Shown: one piece after another, positions 1-64,000 of the stretch
How the letters are laid out: each line of letters begins with the position of its first letter
Numbering within the stretch: position 1 is the first letter of the stretch
Origin: Acidobacteriota bacterium
Lineage (GTDB): Bacteria > Acidobacteriota > Terriglobia > Terriglobales > Acidobacteriaceae
DNA: 64,000 nucleotides
Reading direction: 5' to 3'
Assembly: GCA_013285705.1 (NCBI GenBank)
Contig: JABDHA010000008.1
Span: 1-64,000 of the forward strand
Notes under the pieces: model-generated
What the model was told of the DNA's origin: nothing
What the model saw: the letters and a program-made list of their open reading frames with translations, nothing else
The model's database searches: none
Translations under genes and position numbers: made by a program

Positions 1-55
1 CGGACATCTAGATCCAGCGATAGCGTTCATGACATTTTTCGAGCGACCAACCGGA

Positions 56-541
56 CTATTGCCCGGAGTCTACGTGTGCTCCGGTATTGACCCAGCGCCC
101 TTGTCTCTTCTGAAATACTTCGGTTGAACGGCAGTCTAAGGACTCCTGTTTGCCATCCGTTTCCATCGTGATTTGCACCAGCGAATAGAGCACTGCTACG
201 TCACCGAAGTCTTGGATCTCGGTTCTGGGAAAAGTAAGCCGCACAAGCTTTCCGTTGTGACGCGCAAAAGCTTCAGCTCCCGCGAGGAATTCATATCGAT
301 TCTGCCAATGCTCCTCGTTTGGATTGATAGTGAGAAAATCGCCCCCAATCGATTGCTGAAGCTGAGTCTGGTCGCTACGGAAGTAGCTTTCCCATATCCT
401 TTGGCGTACTTTCAACAGCTCTTGCCTGACAGCTGGGGTGGGAGCTGTTTGGGCATACGCGGAGCCGCAATGGCTCATGATGCTCCATGCCACCAACAAT
501 ACAAGCCAGCCACTGCCGGAGATGCTCTGTATGAGTCTCAT
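56..541 (-). CDS. Secreted NTF2-like (DUF4440/SnoaL-type) protein
   Basis: A short exported protein of about 160 residues. The first 30 residues form a signal peptide ending near AYAQ. The rest fits the NTF2/DUF4440 fold: an N-terminal helix (RQRIWESYFRSD), a middle section on starting conditions (GGDFLTINP), and a C-terminal strand pair (RSTEVFQKRQGRWVNTGAH), where the W-x-hydrophobic-H/S pattern is usual for this family. The ATG at 541 was chosen over a start 33 bases upstream because it puts the signal sequence at the N-terminus and begins one base after the stop of the upstream flavin oxidoreductase remnant. The fold often serves as a small-ligand pocket or a scaffold, so no specific reaction can be assigned. 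Confidence 0.75.
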   Translation of the reverse strand: MRLIQSISGSGWLVLLVAWSIMSHCGSAYAQTAPTPAVRQELLKVRQRIWESYFRSDQTQLQQSIGGDFLTINPNEEHWQNRYEFLAGAEAFARHNGKLVRLTFPRTEIQDFGDVAVLYSLVQITMETDGKQESLDCRSTEVFQKRQGRWVNTGAHVDSGQ

Positions 542-542
542 A

Positions 543-1289
543 TCAGTTCGCTGGGACCTCCTTCCGGGTTTCATTCTTTACAAGAGGCGCCACTTTAGTT
601 CCAAGAAGCTCGATGGCATGCATTCTCATGCGGTGTGGTAAAGATGCAATACTCATTTGAAAAGACAATCGCGAGATTCCGCCTAGCACGTCATCGTAAG
701 TGAGGATTTTCTCCACCACTCTCTCAGGGTCGCTCACCAAAAACGCACCTGTATCACCGCGGGCAGCTTCAAAATACCTCCGAGTCACCGGAGGCCAGCC
801 CCGCTCTCTCCCGATCTCCGTGAACGACTGAGCGTAACCTGGGAAAAACTCGTCGGCTGCCTGTTGGTCCGTGTCTGCTACATATCCGAGAGCGTGGATA
901 CCCACGCGCACGGATTCGGCCGGGTGTCCTGCCTTCTCGGCCTCTTGGCGATAAAGATCAATTAGAGGGCGAAAACGGTGAGGTTGTCCCCCAATGATCG
1001 CCACCATCAAGGGAAGCCCTAGCTGGCCGGCGCGCGCGAAGGACGCTGCCGTGCCGCCCACTCCCAACCAGATCGGAAGAACAGGTTGTGAAGGACGTTG
1101 ATAAACAGACTGCCCATCGAGGGGAGCGCGGAAACGACCCGACCAGTGAATTCGTGCGTTCTGACGCAGTTGCAGGAGTAAGCCAAGTTTTTCGGCAAAC
1201 AAGGCGTCGTAGTCTTTGAGCTCAAGTCCAAACAACGGAAAGGCCTCAGTAAATGACCCGCGGCAGCTGAGAAGGTGAAGCTGGCGCAC
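543..1289 (-). pseudogene. N-truncated LLM-class flavin-dependent oxidoreductase
   Basis: Remnant of a luciferase-like (LLM) flavin monooxygenase. The retained 240 residues start at the RGSFTEAFPLFGL motif, which in full-length members (about 340 residues) lies near residue 100. They continue through the PIWLGVGGT, GLPLMVAIIGG and YVADTDQQAADEFF segments to a normal C-terminus. The N-terminal third, with the first barrel strands and part of the flavin/substrate site, is missing. The first nine residues from a GTG at 1289 do not look like the family. The break lies about 1262-1290, right beside the 3' end of the IPT/Gly-Ser protein gene, so a deletion or insertion fused the two loci. It is unlikely to be catalytically active. 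Confidence 0.8.
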
Positions 1290-1308
1290 CCGCTGATTAC
1301 CTTCGTTC

Positions 1309-2517
1309 TCAATTACAGGCCGGGGCAGTGTTGTAGTTCACGCAGCCTGACGTCTGATTGCCAATCGTCCAGACCGCGGACACGTTGGGTGTATTGGCTC
1401 GGTGAATGAAGTAGTAGAGATAGCCAAAGCTACCGCCACCTAAGGTCGTCGTCGAACCAACGTCATTGAGCTGGTCGGTCCATTGGACTGGGTCGCAGTT
1501 CGAATTCCAGAACATTTGCGACTGCAACACTCCGGTCACCGGCTGGGTGGATGAAATCTTCATCGCCTGATATTGCTGGCCTCCGGTCGTATACATGCAG
1601 GCATTCCAATTGACAGTCTTACCCGACGAGGTTGAAACCACGGGGACGGTGGCGGTTGAGGACGTATTGGAATCGTCATAGGCTTCAACCTGAAGTTTGT
1701 GCGAGCCAGAAGATAGAGCCAAATTCAGGTTGATGGAAGTATCCGGATTTCTGTCGTACCACAACATGTTGCCCGAGTCGAAGATACCCCAAAATGTGAC
1801 ACTGCCGTCGGTCTGGCTGGTCTGTTGCGCGGTGGCTGCGATGGTCACCGCGCCGTTCACCGACTGGCTGGACGAGGGAGACGTGACCTTCACTAACAAA
1901 TCCGATCCAGCGGGACTTGTAGTCGATCCGCCAGAAGAACCGGAGCCGGAGCCGGAACCAGAGCCGGAACCCGTGCCACTGCCGGTGCCCGAACCTGAAC
2001 CGGAGCCCGAGCCGGGAGCGCACATATAGCAACCAGAAGAGCCGCCAGAGCCTGAACCGGAGCCAGAGCCCGAACCAGAGCCGCTGCCAGAACCCGAACC
2101 AGATCCCGATCCCGAACCAGAGCCCGTGCCTGAACCAGTACCTGAACCGGAGCCGGAGCCAGAACCAGCCGCCAGCACGTAGAGATTGCTTGGGGCTGAA
2201 TTGCTCTGCGTCGAATAATTGGCGACTTCTACCTGCACTGTACCTGGATTGAGGACGTCGCCTGAATACACTCCGGCCATGAGAAGGTTGGCGTTGATGA
2301 AGTACGTCTGCAGCGTCTGAACTCCACTGGAAGTGACAAGTTCTACCTTCGATTCAGAATTGAAATTGGATCCGCCAACCGTCAATACGAACCCGCCGCT
2401 CCCAGCTTGAACACTGGAGGGCGAAAGACCTGTGATTGTCTGACCAATTGCTAGGCTTGTGCAAGACAAACCGGCGAGGAGGCACACAAGGAGATGGGTG
2501 CGGGGGGGATACGACAT
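1309..2517 (-). CDS. Secreted IPT/TIG-domain protein with long Gly-Ser repeat linker
   Basis: An exported protein of about 402 residues. The ATG at 2517 is preceded by GGAGG at an 8-base spacing, and a signal peptide ends at AIGQ. Residues about 27-115 form an IPT/TIG-like immunoglobulin fold ([22 protein letters not shown]). A low-complexity region made almost only of alternating Gly and Ser follows, interrupted once by a cysteine-containing CYMCAPG island. The C-terminal 200 residues start with a bacterial Ig-like section ([20 protein letters not shown]) and end in a domain I do not recognise, with three cysteines. It is probably a cell-surface or extracellular protein whose two folded ends are held apart by a flexible tether. 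Its ligand is unknown. Confidence 0.7.
1930..2167. repeat. Hexanucleotide minisatellite encoding the Gly-Ser linker
   Basis: On the plus strand the region reads as variants of the six-base unit GAACCG/GAGCCG/GAGCCC, giving (Ser-Gly)n on the coding minus strand. The array has two blocks, about 1936-2016 and 2044-2167, separated by the segment coding for the [10 protein letters not shown] island. Units differ at synonymous positions, which suggests length is selected at protein level, while the arrangement is prone to slippage. Confidence 0.85.
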
Positions 2518-2578
2518 GAAGATTTCCTCCACCTGAAAAAACAGGATGTTCATTACGCGAATTGCACTTCACCTATTT

Positions 2579-2611
2579 AAGCACTGTCTCATGGCTTTGA
2601 AGCACTGTCTC
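2579..2611. promoter_or_regulatory. Operator-like direct repeat upstream of the IPT protein gene
   Basis: AAGCACTGTCTC occurs twice, at 2579-2590 and 2600-2611. The starts are exactly 21 bases apart, about two helical turns. The pair lies about 60-95 bases upstream of the ATG at 2517. A related copy (AGCACTGTCT, 8721-8730) lies upstream of the next secreted minus-strand gene, at 8630. Same-face spacing is typical of a dimeric activator or repressor site. The cognate regulator is unknown. Confidence 0.35.
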
Positions 2612-3141
2612 GCGGTTGGTTACTAGTAGTTACTAAAGTAATACATACTCACACAAAATACGCTGCAATCAGCGTGATTGGCTTGGGTCCAGTTCTTCTC
2701 GTTCGAGGTCTCTCTCCATACGCCTCCGTCTGGTAAGAACCAAGGTCGGTCAGTGTCAATACGGTGCCGTATGGTAACAATTGTTCGTCGCAGCGAGTTG
2801 GACTACCCGGTCAGGAATCGCGATCCACGCCGCTAATCATTCGACGACGGAGAGTCTGAAGCATGCTATGTGGACGCATTACCAAATCCATGTAGCCGTC
2901 CACTCTTATGCGAAGTATGCCTTATCAAGAAATGAGAACACCACGCCACAGTCAGCTCCAGGTTTACCAGGAATCTGGAATTCAACTGCCGAGTTCCAGG
3001 CGGCCAGAAGTTGGGGTCCTGCGACATCGGTGCGCGATGCTCGCGATAATGGATTCCGTCATCGAAAAAGCAAGCCTTTCGGCTTCCGAGCCGGAATCTG
3101 GGTGCACCCAAAATCGGAGACGGTCGAAGGAGCCACTTTTT
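2612..3141. other. Intergenic stretch with no recognisable gene
   Basis: About 530 bases between the repeat pair upstream of the IPT gene and the start of the integrase relic. Open frames overlap one another on both strands, none gives a recognisable protein, and I see no RNA gene or terminator hairpin. It may hold the promoter of the IPT gene and decayed DNA from the integrase insertion. Confidence 0.4.
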
Positions 3142-3610
3142 ATGCCAGTAACAAAACCGCCACTGAAATCCCCCAGTCCGTCTCCGATCCTTACAATCCC
3201 TGAACTGGAGCATGCCAAGGCGGCCGCGCTCGGTACGCTCGTCTCTTTGCATTCTCGCCGTGCCTACAATAATGCCATCGACAGTTCATCGCCTGGTATT
3301 GCTCTGAGCCGCGACTTGGATTCAACCGCGTAGTCGTGTTGCGATATCGCTCATTCCTCGAATCTCTTTCGTTGTCTGCTGCTCTGGACAGCAGTATGCC
3401 AAGCGGATCGGCATTGACCATCTCGCGCCGCATGATCTTCGTCGTACATGCGCCCGCTTGTGTCTTGGCGCAGGAGGTGAACTCGAACAAATTCAGTTTC
3501 TTCTCGGTCACGCGTCCGTGCAAACGACGGAACGATACATCGGATGCCGGCAGAAGTTCAAAGAAGCAGTCAATGATCGCTTTCGAATCTCACTCGCAAA
3601 CACGGCATGA
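3142..3610 (+). pseudogene. Broken tyrosine recombinase (integrase) with internal deletion
   Basis: Starts at an ATG with a GAAGGAG ribosome site 10 bases upstream. The first frame carries a recombinase N-terminal part (ELEHAKAAALGTLVSLHSRR, then AYNNAID). At about 3280-3290 the reading shifts frame and continues as FIAWYCSEPRLGFNRVV and LRYRSFLESLSLSA. Most of the catalytic domain is then missing. The third section ends with HDLRRTCARL, the LLGHAS box and TTERYIG, followed by a stop at 3608. The box II H-x-x-R, the late His and the nucleophile Tyr are visible, but the first catalytic Arg region is deleted, so the enzyme is dead. It marks an old integration event. Confidence 0.8.
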
Positions 3611-4048
3611 TAATCCGGTTTATCGCATGGAAATAGGAGCGAATAAAGCCTTCGGGTATTCAGGCTGGTAGCGCTTGCCTATTTGATCAAGGCGTGTATC
3701 TGCAGAAAGATGAAAGAGAGCACGACCATCAGCGTGAGTTGCCGATCGCACGAGCCGTTCATCCATCAGTTGCCACTTTGGAGTGCTGAATGGAATCAAT
3801 TCTGCCACCCAGTGCAACACTATGCTGCCATCTGGGGCACTGGAATGCTGCCACCGGCAGTTCGAGAGAATGCGCAGCATCATCCACGCCGGAGGCGTGC
3901 GGAAATGTTGATCAACCAGTAATTGCCGAGTAGCCGGTAATTCGACCAGAACCAGAATTTTCACACCTGACGGCTCGATGAGCGCTTCGGCGATTATGCA
4001 TAAAATGACGCCGACTTCGCACGCGTATCCACTCTGCTGAATGCCAAT
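3611..4048. other. Intergenic stretch between integrase relic and sensor kinase
   Basis: No convincing gene. A 114-codon minus-strand frame (3620-3964) begins with GTG and lacks a good ribosome site or any recognisable motif. It is treated as chance or relic sequence. The end of the kinase gene lies at 4049. No clear terminator stem was seen. Confidence 0.35.
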
Positions 4049-7000
4049 TCACGCGGCATCCACGGGAGGGTTCGTTTCCGCGGGAGCCGCTGGCAAGGTG
4101 AAGAGGAACGTCGCTCCACCCCCGCCGTCGCCGTTGGCCCAGATCCGGCCGCCTTGCGATTCGATGATCGACTTACTGATTGCCAGGCCCATGCCGCTGC
4201 CTTGCGGCTTCGTCGTAAAGAATGCGTCGAATATCTGGTCGACCTTGCCTACGGGCAGCCCGGGCCCCGTATCATCAATAGAAATTTGGATCTGGCCGTC
4301 CGCATCCGATTTCGACTTCACCGTAAGCGCTCCGCCGGTCTCCTTCATCGCCTCGATACCATTGAGCATGAGGTTCATCAGTACCTGCTGCAGTTGCACC
4401 CGGTCCGCCGTGATTTTGGGAAGATCGGCGGCCAGGTCCGTACGAATCGAAACGGCATACTCGTTGGCTTCGCCCCGCAACAGCAGAACCATTTCCCCGA
4501 TGACCTCATTCATCGCGACCAACTCTCGTTTGGGAGAAGACTTCTTGTACAACGATCGCAGACGGTTGATGATTTCCGACGCAAGGGTGCCCGCTTCGAC
4601 GATTCTTTCCGTCCCTTTGCGAACTTCCGTCAGCTCGGGCGGGTCGTGCTGAAGCCATCGCAAAGATGCCTTGGCATTAGCGGTTGTGACCTGGATGGGC
4701 TGTGCGAGCTCGTGCGAGATCGAGGCGACCAGTTCTCCCATCGTGCTGACCCGATTGGTGTGCGCAAGTTCTGCCTGTAGCTCTTCCGCACGCTTGCGAT
4801 CTTGAATATCGGTCGCCGCACCATACCATTTCACGACCTTTCCTCGCTTGTCCCGCAGCGGCACGGCGCGGCACAAAAACCACCGATACTCCCCGCCGGA
4901 GCTGCGGAGGCGCATCTCCTCCTCGTATGGCTCGCCACTGGCCAAGCTCGCGCTCCATCGTCGCATAACTCGATCCATATCTTCGGGATGAACAGCAGTT
5001 TTCTCGAATCGCTCCGCGTTTCCCAAATGCGACAGGCCAGTATATTCAACCCAGCGTCGATTCCGAAATTGAACGGCCCCGTCGGGTCCAAGGATCAACG
5101 CCATCGCCGGAATGGTCTCAATGGCTTCGCGAAGTTTTCTTTCCTCCCGCCACAATCGTTGCACTCGGAGTTGATGCAGCCCCCAAAGGAGTGCCAGAAA
5201 CGCAGCGATGCACGACAAGAGGAACCAGTAAGTTTGATAGTAGGCTGGGGCGACGTTCAAAGCGATCGCAGTTTCTGGCCCGTTCCACAGCCCCGCGCTG
5301 TTGCTGGCGACTAGCCGGAATCGATAGGAGCCTGGCCCAAGGTTCGTGTAAACGGCTTCTCGCGCTGCAACCGGCTGGCTCCAGCTACTGTCGAAACCTT
5401 CGAGAAAATATCGAAAGCGAACCCGCTCGGGCACCGCGAGGCTCAGGCCCGTGTACTCAAATGTGATTCGCCTGGGAGATGGAGGAATTTGAACGAAGGC
5501 GGCGAGGTTCGCGGTGTTGTTATCGGCGGTGATCGCCTCGATGTGAGGCAGCGCGGGAACTGAATTGTCATTGATCCGGGATGGATTAACAACCGACAAG
5601 CCGCTGCTGAGTGAAAACCAGATCCTGCCCGCCGAATCCGAGACCACTGATCGGCTCCGCTTCACTCCTTCAGTGCTCTCGAGACCATCGGCCTCGTCAT
5701 ACTCGCGAACATCGACTGCTTTCACAAGACCACTTAGCAGTTTGTCGCGTGGAACGCGCAAAACATGATCGGAGGTCGCGATCCACAACCAGCCGTTCTT
5801 GTCTTCTTCAATGCCGAGTATTGGTGCTTGCAGGGACTCTGGTACTTCGCGGGGTACATGCACATGCCCATCACTGATGTAAGCGAGACCTTCGGCCGTT
5901 CCTATCCACAGGATTCTCGTTGAATCCTGCAGGAGGCAGTTGACATCCTCGGAGGGTAATCCGTCTTTGCCGGTATAGGTTCGCCACCTCTTAAGGGACA
6001 TGGCACTGACGCCCTGCGGGGTCCCGAACCACATTGTTCCGTCAGGGCCCTCGGCAATCGACGAGATTGTGTTCGCTGTTAACCCGTCTGTAGTCGTGTA
6101 ATTTGTGAAATGGCCGTTCTTTAGCTCACTTACACCACGATTGAGTGTCCCGGACCAGACGGTACCATCACGACTCCGATAAACCGCGTACACCCTGTTT
6201 TGTGCGAGGCCGTCTGCCTGCGTGTAGGTCTTGGTTGTAACCGAATTGCCGGAGTAGCGCAGATGGGTAAGTCCACCCTGTTGTCGTCCCACCCAGACAT
6301 CATCCTTGCCGGTTCCGGTAATGGAGTAGACGACATCGTTGGCGATCCCATCGGCATTGACAACCCCACTTTTTCCTTCCTTTAGCCATCGCAAACCACC
6401 CTGAATGGGCGCAACCCAGGTGCGGCCGCCGGAATCAACGTGCAATGGTCCCATGCTCTGCGATTTCAAATTGGGAAGAGAGTACGTAACGAAGGCACTG
6501 TCTCGTAATCGCTCGAGGCCACGCGCGCTACCGATCCATATGCTTCCCTCCCGATCTTCGAAGAGCGCAGCTACCGGTCCAGTGGTTTCGTAAGCATTCA
6601 GTAAAGAAACCCCATTCGCGTTGTACCGGAACAGTCCGCGACTCGTGCCAACCCAGATGTTCGAGTCCCGGTCGCGAAGAATGGAAAGTACGTCGAAATT
6701 GCGAAGAGATGACGGTACACCTGCCGAAGTAAGCTCTGTTCCATTCCAGCGCAGCACACCCTTCTCCGTTCCGACCCACATTTCCGAGTTTTGAAGAGGA
6801 AGAAGGCAGTGAATGTTCGTATCAACTCGCCCATTCAAGGCGCTCGAAACGCGGCCTTCCTTGAGATAGAAGAGCCCTCGGCGCTCCGTGCCAAGCCAAA
6901 TCTTTCCATCGGCAGTCTGCGCCATGGAGATCACCACCGAGGTGGGCGCCGCCAGACGATCAAACCAACTGAAGGGGGTTGCTCGCTGGTCAGGAGCTTC

Positions 7001-7561
7001 GCCGTTCGCGACTCTTGCAGCGTCGGCGAGAAGAGTTGCGGACGACAGGGTTCGAAATCGGTTGTCACTGTATGTGACAGTTCCCTCAGCTAATGATGAG
7101 AGCAAAACCGCACCCGACGTCCCCTGTGCCATTGCCGTTGTGCCGTTCTCAGCCTCGCCGCGGATAAGCTCGAAGCCTCCATTCTGGTAACGAAAGACCT
7201 GGGTGTTTTGCAGCAGGATCCAGAGGTTATCGCTTGCGTCAACCACGAGTGTTCGCACAGGACCAATCTGGATTGGATTAGGGTGGGCCCGCTCGAACTG
7301 GTGAAAATTCAAACCGTCGAAACGAACAAGGCCTTTATCTGTCCCGATCCAGAGATAGCCATCGGAAGTCTGTGCGATGGCCGTTATAGATCCGCCCGGC
7401 AAACCTCTCTCAGTTCCCCACGAGTCGTGGAGATATTGCGACACGGTCCGGGTGGGATCGAGCGCAAACGCCGAAGCAGCGAACCAGAGAACCGCGAGTC
7501 CGGCAATGGCACACCTGAGTAGCCAGCGCCGTCCAAGATCGTCCTCACGGAAGGTATTCAA
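4049..7561 (-). CDS. Beta-propeller sensor histidine kinase (Reg_prop/Y_Y_Y/PAS/HisKA/HATPase)
   Basis: A large one-component-style membrane sensor kinase without a receiver or DNA-binding domain. Counting from TTG at 7561: signal segment 13-33; about a dozen two-component propeller repeats (DGYLWIGT, SNIWVGTSRG and similar) 45-680; Y_Y_Y domain about 700-772 (LGPGSYRFRLVASNSAG); a transmembrane helix about 777-800; PAS with PAC 808-925; HisKA with the phosphoacceptor His950 in SISHELAQP; and HATPase with the N-box Asn1067, DDTGPGLP and FFTTKPQGSGMGLA. No ATG lies in frame at the 5' end. TTG codons at 7615 and 7561 are possible, and 7561 is preferred because it overlaps the lipoprotein gene by only 17 bases. 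By family analogy the propeller senses an extracellular glycan. The partner response regulator is not in the window. Confidence 0.85.
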   Translation of the reverse strand: MNTFREDDLGRRWLLRCAIAGLAVLWFAASAFALDPTRTVSQYLHDSWGTERGLPGGSITAIAQTSDGYLWIGTDKGLVRFDGLNFHQFERAHPNPIQIGPVRTLVVDASDNLWILLQNTQVFRYQNGGFELIRGEAENGTTAMAQGTSGAVLLSSLAEGTVTYSDNRFRTLSSATLLADAARVANGEAPDQRATPFSWFDRLAAPTSVVISMAQTADGKIWLGTERRGLFYLKEGRVSSALNGRVDTNIHCLLPLQNSEMWVGTEKGVLRWNGTELTSAGVPSSLRNFDVLSILRDRDSNIWVGTSRGLFRYNANGVSLLNAYETTGPVAALFEDREGSIWIGSARGLERLRDSAFVTYSLPNLKSQSMGPLHVDSGGRTWVAPIQGGLRWLKEGKSGVVNADGIANDVVYSITGTGKDDVWVGRQQGGLTHLRYSGNSVTTKTYTQADGLAQNRVYAVYRSRDGTVWSGTLNRGVSELKNGHFTNYTTTDGLTANTISSIAEGPDGTMWFGTPQGVSAMSLKRWRTYTGKDGLPSEDVNCLLQDSTRILWIGTAEGLAYISDGHVHVPREVPESLQAPILGIEEDKNGWLWIATSDHVLRVPRDKLLSGLVKAVDVREYDEADGLESTEGVKRSRSVVSDSAGRIWFSLSSGLSVVNPSRINDNSVPALPHIEAITADNNTANLAAFVQIPPSPRRITFEYTGLSLAVPERVRFRYFLEGFDSSWSQPVAAREAVYTNLGPGSYRFRLVASNSAGLWNGPETAIALNVAPAYYQTYWFLLSCIAAFLALLWGLHQLRVQRLWREERKLREAIETIPAMALILGPDGAVQFRNRRWVEYTGLSHLGNAERFEKTAVHPEDMDRVMRRWSASLASGEPYEEEMRLRSSGGEYRWFLCRAVPLRDKRGKVVKWYGAATDIQDRKRAEELQAELAHTNRVSTMGELVASISHELAQPIQVTTANAKASLRWLQHDPPELTEVRKGTERIVEAGTLASEIINRLRSLYKKSSPKRELVAMNEVIGEMVLLLRGEANEYAVSIRTDLAADLPKITADRVQLQQVLMNLMLNGIEAMKETGGALTVKSKSDADGQIQISIDDTGPGLPVGKVDQIFDAFFTTKPQGSGMGLAISKSIIESQGGRIWANGDGGGGATFLFTLPAAPAETNPPVDAA

Positions 7562-8630
7562 ACTTCTCAACCACAACCTCGCTTGGCTTCTGCATAGGAT
7601 TTTTGTAGCTCGCAACGACGTAAAAGATCAGACGGAGCATTGCCTTACCCGCTACCGGGATGCCAGACGTGAACTCATGTTGAGAAACGAGTTGCGCTCC
7701 GGCACCAGCAGATCTTCCACGAAAGGTCTTGAAAGTTGCATGTCCAGATTCCCAGTGCAGGACATACGTCAAGGTGCCTGAAGGCGCCGCAAAAAGGAAT
7801 AGATTTCCAGGAATGTAGAACGGTTGAATTATGTATCGTGCATTGTTCTTATTCGCAGCGCTACCCCAGCCATTGACCTCTACGTCCATCTCGCGAAAGT
7901 GCTGCTCGCTGGCCGGGTCGTCGAAGGTAAACATACTGAAGGCCGCGGCGGGTTCTAAGTGAGAAGTATCACGCACAGTTACTGAATACGTGCCGTACCC
8001 GAGACTGCGATTTAAGAATATTTCCGCACACGACCACCTCCCCGATTTCTTCTTGATCTGCATGTGGAGCGCCCCGCTCGCATCGGTCCATGCATTTTCA
8101 GGATCGTAGAGGTTGTCCGTGCCTCCCTTGTCACTTTCAATCATGCGAACACCCCAATCATAGCCGCTGAATTTCAGCGATCCGGTCGGGGCAAATTGCG
8201 GCGTTCCAACGCCCTTCACAATCGTCACGAGAGCAACGGAGCCGCCTTGGGTCGGAGCTACACCCAACTCGGGCAGCGGATGATAATCCGGCTCCACCAA
8301 TAACACGGCATACTCAAATCCCAGATGAGTTTCCGTGCTCCACGTCGAGTCTGCATTGATGGGAACAAAGGGATGTTCAGGCCAGGGCTGCACCCACCAC
8401 GTCCCGCTGTGCGCATAAATAACAATCTGCTGCTTTGGTCGAGTGTTTCTTACCCGACCAGAGATCGTGTCGACTCTTTCTCGTCCACCCTGCGCCGCCG
8501 GCGGAATATGGGTGAACTCGATCGAAGGTCCGGAATCGGCTTTATGCGATTGGCAGCTATTCAGCACAATGCAGAGAATCAGCAGTAGGGATCGCTGCAA
8601 GAGAACTTGGACCAACAGTCGAGGTTGCAT
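7545..8630 (-). CDS. GH16-like (concanavalin-fold) secreted lipoprotein
   Basis: The ATG at 8630 gives a hydrophobic leader ending in the lipobox LNSC, so the mature protein is probably lipid-anchored. Earlier in-frame starts (8675, 8744) would put 15-38 residues before the leader. Residues about 30-140 look like a carbohydrate-binding or Ig-like section (VDTISGRVRN, HSGTWWVQPWPEHPF). The C-terminal part resembles the family 16 laminarinase/concanavalin fold, with FSMFTFDD, HFREMDVEVNGWG and YVLHWESG. The E-x-D-x-E catalytic triad of true GH16 enzymes is seen only as EMDVEV, so activity is possible but not certain. It shares 17-71 bases with the start of the downstream propeller kinase, which implies co-transcription. 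The lipoprotein may bind or release the glycan the kinase senses. Confidence 0.6.
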   Translation of the reverse strand: MQPRLLVQVLLQRSLLLILCIVLNSCQSHKADSGPSIEFTHIPPAAQGGRERVDTISGRVRNTRPKQQIVIYAHSGTWWVQPWPEHPFVPINADSTWSTETHLGFEYAVLLVEPDYHPLPELGVAPTQGGSVALVTIVKGVGTPQFAPTGSLKFSGYDWGVRMIESDKGGTDNLYDPENAWTDASGALHMQIKKKSGRWSCAEIFLNRSLGYGTYSVTVRDTSHLEPAAAFSMFTFDDPASEQHFREMDVEVNGWGSAANKNNARYIIQPFYIPGNLFLFAAPSGTLTYVLHWESGHATFKTFRGRSAGAGAQLVSQHEFTSGIPVAGKAMLRLIFYVVASYKNPMQKPSEVVVEKFEYLP

Positions 8631-8744
8631 GTGACGCCATCCCCTGATGAAGCCGGAACATGAAATCCTCCTCATGTAATGAAGGGTCTCCGGCGCCTGT
8701 TCCGGGGAATCTATCATGCAGCACTGTCTTTCGAATACACCCAT

Positions 8745-9067
8745 CAGTTCAGCTGCATGTCAGCTGCAGTGGGAATTTACCTCGCCAAACACCTAAGCGT
8801 AGAACTCGTTGAAATAACAGGGCATGAAAATCTGTGCGACCTGGCATCGGTGCCCGAATGTTGGTAGAAGTGAACTAAAACGTTACAACAGCACCTGACC
8901 CAAAACCGAACACTCGACCCTTTGAACTTGAGAGTTCGCGATCTGCCCCCATTGTAACGGAAACCTGGGCCCCTCCATCTGCGAGGTGATCGAACGCTAC
9001 CCCCATAGAGCCGCGGTGAGTGGATGAGTGGCTATACGGAAGGTTTCCTGTTAATTGGCGACTTCAG
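8745..9067. other. Intergenic stretch upstream of the lipoprotein gene
   Basis: No gene is recognised. The near end (8721-8730) holds an AGCACTGTCT motif shared with the region upstream of the IPT gene. The far end borders the SRAP relic. The stretch presumably contains the promoter for the minus-strand lipoprotein-kinase pair. Confidence 0.35.
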
Positions 9068-9345
9068 GGCAAAGTCGATGCCAAAACAAAGCTGCATTGG
9101 ATATTCGCCATGAAGGATGAGGAACCGTTTGCGCTTGCGGGCGTGTAACGGCACTGGCGTTCACCAAATCGCGGATCCGAGATGGCCACCTCCGCGACTA
9201 TCACGACTGAACCAAATAAGTTGCTTGCAGAAAAGACCGATGATGACCGGATGCCAGTCATCGTCAAGCGCCAGGACTATGAGAAATGGATCGAGCCCGG
9301 CGACGAAGCACGACCGCCCATCGATCGAATCCGGCCAATCGTCAA
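9068..9345 (+). pseudogene. SRAP (SOS-response-associated peptidase, YedK/HMCES) remnant, copy 1
   Basis: Translation from 9068 gives GKVDAKTK, then FAMKDEEPFALAGV followed by an in-frame TAA. It continues through ATITTEPNKLL and DRMPVIVKRQDYEKW to DEARPPIDRIRPI. These match the middle and late part of SRAP proteins, which cap abasic sites in single-stranded DNA. The N-terminus with the catalytic Cys2 is absent, and the C-terminal tail present in copy 2 is missing, apparently by a deletion of about 188 bases. The relic is non-functional and converges on the nuclease gene. Confidence 0.8.
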
Positions 9346-9519
9346 TGCGACAGTAAGCACCCCTGAAAGCGAAAGGTCCGCCATGGGGTTATTCCGTATT
9401 TCACATCAAGAAAGGCCTGCAACCCGGCTGGCAGAACCGAAGCGAGTTCCTGCCATGTCAGAATCTTCAGCCGGCAACGAAGATCAGCGCAGCGCACAGC
9501 TCTCATGACGGCATACCAC
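9190..9519. repeat. Direct repeat, copy 1 (SRAP tail plus nuclease 3' end)
   Basis: This segment is closely similar to 15545-16060 in the same orientation. Matching blocks are about 9194-9340 with 15549-15691, and 9346-9519 with 15887-16060, including the shared run GCAACCCGGCTGGCAGAACC. Relative to copy 2 it lacks the 188 bases equivalent to 15692-15879. The two copies lie about 6.4 kb apart and bracket the nuclease, the S51 enzyme and the TonB receptor. Confidence 0.8.
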
Positions 9520-10226
9520 CTTTCCTTCAAATCAGGACGACGGGCATCGCAAAGCACGCAAAATGAGCTGTTCGTCGCATATGCAGCCAGTGTGCCACGA
9601 ATTAGTTGATAACTGCCGTATCTGTCTTTTGATACATGTAGCTCATCTCTGTGAAATATCTCTTCCAGATCACGATAGCGATCGATCATGCGCGGCTTTG
9701 CCCGTTGAAAATCGCTCTCTGTCAGCTTTGCCTCGAGAAGTAAGTTACCGATCTTCATATCAATCTCTGTGCTGTCCCGCCTTCCCGCATGAAGCGGTGT
9801 GCGCGGCTTAAATCCAAACTCCGGCATGGCATCTATTTCAACGCCCAGCAAGTGGGCGACCCGACCGTCCCGAAGTGTTTCGGGATAGCAAAAAATATTC
9901 ATCAGCAATGCGTCCGAACTATTCGCGCAATCCAGTTCCATCCATCGCCAGTTTGCCCGGCATTTCGATTTCCTAGAGGCAGTATGGACTTTTTCCAACC
10001 GGCGAGCCCAAAGAGGCTCCGAGCAAATTCTTTCGTACGAAGCGGTGTAAAAATTCCCGTGGCATCCCGTCTCGTCTCTACCAAAGATGATGCTGGGTAT
10101 TTCACCGTCCAAGACTTCATGGAGATGTTTTTCTGAAGCCGCGAGGGCCAGAGCACGACAGCTGAGCTCTCGTCTTAGAGATATTGGGGATGGAAAGTCT
10201 TCGATCTGATCATTTAAGTAGGCCAT
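9342..10226 (-). CDS. PD-(D/E)XK superfamily nuclease-like protein (PGN_0703-type)
   Basis: A 294-residue protein with a typical PD-(D/E)XK core at residues 153-170: an acidic STEID motif (Asp156), a short turn, then LLLEAKLTE (Glu165, Lys167). Flanking segments (PLHAGRR before, YRDLEEIFHRDEL after) and the C-terminal QLIRGTLAAYA and LKILTWQELASVLP sections resemble a family annotated as putative restriction endonucleases. No methyltransferase lies nearby. The ATG at 10226 immediately follows the TGA of an upstream small frame. The C-terminus is extended by 14 residues (after KYGITP) into the SRAP relic, because the stop present in copy 2 reads TGG here. It could be a solitary nuclease, or a DNA-damage factor paired with SRAP. 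Confidence 0.65.
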   Translation of the reverse strand: MAYLNDQIEDFPSPISLRRELSCRALALAASEKHLHEVLDGEIPSIIFGRDETGCHGNFYTASYERICSEPLWARRLEKVHTASRKSKCRANWRWMELDCANSSDALLMNIFCYPETLRDGRVAHLLGVEIDAMPEFGFKPRTPLHAGRRDSTEIDMKIGNLLLEAKLTESDFQRAKPRMIDRYRDLEEIFHRDELHVSKDRYGSYQLIRGTLAAYATNSSFCVLCDARRPDLKERWYAVMRAVRCADLRCRLKILTWQELASVLPAGLQAFLDVKYGITPWRTFRFQGCLLSH

Positions 10227-10526
10227 TCACTTCGCCACATCCTCTCCGCTCGGTTGATACCAGGCCTCGCGCTTTTGAGGAAAGATGCTTTCGCTGGTCG
10301 AAAGAAGTGCGGACAAGGCGAGGCATGCCAGAAGAACGGCACAGTCGATCTCGCGATCCAATTTAGGGTCGGCAGTCCTTTTGTCAGACAGTGGTGGCCG
10401 TTTCGTTGTCCGTATGACCGATGAGACAAGTAGCGATGAGAAGCGATTGCCCGAACTTCGGCCATTGGGTTGGATGGTTCGTGAAACATAAAAGTCATGA
10501 TAGCGAATAAAAGGAGAACACGCCAT
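10227..10526 (-). CDS. Possible small protein directly upstream of the nuclease
   Basis: A minus-strand frame whose TGA (10229-10227) abuts the nuclease ATG (10226) with no gap, as in translationally coupled pairs. Its C-terminal part (DPKLDREIDCAVLLACLAL, then STSESIFPQKREAWYQPSGE) looks protein-like, while the N-terminal part is basic and unconvincing. No ribosome site is visible before the ATG at 10526, so the true start is uncertain. It matches no family I recognise. It may be a degraded gene or a small partner of the nuclease. Confidence 0.25.
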   Translation of the reverse strand: MACSPFIRYHDFYVSRTIQPNGRSSGNRFSSLLVSSVIRTTKRPPLSDKRTADPKLDREIDCAVLLACLALSALLSTSESIFPQKREAWYQPSGEDVAK

Positions 10527-10649
10527 TGTGAAATGTCGAATCAGTACCTCCAAATTACTAAGACATTTCCGGACACAAAAAATTCCATTGAAGACATACT
10601 GAGCTTTACTGAATGACCTTAAGGCGGCCGGCGGGTAGAATCGCAAATC

Positions 10650-11669
10650 ATGAAACCAGCGGACTTCCGCATCCACCCGATTCTTATCTGTGCATTGATT
10701 CTCAACGGGTTTGCGCTTGCAAGCAATGCTCAGACTTTCAGTGCTTATCGCTATTTTCGAGTCGGCAATCCTGCTGACGTGAGTCGTAAGACCGAACCTG
10801 GCTTTGCGCTCATTGGTGGGGGAAAGGATCTGGACTCCGCATTTCTCTGGATGTGCAAGCGATCAGGCTCGGGAGACTTTCTGGTTATACGAGCGACGGG
10901 CACCGATGCTTATAACAAATACATACAAAACCTCTGTCATTTGAATTCGGTTGCCACTCTTATCATTCCAAACAAGGCTGCGGCAGCGGATCCATTTGTG
11001 GCAGACACAATTGCCAAGGCCGAGGTGATTTTTATTTCGGGAGGCGATCAAGCCAACTACATTAATTTCTGGCGCGGAACGCCTGTGCAGCAATCGTTGG
11101 ACAATGCGATCAAAAAGGGTATCTCCATTGGAGGGACGAGCGCAGGACTTGCTGTGCAAGGTGAATACATTTATTCCGCACAGAACGATCCACCCGAAGG
11201 GCCAGACTTGAGTTCCAAAGTTGCCCTCAGTAACCCATTTCATCACCAGATTGTGGTGACCCGCGGTTTTTTAGACAATCCAGTATTGCAAGACACGATC
11301 ACCGACACCCATTTCGATACGCGCGATCGCATGGGCCGCCTGCTCGTATTTATGGCACGCGTCCTAGACTCAACCTCGCTTGGATCGGTAAAAGGGATTG
11401 GTGTCGATGAACAGACTGCTCTGCTGATGGAGCCGGATGGAAAAGGCATCGTAGTAGGGCGCGGAGCCGTCTATTTTCTCGCGTCTGACGCCAAAGCTAC
11501 TGTCTTGAAGGAAGGAATACCGCTGTCTACTCTGCCCATCTCAGTGAAGAAGGTCGCAACAGGTGGAAAGTTCGATGTGCGTCAATTGCAGGGTGATTCG
11601 GAGGATTATCAGTTGCGCGTAAGCGCTGGAACTATTATTTCCACACAGCGAAACGGTGCGATTTATTAG
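10650..11669 (+). CDS. Secreted cyanophycinase-like peptidase (family S51)
   Basis: A 339-residue protein with a signal peptide ending at SNAQ. It carries the S51/class-I-amidotransferase-like fold: a start strand with LIGGGKDLD, the IFISGGDQANY motif (131-137), the nucleophile elbow GGTSAG (Ser164) and the cyanophycinase-type DTHFDTRDRMGRL motif near residue 219. Known members cut beta-aspartyl-arginine dipeptides from cyanophycin or act as related dipeptidases. Export suggests scavenging of such polymers released by other cells. The TonB receptor gene follows 155 bases downstream on the same strand and may take up the products (inference). The start codon is ATG at 10650, with no strong ribosome site. 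Confidence 0.85.
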   Translation: MKPADFRIHPILICALILNGFALASNAQTFSAYRYFRVGNPADVSRKTEPGFALIGGGKDLDSAFLWMCKRSGSGDFLVIRATGTDAYNKYIQNLCHLNSVATLIIPNKAAAADPFVADTIAKAEVIFISGGDQANYINFWRGTPVQQSLDNAIKKGISIGGTSAGLAVQGEYIYSAQNDPPEGPDLSSKVALSNPFHHQIVVTRGFLDNPVLQDTITDTHFDTRDRMGRLLVFMARVLDSTSLGSVKGIGVDEQTALLMEPDGKGIVVGRGAVYFLASDAKATVLKEGIPLSTLPISVKKVATGGKFDVRQLQGDSEDYQLRVSAGTIISTQRNGAIY

Positions 11670-11823
11670 CCAGTCCGCAACTGTTGGAAAACTAAGTATA
11701 GGCGCCTGATCAGAACGCAGATCGCGAATTGTTGCAATTCATAACAAAACCCTTGGCGGAAGCTCAGTCGACAAATACACTCTCCTAGATTTTTGTTTTT
11801 CTTTTCCGTAGGAGGGCTGTTTC

Positions 11824-14800
11824 GTGAGAAAGAACGTGGCTTATCTGTGCCTGCTCACCGTTTGCCTAGTTGGGTCTCTTTCCGCGCAAACATATCAGGG
11901 AAGAATTCTTGGTTTGGTCACTGACCCAACCGGAGCTGTGTTACCTGGCGCGCAAGTAACGATCATCGACGTCGCCACAGGAGCCACTCGAACCCTAACA
12001 ACGACCACTTCCGGCGAATTCGTAGCACCCAATCTCGAGCCTGGACCGTACACAGTTATGGTCGAGGCTGCAGGATTTCAGAAATTTCAGCGCATCGGCT
12101 TGCAACTTGAGGTTGCTCGCGACATCCGAGTCGACGCCGCCCTCCATCCTGGGCCGGTAGACATTACAGTCACTATTTCCGACGAAGCTCCGGTCATTAA
12201 TACGACGAATGATGTACTGGGTAGCACATTCTCGAACGATGCCGTGAATGAGCTTCCGTTGCAGGGGAGAGACTTTCAGAATCTCGTGACTTTACAGCCA
12301 GGAATTCAACGGGAGCCCGGTGGAGGCTTGCTGTCGATTACCGCCAACGGGAACCGCGCCACCGACAATAACTTCATCGTCGATGGCATCGATGACAATG
12401 ATGCCTATTACGGCGATACAGTTTTGAATGAGCCGGGCGTGACCGGAACACCTGCGACACATTTACCGATCGATGCGATTCAGGAGTTCAACGTCCAATC
12501 AAGCCCCGAGGCAGATTACGGCTACAAGCCGGGTGCAATCGTGAACATAGGAATTAAATCCGGGACCAACCAATTCCACGGTTCTGCTTATTACTTTCAC
12601 CGCAACAATGCGCTCGACGCCCGGAACTACTTCAACCCAATCGGTACCCCGCTTTCTGCACTGCGGCTGCACCAGTTCGGTGCATCTGGTGGAGGGCCGA
12701 TCTTTAAAAACAAATTATTCGTCTTTGCGAACTACGAGGGCGTCCGCGATATCGTAGGCAATCCCGTTTCAGTCGACACGCCGGTTACTTCAATTCTTAC
12801 CAATCCAGATGGCTCACTGGATACCGAGGATAGCCTTGCAAGCGCCGTGCAAGCCTGCCAGATCGCAGGCAATTGCAATCCGATGAGCATGAATCTAGTG
12901 AACTACAACAAGAATGGCCAGACCTTGTTTCTAACAAATCCCGGCGGGACTGCTGACCCGAACGACATCGCTGCCATCAACACGGACTACAACAACCAGA
13001 ACCGTGAAGACAACGGCATCGTCAAACTGGATTTCCATGCAACCGAACGCCATAGCTTCAACGCTACCTACTTCATAGGTGACAGCAACCAAATCGAAGA
13101 AGACGTAAATGTTGCGCAGCCTATCTGGCTCTCGCACGCAGACACGCGAGCCCAGTTAATAGGCGGATCTTGGAACTTTTCCGCCAATGCGCGGTTCAAT
13201 AATCAATTGCACTTCGGCTATAACCGCTTGTGGCAGCAGCTATTTCAGGGAGATCACAGCGTTAATCCAACCGAATACGGCCTAAATACTGGTGTCGCCG
13301 ATCCGCTGAACTTTGGTATGCCCGAGGTTCGAATTTCCGGCTTCATGTCACATACGTTGGGCGGGAATGTAGATTATCCGCTGCTCACGACTCCCAACCA
13401 AACTTACATCATTGCGGACAGCGCTTCGTATCTCAAGGGCTCGCATAACTTCCGGTTTGGCGGAGAATTTCGCACTGGCAGTACGGACAATACGCGTAAC
13501 GATTACGGTCCGGGGGAATTGCGCTTCGACAGCCTTGATGATTTCGTCACTGGAAATCCATCCCGCGGCTACGCTTGGGTCGGTAACAGCAGGCGAAATG
13601 TTTCGCAGAAAACCTTCGGCTTGTTTATGCAGGATAGTTGGCGAGCCACAAAGAATCTGATCGTTAGCTACGGCCTTCGCTACGATGTGAGTTTTCCAAT
13701 CAAGGAGCAACACAACCTGCTCGGCAACTTCGATCCAACGCTCGGCCTAGTACAGGTGGGGAAGCAGATCGACGAGCCGTACAAGACAGACTGGAACAAC
13801 GTCGGGCCAAGACTCGCCTTCATTTATGACGTCGCTGGCGCCGGACGCACCGTGGTTCGGGTCGGAGGCGGCATGATTTACGAAGTGCCACACATTTCGA
13901 TCTTCATCGGACAGAACGGCGCAGAGGCAGAAGGACTTTCTGTGATTCCGACTGGCGCTGCCGGAGTAACACCGGGCGGCGGCACAATCAATGCGAGCTT
14001 CTTCCAACTCAGCGGTGACACTGTTAGTAGCAATTGGCAATCTGGCGGACCGGTCTTTGGCAATCTTAATCCAAACGTGCTGAGTTGCTCATATGACCAG
14101 CCTTGTCCAATCCTTGGAGTGAATAAGAATCTGGTTGTGCCATATGTGTGGAATTGGAATGCCAACGTCCAGCAGGCAATGTGGAAGAACGCGGCACTTA
14201 CCATTGCCTACGTTGGCAACAAGGGCACAAAGCTCTACAGCATTCTCGATTTGAATCAGAATATCTACGCGAATGATACGGAAGATGATGAACAGTCTGG
14301 TCGTCCTTTCGTCAATAAATTTCCATACCTGAGTTTTGTCGATCAATTAGGCAACGGCGACGACTCAATCTATCACGGCCTCCAAGTCACACTGAAACAG
14401 CAAACAACGAAAGGCCTTTTCTTTGTAGCTGGCTATACCTGGGCTCGTTCTATCGACGACTCCAGTAGCAACCGCGGCTACACAATCCAAAACAGCTACA
14501 ATCCAGGAGCTGAGCGTGGCGATTCGGACTTTGATATTCGCAACCGCTTTACGTTTGCAGCCACATATGACATTCCTGGCAAGCCAGGCTATGCGCAGAT
14601 GCTAAAAGGTTGGCGCATAAATAGTATCTTCACGGCACAGAGCGCCGAGCCCGTTCTCTTTTACGACAGTTTTGATGACATCAGTATGACCGGCTCTTTC
14701 AACGACCGCTGGAACCTAACAGGAGATCCTAAGAATATTCACTGGGTAAAGACGGGATCTCTACCCTTCTTCGCCGACGGCACCACGAATCCAGCATGTG

Positions 14801-15180
14801 TGACAGCAGATCCCGACGGGGTCGCCAGTGGTCAGTTGGCATACTACGGATGCTACGCCGGTTCGGACTGGACAATCACACCTCCAGCGATCGGAGACTT
14901 CGGCGATATGGGACGAAATGTAGTGCGCGGACCGGACTATGTGAACCTCGATTTTTCCACCATCAAGACCTTTACTTTTGGCGACCGCATCAATCTCGAG
15001 CTACGCGGAGAGTTTTTCAACATACTCAATCATCCAAACTTGGCAGGTATTGATGGGGATGTCTCCGACACTTCCTCGCTGGGATTGGCCCGCTACACTC
15101 CTGATGTCTACGCCTCGAATCCGGTCGTAGGTTCCGGTGGATCGCGCCACATCCAAGTGGGTGCAAAGGTACGTTGGTGA
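11824..15180 (+). CDS. TonB-dependent receptor, Oar/CarboxypepD-regulatory type
   Basis: An outer-membrane protein of 1118 residues. It starts with GTG at 11824 behind an AGGAGG site, and has a signal peptide ending at LSAQ. A carboxypeptidase-regulatory-like beta-sandwich (residues about 22-105, GLVTDPTGAVLPGAQVT) precedes a plug domain (NELPLQGRDFQNLVTLQPG, DGIDDNDAY) and a large barrel with GSAYYFHRNNALDARNYF and the C-terminal FNILNHPNLAG segment. This organisation is typical of the very large Oar-like receptors expanded in Acidobacteriota. By family knowledge these bind oligomers (glycans or peptides) rather than siderophores. The position after the secreted S51 enzyme suggests a peptide-derived substrate. 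Confidence 0.9.
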   Translation: MRKNVAYLCLLTVCLVGSLSAQTYQGRILGLVTDPTGAVLPGAQVTIIDVATGATRTLTTTTSGEFVAPNLEPGPYTVMVEAAGFQKFQRIGLQLEVARDIRVDAALHPGPVDITVTISDEAPVINTTNDVLGSTFSNDAVNELPLQGRDFQNLVTLQPGIQREPGGGLLSITANGNRATDNNFIVDGIDDNDAYYGDTVLNEPGVTGTPATHLPIDAIQEFNVQSSPEADYGYKPGAIVNIGIKSGTNQFHGSAYYFHRNNALDARNYFNPIGTPLSALRLHQFGASGGGPIFKNKLFVFANYEGVRDIVGNPVSVDTPVTSILTNPDGSLDTEDSLASAVQACQIAGNCNPMSMNLVNYNKNGQTLFLTNPGGTADPNDIAAINTDYNNQNREDNGIVKLDFHATERHSFNATYFIGDSNQIEEDVNVAQPIWLSHADTRAQLIGGSWNFSANARFNNQLHFGYNRLWQQLFQGDHSVNPTEYGLNTGVADPLNFGMPEVRISGFMSHTLGGNVDYPLLTTPNQTYIIADSASYLKGSHNFRFGGEFRTGSTDNTRNDYGPGELRFDSLDDFVTGNPSRGYAWVGNSRRNVSQKTFGLFMQDSWRATKNLIVSYGLRYDVSFPIKEQHNLLGNFDPTLGLVQVGKQIDEPYKTDWNNVGPRLAFIYDVAGAGRTVVRVGGGMIYEVPHISIFIGQNGAEAEGLSVIPTGAAGVTPGGGTINASFFQLSGDTVSSNWQSGGPVFGNLNPNVLSCSYDQPCPILGVNKNLVVPYVWNWNANVQQAMWKNAALTIAYVGNKGTKLYSILDLNQNIYANDTEDDEQSGRPFVNKFPYLSFVDQLGNGDDSIYHGLQVTLKQQTTKGLFFVAGYTWARSIDDSSSNRGYTIQNSYNPGAERGDSDFDIRNRFTFAATYDIPGKPGYAQMLKGWRINSIFTAQSAEPVLFYDSFDDISMTGSFNDRWNLTGDPKNIHWVKTGSLPFFADGTTNPACVTADPDGVASGQLAYYGCYAGSDWTITPPAIGDFGDMGRNVVRGPDYVNLDFSTIKTFTFGDRINLELRGEFFNILNHPNLAGIDGDVSDTSSLGLARYTPDVYASNPVVGSGGSRHIQVGAKVRW

Positions 15181-15491
15181 TTGGCGTGGTTTTTATACAG
15201 GTCAATGACTACAAGTAGGCTTGACGGAGGTGACGTACTTGGAAGTTGGGCTGATGGGAGTTGGGCCCGGAGTTAATAGTTTCCCGCGCATGATTGCGTT
15301 TCAGGGAAGGGTCGAGTTTTAATGCTGGCAGAAGAAGTGACTGCGCTCGTTGAATTGCACTGCTCAGGCTTCAGCGGACGAAGAGATGGGCAGGTAGTGC
15401 CAAATCTTAAGCAATTGCCTTATGGGATCCAGTTCCCATATTTCGCTTCCGCAACCTATAGGGACCCATCCTCGATATATTTTCTCGGCTC
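15181..15491. other. Intergenic stretch after the TonB receptor gene
   Basis: About 310 bases with no recognisable gene, RNA or clear terminator stem. The right end runs into the SRAP copy 2 relic, whose frame opens at 15492. Confidence 0.4.
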
Positions 15492-15875
15492 TTGACGGCA
15501 GAAAGGCCATCTTTCGCGAAGCGTGCGAGATCCCAGAACGTCAGCTTTGCGATTATCACGACTGAACCAAATGAGTTGCTGGCAGAAAAAACCGGTCATG
15601 ACCGGATGCCAGTCATCATCAAGCGCCAGGACTATCAGAGATGGTTCGAGCCCGGCGACGAAGCACGACCGCCCATCGATCTGATCCGGCCGTTCGACTC
15701 AGACAAGATGAAAGCCTGGCGCGTGGACCGGCGTATCAATAATCTTTGGAATGATGAGCCTTCACTGATTGACCCCGTGAAAGAAGACGCTCTTCCAGAG
15801 GAGCCCAAGCGCACCGAAAAATCCAAGCGCAAATCGAAGACGGATGAGAGCGGGCAGATGGGGATGTTTGACTAA
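15492..15875 (+). pseudogene. SRAP (YedK/HMCES) remnant, copy 2, C-terminal half
   Basis: A frame of 127 residues in which homology begins near residue 11 (RARSQNVSFAIITTEPNELL). It runs through DRMPVIIKRQDYQRWF and DEARPPIDLIRPF to a natural lysine-rich SRAP tail ending in GQMGMFD. The N-terminal half with the catalytic Cys2 and the early active-site residues is absent, so the fragment cannot form the DNA-protein crosslink. It is paralogous to the relic at 9068-9345, but keeps the tail that copy 1 lost. An ATG opens the frame, but nothing supports expression. Confidence 0.75.
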
Positions 15876-16060
15876 TACCGTCATCGCGCCGATAAGCATC
15901 TCTGAAAACGAAAGGTCGGCCCTATGGGGTTATTCCGTATTTAACTTCAAGAAATTCCTGCAACCCGGCTGGCAGAACCGAAGCGAGTTCCTGCCATGTC
16001 AGAATCTTCAGCCGGCAACGCAGATCACCACAGCGCACAGCTCTCATGGCGGCATACCAG
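15545..16060. repeat. Direct repeat, copy 2 (SRAP tail plus nuclease 3' end)
   Basis: Partner of 9190-9519, same orientation. It includes the SRAP 3' end, a short spacer and the 3' end of the nuclease gene. The copies differ by scattered substitutions and one large deletion in copy 1, so the duplication is not recent. Confidence 0.8.
15922..16060 (-). pseudogene. PD-(D/E)XK nuclease remnant, C-terminal 45 residues
   Basis: The minus strand encodes WYAAMRAVRCGDLRCRLKIL, then TWQELASVLPAGLQEFLEV and KYGITP, ending at TAG (15922-15924). This is nearly identical to the end of the nuclease at 9342-10226. Homology stops at about 16060, and the upstream sequence is unrelated. It shows where the family normally stops, because copy 1 reads through this position. 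Confidence 0.8.
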
Positions 16061-16128
16061 CTCACGGCTACCTCATGATGGTTCACACTGTTTGAGAGTG
16101 AGATGTGAAGGTTCATAAAGCGGCACCG

Positions 16129-18318
16129 TCAGGAGCCGAGCGCCGCCAACATGCCCGCGTCCCAGCGTGCATCTGAGACTACTTCCACGTTGGCCGCCTT
16201 GGCGTAGGCCGTCCGCACCACGTCGACCGGCACTGCATTGCCGACTGAGTCCACCACGCCTCCCAGCACGACGCGCTTCGGGCCGGGCAACTCTGTCAAG
16301 TCGGTGTGGTGAAGAATACCCGGCACAAAATTGGCGAACGGATGAGTGTAGTCTTCTGTCTCCACAATGTTGCGGTAAGACAATAGCCCCCCAGAGAGAT
16401 ATAGGACCGCGAAGTTAGAATCCAGCGCCGCGGCGAACTGCATTGGCACAGTCCACTCGCCTCGCGCGGCCACAGCGAGAGGAAGACCTGCGACGCCATC
16501 GTGATGGCGCAGCGCCTCCATAACCGCCAGAATATCCGTCACTCGCTGTCCGAGCAGCGGCTTTCCTAGGATCAGCGATCCCCACGCCCACGATTCTTCG
16601 CTCTTGTGCTCCTCTGCGGAGAGCGCCGAGCCGCGCCCGATCTCCGGCGCCAGGTCGCCCACTCCGCGCAAATCAGGGACGCACACGATATGGCCATTTG
16701 TCGCCAGCGTTTGATACAGGCCGCCCTGCTGCCAGCGGTGATCGTAGTTGCGGCCGGCCGGCTCTAACAGCAACAATACGGATTTCACAGGGATTGTCGT
16801 CGGTCGAATCAGCCACGCCGGCAACCAGACCTGTGCTGTCGATTGAATGTCCAGAGCCTCGATCTGGCAGCCGTCAGACGGTACCCGCTTCAGAACGCAA
16901 GCGGCCAAACCGCGAGGCGGCATCTCCGCTCCAAGAAGCGTCTTCAGGGACTCCGGCGACTGGGTCTTGAAAAATCCCGTCTTAGGTATTGCGGCCAGTG
17001 TCAGAGAGAAGGGAGTCGTACCGCCTGAAAACGCGCGCGCCACGTTTCCCGAGGCGGACACCCACAGAGTCGAGTCCTCCTCCACCACAGTCGGAGGCTC
17101 CGCCTCGATGCGACCGGTCTCACCTTTGAGCCAGCGTGCGAACCAGCTGTACACCTGCAACCGCGTGTCGTAAGACAACGCGTGCGGAAGCGGAGTTCCT
17201 CCCCAGGCGATCTGGTCCTCCTGGCCGAGCACGGCGTAAACTTTCCGCAGCTTTTGAAATTGCTCCCAACCGTTAGAAATGTAGCGCGACGAATAGGTGC
17301 CGAAGAAATCCTTGTCACTGACGCTCACCAGCAGCGGCTTCGGGGCCAGCGGATACAAACAGTCCCAACGGTCGAAGCTGAGCGGTCCGGAACCTGGAAA
17401 ATCCTGCTCGGCGTCATCGATCGAGCCCGGCGCGTTGAAGTTCGCGCAGGCGACGTTCTCGGTGTTGCCGCTGCACACCACCGCCGCGGCAATGCGATCA
17501 TCCACAGCGGAGATAAACATGGTCGTCGTCCCTCCACCGGATTGGCCGGTTGCTCCGATACGCTTTGGATCCACCAGCGGATGCGAGGCCAGCACGTCCA
17601 GACTTCGCACTGCGTCCCACGTCTGCATTCGCGTGGCACTGTCGCCGACTAGCAGCATCTGCCGACCCGCATGCGAATGTTCCTCGTCGTGGTGAGACAA
17701 TCGGGATTTTATCCCGGAAGCGTCCGGATAATAAATCCGCTCGCCCTGGCCCATCGGATCGAAGCCGAGCACCAGGTAGCCCAATTGCACCAGCCCTTGG
17801 CAGCACCGCTGATAGGTGTCGCCCGCTTTGCCGTTCGGCGTATGCCCCATCTGAAACAGTATGCCTGGGAACGGCGGCTTGTACGACTTGGGAATGTAGA
17901 GATTGGCCGGAACGTACAAATTCGGCTGGCTTTCATAGAGCAGATTCTCGACGCGGTAGTGCTCGCGCTCAAACCCTCCGACGGTGCGAACGTTGAGCGG
18001 TGTCCGCTCAGGCTCTCCCCCCACCAGCTTCCAAAATGTCCGCCGCGCCCATTGCTGGCGCCGGCGCACGGCCGCCGGCGTTGTCAGCGTGGCAATCTGC
18101 TGGTTGCGGGCCTCATATGCACGTGCGGCAAGCGCATCCAGAACATCCGGCAGGCAGCGAAAGTAGTCGCGGTAGGCGACGCCCGGGTAGGATTCTGCCG
18201 ACGCGGTCCGCAAATGCCCGGGCGACGGAGCGGCGGATAAAGCAGCAAGCAATTGACCGTGTGTCGCGAACGACGGAACAGCAGATAAAGCGGCGATCAT
18301 CTGGCGGCGTGTCATCAT
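16129..18318 (-). CDS. Secreted acetylxylan-esterase-like alpha/beta hydrolase
   Basis: A 729-residue exported hydrolase. The N-terminus begins MMTRRQMIAALSAV, a possible Tat-type leader, and the leader contains an imperfect internal duplication (MIAALSAVPS then LLAALSAAPS). The alpha/beta-hydrolase domain (about 130-400) has the nucleophile elbow GQSGGG (Ser260) and the oxyanion section FQMGHTPNGKAGDTYQ. This matches the acetylxylan-esterase/DUF1749-like family seen in polysaccharide-utilising bacteria. A second hydrolase-like domain follows (about 480-720, LLLEPAGRNYDHRW, VAARGEWTVPMQFAAAL), in which the nucleophile position is not a clear G-x-S-x-G. The substrate is probably an acetylated plant polymer (inference). 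The 3' end lies 69 bases from the nuclease relic. Confidence 0.75.
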   Translation of the reverse strand: MMTRRQMIAALSAVPSFATHGQLLAALSAAPSPGHLRTASAESYPGVAYRDYFRCLPDVLDALAARAYEARNQQIATLTTPAAVRRRQQWARRTFWKLVGGEPERTPLNVRTVGGFEREHYRVENLLYESQPNLYVPANLYIPKSYKPPFPGILFQMGHTPNGKAGDTYQRCCQGLVQLGYLVLGFDPMGQGERIYYPDASGIKSRLSHHDEEHSHAGRQMLLVGDSATRMQTWDAVRSLDVLASHPLVDPKRIGATGQSGGGTTTMFISAVDDRIAAAVVCSGNTENVACANFNAPGSIDDAEQDFPGSGPLSFDRWDCLYPLAPKPLLVSVSDKDFFGTYSSRYISNGWEQFQKLRKVYAVLGQEDQIAWGGTPLPHALSYDTRLQVYSWFARWLKGETGRIEAEPPTVVEEDSTLWVSASGNVARAFSGGTTPFSLTLAAIPKTGFFKTQSPESLKTLLGAEMPPRGLAACVLKRVPSDGCQIEALDIQSTAQVWLPAWLIRPTTIPVKSVLLLLEPAGRNYDHRWQQGGLYQTLATNGHIVCVPDLRGVGDLAPEIGRGSALSAEEHKSEESWAWGSLILGKPLLGQRVTDILAVMEALRHHDGVAGLPLAVAARGEWTVPMQFAAALDSNFAVLYLSGGLLSYRNIVETEDYTHPFANFVPGILHHTDLTELPGPKRVVLGGVVDSVGNAVPVDVVRTAYAKAANVEVVSDARWDAGMLAALGS

Positions 18319-18611
18319 AATTTATCCGTCGGCTCCCAAGCGTTATCGTTCTTCCTGCAGGACCATGAGCGCGGTATCCTGATGCGCGCCTGTCGGCAGT
18401 AATTCCACAGCAAATGATTGATTATCCCCGTATCGGGTTGCGGATTTGACGTATCGCAATCAACACGCATAACTCGCCGCTCATTGATCTGCGCTCGCGT
18501 CCGGATGGAGGAACATCTGGTATTCCTCTGTCCCCATAGTTTCTGAGCTGTGCCTATCATTTTCGCTTCTATTCTTCTAATAGCCTTGCATTGGATCTAC
18601 AACCCATTTCT
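18319..18611. other. Intergenic stretch upstream of the esterase gene
   Basis: No gene recognised. It presumably includes the esterase promoter. The right end borders the TonB receptor relic. No hairpin or RNA gene was seen. Confidence 0.35.
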
Positions 18612-18779
18612 TCAGAAAAGCAGCTTTAGAGTGAGTTGAAGAATGCGGTTCGGATCGGCGCTTTGAATCTTTCCGTTACTGCTTGAACTAACATCGGCAA
18701 CCGGATTTAGGAAATTAGTATGGTTGAGTGCATTGAAGAATTCTGAACGAAACTGCAACTTCATCTCACGTGGCTGCGG
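18612..18779 (-). pseudogene. TonB-dependent receptor C-terminal fragment
   Basis: The minus strand encodes about 55 residues including LQFRSEFFNALNHTNFLNP, then a serine run and NRILQLTLKLLF before the stop at 18612. EFFNALNHTNF is the hallmark last-strand region of Oar-type receptors, and the terminal Phe is typical of outer-membrane barrels. The rest of the gene (more than 3 kb) is missing. It is a deletion scar of a third receptor in this window. Confidence 0.8.
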
Positions 18780-18894
18780 AATTTACGGCAAGTAGTCCCC
18801 CGCGCCACACGTTTAGCCGCCTGTCTGCTTGAACGCCATTATGCCGCCTATGATGTGCTGGCACCAATCATAGCCATATCGAACGATCAGCCCG

Positions 18895-19146
18895 TCAGTC
18901 CCGACGCTCTGCCTCATTCTTCGGCTTATCAGAAGTCATAATCCAATCCACCTTCGAGAATGGAACAAACGAATACGCGCCCTCGTTGAATAAGTCTGGC
19001 AGAGATTCCCCGGTAGTTTTCAGCTTCAATTCATTCGCAAACGTCGTTCCCTCAATCCAGATTCCACCCTGCTCTATCGAGTAGTTCGCTGTCACTACCG
19101 CAACATCCAGTGCCGAAAACTTTATGAGCGCCGCTTTATTAGCCAT
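18895..19146 (-). CDS. Small conserved-looking hypothetical protein
   Basis: An 83-residue protein starting at ATG 19146. The sequence alternates hydrophobic and polar residues as in a small beta-barrel (DVAVVTANYSIEQGGIWIEG, FVPFSKVDWIM) and ends in a charged tail (KPKNEAERRD). Similar short acidobacterial proteins of unknown role exist (DUF6812-like); this is a weak family resemblance by eye. Its start overlaps the decayed 3' part of the integrase/TIR relic. Confidence 0.5.
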   Translation of the reverse strand: MANKAALIKFSALDVAVVTANYSIEQGGIWIEGTTFANELKLKTTGESLPDLFNEGAYSFVPFSKVDWIMTSDKPKNEAERRD

Positions 19147-19293
19147 GTATTCCTCGGTTTGGAGATTTTGTCCAGCATTTCAGTTGGATGCGAACTTGGG
19201 ATGCACAGCTGCGCCACGCTTTCTGTGGTGCACCGGCATTCGACGGGGCCCCCCGCATGCCGGCCGGATCGTCAGGGTGAGCGGGATATTTAA

Positions 19294-19678
19294 TCAGTGG
19301 AGGATTGTATCCACAAGCTTCTGAAGTGCCTTCTCGATATTCCCGTCTCGAAGATCTACGTATTGATAGCGTCGAAGTATAGTGGAAGAGGCGAATTCCT
19401 GCAGCCTTCAAACCTTCAGCGACTTGCCCGGCAACTTCTGAATCGTGGTGGGAGTAGCTCAGGTACACCATCATTTCCTGTTTGCCCAATTTGACAAGCA
19501 ACGACGAGACAGAGCTGCGGATCGTCGATAACAATGAAGTCTCGGGCACTCCCCTATCAAATCGCAACCGAGATGACCGTTTGGACCTCAGCTTTTCGGG
19601 GGAATCGCGCCCAAGGTAAACGCGTACGAGCCAGGTGCTCGCACCGCGCGCAATAATCTGCTCTAGTTTGCGGGCCAT
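19294..19678 (-). pseudogene. Chimeric relic: integrase N-terminus joined to a broken TIR domain
   Basis: From ATG 19678, behind a strong GGAGGTGA site, the first 30 residues (MARKLEQIIARGASTWLVRV, then YLGRD) look like the N-terminus of a tyrosine recombinase. The frame then passes through about 35 residues of no clear identity into a TIR-like start: MMVYLSYSHHDSEVAGQVAE, then GLKAAGI, at about 19474. After FHY the correct frame shifts by one base and resumes as RRYQYVDLRDGNIEKALQKL with a stop at 19294, matching the end of bacterial TIR domains. The centre of the TIR domain is deleted. It is a scar of a mobile or defence-related locus and is not functional. Confidence 0.6.
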
Positions 19679-19965
19679 AGTTCACCTCCGGCCCGCAATG
19701 GGGCACACATGGTGCCGCGGAGATCAAGTTTTATTGGGGGTTTGAGAACTGTATTACCGATCAGTGGAATTCAGTGACCGGGACCAACCGAAAGCTCTCG
19801 CACGAGGATATACAGCGGAGACTGCGCCACGAGGCTTGAAGTGGGGGAATACCATGACAGGTCGGGTGAGTTGAAAGCTCGGGACTTCCCCTCTTGATTG
19901 CCACCTGACTGAAAGGATATGTCCGACAGAATTCTCGAAAAACGTACCATGGATGAGAGGCCGCT
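19679..19965. other. Intergenic stretch, nothing recognised
   Basis: It holds the intact ribosome site of the integrase relic at its left end (19681-19689, complement) and the ribosome site of the small plus-strand frame at its right end. No other feature was seen. Confidence 0.35.
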
Positions 19966-20130
19966 ATGGAGCTAAACGAACCCATTACGCTAGGCGACGA
20001 GCTGCAGTTTTGCGAAACCGGTAACCGCCTTGCGCTTGAATTCCTCAGAATATCGCGCGACGTGCTTAAAGACGCAGTTGCGGCCGAGAACGAAAACCTG
20101 TCTCAAGTCCCGAATCGTAAATTCATTTGA
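19966..20130 (+). CDS. Possible 54-residue small protein
   Basis: ATG 19966 follows GAGAGG by 6 bases. The product (MELNEPITLGDELQFCETGN, then RLALEFLRISRDVLKDA) is acidic with an amphipathic helical middle, and ends at TGA 20128. Codon use looks protein-like, but I recognise no family, and the surroundings are full of relics. Confidence 0.3.
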   Translation: MELNEPITLGDELQFCETGNRLALEFLRISRDVLKDAVAAENENLSQVPNRKFI

Positions 20131-20216
20131 AGCACTGCTGTGCCATACTCGCCACTGCCCACACTGTAAAGAAGATTAGATTGACCCACCTTGCTCGTGC
20201 AGTCGGGCAAAGCAAA

Positions 20217-20246
20217 AGGGCGACTTCTCTCGCGAGTCGTCGCCCT
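20217..20246. terminator. GC-rich hairpin, possible terminator
   Basis: AGGGCGAC (20217-20224) pairs with GTCGCCCT (20239-20246) around a 14-base loop that can extend the stem with ACT/AGT. No clean T-run follows, so it may be a weak terminator for the small frame at 19966-20130, or a decayed structure. Confidence 0.35.
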
Positions 20247-20426
20247 CTACCATCCGATTTCTCGAAGATCTGGTTCGGCACCTGATCGCAACTCTGTCAT
20301 CCCAGAATCATTCGGGACCTGCGAGCTTGCGCCCACTTTCCCGTGCTCTTCCCCGGATCACGTCTCTTGCAAGAACCTTCTTAGTCCATCGTTAGGTTTT
20401 CAGTTTCCTGAACCCCTTGAGTTCCG

Positions 20427-20810
20427 TTGCCGGTCATCCCCTCCAACGCCCGCATTGCCTCATTTCTGCCCTACGCGCAGATCATGCCGGAGATCGACCT
20501 CCTCATCACAAACGGTGGCTATGGCACCGTAAACATGGCGATCTCGCACGGCATTCCGGTCATCTCAGCCGGTCTTACGGAAGATAAGGAAGAGGTATCC
20601 GCTCACGTCCAGTGGTCCGGCGCAGGGATCGATTTGCGCACTAACCAGGCGACCCATGAGGCCATTCAGCACGCGGTCGACGAGATCTTTACGCAGCCTG
20701 GTTACCGCGAGCGCGCCCAGCAGTTCTCGCTCGAGTTCGCCAGCCACGACGTCGAAGCCGAACTGCTCAGCTTGATCGAGGAGTGCGTTCGCGACAGCGT
20801 CAGCGCATAA
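20427..20810 (+). pseudogene. C-terminal fragment of a UGT/MGT-type glycosyltransferase
   Basis: The last 125 residues of a family GT1 enzyme: SNARIASFLPYAQIMPEIDL, then LITNGGYGTVNMAISHGIPV, TEDKEEVSAHVQWSG and GIDLRTNQAT. These form the nucleotide-sugar-binding half, with the usual G-G-x-G-T-x-x-x-A-x-x-x-G-x-P motif. Full-length members are about 400-430 residues. An in-frame TGA (20418-20420) lies just before the homology begins, and only a TTG is available as a start, so the acceptor half is gone. The IS6-family element begins 84 bases downstream. Confidence 0.75.
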
Positions 20811-20893
20811 CTCCGCGCCAGACGTGCCTCATCGCTGCACACTTCCCCGTGCAGCGACGAGGCTGCATCTCTCGCCTCAAACTTAGAAAAGGA

Positions 20894-21712
20894 GGTTCTG
20901 GTGCAAACTCTGAGACGGTTGGCGTGGACGGCGAAAGTGATTACAGATGAGAGCATGGGATTTGTTCAAGGGGCGGCATTTCGACCGGGAAATTATTGTG
21001 CTTTGCGTGCGTTGGTATCTCAGATACAAACTGAGCTCTCGCGACTTGGTCCAAATGATGGCGGAGCGAGATATTGAAGTTACACACACGACGATTTTGC
21101 GTTGGGTACAACGCTCTGTGCCTGAGTTCGAGAAGTGCTGGAGTCAGTACTCTCGGCCAGTAGGTAGGTCGGTCATGGCGCTGTGATGAGACCTATATCT
21201 GAGTGAAGGGCCGGTGGACCTACCTATATCGAGCAGTGGACAAACTGGGTCGAACGGTAGACTTCCTGTTGAGTGAACGGCGATGTTGCGGCAGCCAAGC
21301 GCTTCTTCAGCAAGGCGATGAAGGAGCATGGTGCGCCGCGGGTCATCACACTCGATGCTTACGCTGCTTCGCATCGAGCTATCACGGAATTGCAATCAAC
21401 GGGAACGTTAGTGCGCTGTGTAGAGATACGGTCAAGCAGTTACCTGAACAATGTGGTGGAGCAGGATCATCGCCGTATCAAACAGCGAGTTCGGACGACG
21501 CTTGGATTCAAGCGATTCGAGATAGCAGAGATAACCGTCATCGGCATTGAGCTTGCAGAGAAGATTCGGAAACAGGAGTTCAAGATCGGGAATTTACCAG
21601 GTAGGCCTGTATCTGTTCCTGGCATATGAGCTGCTGTCCTCGCGGCATAACCCTGCAAACACTCCTCTCAATACCATCGGCCACTCATTCCGAGAAAGTT
21701 TGCACCAGAACC
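20894..21712 (+). mobile_element. Inactive IS6-family insertion sequence
   Basis: The 819-bp element is bounded by a perfect 16-bp inverted repeat: GGTTCTGGTGCAAACT at 20894-20909 and its complement at 21697-21712. The GTGCAAACT core and the size fit the IS6/IS26 family. The flanking octamers (GAAAAGGA and CGCATGCG) do not match, so there is no target duplication. That fits either cointegrate resolution and rearrangement, or decay. Confidence 0.85.
20947..21629 (+). pseudogene. IS6-family transposase, frameshifted
   Basis: Three frames together give a full IS6 DDE transposase. The N-terminus (FKGRHFDREIIVLCVRWYLR, then HTTILRWVQR) is in one frame. A shift near 21165 leads to WRCDETYI, then an in-frame TGA, then VKGRWTYLYRAVDKLGRTVD. 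A second shift near 21270 leads to DVAAAKRFFSKAMKEHGAPR, VITLDAYAASHRAI and NNVVEQDHRRIKQR. The catalytic Asp (CDETY), Asp (TLDAY) and Glu (VVEQDH) are all still visible, but two frameshifts and one stop prevent synthesis. Confidence 0.85.
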
Positions 21713-21746
21713 CGCATGCGGATGTACACGGCGCCGCGTTTTCCGG

Positions 21747-22850
21747 CTACTCGACGAACTTCCCACAGGTATTCGCTCGTGCAAGCCTGGTGATGCGACC
21801 GGTCTGATTCCAGTCTGAGATGTAGATATTCGCCTCTCTGTCGATGAAGCAGCCGTGAGCGGCGGTGAAAATTGCGGGCGCGACCTGCCTGGGATCAACG
21901 TTGTAATTAGCCCACTGCTTCTTGTCGCTGTTATCGCCCAGGAACGCCACGGGCACGTTGTACCGGTCAAGGATAGTCACACGGCCCTCCAATTCGGAGA
22001 TCACTGCGTAGTCGCCGTAGAAACTAATCTGACAGGGACGGCGCAGGTGCTGCGTGACCGTGCGAACGAATTTGCCGTCGAAATCGAAATGGCAAAGACG
22101 ACGGTTTTCGCGGTCGCAGACTAACAGGAGTGGTTGGTCGTAACGTGTATCGACTGCCATGCCGTGGCTGCAGTTCATCATCCCTTCTTCGGAGCCCTTG
22201 CCTGAATACGCTGCGAGATAATTTCCCTTCTTGTCAAAACGAAAGAGGCGAGAATCGCCATAGCCATTGGCGATGAAGAGGGAGCCGTCCGGTGCGGGAA
22301 CCGCTGCTGTCAGCCGCCACTCATTGGCGGTTTTGAAGCCAGCTTCGGGCGGCGCGCTGAGCTTCTGGACGACACTGCCGTCGGGCCTGATCTTGATGAA
22401 GAGCCAGTTTTCCTGCGGATTCCCTTTCTGCACAGTCGCATAGAAAAGCTCCTCGCCGTTTTCTTCCGCGTGCACCAGGGAATGAACTTCAGGATATTGG
22501 CTGACGATGGTCTTGAGGAGCCTGCCTTCTGGGCTGAAGACCAGTACCCCTGTGGCGCTCTGCGTACTGATATAGACGCGGCCAGCATTGTCTGTAGCGA
22601 TACCGCCATGCGTGCCGCCAAAAGTAGTTCCCGAGGGCAGCTGTCCCCAGTTGGGGACGACGCGGTAGGTCCACTCGCCGTTGCCCGTCAGGAACTCCTG
22701 CGTGCTGCAGTGGGACTCAGCCGTCGTTGCCGACGGAGCAGCAAGTGCGGTTAGAGCAAGGGCTCCGGCTGAAGTGAAGAATCGTCGTCGGTCGAAGCTC
22801 TCTGAAAGAGGGTGCGCGGAGGGTCGTTGCATTGCTTTTGTCCTGTTCAT
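21747..22850 (-). CDS. Tat-exported NHL/six-bladed propeller protein (PAL-like)
   Basis: A 367-residue exported protein with a twin-arginine leader (DRRRFFTSAGALALTALA). The mature part is a six-bladed NHL/SMP-30-type beta-propeller (GGIATDNAGRVYISTQSATG, SHGMAVDTRYDQPLLLVCDR, FIDREANIYISDWNQTGRI), resembling peptidyl-alpha-hydroxyglycine lyase-like domains that accompany planctomycete-type cytochrome clusters. The gene is last in a four-gene minus-strand operon, and its ATG overlaps the stop of the preceding gene as ATGA (22847-22850). No catalytic role can be assigned from sequence alone. It may be a periplasmic scaffold or sugar/peptide-handling enzyme. Confidence 0.75.
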   Translation of the reverse strand: MNRTKAMQRPSAHPLSESFDRRRFFTSAGALALTALAAPSATTAESHCSTQEFLTGNGEWTYRVVPNWGQLPSGTTFGGTHGGIATDNAGRVYISTQSATGVLVFSPEGRLLKTIVSQYPEVHSLVHAEENGEELFYATVQKGNPQENWLFIKIRPDGSVVQKLSAPPEAGFKTANEWRLTAAVPAPDGSLFIANGYGDSRLFRFDKKGNYLAAYSGKGSEEGMMNCSHGMAVDTRYDQPLLLVCDRENRRLCHFDFDGKFVRTVTQHLRRPCQISFYGDYAVISELEGRVTILDRYNVPVAFLGDNSDKKQWANYNVDPRQVAPAIFTAAHGCFIDREANIYISDWNQTGRITRLARANTCGKFVE

Positions 22851-24313
22851 AATTTGGCCCCGGCAGCAGAATTCTGGGCAACACCCGATGGCGCAGCAGC
22901 AGGCGCAGGCTGTGCGGGAGTGTTGAAGAGATAGACATGGCGAAGGTTCTTCATGGAGGCGAGATCCGCCGCAGCCTCCTTAGTCATCTTCGTGCCACTC
23001 AGATTGATATAGACCAAATGTGGGAGTATCGTGAGCCTGGAAGTCTTGGCACCAGTTATCGCTGTGCCTTCCAGATGGATGGCGCGCAGATTTGTGAACG
23101 TCGACAACGTATCAAAGGATGCATCGGTAACACTCGTGCGTCCAAGCTCAACCTCAACGATATATGGCGCGAACTTCTGGAACTGCGCCAACTGCGCATC
23201 GCCAAAGCTGGAAGCCACATCGACGGTGTGGAGAACCAGTCCATCAGAAGGCTTGGACGAGACAGGCAACAGCTTTGCCCCTTGGCCGTTCTGCATCTGG
23301 TGAATTTCGACGATCAGGCTGCTGTAATCACCAACAGGTGCGATCGGAGGATCCTTTAGCGCTTCCGCAAAGGAGATACCCTGAAGCGAGGTCATTGTCG
23401 GCGAGGCGCCCTGCTCGATCCATGTCCCGATCCAGCGTATTTCCTCTGCGTGTAGAGGCGGGTGACCTTCGGCGGGCATGAAGTGCTTGTCGTCCGTGGG
23501 GAGAGTGATGCGCTGCAGGAGGATGCTGTCGCCAGGTCTGCCGGCAGTGATGACGCGGCCATCCTTGCCGCCCTTCATGAGTGACGAGAAAGAATCCAGG
23601 CGCAAGCCACCCTGTACTTTACTTTCGCCATGACAACCGACACAGTTGGCATCAAAGATCGGATTGATGTGCCTGGCATAGAACGAACCGTCGTCGGCTT
23701 TCGTCCGACCCATCATGGTAAAGCGTTGCAGCGAAGCGGGAAGATATTCGGTGAGATAGCTACTGCCATGGGTAAGGGAGCCGCCCTGATGGGCAGTCCA
23801 GGCCAGCAAAAGAAGAACGATTGCAAGCATCACAGGGTAAACGCGGGATACTTCAGTAGCAAACCAGGAGGGTCGCGTCAGCAAGCAAAAAAGCACGCCG
23901 ATCGTCAGCGTGATGCCACCCCACATATGGCGAACGACGGTTGCACCCTGGTCGCCGCTGCCGTAGGCCAACAGATACCCCAGCGTAACCGCGCCAAGAC
24001 AGCTGACAAAGGCCAGCAGAAGCACAAACCCGGCGGCCTCACGTAACGCGGGACGCTTGCGTCCGACGATCTCAAGCAATGGCAGCAGTACGAGAAAACC
24101 GATGGGCAGGTGAACAACGAGTGGATGAAATCGTCCGAGGAATTGCTGCCAGTTGGCGTGTGGTTTGCCGTTCAGACGAAAGAGCACAGGCAGCAACAGC
24201 AGAAGTGGGCAGAAGATAAATGTCGCCAGCGAGACCGGCGTAGCTAGTTTTGCCAGGCGTAGTTTCAAGTGCGATGGGCGGGATGACCTGGCCGCATTTT
24301 TAGCAACTGTCAC
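22847..24313 (-). CDS. Membrane-anchored PSCyt1-type cytochrome c protein with LRR-like end
   Basis: A 488-residue protein starting with GTG at 24313 and overlapping the upstream stop as GTGA. The first 190 residues hold about six transmembrane helices of the DUF2231 type (FHPLVVHLPIGFLVLLPLLE). A planctomycete-type cytochrome domain follows, with one haem motif, NCVGCHGES (C-x-x-C-H), the QGGLRLDSFSSLMKGGKDG segment and HFMPAEGHPPLHAEEIRWI. The C-terminal 110 residues carry leucine-rich-repeat-like strands (TLSTFTNLRAIHLEGTAITG, LTILPHLVYINLSGTKMT), usual in these proteins. It probably passes electrons from the periplasmic PSD1/DUF1501 partners encoded upstream to the membrane (inference from context). 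Confidence 0.8.
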   Translation of the reverse strand: MTVAKNAARSSRPSHLKLRLAKLATPVSLATFIFCPLLLLLPVLFRLNGKPHANWQQFLGRFHPLVVHLPIGFLVLLPLLEIVGRKRPALREAAGFVLLLAFVSCLGAVTLGYLLAYGSGDQGATVVRHMWGGITLTIGVLFCLLTRPSWFATEVSRVYPVMLAIVLLLLAWTAHQGGSLTHGSSYLTEYLPASLQRFTMMGRTKADDGSFYARHINPIFDANCVGCHGESKVQGGLRLDSFSSLMKGGKDGRVITAGRPGDSILLQRITLPTDDKHFMPAEGHPPLHAEEIRWIGTWIEQGASPTMTSLQGISFAEALKDPPIAPVGDYSSLIVEIHQMQNGQGAKLLPVSSKPSDGLVLHTVDVASSFGDAQLAQFQKFAPYIVEVELGRTSVTDASFDTLSTFTNLRAIHLEGTAITGAKTSRLTILPHLVYINLSGTKMTKEAAADLASMKNLRHVYLFNTPAQPAPAAAPSGVAQNSAAGAKL

Positions 24314-25863
24314 GCAAGAAGTCCCTGCACCACGCTGGCCGGAGTTGTTCCAGTCAATTTCTGGTCGAGACCCTGGAACTTGTACGTGAGCCGGTTGTGA
24401 TCAATACCGAGGCAATGCAGGATGGTCGCGTTGAAGTCGCGCACAGGTACAGGGTCCTTGACGACGTTGTAGCTGAAGTCATCGGTTTCTCCATATACGA
24501 TGCCGGCACGCGTACCGCCGCCCGCCATCCATGTGGTGAAGCAGCGCGGGTGATGATCGCGTCCGTAGTTCTCTTTTGAGAGCCCTCCCTGGCTGTAAAC
24601 TGTGCGGCCAAATTCGCCCCCCCAGACCACCACGGTATCGTCGAGCAGGCCGCGCCGTTTCAGGTCTGTCACTAGAGCATAACAACCACGATCGGTCTCG
24701 CGGCACAAGATGGGAAGAATACCCGTAACGTCACCGTGCACATCCCAACCGCGTTTGTAGATTTGTGTGAAGCGCACACCACGCTCGGCCATGCGGCGGG
24801 CAAGCAGGCAATTGTAGGCGAATGTGCCCGGCTGCTTTGCCTCTTCTCCATAGAGGTCCCATGTGGACTGCGGTTCTTTGCTGAGGTCAACCAGTTCGGG
24901 CACTGAGGCCTGCATTCTGTAGGCCATCTCGTATTGTGCGATGCGTGCATTAGTTTCCGGATCGCCGAGTTCAGCGAGCGTCTGCCGATTCAGCTCCTCA
25001 ACCGCATCAAGCATCTTCCGGCGCACTTCGCGATCTACACCATCGGGGTTCGAAAGGTAGAGCACGGGATCGCCACCAGATCGCAGGCCCACCCCTGCAT
25101 ATTCTGAAGAAAGGAACCCGCTGCTCCAGAGTCGCGACGATACCGGCTGGTTGTTCTCCTTGGTGTTCAGCTTGGTCTGCAGCACGATAAATGTGGGCAG
25201 GTTGTCATTCATGCTGCCCAGTCCATAAGAAAGCCACGAACCAAGACACGGCTTGCCTGCATTCATGTTGCCCGTGTTCATGAGCATAATCGCCGGCTCA
25301 TGGTTAATGGCGTCGGTATTGGTGGACTTGATGATGGTCAGCTCATCTACGATCTGCGCCGTATTCGGCAGCAGATCGCTGACATGCATGCCTGTTTGCC
25401 CGTAGGGCTTAAAGGACCAGTGCGAGGGAGCGATGGGAAAATGCGCCTGAGCGCTTGTCATGCCGGTAAGGCGCTGTCCGCCACGGATTGACTCGGGCAA
25501 GTCCTGGCTATAAAGCGCAGCCAGGTTGGGCTTGAAGTCGAGCATGTCGATTTGCGGCGGACCGCCGGACATGAAGAGATAGATGGCGCGCTTGGCCTTA
25601 GGCGCGAAGTGCGGCAGCTTGAGCTCTTCCGGTGTGGCTATGCGCGAAGTTGAAGGCGAATCGACAGCGTGGGCGTAGTGGTTTAGGCCACGATCACCCA
25701 TAAGGCTGGAGAGTGCTGCCCAGCCCAGCACCTTGCCGGTACGACCGAGAAAATTGCGCCGCGTCTCAAGAACTGCCCACTCCTGCTTGAGATTCGCGGG
25801 CACGGGCATGTTCATGACATCGGCGCCAGTTTCGCAATCGGTGCACAGCGGATGTTGCTTCAT
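24310..25863 (-). CDS. DUF1501 (sulfatase-superfamily-like) Tat protein
   Basis: A 517-residue DUF1501 protein. ATG 25863 lies 5 bases after AGGAG, while a GTG two codons upstream lacks that spacing. The signal is twin-arginine-like (ETRRNFLGRTGKVLGWAALS) and is preceded by a 35-residue cysteine-containing extension (HPLCTDCETG), an oddity of this family. Typical segments are YLFMSGGPPQIDMLDFKPNL, NHEPAIMLMNTGN, VVWGGEFGRTVYSQGGLSKE, then NYGRDHHPRCFTTWMAGGG. The last two match the alkaline-phosphatase-fold metal site (D/E and H-H positions). DUF1501 genes nearly always sit beside PSD1 cytochrome genes, as here. The reaction is unknown. Confidence 0.85.
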   Translation of the reverse strand: MKQHPLCTDCETGADVMNMPVPANLKQEWAVLETRRNFLGRTGKVLGWAALSSLMGDRGLNHYAHAVDSPSTSRIATPEELKLPHFAPKAKRAIYLFMSGGPPQIDMLDFKPNLAALYSQDLPESIRGGQRLTGMTSAQAHFPIAPSHWSFKPYGQTGMHVSDLLPNTAQIVDELTIIKSTNTDAINHEPAIMLMNTGNMNAGKPCLGSWLSYGLGSMNDNLPTFIVLQTKLNTKENNQPVSSRLWSSGFLSSEYAGVGLRSGGDPVLYLSNPDGVDREVRRKMLDAVEELNRQTLAELGDPETNARIAQYEMAYRMQASVPELVDLSKEPQSTWDLYGEEAKQPGTFAYNCLLARRMAERGVRFTQIYKRGWDVHGDVTGILPILCRETDRGCYALVTDLKRRGLLDDTVVVWGGEFGRTVYSQGGLSKENYGRDHHPRCFTTWMAGGGTRAGIVYGETDDFSYNVVKDPVPVRDFNATILHCLGIDHNRLTYKFQGLDQKLTGTTPASVVQGLLA

Positions 25864-25876
25864 CGCCACTCCTGCA

Positions 25877-28800
25877 TTACTTTGTTACTGTCTCATCCAA
25901 GTTGAGCATTTCGTTGGCGACCATCGTCCAGGCGGCCAGCTCAGGTTCCGGGATCGATGAATCGAATTTCGCCTCGCCTACGCCCAGCAATGCATGCGCC
26001 GCCTTCGGATCGGATGCGTAGTGCTTCTTCATCTGCTCGAGCGAGTTCTCAAGCACGGCTGCCATCTGCGGACGGGGCGCATGTGAGAGCAGTATCTCGC
26101 TCATCAGGTTAATGCGCTGTTGCGGCTGTTGTCCGCTTTCCAGAATCACCCGTTGCGCCAGTGCGCGCGCGGCCTCTACCCACTGCTCATCGTTCATCGT
26201 CACAAGCGCCTGCAGCGGTGTATCGGTCCTCTGCCTGCGGGTGCAAGCCATATCGCGCATGGGCGCATCGAAAGCGTCCATGTCCGGCATCATCGCCATC
26301 CGCTTCCAGTAGGTGTAAAGACTCCTGCGGTATAGTCCGTTGTCATGATTCTGCACGTAGTGCAGCGTATCGCTGCTCGAATAACTCACTTGCTCCCAGA
26401 CATTGGCAGGCTGATATGGCTTCACGCTGGGCCCGCCAATTGTATTCACTAGCAGACCGCTCGACTGAAGAGCAATGTCGCGCAGCATCTCGGCATCCAT
26501 GCGGAAGCGTGGCCCGTGTGACAGCAGCAGGTTCTTCGGGTCCCTGTCCAACTGCTCCGGCGTCGATCTGGCGCTCTGCCGGTAAGCTGCAGACATCACC
26601 ATCAGCTTATACATATGCTTCATGTCCCAGCCGCTCTCGCGAAACTCTACCGACAGCCAGTCCAGCAGGGCAGGATGAGATGGCCGTTGACCCATAATCC
26701 CGAAATCTTCAGTAGTCTCAACGATACCCGTGCCAAACAGCTCGTACCACATGCGGTTGACCGTCACCCGCGCCGTCAATGGATTTTCGGGACTGACCAC
26801 CCACTGCGCCAGGGCCATCCGGTTATGCTGTTCGTCTGTAGGCAGTAGCGGCAAGTAGTGCGGAGTGTTGGCTTCCACCCGTTCAGTTCGTGCCGAGTAA
26901 ACTCCACGTGTAAGCACGTTGGCATAGGCCACCGTGGGCTTCTCCCACGCCACGAGAGAGAGCGGGCCTCCAGCCGAGAGCTTCACCATTTGCTTATCCA
27001 TCTCAGTGATCTCGGCATTGATGACGCGATAGGAGGAGTCGACGCTGTTCAGGTAATACTGGCTGACGGTGTGCCACTGGTCACGATTCCACTCCTTCTC
27101 GGGATGCGAGATGATCTCGGCGACATTGTCCTCCATAGGTAGACGACTGACTTCCTCAGGGGAGACCGCCCGGCTGTAGAGACGCAGATCCTGGTAGCGG
27201 GTGTCGTGAACCCCGCCGGTTTCTGGATAACGCCAGCCCAGCTGCATTGGCGCCTGTGTTCGAATTGTCGACCAGTTGAGCCTGTCAGAGATAGTGTGTG
27301 TCACCACCGGCTTGCCGTCGATGTAGATCTTCACGCCTGCTGCTTTGCCTGAGCCATCATAGGTAAAGCTGACGTGCCGCCAGTCTCCGTCAGGCGGAAG
27401 CGGATCGATGGTTGCCACCTCGATGCCCACCATCGGAGGCTCTTTCTTCTTTGCCTCCTCTTCCTTCTTCTTTTCCTCAGCTCTCTTCTTCGCTTCTTCG
27501 GCGTTCTTTTTCGCCTCGTCCGCCTTCCTTTTTGCTTCGTCTTTCTTGTCCTCAGCCGACTTGTTCGGCGCCAGCTCCTTCGCCGTCAGGTCCACTGGCG
27601 TGGGATAGCGGAAGGTTTCTGCATTCGGCAAGCCTTTCTTTTTAGCAGCGTTCTTCGGATCCCGCTTTGGATCGGGTAGATCCTTGGGTGCCTGATTGAT
27701 GAGGTGGACAGTGAGGATGCCGTTCCTGATTGCCAAGTCCCAGCCGCGGTTGTGCTGGGTTGTATCCATCTTCGAGAACAGCGCTCCTTCAGCGTTGCCA
27801 AGAGTGTAGCCAGGACCATTGTCCAGCATGATCCAGCCGCCAAGCGAGAATGGCTGGTTCCAGTCGTAGTCTCCCGTCTGGCCCAGATCAATGCGCGTAC
27901 CCGTGTCCAGCCGGAAGTCCGGCCACAACCAGGTAGTTTCACCCCATTCCGGTTTGATCTTGCCAATAGGAAAACTCGCCGGGCTGGCCTGTGGCGCGCT
28001 GTTCTTCAGCACCTCACCTCCGCCTTCATCCAGCCGCAACCGCAACACCAGATTTTCGCTCGATACCGCCTGTGGCCGATTCTGGCCCGACTGCAGCCAT
28101 TGCTCCACTAGAGCGTGATCGTGGTTGCGTATGTCTTCAAGCTGGCTACGAAGCGCGGTCTGTTTCTGGATAATCTGGTTGAATGCGGCTTGATGCTCTG
28201 GCAGCGGCACACGCGCAACTGGGGTCCACACCGGGCGGTCCTTGTTATACGGCACTTCGTCGATATTGTTGAAGAAGGCGCTCAGCGAGTAGAAGTCTTT
28301 CTGCGTCGTCGGGTCGTACTTGTGATCGTGACAAACAGCGCAGCCTACCGTCAGACCCAGATACATCGCGCCGAACGCCTCCGTCCGGTCGCGCGCGATG
28401 TTTACCTTCAGTTCTTCCGGGATCGTGCCGCCTTCATTACTGCTCAGCCCCATGCGCACATACCCGCTGCCGATCAGCGGATCGATATTGTCCGCCTTCA
28501 TCATGTCGCCTGCTATTTGCTCCATGGCGAAGCGGTCGAAGGGCTTATTGCTGTTGAAGGACCGGATTACATAATCGCGCCATAGCCAGATGTCGCGGCT
28601 ATTATCGAAGTGCAGACCATAGGTGTCGGAATAGCGTGCGTAGTCCATCCAATAGCGTGCGCGCTGTTCCCCGTAGCTGGGACTGGCCAACAACCTGTCC
28701 ACCAAGTGCTCATAAGCATCGGGCGATGTATCGGACTGGAAAGCCTTTACCTCCTCCGGCTTAGGCAGCAGCCCGGTCAGATCGAGCGTCACTCTTCGGA

Positions 28801-29455
28801 TTAATGTTTCTTTGTCGGCCTCAGGCGAAGGATGCAGTACTTCTTTCTGCATCCGTGCCAGCAAGAAAGCATCGACGGGCGTCTTGATCCATGAGGCATC
28901 TTGAGAAGGCGTCGGCACAGCGGGCCGTACTGGTTTCTCAAAAGCCCAATGTGGACGATAGACGGCACCCTCCTTGATCCACTCACGCAAAACAGCGACC
29001 TCTTCCGGCTTCATAGGGCTGGCTTGCCCCTGCGCATTCTGCGGCATGAGGTAATGTGGGTCGTGCGATTCGATTCTCTTGATCAATTCGCTCGTTTCCG
29101 GGTGACCGGGAATAATGGCGTCCGGGTGACCGTCGCGCTTTCTGAGTGCATACTCAGCCAGATCTAACCGTAGGCCCCCTTTCCTCATTTGCGGGTCGGG
29201 CCCGTGGCAGCTGAAGCAGTGGCTGGCCAGCACAGGTTGCACGTCTTGGTTGAAATCAAGGTGATGGCCTGTGGTTGAACTCGCACCGGCCACCTTCGGC
29301 TGCATGTGGCAGCCCAGCAACGGCCCCAATAAGAGCCAGGCTGCCGCCATATGGATTGCCAGCCAGGAGTATTGCTGAAACCACGTCTTCGTCAAGCTTT
29401 CCATCGCGCTATCCGAGGGACAAAGACGAATTCGGTGATCTGAACCCCGCGACAT
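25877..29455 (-). CDS. Planctomycete-type PSD1/PSCyt1/PSCyt2 cytochrome protein with LamG domain
   Basis: A protein of about 1190 residues. Starts at ATG 29455 (with AGGTGA just upstream) or ATG 29404; the latter gives a standard lipoprotein leader ending GPLLGC. In order: PSCyt1 with haem motif CFSCHG and RKGGLRLDLAEYALRKRDG; DUF1549/PSCyt2 with RRVTLDLTGLLPKPEEVKAF, YWMDYARYSDTYGLHFD and a second C-x-x-C-H (CAVCHDHKYDP); a concanavalin/LamG domain (about 490-770); and DUF1553/PSD1 (RVTVNRMWYELFGTGIVETT, MSAAYRQSARS, DTPLQALVTMND). A lysine-alanine-glutamate-rich coiled coil of about 50 residues interrupts the LamG part. First gene of the operon; stop 7 bases before the DUF1501 frame. Confidence 0.9.
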   Translation of the reverse strand: MSRGSDHRIRLCPSDSAMESLTKTWFQQYSWLAIHMAAAWLLLGPLLGCHMQPKVAGASSTTGHHLDFNQDVQPVLASHCFSCHGPDPQMRKGGLRLDLAEYALRKRDGHPDAIIPGHPETSELIKRIESHDPHYLMPQNAQGQASPMKPEEVAVLREWIKEGAVYRPHWAFEKPVRPAVPTPSQDASWIKTPVDAFLLARMQKEVLHPSPEADKETLIRRVTLDLTGLLPKPEEVKAFQSDTSPDAYEHLVDRLLASPSYGEQRARYWMDYARYSDTYGLHFDNSRDIWLWRDYVIRSFNSNKPFDRFAMEQIAGDMMKADNIDPLIGSGYVRMGLSSNEGGTIPEELKVNIARDRTEAFGAMYLGLTVGCAVCHDHKYDPTTQKDFYSLSAFFNNIDEVPYNKDRPVWTPVARVPLPEHQAAFNQIIQKQTALRSQLEDIRNHDHALVEQWLQSGQNRPQAVSSENLVLRLRLDEGGGEVLKNSAPQASPASFPIGKIKPEWGETTWLWPDFRLDTGTRIDLGQTGDYDWNQPFSLGGWIMLDNGPGYTLGNAEGALFSKMDTTQHNRGWDLAIRNGILTVHLINQAPKDLPDPKRDPKNAAKKKGLPNAETFRYPTPVDLTAKELAPNKSAEDKKDEAKRKADEAKKNAEEAKKRAEEKKKEEEAKKKEPPMVGIEVATIDPLPPDGDWRHVSFTYDGSGKAAGVKIYIDGKPVVTHTISDRLNWSTIRTQAPMQLGWRYPETGGVHDTRYQDLRLYSRAVSPEEVSRLPMEDNVAEIISHPEKEWNRDQWHTVSQYYLNSVDSSYRVINAEITEMDKQMVKLSAGGPLSLVAWEKPTVAYANVLTRGVYSARTERVEANTPHYLPLLPTDEQHNRMALAQWVVSPENPLTARVTVNRMWYELFGTGIVETTEDFGIMGQRPSHPALLDWLSVEFRESGWDMKHMYKLMVMSAAYRQSARSTPEQLDRDPKNLLLSHGPRFRMDAEMLRDIALQSSGLLVNTIGGPSVKPYQPANVWEQVSYSSSDTLHYVQNHDNGLYRRSLYTYWKRMAMMPDMDAFDAPMRDMACTRRQRTDTPLQALVTMNDEQWVEAARALAQRVILESGQQPQQRINLMSEILLSHAPRPQMAAVLENSLEQMKKHYASDPKAAHALLGVGEAKFDSSIPEPELAAWTMVANEMLNLDETVTK

Positions 29456-29458
29456 CAC

Positions 29459-30006
29459 TCACCTGGATGGAATCGAGCAAATTGTAGAATTCTCCGGCAG
29501 CGTCGGTCAATTTACCATCTGCGTCAGTTCGCCACACCTATTCCCAACACTTCCGAGTTCCAGCGAACACAAAGATCTCTTATGTCTGGCTCGGCAGTCA
29601 AGAACCGAACATCCCGAATAGCTCGGTCATCTTCTAGTAGGTTGAGATGATCGACGTTTTTGTAATTTCATATTCGCCCCATTAGAAGCAGCCAGCGCCT
29701 CACCCTTCGAGCAATGGGCCTCCGACAATGGCTACAACGCAGCCGGGCCGTGGTTCCCTCTGACATTCGCTCCTATGCAGATAGGCAGACACAGGAAGCC
29801 TTTGATGTCTGGAAGCCAGCGCCCAAAACTTTGCCACGATGATCACGGAAAGCACGCTTGAGACGGAGGCGCTGAGGGACCGGATTCGGTTGTCGGCAAC
29901 GCTACCGTGACCAATTACTTCATAGTTGCACGGACAATTAGACAAAATATCACTTGCGAGAGTGAATGCGGCCTTTACCCAGCGCATGTATTTGCCGGTG
30001 TTCTGA
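29459..30006. other. Intergenic stretch upstream of the PSD1 operon
   Basis: About 550 bases with no recognisable gene. It must hold the promoter of the four-gene operon. Sequence toward 30006 is likely debris from the IS110 relic. Confidence 0.35.
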
Positions 30007-30189
30007 GTGCTGCAGTGCAGGGGCAAGCCAGGCCTCAATGCCTGGCTGGGTCAGCTCGCAGCACGTGCTCACACGAACATCGTGGCGATCGCCTTGGCCA
30101 ACAAGATGGCTCGCATTGCCTGGGCGGTGCTATCCAAAGGAGAAACTTATCGGCCTCAGTTGTTGGCGGCTGAAGCAGTTGTCGCCTGA
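30007..30189 (+). pseudogene. IS110-family transposase C-terminal relic
   Basis: A 60-residue frame whose second half (ARAHTNIVAIALANKMARIA, then WAVLSKGETYRP) is the characteristic last helix of IS110/IS1111 transposases. The DEDD RuvC-like domain is absent. Two GC-rich hairpins with related stems lie in and after it (30026-30047 and 30211-30231). Confidence 0.7.
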
Positions 30190-30210
30190 CACGAATGGTC
30201 TGCAATTGAT

Positions 30211-30231
30211 GCCTGGCGCGAAACGCCAGGC
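30211..30231. terminator. Hairpin after the IS110 relic
   Basis: GCCTGGCG (30211-30218) and CGCCAGGC (30224-30231) form an 8-bp perfect stem with a 5-base loop. A related stem, AGCCAGGC/GCCTGGCT, lies at 30026-30047. No T-run follows. It is possibly an IS end structure rather than a true terminator. Confidence 0.35.
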
Positions 30232-30651
30232 TTGGAAATCACCTCCGCGATTCCCACGATCGCAGACCTGCGACAACGGAATAATCGAACTGGAATTCAC
30301 ACAGCATCTGACCAGGTCTGCTGGCGAACAGAGAGATGACAAAATGGTCGAACCCGACGCTCTCGAAACCTGTAATACGGAAAAGCCCCCGGAGGCTGTG
30401 AAACTAGGTAGGACGAGAAGCGCAGCGCATTCCATCAAGGTCACGAGCTTCTGCTCACGTAAAGACCGGATACATTTGCGCCGGCCAAACCGTCATTCTC
30501 ATTTTTCGCTTGCAGTACGGCGGCGGGCCATACCTTCGTATTGCCGATAATTGGCTCAGAACCCAGAAATCAGGAAAATCTTGTGTTCGCACTGTTCGGT
30601 GAGTGAGTTGGCGATAGCGTGAATTGAAGCGAAATTTCCGGAACGTCGACC
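30232..30651. other. Intergenic stretch after the IS110 relic
   Basis: No gene recognised on either strand. It includes the region downstream of the ADOP permease stop (30652). No clear terminator was seen. Confidence 0.35.
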
Positions 30652-33303
30652 CTATTCCGTTCGCAATGCCTGCATCGGATCAAGACGCGAAGCGCGCCAG
30701 GCGGGAAAGATGCAGGCAATCAAAGCGATCAAAAGCAGGGTGAGAATCACAGCACCAATCACAGCCGGATCAGACGGCTCGGTTCCGTAGAGCATCGACC
30801 GGATAAGTTGCGTTGCGCCTGCGCTGGCCGTCAGGCCGAGAATCAGCCCGAGGAGCGCCGGCCGCAGCCCGTCGAACAAAATAAGACACAATATCTGCTC
30901 GCGTTGAGCACCCAGGGCGATGCGGATGCCGATTTCCGACACCCGCTGGGTAACTAGGTAGGAAAGCACTCCATACATGCCTACCGCGGCCAGGAAAAGC
31001 GACAAGGCGGCGAAGGCCATGATCAGATTTGCCGCAAACCCCTGACTGGCCGTGGTCTTGCCGAGAATCTGGTCCATGGTCAGCGCGTTGTAGACCGGTA
31101 GCTCTGGTTCGAGCGCCGAAATTTGTTGCTGGATCGGCGTTGACATAGCCAGCGGATCGACGGAGGTCCAGGCCACGATGGTAGCCTCGCTAGTGCGGTT
31201 GGGAATGCCGGAGAGGATAGGGAAGTACATGGTGGCCTCGACTGGCTTGGTGACGTCGTAGACCGTGTCGCCAACTTCACCGATGATCTCGTAGTTTTCT
31301 ACATCGGCATCCCAGCCGGAGCGTACATGCTTGCCAATGGGATCGTCGCCCGGGAAAAACTGATCGACGAATTGTTTGCTGACAATGACGTAATGAGCGT
31401 TGTCGAGGCGCTCGTGTTCCGTGAAGACCCGGCCGCGCAGCAGCGGAATCTGCATGACGCTGAAGTACTGCGGGTCGGCGGTCAGGGTCATGGCGTCGTA
31501 CTGAAGGCTATAACTGGGTGCGGGCCGTTCCAGGATAGTGAAAACTCTGTCGCCCTGGGGCCCTGATCCAGGCGCAGCGGAGGCGAGCGCCGCGCCGCGT
31601 ACGCCGGGCAGCCGGCGCACGCGCTCAAGGAGCGACTGATGGAAGAGCATCACCTTGTCGCGCGTATCGTATTGGATTTCCGGCAAACCAAATTTTATGG
31701 TCATCACATGATCGATACGGCATCCGAGGTCCGCCATGCGCAGGCGCATGAAGCTCTTGAAAAGTAGTCCGGCTGAGACCAACAGCATGACCGTGAGCGC
31801 GATTTCAACTGTAAGCATCGTCTTGCGCAGCCGCGCTCGCGAGGCGCTGCCGCTGAGGGATCCCGATGACCGCGAGGACTCCTGTAGCGCCGTGAGTAGT
31901 CCTTTGCCGGTGGATGAGATTGCCGGTACGAGGCCAGCCAGCAGCCCGGTGATTACTACCAGGCCTGCGGCAAAAGTGAAAACCCATCCATCGACATGCA
32001 CGGAGTCGGCCCGCGGCAGATTGCGCCAATTGGCAGCGAGCCAGTGCGTCGAAGCGAGCGAGAGGAGCAGGCCGAGCCCCCCGCCCGCCACGCAGATCAG
32101 CAGGCTTTCGGTCATCTGCTCGCGAATTAAAGTAAGCCGGCTTCCGCCCAAAGACCCACGGATGGCAACCTCCTTGCGATGCGCTGCAGCCCGCGCCACC
32201 AGCAGGTTCGAGAGATTGAGGCAGGCGATCAACAGCATACAGCCAACCGCGCACAGCAGTACCAGCAGCTGTGTTCGCACGCCCCTCACTAGGTCGTCGA
32301 TCATCGGCCGGGACCAGACTTCTTCAGCGACGGGCTTGGAAGCATTGGCGAGATGTATCCGGTACTGCACCGCGCTCACCTCGTGCGTCGCCGCTTCTAC
32401 GCTCACGTCCGGCTTAAGCCGCGCTACCACCTCGCTCTGGTGCCCGTCGTGTATGCCGTAGTCACTCTCGGAAAAAGTCTGCGCGTAGGGCATCCAGTAT
32501 TGGATCCGCGCGTCCGGATAGGTAAACCAGCTGGGTAATACACCAATGACAGTAGTCGGGATGGTGTCCAGATGAATCTGTTTACCGATGATGCCAGGAT
32601 CTCCAGCAAAGCGGCGCTGAAAGAGGCTCCAGGTAAGCAGGACTACAGGCTCGCCTTTCGGCTGATCTTCGGCCTCGGTGAAGAGGCGGCCAAAGGCGGG
32701 GGCTACGCCGAGGAGTGGAAAGAGATTCGCCGAGCCGCCCGCGCTTTGCGCGACTTCTGGCAATTCGGAATGCACGCCGGAAAAGATGCCTCCGTAGCCG
32801 CGCATCGCTGCCATGTCTTCAAAGCCGTGGGTCTGGCTGCGCCAGTCGCGATAGTCGCCTGGCGCAACCGCATTGAACCCGTCGCCGCCTTTGTTCTGGC
32901 GATAGTGCTCATAGAGCATTACCAGTTTGCCGGAATCGTGAAACGGCAGCGGCCGCAACAGCACTGCACGCACCATGGTGAAGAGCGCTGTAGTCGCGCC
33001 GATGCCCAGCGCCATCACCAGCACGGAGACGACAGCAAATTCGGGCGAGCGCAGTAGCGTGCGCGTGCCGTACTTCACGTCGCGCACGAGCTGCTCCAGC
33101 CAGACCCGGCTCCAGGCCGCGCGTGTCTGCTCGCGAATCAGCGTTGTGTTACCGAAGGCGCGCCGTGCTGCAGAACGAGCTTCTTCTGCAGACAGCCCAC
33201 GCTCCCGCTGCTCTTCCTCTTCCAATTCCAGATCGGAAAGAAGCTCCCGCTCAAGGTCAGCATCCCGTTTCGCGGTTCCTTTCCAGCTCTGCCACCATCG
33301 CAT
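30652..33303 (-). CDS. ADOP-type ABC transporter permease (MacB/FtsX, duplicated)
   Basis: An 883-residue acidobacterial duplicated orphan permease. ATG 33303 is preceded by GAGGAG and starts one base after the PadR stop. A TTG 15 bases upstream is less likely. Residues 1-70 form the charged prefix domain (DLERELLSDLELEEEEQRER). TM1 (VVSVLVMALGIGATTALFTM), a large MacB-type periplasmic domain, FtsX helices (LLVLLCAVGCMLLIACLNLS), a second unit with TM5-like LRKTMLTVEIALTVMLLVSA, a second periplasmic domain and the last FtsX block (LSYLVTQRVSEIGIRIALGA) follow. It has no ATPase partner beside it, as is usual for this family. The physiological substrate is unknown; a role in lipid or drug export is often assumed. 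Confidence 0.9.
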   Translation of the reverse strand: MRWWQSWKGTAKRDADLERELLSDLELEEEEQRERGLSAEEARSAARRAFGNTTLIREQTRAAWSRVWLEQLVRDVKYGTRTLLRSPEFAVVSVLVMALGIGATTALFTMVRAVLLRPLPFHDSGKLVMLYEHYRQNKGGDGFNAVAPGDYRDWRSQTHGFEDMAAMRGYGGIFSGVHSELPEVAQSAGGSANLFPLLGVAPAFGRLFTEAEDQPKGEPVVLLTWSLFQRRFAGDPGIIGKQIHLDTIPTTVIGVLPSWFTYPDARIQYWMPYAQTFSESDYGIHDGHQSEVVARLKPDVSVEAATHEVSAVQYRIHLANASKPVAEEVWSRPMIDDLVRGVRTQLLVLLCAVGCMLLIACLNLSNLLVARAAAHRKEVAIRGSLGGSRLTLIREQMTESLLICVAGGGLGLLLSLASTHWLAANWRNLPRADSVHVDGWVFTFAAGLVVITGLLAGLVPAISSTGKGLLTALQESSRSSGSLSGSASRARLRKTMLTVEIALTVMLLVSAGLLFKSFMRLRMADLGCRIDHVMTIKFGLPEIQYDTRDKVMLFHQSLLERVRRLPGVRGAALASAAPGSGPQGDRVFTILERPAPSYSLQYDAMTLTADPQYFSVMQIPLLRGRVFTEHERLDNAHYVIVSKQFVDQFFPGDDPIGKHVRSGWDADVENYEIIGEVGDTVYDVTKPVEATMYFPILSGIPNRTSEATIVAWTSVDPLAMSTPIQQQISALEPELPVYNALTMDQILGKTTASQGFAANLIMAFAALSLFLAAVGMYGVLSYLVTQRVSEIGIRIALGAQREQILCLILFDGLRPALLGLILGLTASAGATQLIRSMLYGTEPSDPAVIGAVILTLLLIALIACIFPAWRASRLDPMQALRTE

Positions 33304-33304
33304 T

Positions 33305-33664
33305 TCAGCTCTCCTCAACGGCAGGCCACATTACGCGGGCCACAGCTTCCGCCATCTGCTTCCATTGCGATTCTTCGACTACAAGCTGTTTTCTGCCGAT
33401 TTCCGTAAGCCGGTAATACTTGAACTCCCGGTTGCGATCCGGAGCCGTCTCCCATTTCGAGGTGACCCAGCCTCTCTCCTCTAAGCGATGCAATGCAGGA
33501 TAGAGAGAACCATGCTGCATCTGCAGGAAATCGTTCGTGGTCCGCTGAATATGTTTGCCAATCTGATGGCCATGTGCCGGCCCATAGAGAAGCGTTCGCA
33601 AGACAAGCATGTCTAGGGTTCCCTGTAGCAAATTCCCTCGCTGTTGTACCTGCTTTTTAGTCAT
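33305..33664 (-). CDS. PadR-family transcriptional regulator
   Basis: A 119-residue winged-helix regulator: GTLDMLVLRTLLYGPAHGHQ (recognition fold start), LQMQHGSLYPALHRLEERGW (the SLYPAL signature), then the wing (FKYYRLTEIGRKQL) and a short C-terminal dimerisation helix. PadR proteins repress, and often autoregulate, neighbouring transport genes. Here the stop codon is followed after one base by the ADOP permease ATG, so both are one transcript. An inverted-repeat operator overlaps the predicted promoter 36 bases upstream. Confidence 0.9.
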   Translation of the reverse strand: MTKKQVQQRGNLLQGTLDMLVLRTLLYGPAHGHQIGKHIQRTTNDFLQMQHGSLYPALHRLEERGWVTSKWETAPDRNREFKYYRLTEIGRKQLVVEESQWKQMAEAVARVMWPAVEES

Positions 33665-33693
33665 GGAAGACGTTCGACCCTCAATAGGAAGCG

Positions 33694-33722
33694 ATGGTAG
33701 ATATTCGACTATCGATTGTCAA
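33694..33722 (-). promoter_or_regulatory. Promoter with PadR-type operator in its spacer
   Basis: On the minus strand: TTGACA (33722-33717), a 17-base spacer and TACCAT (33699-33694), a sigma-70-like promoter with a perfect -35 and a 4/6 -10. The spacer contains GATAGTCGAATATC (33713-33700), a palindrome matching its own complement at 12 of 14 positions around a TCGA core. A repressor bound there would block polymerase directly. The site lies about 36 bases upstream of the PadR ATG. Confidence 0.6.
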
Positions 33723-33729
33723 GGGCACA

Positions 33730-34177
33730 AAATCGCCCATCCTCGACGCTAGCCAGCTCCGGACCGGGCCGGGGGTCGCGCAGGTTAGCCACTTTCGTCG
33801 ACGTTTTCTTCGAGTTCGGCTCGACGGACTTTACGGCTGCGCAAGCTGTCGATAGCCCGGCTGCGGGCCAAAGTGGCGAGCCAGGACAACACGGTGCCGC
33901 GCTGAGGATCATAACTCTCGGCGGTGCGCCAGATCTGCAGGTACACTTCCATGGTTATGTCTTCGGCGGATGACGGCTCACCTAGAATCCGCAGCACCAG
34001 GCCGTAGACGATTCGGTTCGTGCTGTCGTAGAGACAGGTTAGCGCGGGCTCATCTCCACCAGCGACCCGAGCGATCAAGGCTTCCGATGCGCGGTCATTA
34101 TCCGACCGTTGTGAAGAGCGTCCCGTGCGCGTAGATCGAGCACGAAAACTCCACTCATGACCTTCGCTGACATCCAC
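33730..34177 (-). pseudogene. Truncated ECF-type RNA polymerase sigma factor (region 2 only)
   Basis: From a GTG at 34177 (true start uncertain), region 2 is well kept: SEALIARVAGGDEPALTCLY, then GEPSSAEDITMEVYLQIW, then SYDPQRGTVLSWLATLARSR and AIDSLRSRKVR. The frame ends at 33785 after ENVDESG. The neighbouring frame continues with sigma linker-like sequence (LRDPRPGPELASVEDGRF) to about 33730. Region 4, needed for -35 binding, is absent, and the sequence runs straight into the PadR promoter. It cannot work as a normal sigma factor; it is probably a relic cut by arrival of the PadR-ADOP unit. Confidence 0.75.
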
Positions 34178-34340
34178 TCCGTGCCACCGCTACTTCTGTA
34201 GAGTGCATACGGGCAAACCAAACCGTCGAATTGTTCAGCGTCGCGAATATACCATCCGCCTCTTGGCGGAGATGCTGACTGGGGGAGCGCCTTACAGAGT
34301 GGAATTCTTTGTACCACAGCGACGTGAATGATTCATCTTC

Positions 34341-37300
34341 CTAGAAATTGAATTTTGCGACAAACTGCACCAGGCGAGGCTCCGCAGTGCTGACGATATG
34401 GCCGAAGTTGGGGTCTTCAACTTGCCCGTCCACCGATGCGGGACCGTAGAACTGCGTATGGTTGAAGGCGTTGAATGCCTCCGCCCGAAAATCCAGCGAT
34501 CTCGCTTCGGCCAGGCGTACAGTTTTTTGTAGCGTCAAATCGAAGTTACTAGTTCCCGGCCCATAGAAGACGCGGCGCTTGGCGTTGCCCAACTGACCGA
34601 TAGCCTCTTCGGGAAATAAGGTCGTATTGAAGGCCGGTCTAGCGTTGCGGCCGTTGTTATTGATCTTGAGCGGGCCGGGCAGGTACTGCGGGGTGTCGAG
34701 TAGATAGTTATTCACGCCGTTGCCCAATGTACCGAGCAGTGAATTGTCGGAATTGTCGTAGAGCGTCACAGGAAAGCCGGTGGCGAAGCGGGTCGTTCCG
34801 GATGCGCTCCAATCAGTGGTTAGACGATTTGACCTGTGCACAACTTTCTCGACAGGCAACGACCACTTATAACTTGCGATGAAAGTGTGTTTCTGGTCCC
34901 ACGCAGAGATAGCACGACTTTGTCTCGAGTTGATTGGATTAAGCTGCTCGCCGATGTTCGATCCCTGATCGATTGATTTCGCATAGGTGTAGCTCAGCAG
35001 GAACTGTGAGCCGTTGTGCCGATAACGAAGGGTCGCTTCAATCGCGTTGTAGCTGGAGTTGGCCACTGACTCGTCGGCTGTGTTCTCGCCGTAATCCGTT
35101 CCCTGGCCGACGCGGGTGCCTTGCACGGTTTGCCCCACGCTGTTGGTATAGGTCGTATCTTCCCCAAAGGGACCGCAGGCGGGGATACTGAGGCACAGAG
35201 CCGGCTTGCCAGTGTTCACTGGAACGACGGCCAGGATGTGGTGTCCCTGGTTGCCGACATAGCTGACAGTCAGCAGCGTACGCGAGGTGATCTCCCGTTG
35301 AATCGAAAACATGTAGTTGTTGATGTACGGGGCACGATTACGGTAATAGAAGAACGGATCAGCCGACAGTGGCACAAAATTCGCCCAATTGATGGAGTTG
35401 TCTGGATGGGACCTTGAGACGTTATGCGGCGGAAATGAAAACGGGAAACGCTGTCCGTTATTGAAGCCGCTGGCAGCAGTTATAAACGGCGTGTCCAGTA
35501 GGGGCGGCCCTGGACTTAGATAGTTATACCCAAAGGGCGGCACAGCGTACATGATGCCGGCCAGAAGTCCCGGAAACTCGGTGTAATAAAGACCGTAGCT
35601 GGCCCGAAGACTGCTCTTGCCGCTGCCTCCGAGGAGCGCCTTAAGAGGTCCGTGTTCAAGCCGCGGCGAATAGGCCAATCCAACCCTCGGAGCAAAGTTT
35701 TTGTAGCTTGTTGGCGCGAGCGTCTTTGGAATTCCCGGGTCACCGGTAACCAACAGCCCAGGCAACGCTCCAGGATAGAGCGTGGACTGGGATCCAGGAA
35801 CGTAGGTCTGCAGTTGGTTGTACTTCTCCCAAAAGGGCATGATCACGTCCCAGCGCAGTCCGGCGTTGATCGTGAGATCGTTTCGGGCGCGCCAGCTGTC
35901 CTGCCCATAGACGCCCAGATAGCGGTTGCGCAAATAAAACGGTTGACCGGAGGACTGCGTGTAGTTGCTTGCAACGCCTATCAGAAGATCGGCATAGGGG
36001 TCACCGGTCTCTGTCCCGTTGATATTGAACGTTCCGTTGAATGTCGCGTTCGGATGTTCATTTACCTGATCGATATGGAATTGTCCGCCAACCTTCAGAG
36101 TATGCGATCCCATCACTCTCGATAGACCGTCGCTCACATAGTATGTGTTGTTGGCCTGTGTCTCATTCGTGATGGGAACACCCATCACGAAGCCGGGAAA
36201 TGTGATATTTTCAACGCCTTCGAACTGCGGGGCCTGCTCTACGATACCCGGCGTACCAATGCCGGTGGTGAAACCTTGCGAGGCCAGACTCACGCCCAGA
36301 CCGCCCCTAGGTTGTCCAATGATGTTGGCGTTGCGAAGATATCCAGCGTGGAACTCATTGACGGTATTTGAGCCGATCACGCTGGTATCGCCGAACGACA
36401 ACAGTTGCGCACGCCCAATGAACAAAGCGTCGAAGCCGGGTATGCTGGCCCCGGCAACCGAGCCCGGATAGGGGTTGTCGAGGTGATAGTCATCGACGAA
36501 GTAATACGCTGATATCTGACCGAAGCGGCTGTTGCCGTCGATGCGGATTGAACCCTTGTTGTCGCGAACAGTCTGTGCAAAGGCCGAGGTTGAATACTGA
36601 CTTGCGCTGACGTTGGGAGATGGAATGTACTGCAACAAATTCTTGCCCGGAGTCGACCACGTGCTTTGCGGAATCACGCCGTCAGGGAAGACCCGGGAAT
36701 ATGGTTCACCGGATATTACCGTGTAACCCAACTTCTGCGTGAGCAGGGATGCCAGATAAGGGCCGCTCACAGAACCGCTGAGGTCGTTGAAGTTGCCGCT
36801 ACGTTGCACAATAGTCGGCACAGAGATGTTGCCGGTTGAAACGCCTTCATTTTTAAGAGTTCCCTGGTAGTCGGCAAAGAAGAAGAGCTTTTCGTGCCTC
36901 AGCGGTCCGCCGATAGTACCGCCAAACTGATTCTGGTTGAATGTCGAACGAGTCGGATCGAAATAACCTCTCGCATCCAGTCCGGTATTCCGGAAGAACT
37001 CGAATGCGTTGCCGTGAAACGAGTTGCCGCCCCGTTTGCTGACGACAGTGACCAAGCCACCGTTGTAGTTGCCGTACTCCGGATCGAAGTTGCTGGTTAT
37101 TACACGGAACTCTTCGATCGAATCGAGATTGGGAATGATCGAGGTGCCTCCGCTCATGTGCTCCTGGACATCGATGCCGTTTACCAGGAAACCATTTGAA
37201 GATTCACGCTGACCGTTGATAGACAGGTTTCCAGCATTCAAGTCACCCGATGGGTCGAGGCTCCCGGTAACGCCCGCCATGATGACGGAGTTCGGCAACA

Positions 37301-37838
37301 GGGTTGAAATCGGCGCTACGCCCGGCTGAATTGCCAACAAGTCCGTGTAGCTTCTTCCATTCAATGGCAGCTCGGTCATTTGTGCACCGGATATGACCTC
37401 ACCAAGGTGGGTCGCGATGCTTTCAACCCCCACGTCGGATACGGCCGAGACTGTTACTGTGTCCGACCTTATCCCGACTGTAAGAATTGCATCCACTTTC
37501 AGAGCCGAGTCTGTATCCACTTGCAGATCCGTCTTTCGCTGCGTCCTGAATCCGTAGGCTGAAATCGTGAGGTTGTAGCGGCCAACAGGAAGATCAGGGA
37601 AGGTATAGAAGCCCTTACTGTCTGAAATGGCTTGATAGACAGCCTGTTGAGCGGTGTTGGCAAGGCTGAGGGCCGCCCCTTGTACGACTGCTCCGCTGGA
37701 GTCCTTAACCATCCCGGCGACACTGCCTCCAACGGCTGCTCGCAGCGGCAAGACGGCAACAAGAAGAAATACAACGGCCAGACTCCATAAGAGCGCGCTC
37801 ACGCAGTTAAATGGCACGATCAACTTCGAAGCAGGCAT
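34341..37838 (-). CDS. TonB-dependent receptor, Oar/CarboxypepD-regulatory type
   Basis: A 1165-residue outer-membrane protein, ATG 37838 with GAGG upstream. Signal anchor about 15-37. Carboxypeptidase-regulatory domain about 38-120 (GMVKDSSGAVVQGAALSLAN, FPDLPVGRYNLTISAYGF). Plug with ELPLNGRSYTDLLAIQPGVA and NGIDVQEHMSGGTS. Barrel with SFHGNAFEFFRNTGLDARGY and C-terminal FRAEAFNAFNHTQFYGPAS, ending in FVAKFNF with the terminal Phe. The same class as 11824-15180, but only moderately similar. Nothing nearby defines its ligand. The sigma relic upstream of the PadR unit is downstream of this gene, so it does not identify a surface-signalling trio. Confidence 0.9.
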   Translation of the reverse strand: MPASKLIVPFNCVSALLWSLAVVFLLVAVLPLRAAVGGSVAGMVKDSSGAVVQGAALSLANTAQQAVYQAISDSKGFYTFPDLPVGRYNLTISAYGFRTQRKTDLQVDTDSALKVDAILTVGIRSDTVTVSAVSDVGVESIATHLGEVISGAQMTELPLNGRSYTDLLAIQPGVAPISTLLPNSVIMAGVTGSLDPSGDLNAGNLSINGQRESSNGFLVNGIDVQEHMSGGTSIIPNLDSIEEFRVITSNFDPEYGNYNGGLVTVVSKRGGNSFHGNAFEFFRNTGLDARGYFDPTRSTFNQNQFGGTIGGPLRHEKLFFFADYQGTLKNEGVSTGNISVPTIVQRSGNFNDLSGSVSGPYLASLLTQKLGYTVISGEPYSRVFPDGVIPQSTWSTPGKNLLQYIPSPNVSASQYSTSAFAQTVRDNKGSIRIDGNSRFGQISAYYFVDDYHLDNPYPGSVAGASIPGFDALFIGRAQLLSFGDTSVIGSNTVNEFHAGYLRNANIIGQPRGGLGVSLASQGFTTGIGTPGIVEQAPQFEGVENITFPGFVMGVPITNETQANNTYYVSDGLSRVMGSHTLKVGGQFHIDQVNEHPNATFNGTFNINGTETGDPYADLLIGVASNYTQSSGQPFYLRNRYLGVYGQDSWRARNDLTINAGLRWDVIMPFWEKYNQLQTYVPGSQSTLYPGALPGLLVTGDPGIPKTLAPTSYKNFAPRVGLAYSPRLEHGPLKALLGGSGKSSLRASYGLYYTEFPGLLAGIMYAVPPFGYNYLSPGPPLLDTPFITAASGFNNGQRFPFSFPPHNVSRSHPDNSINWANFVPLSADPFFYYRNRAPYINNYMFSIQREITSRTLLTVSYVGNQGHHILAVVPVNTGKPALCLSIPACGPFGEDTTYTNSVGQTVQGTRVGQGTDYGENTADESVANSSYNAIEATLRYRHNGSQFLLSYTYAKSIDQGSNIGEQLNPINSRQSRAISAWDQKHTFIASYKWSLPVEKVVHRSNRLTTDWSASGTTRFATGFPVTLYDNSDNSLLGTLGNGVNNYLLDTPQYLPGPLKINNNGRNARPAFNTTLFPEEAIGQLGNAKRRVFYGPGTSNFDLTLQKTVRLAEARSLDFRAEAFNAFNHTQFYGPASVDGQVEDPNFGHIVSTAEPRLVQFVAKFNF

Positions 37839-38168
37839 TTCTACCTCAGGGATCGGAGCGCGCTACGCGGACGATAATGCTCTCCGCGGGAACGCCGTGT
37901 GGGTTCCTTTAGGTTCCCCGAAACGATGACATGACGGTTCCGGAGCCTTGATACCGAGTAAGCATATGGGCCCTGTGTAGATCGTTACGCATCGAGAGAG
38001 GTATCTGGATTGCGAAAGTCGAAATATTTTTTCTCCCCATGCAATCCAGTGTCGAGATCACAACGTATCCATTGACACGAACCGGGAGTCCCTCAACCCT
38101 GCAATTCGGCCCCGTCTGGTTTAGGTTCTTCCGTTCCCCAACGCCTTCAAACAAATTGGGAGAGCCGT
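37839..38168. promoter_or_regulatory. Divergent promoter region between the TonB receptor and DUF4331 genes
   Basis: 330 bases separate two divergently read genes, so promoters for both should lie here. No gene, RNA or clear operator was found. The DUF4331 start has a good GGGAGAG site just before 38169. Confidence 0.4.
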
Positions 38169-39797
38169 ATGTCAAAACTGAAGTCCGCAGCCGGACTCGT
38201 ATTGAGTCTACTGATCGCTATGCCGCCCGGGGTGTTTGCATCGAGCCATCGGGAAGCACCCATTACCGCACTGGATCACACCGCTGACATCACCGATTTC
38301 TATGCTTTTGTCAGCTACGATCATCCAGATCGCGTCACCTTTGTCCTGAACGTCGACCCATTCCTGCAACCCAGCAATGGGCCAAACTATTTTCCGTTTG
38401 ATCCATCGATTGTGTATCAGATCAAAATCGACAATGATCATGATGCACGGGCGGACGTCATCTTTCAGTTCCGCTTCCAGACTCACATCCTCGATGCCGG
38501 GCTCCCTGTGGGCTACGCAGGAGCGGGCAATGGAGTGAACGCGCCGGCAAACTCGCCAGCACCCATCAAACCCGGTACGCCGATTGTTCCCCCGGCGATC
38601 ACTTCTCTGACCGGAGACGGCGCCGCAGGCCTGAGCCTACAGCAGACATTCTCCGTAAACATGATCAAGGGCGATCGCGACATTGCATTGACGAATACAA
38701 CTGGCAGCCCCCTGATCGCTGTTCCAAGCAACGTTGGCCCGCGCACGATGCCAGATTACAATGCCCTGGCTACGCAGGGCATTTATGACCTGCAAGGACG
38801 AGATGGCGATTCCAATATTCGCGTTTTCGCAGGCACAGCCGCAGATCCTTTCTTCATTGATCTGGGCGCAACCTTCGACAGTCTCAACTACCGCGCCGGC
38901 ACCGGCGTTGAAGCTCTAACTCCTGAGCAGGACGCCGACGACCAGCTCAGTTCGGCGCCGAATTCGGTTGCCGGATTTAACGTCAACACCATCGCGATCG
39001 AGGTGCCGATTAAACTTCTGACTTGCGACGGAGCCCTCCACGCCGCCACTGATCCGAAAGGAACGATCGGTACCTGGGCGACAACATCCAGAACAGAAAT
39101 CACCATTCGCAGATTCGCAAACCCTGCCCTAAACTTTGGCCGCCTGGCTCAGATACAACGCTTTGGCAATCCACTCATCAACGAATTGATCATCGGTACA
39201 GGAAGCAAGGACTTCTGGAGCATGTCAGAGCCGGTGAAAGACATGCAATTCGCTTCGTTCGACCTCGATCCCCTGATCGGAAGAGTGTTCAACGCCGTAT
39301 ACGGGTTCAAGATACCCACTCCACCCCGAACCGATCTTCTGCCGCTGGTGACATATGCCGCACCGATAGCTCCGAAAGGTACTCCAGCCGGGCCGATTGC
39401 TGACCTGATGCGGCTCAACACTGGTGTACCTCCCACTCCGAAGGCGCAGCGCAAGCGGCTGGGTCTGATTGCTGGCGATCCTGCCGGATTCCCAAATGGT
39501 CGCCGTCTCACGGATGATGTCGTCGATATTGTCGAGCGTGTGGGCGTTGGTGGCATTTTGAGTCCCGGCTTCAATGTTGCGCCGAACAACCTGCTCGGCG
39601 ATGGCGTCAACGCTCCCGACGTTCCTCCGCAAGAGATGTTCCCGTATGTTCATTTTGCATACAGTGGACGAAACAGCCGCCATATCAGCCCGGGCGATCC
39701 TACGGGCTGCGGGGATCAGCCAACGTCCTCCAGCATGCAGAACTCCGATGCGCCACCAGCAAACCAGGGTGGGCCTTCGCCATGTCCGGTCGATTAA
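38169..39797 (+). CDS. Secreted DUF4331-family protein
   Basis: A 542-residue exported protein, with a signal peptide (residues 1-25, ending near GVFA). Begins with the DUF4331 signature SSHREAPITALDHTADITDF and continues through YAFVSYDHPDRVTFVLNVDP, GDRDIALTNTTG and a conserved FAGTAADPFFIDLGATFDSL. It ends in a Cys/Pro-rich tail. The family is widespread in environmental bacteria and has no established function; the S-S-H-R-E-A start and several His/Asp positions are suggestive of metal binding (inference). It is the first gene of a three-gene plus-strand cluster with a TPR protein and a nickel/cobalt transporter. A strong hairpin separates it from the next gene. Confidence 0.9.
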   Translation: MSKLKSAAGLVLSLLIAMPPGVFASSHREAPITALDHTADITDFYAFVSYDHPDRVTFVLNVDPFLQPSNGPNYFPFDPSIVYQIKIDNDHDARADVIFQFRFQTHILDAGLPVGYAGAGNGVNAPANSPAPIKPGTPIVPPAITSLTGDGAAGLSLQQTFSVNMIKGDRDIALTNTTGSPLIAVPSNVGPRTMPDYNALATQGIYDLQGRDGDSNIRVFAGTAADPFFIDLGATFDSLNYRAGTGVEALTPEQDADDQLSSAPNSVAGFNVNTIAIEVPIKLLTCDGALHAATDPKGTIGTWATTSRTEITIRRFANPALNFGRLAQIQRFGNPLINELIIGTGSKDFWSMSEPVKDMQFASFDLDPLIGRVFNAVYGFKIPTPPRTDLLPLVTYAAPIAPKGTPAGPIADLMRLNTGVPPTPKAQRKRLGLIAGDPAGFPNGRRLTDDVVDIVERVGVGGILSPGFNVAPNNLLGDGVNAPDVPPQEMFPYVHFAYSGRNSRHISPGDPTGCGDQPTSSSMQNSDAPPANQGGPSPCPVD

Positions 39798-39827
39798 CCG
39801 CCGCCACGGGTTGTTCGATCCTAACCG

Positions 39828-39862
39828 GTTCTCCGCGCGAAATATGTTTTCGCGCGGAGAAC
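39828..39862 (+). terminator. Very strong hairpin between DUF4331 and TPR genes
   Basis: GTTCTCCGCGCGAAA (39828-39842) pairs perfectly with TTTCGCGCGGAGAAC (39848-39862) around a TATGT loop: 15 bp without mismatch. No uridine tract follows, so it could be a transcript-stabilising 3' end for the secreted protein mRNA or a partial terminator, lowering expression of the two downstream genes. Confidence 0.8.
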
Positions 39863-39893
39863 TATCCCAGAAACTTTCGCGAATAGGTTCTGT

Positions 39894-42617
39894 ATGAAAT
39901 ATCGGTACGCAATATTTTGTATTCTTGCCGCACTCACCTCCGTCGCCGCGCTCGCCCAACAAACCGTAGCAGGTGCGACGGATCATCCCGGCGTCTCCAA
40001 TGTGGCGGCCGTTCAGAGTGCTACGCCCGCGCAGTTGCGTATCGCGGCGGCCACGCAGCAGCTCAAGTCAGCCCCGAAGAAGGTTCAGGCTTATAACGAG
40101 CTTGCGATCGCTTTTCTGGCGCGAGTTCGCGAGACCGCCGATCCCGGATATTTGAAGGATGCAGACACTGCCCTGGCTCAAGGTCTAAGCCTGAACGCGG
40201 ATGATTTCCAATTGCAGAGAACTCAGGTAGCACTGATGCTGAGCAGGCATCAATATACGCAGGCAAAAGAAAGAGCTACCGTACTCAACCACCGCACGCC
40301 TGACGATGTAATGACCTACGGGTATCTTGCCGAGGCAGACATCGCACTCGGCAACTATCCAGAAGCAGAGTCCAACACCCAGTGGATGCTGAATATGCGA
40401 CCCAACAACATTCCAGGACTCCTGATCGGAGCCAAATTGCGAACGTTATACGGCGATACGCATGGTGCAATCGACTTTCTGAACCTGGCATATTCGGAGA
40501 CCTCGCCGACTGAGGTGGAAGACCTTGCGTGGATTGCCAATCAAATTGCGTCGATCCAGACCGAATCAGGCCAGATTGACGCAGCAGCTCAAACCTTGGA
40601 ACAGTCCCAACAGCTCTTCCCTCATTACCCCTACACCATAGAGAATTTGGCCCGCGTTCGCATGTGTCAGAATCGAGCGAGCGACGCAGTTCAGCTGTTG
40701 CTGCAGGCCACGTCCATCGATAACAACCCGCACGTTCTTTATCAGCTAGCAAAAGCGCAGGAGGCCGCGGGGCAGCCCAAGGAAGCTCGCGCCACCTATG
40801 CGGAGTTCGAGACGTTCGCAAGCGATCCTGAAAGAACAACCGACCAGTCGAGGCTCGACCTCATTTTGATGTACGCCGGAAGTCCTGCCAACGCGTCCAG
40901 TGCATTGAAGCTTGCGATGCAGGAGATTACAGTGCGGCAGGATGTATGGACGCTCGACGCCTATGCCTGGGCTCTCTACGCCAATGCAAAATTCCAGGAC
41001 GCGGACGCCGCGGCGCAGAAGGCCATTGCGGTCGGAATTCAAAACGCTCAGATCTTCGATCACGCCGGTCACCTCGCACAGAAACTGAACCACAGCGTAG
41101 ACGCCACTAAATACTTCCAGCTTTCTCTTCAGTCCAATCCTGAATCTGAGTACGCCGCCGATGCTCTCAAGTCCGCAAGTCTTGGGAAGGCAACAGATGA
41201 GCATGAGCAGACGGTCGCTCAGATCGTGCCTGCTCCAGCGTTGTTGCAGGCCACTGTGGTGCACGATCCTCTGACCGCTGCGGATCGGTCGAATCATAAA
41301 GCCGCCTCGATCAACATTGGAACGGCGACCGTCGCCCCGGTCTTCGCCCCTGTTCCCGAGGCCCTGCTCACACCTCACCCAACTGGCACCGACCATCTTA
41401 TTCAAAGCGCCCAGGCCACTGTCGCTCGCCGTCCGACTGACGCCACAGCGTATGCGGGACTGGGTGCTGCGTATTTCCAGCGCGCGAGAGAGACGGGCGA
41501 CGTAAGTGACTATCAGTTCGCTGAGCAATCCCTTACTAAGTCGCTCGATCTGGTTTCAGCGGATTTTTCAGCTGACGCGGCACTGGGAACGATGGCTGAG
41601 GTCTGCATGGGGGAGCATCGCTTTGCCGACGCGCTCACCTATGCACAGCGAGCACTCTCGCTCGGTACTGGCGATGTCTCGCCATTCGCCATTGTCGGAG
41701 ATGCATACGCCGATATGGGTGAATACGACAAAGCTGGCGTTGCGTATGGCCGACTGACGCCTCGTGACATGACGCTCTCGCCGCGTGCCGCGTATGCGCG
41801 AGACAGTCGAATCTCCTATCTCAAATTCATCGCCGGTGATACCGCCGGGGCGATCTCCCTCATGAAGACAGCCGTCACCGAGGGAGTCGAAGCTCAATTG
41901 CCGAGTGAAAACCTCGCATGGTTGTACTACGAGTTGGGAGAGTATGAAACACAGGTTGGTGACTCCGCTTCCGCCGATGCTGCTTACATTACCGCTCTGA
42001 AGATCCATCCGGGAGACTATCGCGCTTTGGCAGCGTTGGGTAAGCTCAGAGCGAACAATGGCAGATATGCGCAAGCAATCGTGCTCTACGAAAAGGCCAT
42101 TGCCATCGTCCCTATGCCTATCTTCGTGGCGGAGTTGGGAGATCTCTATGCAAGATCTGGAAACCAGGCAGAGGCTCAGAAGCAGTATGCGCTGGTCGAG
42201 TACATTGGACTGCTTGGACACATCAATCAAGTGCTGCACAATCGCGATCTGGCACTCTTCTACGCCGATCATGATATGAAGCTCGCCGAGGCTCTCGACC
42301 TCGCGCAGAAAGAGCTTGAAGTCCGGCATGACGTTTATACCTGGGATGCTCTGGCCTGGGCTCTCTATAAAAATGGCAGGCTGACAGAGGCGGCCCAGGC
42401 AAGTGAGAAAGCCATGCGATTCGGAACACGGGACTCGCTTCTTCTCTTTCACGCCGGGATGATCGCCGAGCGCATGGGACAGCCAGAGCAGGCTCGCAAT
42501 GAACTAAAGGAAGCGCTCCAGATCAACCCGCATTTTCATTTGATCTATGCAAATGCAGCGCAACAGAGACTTGAGGCGTTGGGAGCACAATCCGAATCAA
42601 AGGAAGGCTCTGAATAA
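39894..42617 (+). CDS. Exported TPR-repeat protein of the DUF4331 cluster
   Basis: A 907-residue protein with a signal peptide ending at ALAQQ. It is almost entirely tetratricopeptide repeats in two halves (about 40-430 and 500-890) joined by a linker of low complexity. Near-repeats include VRQDVWTLDAYAWALYANAK (first half) and VRHDVYTWDALAWALYKNGR (second half), so the gene probably arose by internal duplication. The helical repeats usually hold protein partners. In this position it may link the secreted DUF4331 protein with the membrane transporter (inference). The stop TAA is one base before the transporter ATG. Confidence 0.85.
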   Translation: MKYRYAIFCILAALTSVAALAQQTVAGATDHPGVSNVAAVQSATPAQLRIAAATQQLKSAPKKVQAYNELAIAFLARVRETADPGYLKDADTALAQGLSLNADDFQLQRTQVALMLSRHQYTQAKERATVLNHRTPDDVMTYGYLAEADIALGNYPEAESNTQWMLNMRPNNIPGLLIGAKLRTLYGDTHGAIDFLNLAYSETSPTEVEDLAWIANQIASIQTESGQIDAAAQTLEQSQQLFPHYPYTIENLARVRMCQNRASDAVQLLLQATSIDNNPHVLYQLAKAQEAAGQPKEARATYAEFETFASDPERTTDQSRLDLILMYAGSPANASSALKLAMQEITVRQDVWTLDAYAWALYANAKFQDADAAAQKAIAVGIQNAQIFDHAGHLAQKLNHSVDATKYFQLSLQSNPESEYAADALKSASLGKATDEHEQTVAQIVPAPALLQATVVHDPLTAADRSNHKAASINIGTATVAPVFAPVPEALLTPHPTGTDHLIQSAQATVARRPTDATAYAGLGAAYFQRARETGDVSDYQFAEQSLTKSLDLVSADFSADAALGTMAEVCMGEHRFADALTYAQRALSLGTGDVSPFAIVGDAYADMGEYDKAGVAYGRLTPRDMTLSPRAAYARDSRISYLKFIAGDTAGAISLMKTAVTEGVEAQLPSENLAWLYYELGEYETQVGDSASADAAYITALKIHPGDYRALAALGKLRANNGRYAQAIVLYEKAIAIVPMPIFVAELGDLYARSGNQAEAQKQYALVEYIGLLGHINQVLHNRDLALFYADHDMKLAEALDLAQKELEVRHDVYTWDALAWALYKNGRLTEAAQASEKAMRFGTRDSLLLFHAGMIAERMGQPEQARNELKEALQINPHFHLIYANAAQQRLEALGAQSESKEGSE

Positions 42618-42618
42618 T

Positions 42619-45054
42619 ATGCTCTCTAAAAAGTTTGGCAGGCTCTTCACGCTGCTTTTCTTGCTGGGCCTCTGTCGGTTGGCTGCGGCTCATCCCATGG
42701 GCAATTTCAGCGTCAATCATTATTCCAGGATCGATCTGCAGGGCGACCGAATCATCGTCCGGTACTTCATCGATCTGGCAGAGATTCCCACCTATCAGGA
42801 ACTCCAGCAAGGGAACATTGCCGCAACCCCGATGGATCAGAATTCCGCGGCGGTAGTCCGCTACGTGGCTGCCCGCGGCGCAGAACTCGGACACGGTCTC
42901 ATACTCGATATCGATGGCAAACAGATTCCACTGCGTCTGGTCTCGAGCGGAGTCATCTTTCCTCCTGGCGCGGGTGGCCTTCCCACGATGAAGATGGGCT
43001 TCGTTTACGAAGCGATTTACCCATCGGCCCCATCGATCACGGATCGGAAGCATGTAACCCTGCATTATGAGGACAACAACTACCCAGGACACTCCGGATG
43101 GAAGGAGATCATTGCACTGGCTTCTGCCGGCTCTTTGCTCCGTACTTCGGTTCCATCGACGGATCGCAGCGGCGAGTTGAGCAACTATCCGACCGATCTG
43201 CTCACCAGCCCTCCTCAGTGTCTTGAGGCGTCACTATTAGCCGCGCTGCCGCCAGTCGCTGACGCGCAGTCTCACGAAACCTCCAAGCCATTATCGCGGC
43301 ATATAGAGGCTCCGGCGGCCGATATGACATTTCCGCAGAATCATCCCAGCACAGCCGTGAATGCTGAGCCCATACATAAGCACACCGCAACTGTACCTGC
43401 TGCGGCATCACTCGAATCGGCGCAATCTGCATTGGCGCATTCGACTACCGTGCATCTCCAGGCCAATCAACAACAAACGCCGCGCAGCAAATTTACCGAG
43501 CTGATCACCGCCCAGCATCTAAGCGCCTGGTTCCTGTTCACCGCTGCATTCATTGCTATCGGTCTGGGAGGGCTGCACGCGTTGGAGCCTGGCCACGGCA
43601 AAACCATCGTCGCCGCCTATCTTGTGAGCTCTCGCGGCACCGCGCGGCACGCTGTGCTGCTGGGCATAATCGTCAGCGCATCTCATACCGCCGGCGTATT
43701 CGCACTGGGAGCGATCACGTTGTACGCATCACGCTACATCGTGCCCGAGCAACTCTACCCCTGGCTGGGCGCTTTCTCGGGGATCACGATTGCGAGTCTT
43801 GGATGCTACATGCTCATGCGTCGCCTGACCGGCGCGGCCACGGATCACTCTCATGCCCCAGGCGCATCCCATGGTCACTGGATGTTCTGGAAGAAGCCAA
43901 CAGAAGAGCAGATAGAATTCAATCCGGTCGGAAGCAATACGAATTCCGCACAATCTGTAAGCCTGACTCAGCTTTTTACTTTGGGTATCACTGGCGGGAT
44001 CATCCCATGCCCGGCAGCACTGATCGTACTCTTAAGCGCTTTTGCGCTGCATCGGATCGGCCTGGGCTTCTTTCTGATCGTGGCCTTCAGCGTCGGACTT
44101 GCGGCTGTTCTAATTGCGTTCGGCATGTTGATGGTCTACGCGCGCCGCTTCATGACAGGCCTTCAGGTCGACGGTCCGCTCACCAGGCGTTGGCTGCCGG
44201 TCGCGTCCTCCGCATGTATCACTGTCCTCGGCTTGGTCCTGACAATACAGGCCCTCTCAGCCGTGCATCTCGATGTGCACCTGTTTTCCAAAGAGAGACT
44301 TGGACCCATCTTGTTCGTCACGGGTCTGGGCCTGATCTTGGGGATGCGGCATTCCACCGATGCGGATCACGTGGTTGCCATTTCAACCATCGTCACCAGG
44401 CAACGAAGCATCCGCAATGCGGCATTTATTGGTTCCATCTGGGGAATGGGTCACACGATCACGATCTTTATTGTCGGCTCTCTGATCATTCTCTTCGGGG
44501 TAGAGATTCCACCTCGTATCGGGTTATCCATGGAATTCAGCGTCGCCATTATGCTGATTCTCCTCGGCGTTCTCAATCTCACCGGCCTCATGCAGAAGGT
44601 GACCGCCTACTTCACCCCGGCGGCCATCGCAAGTCTAAATCCGGCTGAGAAAGCCGCGGGGCAGGGTGTCGAGATCGCGATAGGCGGCCTGTACCAGAAC
44701 TCGGTTGGCCGTTTAGGTCTGTATCAATGCGTCCGACCGCTGGTAATCGGATTGGTGCATGGGCTCGCGGGATCCGCAGCGGTGGCCTTACTGGTCTTGT
44801 CGACGATTCACAACCCTGTCTGGGCAACCGTATATCTGCTCATCTTCGGCGCTGGAACAATGGTTGGCATGATGTGCATGACTGCGGCCATTGCTTTACC
44901 TCTGGCCTATGCTGGGCATCGCTTTTCCATCCTTAGCCGTTATCTCGGAGTGGCCTCCGGCATGGTCAGTCTTTGTTTCGGATCATTTCTCGTGTATCAA
45001 TTAGGTTTTGTAGGCGGACTATTCACAAGCCATCCACAATGGATACCGCAATAG
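42619..45054 (+). CDS. Fused nickel/cobalt transporter: RcnA-type half plus NiCoT-type half
   Basis: ATG 42619 has an AAGGAAGG site and starts one base after the TPR stop. About 811 residues. Signal peptide 1-24; a periplasmic domain to about 290 with scattered His; then membrane domain 1 with the RcnA/NicO signature HALEPGHGKT (320-329), a His-rich loop DHSHAPGASHGH (409-420) and the P-C-P motif in GGIIPCPAALIVLL; then membrane domain 2 from about 570 with RHSTDADH (577-584), close to the NiCoT signature R-H-A-x-D-A-D-H. Known RcnA proteins export Ni/Co and NiCoT proteins import them, and the two are normally separate. The direction of transport here cannot be read from sequence. Confidence 0.85.
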   Translation: MLSKKFGRLFTLLFLLGLCRLAAAHPMGNFSVNHYSRIDLQGDRIIVRYFIDLAEIPTYQELQQGNIAATPMDQNSAAVVRYVAARGAELGHGLILDIDGKQIPLRLVSSGVIFPPGAGGLPTMKMGFVYEAIYPSAPSITDRKHVTLHYEDNNYPGHSGWKEIIALASAGSLLRTSVPSTDRSGELSNYPTDLLTSPPQCLEASLLAALPPVADAQSHETSKPLSRHIEAPAADMTFPQNHPSTAVNAEPIHKHTATVPAAASLESAQSALAHSTTVHLQANQQQTPRSKFTELITAQHLSAWFLFTAAFIAIGLGGLHALEPGHGKTIVAAYLVSSRGTARHAVLLGIIVSASHTAGVFALGAITLYASRYIVPEQLYPWLGAFSGITIASLGCYMLMRRLTGAATDHSHAPGASHGHWMFWKKPTEEQIEFNPVGSNTNSAQSVSLTQLFTLGITGGIIPCPAALIVLLSAFALHRIGLGFFLIVAFSVGLAAVLIAFGMLMVYARRFMTGLQVDGPLTRRWLPVASSACITVLGLVLTIQALSAVHLDVHLFSKERLGPILFVTGLGLILGMRHSTDADHVVAISTIVTRQRSIRNAAFIGSIWGMGHTITIFIVGSLIILFGVEIPPRIGLSMEFSVAIMLILLGVLNLTGLMQKVTAYFTPAAIASLNPAEKAAGQGVEIAIGGLYQNSVGRLGLYQCVRPLVIGLVHGLAGSAAVALLVLSTIHNPVWATVYLLIFGAGTMVGMMCMTAAIALPLAYAGHRFSILSRYLGVASGMVSLCFGSFLVYQLGFVGGLFTSHPQWIPQ

Positions 45055-45454
45055 CCGGGTGGGTCCAATAGAAATGCTCAGCTTCGTGAATCCTTGATAG
45101 CTTTTAACCTTGTAGTCCCTTCGCTGGTCCAAGCCTCCGGACCTAGTCCTGGCTTGGTGAACCACTTGGCAGAAAAGTAGGCTGTTCGGACACTTGGCGG
45201 CCAACGGGCCTATGTGGCGTGCACACATCATAAAAGGGCGCCCTCTGGAGTAGGTTTGCCCGATTAGATGCGCTGGGAGGGTCGGCCCCGATCACGGAAT
45301 GGCAATAAGCTACCGTGGAGAAATCCGAGTCGCCTTGTTCCGTTGAAATTGGAGGAGGGCCGATGAAAAAGGCGAAAGCTGCGACATCCTTCCCGACGAC
45401 AAGACCGGGCCGATAGCGAAGAACGCGGATACGCGAACTGCCCATATTTCGAAA
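45055..45454. other. Intergenic stretch after the transporter gene
   Basis: 400 bases with no recognisable gene. It lies between the last gene of the nickel cluster and the HRDC relic. No T-tailed hairpin was seen. Confidence 0.35.
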
Positions 45455-45769
45455 TCAACTCGATCCCGTAATTAGACGATAGATCTGTGTGCCATATTTT
45501 TTCACGATGTTCATCCCGATTCCCGGCACAGCTACCAACTCTGCATCGTTTCGAGGACAGGTCGCAGCGATACCACGCAGCGCCCGATCGCCAAAGACCC
45601 GAAATGCCGGGATCTTTCTGTGTTTGGCCTCGTTGAGTCGCCTTGCGCGCAAAGCCTGTTCAATACGAATCTGCGGCTCCGGCTCACGCACAGCTGCTCC
45701 TGTTCTTGCCGGCCCAGATTGCGTTCGAGCTGTAGCTCTTGGAAGGATTGGGTTCTGTACGAAGATCAC
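45455..45769 (-). pseudogene. HRDC-domain fragment (RecQ-like C-terminus)
   Basis: The last 66 residues (LRARRLNEAKHRKIPAFRVF, then GDRALRGIAA, then LVAVPGIGMNIVKKYGTQIY) form an HRDC nucleic-acid-binding domain, normally found at the end of RecQ and related helicases. The first 38 residues look unrelated, and no helicase domain is present. Its GTG start overlaps the stop of the integrase relic by 4 bases. A free-standing small HRDC protein cannot be excluded, but a decayed helicase end is more likely. Confidence 0.6.
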
Positions 45770-45966
45770 CTACGGAATAAACTTAGAGAGATACTCCGGT
45801 TATCCGCTGACGGCGAGACCTTTTCCACTCGGGTCCTGTCCGGGACCTCCAATTCCTCGAATGCCTTCTGACTGTGATGGGGCGACGGGTGACTGTGTCG
45901 CACAATTATCGTTATGTTCCTACGGCCTGCAAGTTCCTGGACGGTTCGCAGATCCACTACGGGCAT
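45766..45966 (-). pseudogene. Tyrosine recombinase C-terminal relic
   Basis: The start (VDLRTVQELAGRRNITIIVR, then HSHPSPHHSQKAFEEL) matches the last catalytic block of tyrosine recombinases. The conserved H of L-x-G-H is R, and the nucleophile Tyr position is His. The rest of the enzyme is missing. Residues after about 40 are out of homology. It differs from the intact integrase at 46706 (VDLRTVQSLAGHQSLAMTGR), so it is a different, older element. Confidence 0.75.
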
Positions 45967-46705
45967 TACGAGCCGACTGATGAAAGTATGTCTGAGATCG
46001 TGCCCGCGAAATTACTGAAGCCATAGTCAGGTGAATGCGCCGGAATTCGAGTCAGGTGGATTTGGTGTCCGTTTTGGTGTCCGTTCGATTTCGAATTTCG
46101 TGCGCTGAGATGCGACCGAGTGCAGAACGACACTGCGCCTTATCTAGCAGAAAATGAGCAGGTTATTCTGCTCAATGCGATTAGGTGCAGCGGCGCGCGA
46201 AATGGCTAAATTCACATTTCGAGTCTTGATTTCCGTGCGAAACTTCCCACGATTTGCTCGCGACGATCACCCTCAACGCACAACGGGTTGAATAAGTGTT
46301 TGTGCCAATCACCTTTCGAAAGAAGATGCCCTGACATGTTCTCGCTGCGTAGCTACCGTCGTTCCGATTAATTTTTCTTGAACTGATGCTTGACGATCGT
46401 GGAAGTTTGATTCCAGAGTGTATTGCGTGCCCTGCTGTGTGAGCACTGTATTTGGGATGAGCTACATGACTTCCATCAATCGCTCAATCGGATGAACATC
46501 CCGTTCTGCGATGATGAAAGGAAGGTGAGCTCACTTTGTCGTCAAAACGGGATGTGTCGATAGTTCCCTTATCTTTCAGTTACGTCGAGTCCAATCGCAT
46601 AGTTGAGGAACTCAAAGTCGACTGGTTGGGTGTGATGTGACTGAACGACAGCGCACTCGCTTACGATGAAAGTGCACGAGTGGGCCAATCTCAGATCAGA
46701 GGAAT
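45967..46705. other. Non-coding stretch beside the integrase, containing a tandem 12-bp motif
   Basis: No gene recognised in 740 bases. It contains the left tandem motif (46062-46085), a T-arm-like word (GGAATTCGAGTC, 46042-46053) and a 7-bp hairpin TGAGCAG/CTGCTCA (46154-46173). Such non-coding DNA next to an integrase may be the inner end of an integrated element. Confidence 0.45.
46062..46085 (+). repeat. Tandem 12-bp motif, left copy (possible recombinase site)
   Basis: TTGGTGTCCGTT occurs twice in a row. The right-hand counterpart at 47787-47810 carries TTGGTGTCAGTT and CTGGTGTCAGTT on the opposite strand. The pairs face each other in inverted orientation on either side of the integrase gene. 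Confidence 0.7.
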
Positions 46706-47758
46706 TCAATTGACCGCGACGGGATCGAGTCGCCGGACGGCAGCTTGATTCAGGGCGGGAGCAAAGTGCGCGTAGCGTCCCGTCATGGCTAGGCTCTGGT
46801 GTCCTGCCAGAGATTGGACAGTACGTAAATCAACCCCAGCCTGCACCAGTCGGGTTATGAAGGTGTGACGAAGGCAGTGCCAAGTGAAGTCCTCGATCTT
46901 GGCTTCTTTTACCGCGCTTTCGAAAGCTTTCTTGATGTCTATGATCGGCCGCTTCTTATATCGATCTGACCGGAAGACCCGGTCGTCATCAGGACGGTTC
47001 TGATACAGATCGTCGATCACCGCGAAGCAGGTTTCATTCATTGTGATCTCCCGCGACCGATTGTTTTTGGGATGGGGAACGATAATCACTTTGCGGCTCA
47101 TGTCTACATCGCTCCATCTCAACCCGAACTGTTCGGACTTCCGTAGTCCGGTGTGCAAAGCAAAGACAAACGCCGGCATGTGCCCAGGACACCGACTTGC
47201 GATCGCCGCTTTGAGGCTAATTTCCTCCTCGGGCCTGAGATACCGTATACGACCGTCCCCTTCATTTCTGTGCTCGACTGACCGGACCGGATTGCGGCTG
47301 ACCTTGTCGTTGCGGAGAGCGAGCTGATAAGCCTTACTCAGTACGGTCTTGTACCGGTTCTTGGTAGCTGGACTCCACCTGGGATGACTGCTGAGCCAGT
47401 CGTCGATTTCTTTGGGTTTCACCGTGTCGGCGGCACGACTGCCCAATTCCTTGATGATCAAATCCATCCGGCCTGTGAAGGTGCGAAGATCCCGCTTGTC
47501 GTGGTCCTTATACCACTGCTTCGCTTCCTCCCCAAGTTCGGAGATGGTGATGGGCCGCTGTCGCAAGTTGCTGGGAAGTTTTATGCCCGCACGGGCTTCC
47601 GCCTTCCGTTTCTGGTAGAGCGCAATCGCGTCGGAACGGCGTCCAACCTTTTCGCGACGAATCTTACCAGTCTCCGTAAAGCGAATCCACCAGATGCCAC
47701 TTCCCGGGTCCCGCTCGTACACCCCTCTGACCTTGGATGGAGTCTTTTTCTCGACCAT
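46706..47758 (-). CDS. Intact tyrosine recombinase / phage-type integrase
   Basis: A 350-residue site-specific recombinase. ATG 47758 is preferred over a TTG 12 bases upstream. N-terminal AP2/SAM-like region (GVYERDPGSGIWWIRFTETG), core-binding helix bundle about 75-165, catalytic domain about 175-345 with all key residues, numbered from the TTG: Arg210 in HTGLRKSE, Lys235, His298 and Arg301 in WHCLRHTF, His324 in LAGHQS and the nucleophile Tyr333 in TGRYAHF. It lies 97 bases from the 3' end of tRNA-Arg(CCT) and reads away from it, as in elements that integrate at tRNA genes. Tandem 12-bp motifs flank it. It is the only recombinase of the window that looks active. Confidence 0.92.
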   Translation of the reverse strand: MVEKKTPSKVRGVYERDPGSGIWWIRFTETGKIRREKVGRRSDAIALYQKRKAEARAGIKLPSNLRQRPITISELGEEAKQWYKDHDKRDLRTFTGRMDLIIKELGSRAADTVKPKEIDDWLSSHPRWSPATKNRYKTVLSKAYQLALRNDKVSRNPVRSVEHRNEGDGRIRYLRPEEEISLKAAIASRCPGHMPAFVFALHTGLRKSEQFGLRWSDVDMSRKVIIVPHPKNNRSREITMNETCFAVIDDLYQNRPDDDRVFRSDRYKKRPIIDIKKAFESAVKEAKIEDFTWHCLRHTFITRLVQAGVDLRTVQSLAGHQSLAMTGRYAHFAPALNQAAVRRLDPVAVN

Positions 47759-47786
47759 AAGCGCACTCAAAGCAGCAGTCTAGCAC

Positions 47787-47810
47787 AACTGACACCAGAA
47801 CTGACACCAA
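47787..47810 (-). repeat. Tandem 12-bp motif, right copy (between tRNA and integrase)
   Basis: On the minus strand TTGGTGTCAGTT is followed directly by CTGGTGTCAGTT. The same motif with C in place of A at position 9 is at 46062-46085 on the plus strand. It lies 29 bases upstream of the integrase ATG and 45 bases past the tRNA 3' end, a usual place for arm-type binding sites and integrase autoregulation. Confidence 0.7.
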
Positions 47811-47854
47811 GCACTTTTGAGGGTATTTTATACCTATGTAAGTTATTGATTCTA

Positions 47855-47931
47855 TGGTGACCCCGGGAAGATTCGAACTTCCGACCTGCGGTTTAGGAAA
47901 CCGTTGCTCTATCCACCTGAGCTACGGGGCC
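47855..47931 (-). tRNA. tRNA-Arg (anticodon CCT)
   Basis: Cloverleaf on the minus strand: acceptor GGCCCCG with CGGGGTC (one G-T pair), D-arm GCTCAGGTGGATAGAGC, anticodon loop TTCCTAA (CCT, reading AGG), T-loop with GTTCGAATC, and encoded CCA (47855-47857). It reads AGG, a codon of limited use, and such tRNA-Arg genes are frequent integration targets. Confidence 0.95.
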
Positions 47932-47973
47932 ACACGAAGCACGCTGTAAAGAATATCGCAGCTGAACTTCAAT

Positions 47974-48195
47974 TTATTTTAACCTGCCGTCCCATGCGCT
48001 AGTTCCTTCCCCGTCTTCTTCATCGTTCTGCACCTGTCTAAAAGAAGTCCATCGGGAAGAATCTCCAGTGGGCTTCGGAGGGCGATCCGGAACAAGTAAT
48101 TCCGGCAAGAGCGGAAGAGCAGTTGAAAACAGACGGAAGGCAGTATGTGTTCCCGCATGAAAGCGTAACTGTTCTCTTATTTCACGAGAACTCAT
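47974..48195 (-). CDS. Possible small last gene of the bcs operon
   Basis: A 73-residue frame starting 30 bases after the bcsC stop, same strand. The sequence (MSSREIREQLRFHAGTHTAF, then LPLLPELLVPDRPPKP, then an acidic end) is not recognised, and no ribosome site is evident. It is held as a candidate because of its position. Confidence 0.3.
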   Translation of the reverse strand: MSSREIREQLRFHAGTHTAFRLFSTALPLLPELLVPDRPPKPTGDSSRWTSFRQVQNDEEDGEGTSAWDGRLK

Positions 48196-48225
48196 AGTGA
48201 TTTATCGAGATAAAGCAAATGAACA

Positions 48226-51200
48226 TCAGGGAACTTGCAGCGGACGGAAGCCTTGAATTGGGAAAAGGCCGGTAGGACCATTCTCTTCAATCATCGGTTG
48301 AGGACGGAAAAGATAGCGCATGAAGAAACCTACCTTCTCGCTGGCATAGTCTCTTGAATTGTTGAAATTCAAATATCCACCCACGTACCAATGTTCAGCA
48401 ATCGCGTAGGCACCTTCTGCGTCGAGACTGTAGTTGCCTCCAACATTCGTCTGTTCGGGGTAGAAGGGGTTTCCTCTTGCCGCCTGAATGGACGGGTCCA
48501 ATGGATAGTATGGGGTCGAATCTTCCTGAAAGGCTTGTACACCCAGGCTTCCCGCAGCACGATAGTGGAACTTTGAGCCATAGTGTCCATTGAATGTGAT
48601 GGGTATGCCGGCAAGCATATAAGCCGCTGGGCTAAAATATCCGCCTTGTCCATAGGTAAAGTAGCGAAGATTCTTGTCGTAGTGCATGCCGAAGAAATTC
48701 ATGCCAATCGTGAGATTGCCGTATTGCGGGCGATGCAGAACAGCCCAGTAGGCACCGGCGTCTCCGTCCAGTCGCTTATTGTCCTGCACATGTAGACCAG
48801 TAATGTACTGTCCTCCACCCTGGATATACCAACCGGAAGTACTGTTGCCGAAGGCTAGTTGTAATTGGCCTGCATTGGTGATCACACCGCCCCACGTGTT
48901 GCCGACATACGTAGCACTTTTACTTCCGAGATCACGCAGTCCCGCATAAGAGAGCTGCGTATCGAAAATAGGATCGCGCGAGAACGTCAACGTGAAATGC
49001 GATGTAGGCGGATGAACATACACTCCTCCAGTTACGTTCTCCACGAGAAAACCGTGCGGCGTGTATCCGAGACTCGCACCAAAGGCAGCGGTGCGTAATT
49101 GCAATTCACCGCCTATGCCCGCGGCGGACTGGACATACGGAACGGATCCGGCGGCCAGGGTTCCCTGCTGAAATGTTGCTGTATTCGTCGCTTCCCCTGA
49201 GTCAAGGAGCACAGGCCGCGTGATAACGGTTGCGCGCACTCCCGACCCGAGCATGCTGGATCCTTCGATCTGTCCTGTATAGGCTGCAAGGCGGTCATAT
49301 CCAGGCTGTCCGCTGCGATAATCGACACCGGATGCCCCTCCAATCCAGCCGCTTGAAGCGCCTTGGATTATCGCGAGTTGCTCTTCGATCTGTTCACGAG
49401 GAGTTTTCACCCGGACAACATGCACGCCTGGGCCTGTCAATGGTGGCAACGCTGGGATTTCAGACCGTGCCGACTCAGTATTCGCAAGTGACGGAGCGCT
49501 GGAGATACTGTTGCTGGGGTTGATTGGATTCTGCGGAACAGCACTGGGATCTTCCTGCTGCCCGGCTTCATTGATTTGAATTTGTCCGTTCATCTCGCGA
49601 ATTGCAGTTTGCAATCGGCTTGCAGGATTGGGATCGCTTGCATTGATGATCTGAGTGGTACTGGATGAGCGACTATAAGCGCCGTCCTGAGATTGAACCA
49701 ATGGGTGCACCGGCACTTTCATCGATGCGGGTTCAAGATAGTCTACGGATGAAGAGACTTCTTCCCTCTCGATGGGAGCAGGGACGTGGCTGACGGGAAT
49801 CCTCGACGGGGAAACATAATCTTCCGCGCGTTGTGTTAGCGCTCTTGGCGGAGGAAGCAAGCCGGGGTTGTCGGAAACCGACGCGAGTTGTCGATCTCCA
49901 CGATCACCCTGCTCTCTTGCAAATGCATTCACACGACCGTCCTGGCCAGATTGAGCAAAGTCACCAAGCGTCGGAACGTTTTTGCCGGGCGCATCCTGCC
50001 AGGAAACATCTGTCCTTTTTCCGCTATCCACTGGATCAAGCGGTTCACTCATGCGGGTCGCGCGTCTGCCCGGCGCAAGCAATTGCATAAGCTGTTGCGT
50101 AGGAGATGCTGCGCCTGGATCACCCACGCCGCTTCCCGGGACGCCGGGCTGTGTGAAAATTAAGCCAGGGGATCCAGGCCCCATTGCATCTAGCGCGGCA
50201 CGATAATAAGCAGCTGCACGATCTGAGTTCCCACGCGCCTGTTCATATTGCGCGGCCATCTTCAGAATAGTCGGATCATCCTTGTACTGGTCGAGCGCGC
50301 TTTCCAGCCATGTTTCGGCCTGCTTCATATCGCGGGCTGCGAGCGCCGCACCGATGGCACCTTGATATTGGGGAAGCGGCGCATGGCTCATATCAAGAGA
50401 GGCATAGATGGCTACAGCCTGCTCAGGCTGACCTGCCTTCAAATAAACGCCCGCGAGCGCGCTGTAAACTTCTGTATTCTTTGGAAACGCCTGAGCTGCC
50501 GCATCGAGAATCGCTACGGCACGACGCTGATCGCCTGCCGTGAGCTCGCTATTCGCGCGGCGTACACTCCAGGATGCCCATAGCCGGTTGAAGTCTGCTT
50601 GCTGAGCACCTGTCATGTCAGGCGCATTGGAAAGATTCGATACAAGAGCGTAGAGCCGCTGATCGTCGCCGGCTTTCAACAATACCCAGCCATACTGAAT
50701 CTGCACATCAACCGGCTCGTCTATGTTCCTATCGCTATACATTTGCGACAACTGAGTGAAGGTCCGTATCGCAGCCTGACTCTGCCCAGTCGCGGATTGA
50801 ATGGATGCCAGGGTTTGCAGGAAGGATGGATCTTGTTCAAGCCGAAGATGCACGGACTCCGGCATGGAAGTGACTTGACGCAGAGCCTCACGATCTTGAT
50901 TCGACTGATGTAATGCGCTCAACAAGCCGCGCCAGGCCGGCAAACTTTCGGGACTTTGGTCCAACTCCCGGCGATAGATGGCATACGCCTTCTGCTGATT
51001 TCCCTGCGCCGCATAAATATCTGCAAGCTGTAGTTCGATGCCCGACTGAGGAGGAGGCGCTACGGACAATGCTTTTTCGAGATATTTTTGTGCTCTATCC
51101 CATTGGTGACGCGTTTGATAGATAGAACCAACGAGTACGAGAAAACCGGGGTCGTTCTGTTGCTGGTTATAGACAGACTGCGGCATGCGGCCAACTGTAG

Positions 51201-52797
51201 CAAGCGCTTCATCGTCGCGCTGAAGCTGATGCTGTGCCGCAATCAACGCGCGCCATGCTCCAGCGTTTTCAGGGTCTTCCGCCACCACCTGACTGTAGAG
51301 TTGCAGCGCGGGTTCATAGCGCTTCGCGGTCATCAGCAATGCAGCATATTGCATCTGCTTATCGAGAGGCAGATCACGCCCCTGATTCGGAAATGGCAAC
51401 GCAAGTGCCTGCTCGATAACTCGATCCGACTCGGCTTTTCGTCCCAACGCCAGATTGTCCTGTGCAAGGGCACCCAAATAATCTGGGTCTCTAGCCAACT
51501 GAGCACGAACATTTGAGGGCATGCGTTCGCTGGTCGCTAACGCTGCCTGAGAGTCGCCAGCCGTGGATTGTGCAAGAAAGAGTCCTCGCCATGCTCCTTC
51601 TCTGTCTGGTGCGGCTTTTACAGCGCGTTCGTAAGTGTCGACTGCTTCTGCGGTGTTTCCTATTTGCACCAGAGCCCCGGCAAGGCCTTCCAAAGCTTCG
51701 GGGCTGGATGGCTTAAGCGACAATGCCGCACGATAGGTATCGATAGCAACTTCACTGTTGCCAGATTGCAATGCATCGCCAGCTTGCGCCATCTTCTCCC
51801 AAAAGCGCGAGGTAGAGATTGCGCTGTCAAGCCCTCTGGCGCCCGCCGCACGAGCCCGCTCAAGGAAATCAGCAGCTTCAGCAAAATTTTGCTGCTTCAT
51901 GTACACATAACCCATGCCGCTCAGAGCACGCGGATTATTCGGTCTCTTATCCAGCAAGGTTTGAAACTGTTGCTTCGCCTCGTCCAGGTGGCCACTATTA
52001 AGGGCACGGTAAGCAGACCCCTCCAGTGGATCTCCGGCAGGCGTAGCAGCAACGTGCTCACTGGTTGGCGCGGAAGACGGAACAACTTGCGTAGTGACGG
52101 CTTTTGCATTCCAGTCTTCGGCTTGCTTTAAAGCGTCTGCTGCCGAGGGAACACTATCGTATCGTTGCAGAATGGCAATGCCTTCGGCACGAGTCTTCGG
52201 GTCGTAAGTAAGAATTCGTCCAAGTGTGACTTCATAGCGGGAATCAGCTGGGAATTGCCTGGATAGTCTTCGTAGCCCTTCAATAGCGTGTGGTCTGTCA
52301 GCAGGTATTGCTGCTTCGGTATCGTAATATGCGAGCGCGTAGTTGCCTGCTGGCGGCGTCGCTCCAAAAACATCGCGATAAATACGCATGGCCTCGGCAT
52401 ATTTGCCATTCTGAGCCAGGCGACCTGCCTGGCCAATCCGTACTGTCTGAGGCGCGACATCCGGCATGGCCTGAATTTTGGAGATGTCTGCAGTATTACC
52501 TCCAGCGGCACGGTACCGGTCGAGATATTTTCTCGCTTCGTCGGACTTCCCCAACTGCATATCTGCCTTGGCAACGCCAAGCAGAGCCTCGCGATTGGCG
52601 GGGTCGGCAAGCAGCACCTGCTGCCACGTTTGGACTGCCATATCGAAGTGACCGCCGGCTGCCAGAGATCGTGCCTTGGCCAACAGGGCTTGTTCGGCAG
52701 GAGAATCCGCTAACGCAGCGGATGTGAAACCAAGCGCGAGCGTACAAGTAGCTATGAGAAGCAGGTTTCGGCAAACGTTGCGGTTTACTTTTTCCAT
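48226..52797 (-). CDS. bcsC: Cellulose synthase outer-membrane/TPR subunit BcsC
   Basis: A 1523-residue protein: signal peptide (ending ALADS), then about 900 residues of TPR repeats (RYEVTLGRILTYDPKTRAEG, LDKRPNNPRALSGMGYVYMK, FAEAADFLERARAAGARGLD), a less ordered Pro/Ser/Gln-rich section (about 960-1170), and a C-terminal outer-membrane barrel starting near REQIEEQLAIIQGASSGWIG and SGVDYRSGQPGYDRL. The latter contains the BcsC_C signature. In well-studied systems BcsC is the channel through which cellulose leaves, and its TPR part bridges the periplasm to BcsB. Start overlaps the end of bcsZ by 13 bases. Confidence 0.92.
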   Translation of the reverse strand: MEKVNRNVCRNLLLIATCTLALGFTSAALADSPAEQALLAKARSLAAGGHFDMAVQTWQQVLLADPANREALLGVAKADMQLGKSDEARKYLDRYRAAGGNTADISKIQAMPDVAPQTVRIGQAGRLAQNGKYAEAMRIYRDVFGATPPAGNYALAYYDTEAAIPADRPHAIEGLRRLSRQFPADSRYEVTLGRILTYDPKTRAEGIAILQRYDSVPSAADALKQAEDWNAKAVTTQVVPSSAPTSEHVAATPAGDPLEGSAYRALNSGHLDEAKQQFQTLLDKRPNNPRALSGMGYVYMKQQNFAEAADFLERARAAGARGLDSAISTSRFWEKMAQAGDALQSGNSEVAIDTYRAALSLKPSSPEALEGLAGALVQIGNTAEAVDTYERAVKAAPDREGAWRGLFLAQSTAGDSQAALATSERMPSNVRAQLARDPDYLGALAQDNLALGRKAESDRVIEQALALPFPNQGRDLPLDKQMQYAALLMTAKRYEPALQLYSQVVAEDPENAGAWRALIAAQHQLQRDDEALATVGRMPQSVYNQQQNDPGFLVLVGSIYQTRHQWDRAQKYLEKALSVAPPPQSGIELQLADIYAAQGNQQKAYAIYRRELDQSPESLPAWRGLLSALHQSNQDREALRQVTSMPESVHLRLEQDPSFLQTLASIQSATGQSQAAIRTFTQLSQMYSDRNIDEPVDVQIQYGWVLLKAGDDQRLYALVSNLSNAPDMTGAQQADFNRLWASWSVRRANSELTAGDQRRAVAILDAAAQAFPKNTEVYSALAGVYLKAGQPEQAVAIYASLDMSHAPLPQYQGAIGAALAARDMKQAETWLESALDQYKDDPTILKMAAQYEQARGNSDRAAAYYRAALDAMGPGSPGLIFTQPGVPGSGVGDPGAASPTQQLMQLLAPGRRATRMSEPLDPVDSGKRTDVSWQDAPGKNVPTLGDFAQSGQDGRVNAFAREQGDRGDRQLASVSDNPGLLPPPRALTQRAEDYVSPSRIPVSHVPAPIEREEVSSSVDYLEPASMKVPVHPLVQSQDGAYSRSSSTTQIINASDPNPASRLQTAIREMNGQIQINEAGQQEDPSAVPQNPINPSNSISSAPSLANTESARSEIPALPPLTGPGVHVVRVKTPREQIEEQLAIIQGASSGWIGGASGVDYRSGQPGYDRLAAYTGQIEGSSMLGSGVRATVITRPVLLDSGEATNTATFQQGTLAAGSVPYVQSAAGIGGELQLRTAAFGASLGYTPHGFLVENVTGGVYVHPPTSHFTLTFSRDPIFDTQLSYAGLRDLGSKSATYVGNTWGGVITNAGQLQLAFGNSTSGWYIQGGGQYITGLHVQDNKRLDGDAGAYWAVLHRPQYGNLTIGMNFFGMHYDKNLRYFTYGQGGYFSPAAYMLAGIPITFNGHYGSKFHYRAAGSLGVQAFQEDSTPYYPLDPSIQAARGNPFYPEQTNVGGNYSLDAEGAYAIAEHWYVGGYLNFNNSRDYASEKVGFFMRYLFRPQPMIEENGPTGLFPIQGFRPLQVP

Positions 52798-53924
52798 TGG
52801 ACCCTCAGCGTTCCATCCGGATCGAACCGAAAGCGTTGTTCCCGCCAGCCCAAAGCGAAGAGCGCCAGATTCTGGTCGTAGTAGCGCGACGGAGTACCCA
52901 GCAACTGGGTTGACGGATCAAATTGAGCGTTCACATTGCGCAACAACATGGCTGCAGTCTCTTTGTCTCCCAGACTCAAAAGAAAAGGCACCATCGCGGC
53001 CGAAAATCCTGGCGGCGCTGCTGTGCCCAAAATAGTGCCATCCGGAGCAACAATCTCCGGAGGTGCCATGTGCGTCTTTATATAGCTGGACATGGGCGCA
53101 AAGGTCTCCAGCAATTCCGCTGAACCTGGCGCCTCTCTCGGCGTCATCCCCGCCCAGAGGTAAACGCGGATGGCATCATAGCTGCCTCGCGGAGACTTGG
53201 AAGAATTTCCCGGCTCACTTACCGGAGAAAATCCCTTATCTGCCGTGTACTCCACCCAATCCATGGCAAATCCGGATGGACTTGCGTGTCGTAACCATAC
53301 CGGCAAAGCCGTGGCCATTGACTTCCACGGTCCGTCTGGAGCTGCTTGGTTTGCGGCCAGCAAGAGCGGCAGCGGGGTATAACTTGGGTTCACCACCCAA
53401 TGATCTGCATCCGGGTGAAAACCATATCGTCCCGGCAATAATACCGTGCCTACTTGCGGAAGCACGGCAGATTCCTCTTTCGCGATCTGCGACAAAAGTG
53501 TCTTACCGGTCTTGCTGTATTGAGGTTTTGCCCAAAGCCGCCCGGCTTCAATCAGGCTATACGCGATCCAAAGATCTGAATCAGAGGCAGAATTCGAATC
53601 TAATACACCCCATGAGCCGTCGTTCTTGCGTCCCCAACTCCATGCCGGCAGGTTCTTCGTCAAATCTCCTTGCGCCAGATTCTCTTCCGTCCAGGACCGA
53701 AGCTTTTCGAAAGCGTTGCCGTCTCCTGCAATCAGAGAGAAGAACATGGCATAGCTCTGCCCTTCAGATGTGGTCATCTCATTTTGATCCGGGTCGATGA
53801 CACGCCCCTGAGGGCTGACAAAATGCGCAGCATAGTGATCCCAGAATGGCCACGAGCTCACGGCGTTTGCTTTTGGTGAAAGCAGAATGCCGAGCAACAC
53901 GACCATCAAAAGGGAGCACCTCAT
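52785..53924 (-). CDS. bcsZ: Periplasmic cellulase BcsZ (GH8)
   Basis: ATG 53924 overlaps the bcsAB stop as ATGA. A longer frame upstream is inside bcsAB and not used. A signal peptide (1-24, PKANA) precedes a GH8 barrel: WPFWDHYAAHFVSPQGRVID, TTSEGQSYAMFFSLIAGD (the Glu of SEGQ is the family's acid), NDGSWGVLDSNSASDSDLWI and RYGFHPDADHWVVNPSYTPL. About 379 residues, normal for BcsZ (about 350-370). It trims nascent glucan during cellulose export. Confidence 0.92.
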   Translation of the reverse strand: MRCSLLMVVLLGILLSPKANAVSSWPFWDHYAAHFVSPQGRVIDPDQNEMTTSEGQSYAMFFSLIAGDGNAFEKLRSWTEENLAQGDLTKNLPAWSWGRKNDGSWGVLDSNSASDSDLWIAYSLIEAGRLWAKPQYSKTGKTLLSQIAKEESAVLPQVGTVLLPGRYGFHPDADHWVVNPSYTPLPLLLAANQAAPDGPWKSMATALPVWLRHASPSGFAMDWVEYTADKGFSPVSEPGNSSKSPRGSYDAIRVYLWAGMTPREAPGSAELLETFAPMSSYIKTHMAPPEIVAPDGTILGTAAPPGFSAAMVPFLLSLGDKETAAMLLRNVNAQFDPSTQLLGTPSRYYDQNLALFALGWREQRFRFDPDGTLRVQWKK

Positions 53925-56900
53925 GTTGCCTGCGCCTCCAGGCGCGCCTTTGCCCTTCGGTCGAGCCATGCCCGTGTCCACGGCACAACAAAGAGGCCGA
54001 GTACAAAGGTCAATACCACAATCATCCAGGGAAATGCTCTGAGCCAATAACGAACGCGAGACCACCACGGCAGATCGCCAACATGATAAAAACGATCGCC
54101 CAGACGGTACGATGTAAAGTCATTTCCGTGCAAAACACTTACCGACTGGCTGATGTCACCAGATGTAGATGACTTCATAAAAGCAGCGACGAAGGAAGAC
54201 GCAGCAGCATCGTTCTTCAAAGTCACGCTGACAATCGAACGGTTCGACGACCACGGAGATTCAATTCCCTGGATCAGCGCATCGGGAAACTGGCCCAGTG
54301 TCTCCAGAAGGCCATCCCTATCTTTTGACTGCTCTACTTTCCACCACCAGTTGGGCCGCATTTCGGCCACTTGCCACCATGCGTGTTGAAGCGAAGCAAA
54401 AAAGCCACCGGTATCGTGGATCGAAAAACCATCCTCTTTCACGGCGATTGGAAGTTGTTGACTAATCCGGGCGAATGCCGGCTGGTCGTCCGGCGCGCCA
54501 AGAATAAGGTAGTCCGCATCCCCTCCGAGACTAGAGGAATCACTCACGCGTACACGTAACGCAGGGTAGCCCGTCTGCTCGCCGAAATATGCAAGTAAGG
54601 AAAGATATACGCCGACTTCATCCGGCGTAGGTCTCGGTGGTACCACGATTTCGGTCTGAGAAAGGTCAGCAAAACGGGTAAACGGAAATCCGGCATTTGC
54701 GAATAACTCCAAGTTCGGTAAAGCAGCCCAGTGATTTAGCCCTCGAATATCCAGATATGAACTACGCAAGATGGCACCCTGGAGATTGATCGGAGCTGTA
54801 TCTTGGCAATTTCCCGTCTTCGCTAATTGAAAATAAAAATTAAAGAGAAAAGTATTGGCAAACGGCCGCATATTCGCTAGCGGCACAGCTACGTTATATG
54901 CAAGCGTCTTTTTGGGGTTGTTCTCATGCGGTAATGGAAGTTCATTGACTAATGAGCCATTCGCGCTGACACGCAGGGTAGAACCGTTTGCCAGAGGAAC
55001 AGCGTTGTAACGGTAATCCATGTGCAGAGGTATATTCTGCAGGTCGCCGTAATATAGATCTGGCGGCACTCGAAGATAGACAGGCAGTGGTCCCGATCCA
55101 TCGCTCTGCAGCTCCGCATCACCCGAATAATCCCAAAACGGTGACAAGCGATCAGTCTTTAACCATAGAGGAGCGTCATCGGCATGACGGGCCTCCGGCA
55201 ACTGGAACCCGGAAATATGGACCGTGGTTCCTTGCAGCATCGTATTTCCCGTTGTAATCGCACGAGCTGCAGTGATCAATTGATCTGCGTCATCGCCTGC
55301 AATGATAAGCACTTTTCCATAGGGATCGACAGGATTTGTGCGCACAGCGATTGTAGGCCCATCGCCGCTTAAATCGATGCCCGCTGGCAGTGCGGAATGA
55401 TCTTCGGCAAAGAGGACGATATTGCCTTTCGGCAGTGTATCGCCTATAGTCACAGGAAAATTCAGCGGCCTCGATTTCGCGAGAACTCCAAACCACGAAG
55501 CCACAATACCCGCGGCCTGAAAGGCCTTGTTGCTGGGCCGGTCACCCGAAAAAGCAAACGGAATCGAAGCTGAAGCACTGCTTATTGCGCCATCGTAAAA
55601 AGGCAAAGGTAAGATTTTCAGATCATCTGCAAGCGGCAGCAATGAACCGGAGATTTCTATGCTTGAGGAGTCTTCAACACGACTCCAGAGCACAGTGTTT
55701 GCAGGATCTTCGCACTTTTGCGTGTAGTGACCGATAAATTCAAATCCCAGCACATTGTTGCGTACCAGCAGCTCGGACGGAAGAGGCAAATCAGCTCTTA
55801 AAGCATCCTGAACGTCCTCTACTTTCTGCGGCACCGGCAGTGTGGTCACCAGTGTGCCGTTGAGAAATACGTTGAGGTGGCTCATCTGAGCAATCAGGCC
55901 GGGTGAAAAAGCGTAGTGCAAATGCAGCGTTGCTCTTTGAACAACTTCAGTCTGGGGTAATGAAAATGGGATATTGCGCGATGCAGCAACACCGCGAAAT
56001 AGAATCGCTTCCGGTATTCCGATGTCCTTTAGAGAGAAAGTCGACTGAAAGCCGCCTTCACCCGGAATTGCAGCAATAGGAGAAGGAAGGCCAGCCACAG
56101 ATGCAGGAGATTTTCGCGACTGTTGTGCGCGCAAGGGCGCGGCTGCTCCGGCCAACAGCATCGCGATCATAACAGCGGCTGTTCCGGCACGCGCTGCCGT
56201 TGCCAACTCTGGCGCCTTTCTTTTTGGGATCAACGTTCCAAGCGCATAACCGACTCCTTTTATTGAGAGACGGACGAGACGTGCAAAACTGCGGAAGGGC
56301 CTATCTGCTTCGCGGCGCTCGCTTCGGCTCAACCAGGAATCAGCACGAGAATAAAGTACGAGCGTTAACAATTCTTCTTCTTCAAGAGAGAGTTCGTCAT
56401 ACTTGATGCGCAAGTTCATCCCATCTACGTTGACGATAGAGGCAGGAAAGTTCGTCTCCTGTTTGCGTAATGGATAAATCACCCGAATCTGGGAGCCAGC
56501 CTCTAGAGCTAACGGCTCTTCGAGTTTGAGCCCAGCCCCGCCCAAAGACATATCCACCGATTCACCAAAAATGCTTCTTCCGTCCGGCAGCCGTATCTCA
56601 ACCGGCATATGCATATCGATGCGCACATCTGTTCGCACTTGCCGCGATTCAAATGCCACCGCATTCGCCGTGCCGACGATCACCATATTGAAGAGAATCC
56701 AAAAAACGTTCATGGCAACGGTTCCTGGATGGTCGGCATTCCAGTAAAAGAAGCGAATTGGTGCGACAAGCAGACCCAATACATTCAAAAGCAGCAGTGC
56801 GACGTAAGGACGAGCAATCCGTGAATCGAAATAACTCTTCTGAACGACCCCACCCTTTGCTGTGACATTAAATTTGCCGAGCTTCGGATTTACGAGTGCA

Positions 56901-58357
56901 AGCAGTGTCGGACCAAGTATGTAAGGCGCTAGAACGGTTTCGTAAACCTCATTCCAGAACGAGTGGCGAAATTTTCCCTGTATGCGGAAATTCGTAACGT
57001 TCGAAAGAAAAAGGTGAGGCATCGCATAAGCAAGAATTGCGATCCAGTGACCTGGAATGTTAATGCGCCCAAGCAGCATGTAGACCAATGGCGCTGTCAA
57101 AAATACGAGACGCGGAACCGCATAAAGAAAGTGGATCATCGCGTTGAAATAGCACAACCGCTGCGGCCACTTGAGTCCACGGACGAAAAGAGGGTTGTCG
57201 GTTCTCAGCACCTGTATCATGCCGCGGGCCCAACGGATTCGCTGACCCACGTGACTGGACAGACTCTCCGTTGCGAGGCCTGCCGCCTGCGGAATATTGA
57301 TGTAGGCAGTATTCCATCCGCGGATTTGCATGCGTAGGGATGTGTGGGCATCCTCTGTCACGGTCTCGGTAGCGATCCCGCCGATCTCATTGAGTGCTGT
57401 ACGACGCAGAACTGCGCACGAACCGCAAAAGAAGGTGGCATTCCACAGATCGTTGCCATCTTGAAGAACGCCATAAAATAATTCGCCCTCATTTGGAATG
57501 ACCATGAACTGATGGAGATTTCGCTCAAACGGATCGGGCGAATAAAAATAGTGAGGGGTTTGCAGCATCCCCAGTTTGGGGTCTTTTAAAAACCACCCGA
57601 GTGTGACTTGCAGAAAGCTGCGCGTCGGCACGTGATCGCAGTCAAATATCGCGACATACGGTGAATCGAGGACAGCTAACGCATGATTAATGTTTCCTGC
57701 CTTCGCATGTTTGTTGTCAGTTCGAGTAATGTATCCGATATCGGCTTCTTCACAGAACTTCCGGAACTCCTCCCGCCGGCCGTCGTCGAGCACATAGACG
57801 TGCATCTTGTCCTGTGGGTAGTCGATATTCATGGCAGCGAAAGCCGTAGAGCGCACAACAGACAAAGGTTCGTTGTAAGTAGGGATAAGAACATCTACAT
57901 GCGGCCAGTCTTCTATACCTTTCGGCAATGGGAAAGGGGGTCTGCGAAGAGGACGAATGGTTTGAATGTATCCCAGAAACAAAATGACGAATGCGTAGAA
58001 TTCCGCAGAAAGTAAAAGCAGCATGAAGGCGATATTGATCACCCCCAATTTATGACCTGGATCGGCAAGAGCTTCGATGACCGTGGAGCAACGCCAATAG
58101 GCGTATCGCGCCGTGGCAAGCATCGAGGCAAACATCAGAGCGAGCGTGACGAGTTCGGAGCCGGAAATACGATGAATCGCGAAAGTAATTGCGATTGTCA
58201 GAATGCCAAGGACAGCCTGCTCCGGCCATTTGAAATCAATGGTTGTGCATTCAAATGCTAGAAAAAGCAGAGACCCGTAAATAACAATGCGCGCGATGCT
58301 TGCCCAAAGGCTGGATTTGGTACCGAGGGATTTCCATCGAACCAAAATTCTCTTCAT
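53921..58357 (-). CDS. bcsAB: Cellulose synthase BcsA~BcsB fusion protein
   Basis: A single 1478-residue chain. BcsA part: N-terminal membrane helices; GT2 domain with DD at 191-192, DCD at 239-241, TED at 334-336 and QRIRW at 372-376; further helices; PilZ domain with RQVRTDVR (572-579) and DMSLGG (602-607), the c-di-GMP-binding pattern. The BcsB part begins after a hydrophobic segment (about 721-742, AAVMIAMLLAGAAAPLRA) that looks like a retained signal peptide acting as an internal anchor. BcsB carbohydrate-binding and flavodoxin-like domains follow, with a C-terminal helix (FPWMIVVLTFVLGLFVVPWT). Fused bcsAB is known in Komagataeibacter (acsAB) and is less common elsewhere. ATGA overlaps on both sides tie the operon together. 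Confidence 0.95.
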   Translation of the reverse strand: MKRILVRWKSLGTKSSLWASIARIVIYGSLLFLAFECTTIDFKWPEQAVLGILTIAITFAIHRISGSELVTLALMFASMLATARYAYWRCSTVIEALADPGHKLGVINIAFMLLLLSAEFYAFVILFLGYIQTIRPLRRPPFPLPKGIEDWPHVDVLIPTYNEPLSVVRSTAFAAMNIDYPQDKMHVYVLDDGRREEFRKFCEEADIGYITRTDNKHAKAGNINHALAVLDSPYVAIFDCDHVPTRSFLQVTLGWFLKDPKLGMLQTPHYFYSPDPFERNLHQFMVIPNEGELFYGVLQDGNDLWNATFFCGSCAVLRRTALNEIGGIATETVTEDAHTSLRMQIRGWNTAYINIPQAAGLATESLSSHVGQRIRWARGMIQVLRTDNPLFVRGLKWPQRLCYFNAMIHFLYAVPRLVFLTAPLVYMLLGRINIPGHWIAILAYAMPHLFLSNVTNFRIQGKFRHSFWNEVYETVLAPYILGPTLLALVNPKLGKFNVTAKGGVVQKSYFDSRIARPYVALLLLNVLGLLVAPIRFFYWNADHPGTVAMNVFWILFNMVIVGTANAVAFESRQVRTDVRIDMHMPVEIRLPDGRSIFGESVDMSLGGAGLKLEEPLALEAGSQIRVIYPLRKQETNFPASIVNVDGMNLRIKYDELSLEEEELLTLVLYSRADSWLSRSERREADRPFRSFARLVRLSIKGVGYALGTLIPKRKAPELATAARAGTAAVMIAMLLAGAAAPLRAQQSRKSPASVAGLPSPIAAIPGEGGFQSTFSLKDIGIPEAILFRGVAASRNIPFSLPQTEVVQRATLHLHYAFSPGLIAQMSHLNVFLNGTLVTTLPVPQKVEDVQDALRADLPLPSELLVRNNVLGFEFIGHYTQKCEDPANTVLWSRVEDSSSIEISGSLLPLADDLKILPLPFYDGAISSASASIPFAFSGDRPSNKAFQAAGIVASWFGVLAKSRPLNFPVTIGDTLPKGNIVLFAEDHSALPAGIDLSGDGPTIAVRTNPVDPYGKVLIIAGDDADQLITAARAITTGNTMLQGTTVHISGFQLPEARHADDAPLWLKTDRLSPFWDYSGDAELQSDGSGPLPVYLRVPPDLYYGDLQNIPLHMDYRYNAVPLANGSTLRVSANGSLVNELPLPHENNPKKTLAYNVAVPLANMRPFANTFLFNFYFQLAKTGNCQDTAPINLQGAILRSSYLDIRGLNHWAALPNLELFANAGFPFTRFADLSQTEIVVPPRPTPDEVGVYLSLLAYFGEQTGYPALRVRVSDSSSLGGDADYLILGAPDDQPAFARISQQLPIAVKEDGFSIHDTGGFFASLQHAWWQVAEMRPNWWWKVEQSKDRDGLLETLGQFPDALIQGIESPWSSNRSIVSVTLKNDAAASSFVAAFMKSSTSGDISQSVSVLHGNDFTSYRLGDRFYHVGDLPWWSRVRYWLRAFPWMIVVLTFVLGLFVVPWTRAWLDRRAKARLEAQAT

Positions 58358-59481
58358 CGCTCGCTCCAGCGCCCAGGAGCCCTCCCTACAAGATGAACTG
58401 GCGCGACCTTACGCACCCATGATGCGACCTCCATAAAGTCGCGTGTTACGTGTGATTCAGGCACATGGTCTGCAACCGTCATTCTGGAAGCGATGGCCTG
58501 TGCAATTTCCGCTCCGCTGTGGATTGTCATCGGCAAAAGATGTTCACCACACTGTCGCTGGACCAGTCCGCGAGCCTGCTGGTGCATCGGGTCATTCTCG
58601 TCAAAACGGTTGAATAGATAGAAAGCAGGAGGGATCTGAATCCCTCGCGATTTCATGGCCTTCAAGGAAGCCTCGATGCGGGAAACGGTCAAAATCGAAT
58701 TCAAATCAGGTAGTAAGGGAATAAGGACGACGCCACACATGCCAAATATTTCTGGCAGCATGCTCATGGATGCCGAACCAAGATCGAAGATGGTCCGCTG
58801 GGCGTGGAGCATTGCCGTTTTGACATCACCGTCCAGCCATTCCTTCGTGACCTCATCGGCTCCAAGAACCTGAAGCGGAGGATAATGTGGTTCGGGCGCT
58901 AGAAACGTTCGCAGTCCAGTCCGAAGATCAGCTGCTCCGAAATAGAAAGGTAAAAGTCCGCTAACGGACGCATCAACCAGCAATACCTGCTCGCCCAGAG
59001 AGCATAAAATCCTGCCCAAACTTGCGCAGAACGTGGTCTTTCCTACTCCACCGGCAAGAGAATATACCGCTAGAGCAGGTGAAATACCCTCGGCAAGAGG
59101 CGTTACACGGACATCCCGCAATGCCGGTTCGGCGTTCGCAGATGTGACAGAATTCACCGGCTCAGGCTGAATGGGATTGGTCGAAACCTGCGAAGCAGAG
59201 GTTTCAACGATGATCCGTGGCTCTTCGGGAGTTCGAGCAGCCACATCCACGCTTCGCGGATTTTCGGCGTCTGGTTCAGAAACAGCTGCACTCTCGCCTT
59301 GGTTCTCTTCAATATCTTGATCTTGTGCGGTTCTGATATGCCGTGGCTTCCGTTGCCTCAAAAAATCACGATAAGAGGCACCCTCTACTTGAGCCCAGTT
59401 GTAGAGACGGGCTATATCTTTCGCCAGTTCCTCATCAATAACTTCAGAGGAGTTCGGTAGCTTTTTTTCGCTATTTCCCAT
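58354..59481 (-). CDS. bcsQ: Cellulose-operon ParA/MinD-like ATPase (BcsQ type)
   Basis: A 375-residue P-loop ATPase. Its ATPase domain starts near 134 (SPALAVYSLAGGVGKTTFCA, Walker A at 143-150). Switch and sensor parts include VLLVDASVSGLLPFYFGAAD, TIFDLGSASMSMLPEI and IPPAFYLFNRFDEND. The signature lysine of ParA-type deviant Walker A (K-G-G) is alanine here, as often in BcsQ. The N-terminal 130 residues are unusual: a helical start (EVIDEELAKDIARLYNWAQV, then YRDFLRQRK) and a disordered acidic/Pro-rich linker. In Enterobacteria BcsQ positions the synthase at the cell pole. The stop overlaps the bcsAB start by 4 bases; first gene of the operon. Confidence 0.8.
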   Translation of the reverse strand: MGNSEKKLPNSSEVIDEELAKDIARLYNWAQVEGASYRDFLRQRKPRHIRTAQDQDIEENQGESAAVSEPDAENPRSVDVAARTPEEPRIIVETSASQVSTNPIQPEPVNSVTSANAEPALRDVRVTPLAEGISPALAVYSLAGGVGKTTFCASLGRILCSLGEQVLLVDASVSGLLPFYFGAADLRTGLRTFLAPEPHYPPLQVLGADEVTKEWLDGDVKTAMLHAQRTIFDLGSASMSMLPEIFGMCGVVLIPLLPDLNSILTVSRIEASLKAMKSRGIQIPPAFYLFNRFDENDPMHQQARGLVQRQCGEHLLPMTIHSGAEIAQAIASRMTVADHVPESHVTRDFMEVASWVRKVAPVHLVGRAPGRWSER

Positions 59482-59889
59482 CGGTTAGATCCATTTGCCA
59501 ACAATATCTTGGTGACGTGTGCCTTTTTACGAAGTTTTGAGTCCCCTAGACGGTAACTGCGTGCTAACCGACGTAACCATAAAATACGCCCAAAAGTAAC
59601 ACCAATTCGACACACTATCTGTACAACTTTCAGCACGTAAAAGCAACGTTTTCTTTGATAGATCCGACATTTCCCGGTGCTTCTAAGCAACTTGCTGCAG
59701 GCCATCAGCGGGTATTAGGAATGTAGAAATGAAACGAATCCGTGCTTTGACGGTGAGATGATCCTAAGAAGTTCAGCCTTGGAAACCTGCATCTCACTTC
59801 GTCAGATCAGCAAGAACACTTCGTCCTGCCGTCATACCGATAAAAATCGGAAGAAATGATGTTGGAATCATTTACAGAAAGAACAAGGG
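59482..59889. promoter_or_regulatory. Divergent region between bcsQ and the ArsB-like gene
   Basis: About 408 bases that must contain promoters for the cellulose operon (minus) and the transporter (plus). I found no c-di-GMP riboswitch fold, T-box or clear operator. An AT-rich stretch (TATTTTATGG on the minus strand, near 59575-59584) is a possible -10 area for bcsQ. Confidence 0.4.
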
Positions 59890-61143
59890 ATGCCTTCGAG
59901 TCATCTGGTAATTTGGGCTATTTCATTCGTCAGTATTGCGCTCATGCTGCTTCGACCACGCAGGATTTCAGAAGTCTGGTGGGTGTGTGGTGGGGCTATC
60001 ATTCTCATCTTGTTTCATCTGATTTCTCTCGCAACTGCATGGCATGCCATAGCCGAGGGGACGGATGTTTATTTATTTCTGACGGGGATGATGCTGCTCG
60101 CGCAACTGGCGCAAACGCACGGGGTCTTTGATTGGCTGGCGACAGTCGCGATTCAAAAAGCGAAGGGTTCACGGACGCGATTGTTCGCATTGATCTATGG
60201 AGTCGGCACCATTGTCACGATCTTCATGTCAAATGACGCAACGGCAGTCGTATTGACGCCAGCCGTGTTGGCAGCCGTGAAGAAGTCGAAAGCCGAGCCG
60301 CTTCCCTATCTTTTCATTTGCGCCTTCATCGCCAATGCAGCCAGTTTCGTACTCCCTATTTCCAACCCAGCCAATCTGGTTGTTTTTCACCAGGGCATGC
60401 CGCCGCTTGGCAAGTGGCTTCAAACATTCGTGGCGGCATCGCTGCTCTCTGTGCTTGTCACTTATGCCGCTCTCCGCTGGTATTGCCGTCGTGAGTTAGA
60501 AGGAAATATCGAAAGTAATATCCGCGATGGACATCTTTCTGATTCCGGAAAGCTGGCATTCGCGGGCATCGGATTTGTCGCAGTCGCTTTAATCGTCGCG
60601 TCCGCTCTGGGCAAAGATCTCGGATTACCGACCTGCGCGGCCTCTTTCCTGGTAACACTCGTAATCTGTCTGCGGGAACGCGCAAATCCCCTCAATCTGG
60701 CCAAGGGAATTTCCTGGAGCGTACTTCCGCTGGTCGCTGGATTGTTCATTCTGGTAGAAGCAGTCAACAACGCGGGCGCGCTTCATCTGTCGCAAATGTT
60801 GTTGCATTCACTGCAAAGCTGGAATGCGACAGCCGCCGCGCTCACCGTTTCCTTCGGAGTTGGGGTCGGCGCCAATCTTATCAACAACCTGCCCCTGGGC
60901 CTCATCGCTGGCGCGAGTGTGCGAGAAGCCCACATCGCCGGCGTACTACGTAATGCCATTCTGATTGGAGTCGACCTGGGCCCAAATCTTTCCGTAACAG
61001 GCTCGCTAGCAACCATTCTCTGGTTGATTGAAATCCGCAAGAAAGATCTGCACGTCAGCGCATGGACATTTCTCAAAGCGGGCATTGTCGTTATGCCTCT
61101 AACCCTCTTATTGGCAACACTGGCAATTGCTGTTATTGGCTGA
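59890..61143 (+). CDS. ArsB/NhaD-type ion transporter
   Basis: A 417-residue inner-membrane protein with about 11 helices. It resembles the ArsB/SLC13 superfamily: WWVCGGAIILILFHLISLAT, LTGMMLLAQLAQTHGVFDWL, TIVTIFMSNDATAVVLTPAV, LPISNPANLVVF and ANLINNLPLGLIAG. The paired N-D-A/N-N-L-P hairpins are family features. It is similar to arsenite efflux pumps, but with no arsR or arsC nearby, arsenite is only the most likely of several anions. The gene converges with the S9 peptidase gene, and the two 3' ends overlap by 11 bases. Confidence 0.8.
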   Translation: MPSSHLVIWAISFVSIALMLLRPRRISEVWWVCGGAIILILFHLISLATAWHAIAEGTDVYLFLTGMMLLAQLAQTHGVFDWLATVAIQKAKGSRTRLFALIYGVGTIVTIFMSNDATAVVLTPAVLAAVKKSKAEPLPYLFICAFIANAASFVLPISNPANLVVFHQGMPPLGKWLQTFVAASLLSVLVTYAALRWYCRRELEGNIESNIRDGHLSDSGKLAFAGIGFVAVALIVASALGKDLGLPTCAASFLVTLVICLRERANPLNLAKGISWSVLPLVAGLFILVEAVNNAGALHLSQMLLHSLQSWNATAAALTVSFGVGVGANLINNLPLGLIAGASVREAHIAGVLRNAILIGVDLGPNLSVTGSLATILWLIEIRKKDLHVSAWTFLKAGIVVMPLTLLLATLAIAVIG

Positions 61144-63202
61144 AAGCCTTTTCAAAAAGCTTCACCATACGCTGCCGGGCATCGAAGCCATGCCAAGGTT
61201 CGGAGTTAGGATTCCCGAAGATCCCACCAGCGAGTGGTCCATGGTCTTCACGCGGATAGCGCACAAGATCGACTGGAACACCCATCTGGCGAAGTGCCCG
61301 ATACATTTCCACACTTTGCCCGAGAGGATCTGTCGTATCACTATCGCCCTGCAGGAGCAGAAAAGGAGTTTTCGCGTGGCCCGCGCCCGACAACGGACTT
61401 TGCCGCCATGCCTCAGCAGCATTATCCCAAGGCTTGCCATAAAACCAACGGTCGTACCAGGAACTGCTTTCAGTGCCGTACTCGCTGTATTGATCAATGA
61501 CCGGCGCGCCACTCACGATAGCTTTAAACCGGTCGGTCTTCCCTTCGACGAACGCAGCCATTTCCCCGCCGTAGCTGTAGCCCATCAGCGCAAGCTTATT
61601 AGGATCGATCGGGTAGTGCGCAATGACTGCATCCACTCCTGAGATGATGTCGCGATAGTCCGCACCGCCGAGATCGTTCTTGTTTGCCGCGGCGAAGCTG
61701 GCCCCGTAGCCGGTACTCCCGCGCGGGTTAGGCCGCAGAACGGCCCAGCCATGGCCCAACAGGAAAGCAATGAGCGGCGAATAACTGTCTTCCCATGCTC
61801 CGGTAGGACCGCCATGCACATCGACGATAAGCGGCACTTTACGATCTTTAGCTTGTGGCGGAAGATACAGTAGACCTTCGACGGTTTGCCCTTCATTCTG
61901 CCACTGGACAAGCTGTGACGGTGCATCTGCCCATTTATCTGGCAGCGCAGATGGAGTGTTGAGAGCGTGTGCTGTATGACCGAGCTTTTCAGAGAAGAAG
62001 AGCGTTTGCGGCTTCGTGCTGCTGGTTCCGATCCAAACCCATCCATTCTGGCGGTTATTGGTGTTCATATTTGTAACTACTTGTGTATCAAATCTGAAAA
62101 CTTCAGATGAACCACCGTCGAAGCGCGCAAAAGAAACCTGCGTGCCGTTCTGCACGGACTGCAATACTTTGCCACCGGCAGAAATCGGGCCCTCATGACC
62201 GATCGAGCCACGATAGGTGCGACTGTGGTTTTTCAGGGAACCATCTGCAGGCGCCAATTCATAGAGGTCGTTGTAACCAGGGGGTGTGTCTTGCTCCGCC
62301 TGCGCAAGGAAGTAAATATGCTTGCCATCTTCGGACCAAGTAGCCTGCGCTACAGATGGAAGTATCTGCTTGATGGCCTCAGGATGGTCAGGATCGCTGA
62401 CCTTGAGCATCCACGCACTCTTTGCTGGTCCCAGGTCGTCTGCGTTATTTGGCGCTTCAGCAATCGCGAGAATTCTGTCAGACTGCTTGTTCCATGCGAC
62501 AGATTCGACATTGGGCGCTAGCTCAGTCTTAGTGAGTTTACCCGTATCGGGATCGAGAAGGTAAAGCCTCGCACCGTGTTTGTCATGGTCAACCCATTGC
62601 GCGTCGGCTTTGTCGGTCTCTTGTTTTTTCTCGCCCGGAGTCTGCGGATCGTGTGCGATGATTGCGATCCATTTGCCATCCGGCGAAATGAAAAAGCGCT
62701 CCACGTCGATCTCAACCTGTTCGGGCTTCTGCGGAGCTTTCGTCCCGTCGGGCGGGAGCGCATCCGGCTCCCTGGACGCATCGACTCCGGGCTCAATTTT
62801 CAAATCAAATGGCCGCGCCTCTCCGCCCTCCATGGGCAAACGATAGAGTTGCGTATGCTCACCGCGTTTGGCCAGAAATAGGATCGTATTTCCGTCAGGC
62901 GTCCACTCTCCATTGTGCTCGCCGCGTTTGTCGGAAGCAGGCGAATAGGTTAGCTGACGCGCTGCGTTCTGCTTAATATCCACCAGCCAGAGATGAGTAC
63001 GGCCTCCGTCAGCAGTTGTATCGGCGATCTGAATGAGCACGCTCTGCGCATCAGGCGAGAGCCGGGGCTGGCTGAGGGTGCGCGTGTGGCGCAAATCTTC
63101 ATTCGATGGAAAATGCGCTTCCCGGGCAAATAGTCTTTCAGCTGAAACTGCGCTAAGAGCAATAGTAAACAGGATGCTCACTCTGGCGAACGTCTTCCGC
63201 AT
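61133..63202 (-). CDS. Secreted S9-family peptidase (acylaminoacyl/dipeptidyl type)
   Basis: A 689-residue protein from ATG 63202, chosen because it starts a signal peptide (MRKTFARVSILFTIALSAVS). An earlier in-frame start at 63307 adds 35 residues. N-terminal beta-propeller (about 20-420; QPRLSPDAQSVLIQIADTTA, TPDGNTILFLAKRG) and C-terminal alpha/beta-hydrolase with GYSYGGEMAAF (nucleophile Ser), LLLQGDSDTTDP (Asp) and REDHGPLAGG (His). A 30-residue insert (DALPPDGTKAPQKPEQVEI) extends one propeller blade. It probably degrades short peptides in the periplasm. A divergent MATE transporter gene starts 77 bases away. Confidence 0.9.
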   Translation of the reverse strand: MRKTFARVSILFTIALSAVSAERLFAREAHFPSNEDLRHTRTLSQPRLSPDAQSVLIQIADTTADGGRTHLWLVDIKQNAARQLTYSPASDKRGEHNGEWTPDGNTILFLAKRGEHTQLYRLPMEGGEARPFDLKIEPGVDASREPDALPPDGTKAPQKPEQVEIDVERFFISPDGKWIAIIAHDPQTPGEKKQETDKADAQWVDHDKHGARLYLLDPDTGKLTKTELAPNVESVAWNKQSDRILAIAEAPNNADDLGPAKSAWMLKVSDPDHPEAIKQILPSVAQATWSEDGKHIYFLAQAEQDTPPGYNDLYELAPADGSLKNHSRTYRGSIGHEGPISAGGKVLQSVQNGTQVSFARFDGGSSEVFRFDTQVVTNMNTNNRQNGWVWIGTSSTKPQTLFFSEKLGHTAHALNTPSALPDKWADAPSQLVQWQNEGQTVEGLLYLPPQAKDRKVPLIVDVHGGPTGAWEDSYSPLIAFLLGHGWAVLRPNPRGSTGYGASFAAANKNDLGGADYRDIISGVDAVIAHYPIDPNKLALMGYSYGGEMAAFVEGKTDRFKAIVSGAPVIDQYSEYGTESSSWYDRWFYGKPWDNAAEAWRQSPLSGAGHAKTPFLLLQGDSDTTDPLGQSVEMYRALRQMGVPVDLVRYPREDHGPLAGGIFGNPNSEPWHGFDARQRMVKLFEKAFSQ

Positions 63203-63278
63203 GCCACTGAGGATATCGTGAGTTGCAAGCAGTTCAACAGGAAGTGATGAAATCCCTGTAAACTCGCAGGACAGCTTC

Positions 63279-64000
63279 ATGAGCACCGATTCACAAACCG
63301 CAAACACGGCACAGCCGTCGATGTGGGCATCGATAGTGGAAGCGCTGCGCGGATCACACCAGGACTACACCAGTGGCAGCCTCAATCGTGCGATTTTGCT
63401 GCTCGCCATTCCCATGGTGCTGGAAATGGTGCTGGAATCGCTATTCGCTGTAGTGGATGTGTTCTGGGTTGGTCGGTTAGGCGCGAACGCCGTCGCCGCA
63501 GTGGGTTTGACCGAATCGCTGCTCTCGCTGGTATTTGCCATCGGAATCGGCCTGGCAATGTCGACCACAGCCATGGTGGCACGACGGATTGGTGAAAAGG
63601 ACCCCGAAGACGCCGCGATTGCAGGCGTGCAGGCAATTTTTCTTGGCCTGCTCGTTTCTCTGGCCGTTGGAATTCCCAGCTACATTTTTGCGCCAAAGCT
63701 CCTAGGCCTGATGGGCGCCACGCCAGAAGTGATCGCCATCGGGTCGAACTATGCACGCATCGCGCTGGGGGGCTGCGGTGCGATCGTAATGCTCTTCCTG
63801 AATAATGCAATCTTTCGCGGCGCAGGCGACGCCGCGATTGCGATGCGCCTGTTATGGGTGTCGAACATCATCAATCTCATTCTCGATCCATGTCTGATTT
63901 TTGGACTCGGCCCATTTCCGAAACTAGGCGTAACCGGCGCGGCTCTGGCAACTTTCACAGGACGCAGCATTGGCGTGCTCTACCAGTTCTACCGTCTGTT
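63279..64000 (+). CDS. MATE-family multidrug efflux transporter, 5' part
   Basis: ATG 63279 follows an AGGA site by 6 bases. The open frame runs to the window end (about 240 codons). After a 37-residue N-terminal tail, MATE helices begin: [58 protein letters not shown] and [20 protein letters not shown], then [15 protein letters not shown]. This is the first half of a normal MATE protein (about 450-480 residues). MATE proteins exchange Na+ or H+ for cationic compounds. Confidence 0.9.

Follow-up and report, generated by a model that had tools for sequence, protein, structure and literature searches.

A single-chain fusion of RcnA-type and UreH-type permeases behind an anglerase-like domain in Acidobacteriaceae

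The window, by which we mean the whole 64,000-nucleotide stretch of Acidobacteriota DNA that was analysed, carries on its forward strand an operon of three genes. The first encodes a secreted DUF4331 protein of 542 aa (38169..39797; PF14224, E 6.5e-110) and the second a TPR protein of 907 aa (39894..42617), recognised from the ORF list, Pfam and the operons of relatives. Both lie directly upstream of a transporter gene (42619..45054) that closes the operon, the TPR gene ending 1 nt before it. Divergent from the operon, on the reverse strand, lies a gene for a large outer-membrane beta-barrel (34341-37838; PF25183, TonB-receptor-like), of which genome G098 has a 75% identical copy in the same place. 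A tyrosine-recombinase-like ORF (46706-47770, reverse strand) adjoins a tRNA gene (47858-47931, reverse strand), and together they probably mark the edge of an integrated element. Searches with Rfam revealed no nickel or other metal riboswitch at the locus in the window or in three relatives, nor was a metalloregulator gene noticed next to it.

Translation of 42619-45054 gives a protein of 811 aa without an internal stop, in which the translation, homologues and alignment delimit a signal peptide, an anglerase-like domain, an RcnA-type half and a UreH-type half. An alternative upstream start is possible at 42547; the start at 42619 yields a signal peptide ending in ...LAAA|HPMGNF. The motifs from which a preliminary description had deduced a fusion, namely HALEPGHGKT (residues 320-329; 43576..43605), P-C-P (463-465; 44005..44013) and RHSTDADH (577-584; 44347..44370), were all recovered at these positions in the translation, and the proposed joining in one chain of two different Ni/Co permease subfamilies after a periplasmic domain proved real, given the conserved fused ORFs. 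The fusion is present in 19 of 398 genomes of the family Acidobacteriaceae, the window's own included. The other 18, in which the suggested search of further Terriglobia found the same architecture, carry full-length fused homologues with 51-72% identity; in one of them, G380, the match begins at residue 254, inside a 763-aa frame. Eight genomes of other families in the phylum sample have fused ORFs with 37-44% identity, and a contig scan added the isolates Granulicella aggregans and Acidobacteriaceae bacterium KBS 83 as well as carriers in Bryobacterales, Blastocatellia, Pyrinomonadaceae, Chloracidobacterium and an Ignavibacteria MAG; one fused gene sits on a 7.1-Mb contig. By eye, no clear association between the fusion and [NiFe] hydrogenase was apparent in the family, a comparison confounded by kinship and draft genomes. 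The NicO profile (PF03824) scored 52.4 bits for the whole protein, above its gathering score of 27.7; taken by half, it gave 49.4 bits for the RcnA half and 16.9 bits, under the cut-off, for the C half alone. Neither the whole protein nor the N domain, whether searched as a sequence or as a profile, gave a noteworthy match to PDB sequences.

Based on its sequence, we assign the first permease half (residues 286-548; 43474..44262) to the RcnA type, though outside the RcnA subfamily cut-off. NCBIfam, hhalign and AlphaFold together delimit it, with six predicted TM helices in an N-out/C-out arrangement. It aligned with RcnA at an hhalign E of 2e-38 over 248 columns and has the RcnA motifs H-x3-PGH-x-K and PCP, both invariant, while the NCBIfam RcnA model (NF007454 PRK10019) scored 115.9 bits, below its cut-off of 195. 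The His-rich loop ascribed to this half does exist but is thin here, with a median of 4 His in the window's clade compared to 17 in unfused relatives.

The second half had been taken for a NiCoT-type transporter. This identity was rejected, as TIGR00802 scored 16.5 bits against a cut-off of 333.05 and the hhalign match covered only 57 columns (8e-8) around one motif; moreover, a six-helix bundle was predicted, compared to the 8-TM layout of NiCoT. The family that matched instead was UreH. Residues 556-803 (44284..45027), for which NCBIfam, hhalign and AlphaFold predict six TM helices and which lack the usual His-rich loop, aligned with UreH at an hhalign E of 4.7e-56 over 237 columns and, by BLAST, with the Peribacillus protein in the ureH slot (35% over 234 aa, E 4e-44). 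The UreH reference set was picked by gene context and led by this Peribacillus gene, which directly follows ureABCEFGD; its other members were an Afipia gene between hypB and nikR and a Bradyrhizobium gene after hypB. Unfused UreH-type relatives likewise adjoin hyp, lar, ure and nikR genes. We therefore class the second half as UreH-type. Comparison of the His loops indicated that the His-rich loop of this half was lost in the Terriglobia clade (median 0 His, versus 11 in stand-alone relatives) and is retained in the other fused clade.

Aligned with each other, the two halves are remote homologues (hhalign 4e-12). Since the match of each half to its own subfamily is far stronger than this, the chain is a fusion of two subfamilies, and the internal duplication considered earlier is excluded. 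Nor were signature residues missing from the homologues: H320, P324-H326, K328, P463-P465, H578, D583, H584, G611-H612 and H714-G715 were invariant in a 22-sequence alignment of fused proteins. Compared with G098, dN was alike in the N domain, the RcnA half and the UreH half (~0.14-0.15) and reached 0.75 in the linker; dN/dS was ~0.1 in both halves. As six helices come after the periplasmic N domain, the RcnA half would end outside, and the UreH half should also be N-out, C-out, because UreH begins at the helix equivalent to NiCoT TM2. The positively charged loops of both halves are predicted on the cytoplasmic side. Given this shared orientation and these loop charges, no additional helix would be needed to join the modules head to tail, and they would lie parallel.

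The predicted signal peptide (residues 1-24; 42619..42690) has an AxA cleavage site that would make His25 the mature His1, in line with the near-universal HP(M/L)GNF start of the homologues. The periplasmic domain that follows (residues 25-212; 42691..43254) was delimited from the AlphaFold model, Foldseek and the alignment. In the model it forms a beta sandwich, with a pair of helices inserted between the second and third strands (mean pLDDT 79.8 and pTM 0.62 for the chain), and leads into a fast-evolving, low-confidence linker (residues 213-285; 43255..43473) with pLDDT <50 at 219-272. Among 67 sequences (alignment A4), mature H1, G4, D28, A30, E31, G136, W137 and E139 of the domain were invariant. 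The preliminary description had seen no recognised family in this region, which is correct as far as Pfam is concerned, and its sequence profile matched no PDB chain. In predicted structure, however, the domain appears to resemble the Ang-1 anglerase: its top PDB match in Foldseek was 9GCE, the Ang-1 domain of a HupE/UreJ-2 permease, with a probability of 1.00 but an E of only 4.6e-3 and a TMt of 0.45. ZrgA was also among the matches. Ang-1 has the fold of an Ig-like sandwich, its helices lying between the second and third strands; it binds Cu with a Kd of 74 nM and Ni with one of 220 nM, holds copper via its N-terminal histidine and has been proposed to capture metal for uptake (PMC12537917). 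Judged by its model, the N domain is most like this N-terminal-histidine metal-capture domain. PF13795, the HupE/UreJ-2 permease family, was not detected in the fused protein, the permease being of NicO/RcnA type. DUF1007 did not match the N domain; 119 genomes and the controls yielded no sequence of that family. EF-hand-like loops occur in the N domains of some distant fusions, such as L090 (Pfam EF-hand in a few of the 67 members).

In the DUF4331 protein, the PF14224 domain begins exactly at the predicted mature N-terminus, Ser-Ser-His (38241..38249), which an alignment of relatives marks as an ATCUN-type X-X-His. Such a tripeptide (SSH, SDH, ADH or ASH) follows the predicted cleavage site in all 32 DUF4331 relatives (e.g. 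L031, L117, L120, L135 and L193), with A24 and H27 invariant throughout and H27 the sole invariant His. X-X-His of the ATCUN type is described in general as a Cu/Ni-binding form (PMC7701195), and the conserved N-terminus suggests that the DUF4331 protein may bind Cu/Ni in this way. Its AlphaFold fold (pLDDT 77) found no convincing match in the PDB, nor did its sequence; no known enzyme signature was found in it, and DUF4331 was not mentioned in the open-access literature searched. At the TPR position, several relatives have two consecutive genes of ~440 aa (e.g. L081, L082 and L083), and as the 907-aa TPR protein seems to match the two, the operon may contain a second gene fusion. The gene order DUF4331-TPR-(N domain + RcnA) also exists without UreH in cyanobacteria (a Nostoc plasmid), on Streptomyces plasmids and in Armatimonadetes, Thermomicrobiales and Deltaproteobacteria (Myxococcota); the DUF4331-TPR-transporter operon was thus found in many phyla.

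UreH is a separate next gene in Edaphobacter aggregans, Bryobacterales, a Dadabacteria MAG, Actinobacteria MAGs and several Acidobacteriaceae. In the tree of the C half, the Terriglobia fusions group as a single clade (98-99), separately from the other fused clade, and a single clade of all fused rows was rejected in both this tree and that of the RcnA half. Two or more fusion events would be the simplest reading of these sequences; the alternative is one old fusion followed by repeated splitting. At the level of sequence, the fusion, the subfamily of each half, their conservation, the operon and the adjacency or repeated fusion can be taken as established.

Two detached C halves, from genomes G128 and G271, fall within the Terriglobia fused clade of the C-half tree. 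The UreH gene of G128 (L097:7917-8954) lies in a hypB-hypD-hypE operon and retains N-terminal remnants of the RcnA half, which suggests that it was cut from a fused gene and moved to the hydrogenase operon. The UreH-type gene of G271 (L098:8291-9115) lies near larB-larC-larE and is a candidate for importing the nickel used in the nickel-pincer cofactor pathway. In both genomes the hyp and lar neighbours exceed the NCBIfam cut-offs. This placement of detached C halves in hypBDE and larBCE operons strongly supports, by context, an inward transport of nickel by the C half; import is also the direction of the UreH family (PMC2667541). A plasmid-borne 'hoxN' of Streptomyces mirabilis lowered Ni tolerance and raised Cu tolerance (PMC9195940); it was set aside as direct evidence, the gene not having been matched to this fused architecture.

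We propose that the protein is a single-chain capture-and-uptake transporter for a transition metal, most likely nickel and possibly also cobalt or copper, a reading to which we give about an even chance. Following cleavage of the signal peptide, the periplasmic domain would start with a histidine, and this His1 would hold the metal in an Ang-1-like manner together with a second ligand, presumably the invariant Asp28, Glu31 or Glu139. The N domain would then pass the metal to two six-helix NicO-superfamily modules in the same membrane orientation, one RcnA-type and one UreH-type, the latter an importer by family and genomic context. Fusion would fix their stoichiometry at 1:1, and the modules, which are neighbouring genes in relatives, would act as one unit. 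The DUF4331 and TPR proteins would serve as extracytoplasmic partners, the former possibly delivering metal to His1, and the net effect would be uptake of Ni (or Co/Cu). Here we infer the identity of the metal, the inward direction, the relay and the functional coupling of the halves. Recurrence of the same fusion across the phylum makes it probable that the two halves operate as a single machine for metal uptake, and the combination of an N-terminal-His capture domain and a UreH half fits uptake better than export. The main uncertainty of this mechanism is the transport direction of the RcnA-type half, which could export, since RcnA of E. coli does so and a periplasmic protein, RcnB, is its partner in that export. 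The earlier statement that the two families move metal in opposite directions is nevertheless too strong, its sole basis being the E. coli protein. More broadly, and with considerable reserve, we suggest that DUF4331-TPR-anglerase/RcnA, with or without UreH, might form an undescribed multi-phylum relay, in which the X-X-His protein would take Ni/Cu and hand it to the N-terminal-His domain and then to the permease, and which in Acidobacteriota would have been fused more than once to UreH as an obligate single-chain hetero-transporter.

Other readings have to be weighed against uptake. An unlikely one, close to the exchanger or gated pump imagined in the preliminary description, has the UreH half importing Ni, the RcnA half exporting excess Ni/Co and the N domain sensing periplasmic metal and setting the balance. 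The family directions, import for UreH and export for E. coli RcnA, agree with it, as do two complete and equally constrained halves, but it implies a futile cycle within one chain unless gated, for which a gating element was not identified, and the RcnA-type subfamily with this N domain often occurs without UreH and is not known to export. We consider it less probable again that the DUF4331-TPR-RcnA-type core pushes metal to the periplasm and thereby loads the secreted DUF4331 protein, while the UreH half feeds a cytosolic pool. Such a core is indeed widespread without UreH, in all the lineages from cyanobacteria to Myxococcota named above, and carries the invariant X-X-His; yet uptake accounts better for the N-terminal-His capture domain (PMC12537917), and DUF4331 offers neither a convincing PDB match nor a known enzyme signature. 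That one half has ceased to transport and become a regulator or scaffold seems improbable: the loss of the His-rich loop in the Terriglobia clade would make the UreH half the likelier candidate, but its His/Asp signature and all six helices are conserved under strong purifying selection, and the other fused clade has kept the loop. Finally, a frameshift, an assembly chimera or local gene decay has a negligible probability, for although the source genome is of draft quality and fragmented, with 229 contigs and a completeness of 59%, the same fusion is conserved in many independent genomes, the isolates and the 7.1-Mb contig among them, which rules out an artefact.

If the uptake reading is right, the locus provides a testable case of RcnA-type and UreH-type permeases, which are generally regarded as distinct proteins transporting in opposite directions, operating together as a unit. 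It would also extend N-terminal-histidine metal capture to a second permease family and give a first functional lead for DUF4331.

Among known systems, Ang-1/Ang-2 with HupE/UreJ-2 (PF13795; 9GCE; PMC12537917) shares with the fused protein a secreted His1 domain, apparently also the Ig-like sandwich with its helices between the second and third strands, a linker and a permease that the captured metal is proposed to feed. It differs in that the permease here is RcnA-type and followed by a second, UreH-type one, the operon includes DUF4331 and TPR genes, and the N domain has diverged too far in sequence to be matched by a profile. The main text of the anglerase paper names neither RcnA, UreH, DUF4331 nor Acidobacteria (PMC12537917), and neither the three-part chain nor the DUF4331-TPR operon was found in the open-access literature searched. 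The RcnA half resembles the E. coli type in its full-length profile match, its H-x3-PGH-x-K and GG-x2-PCP motifs and a His-containing loop predicted to be cytoplasmic, but has a large N-terminal domain, a shorter His loop, a UreH fusion and 116 bits against 195. UreH, the Ni permease of urease and hydrogenase operons, is matched by the C half over its full length, in H-x4-DH, GH(T/S) and HGLAGS, and in the contexts of unfused relatives, whereas here it is fused behind RcnA and has lost its His-rich loop in the window's clade. With the NiCoT proteins HoxN/NixA (TIGR00802), the C half has in common an RHxxDADH-like motif and distant homology over ~57 columns, but it lacks NiCoT TM1 and the 8-TM layout; true NiCoTs occur separately in the family Acidobacteriaceae. 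ZevA/ZevB, a zinc uptake system of DUF1007 and a NicO-family permease, likewise partners a periplasmic protein with such a permease, and EF-hand-like loops are seen in some N-domain members, but its components are two separate proteins and DUF1007 has no match to the N domain here. Each module therefore resembles something known.
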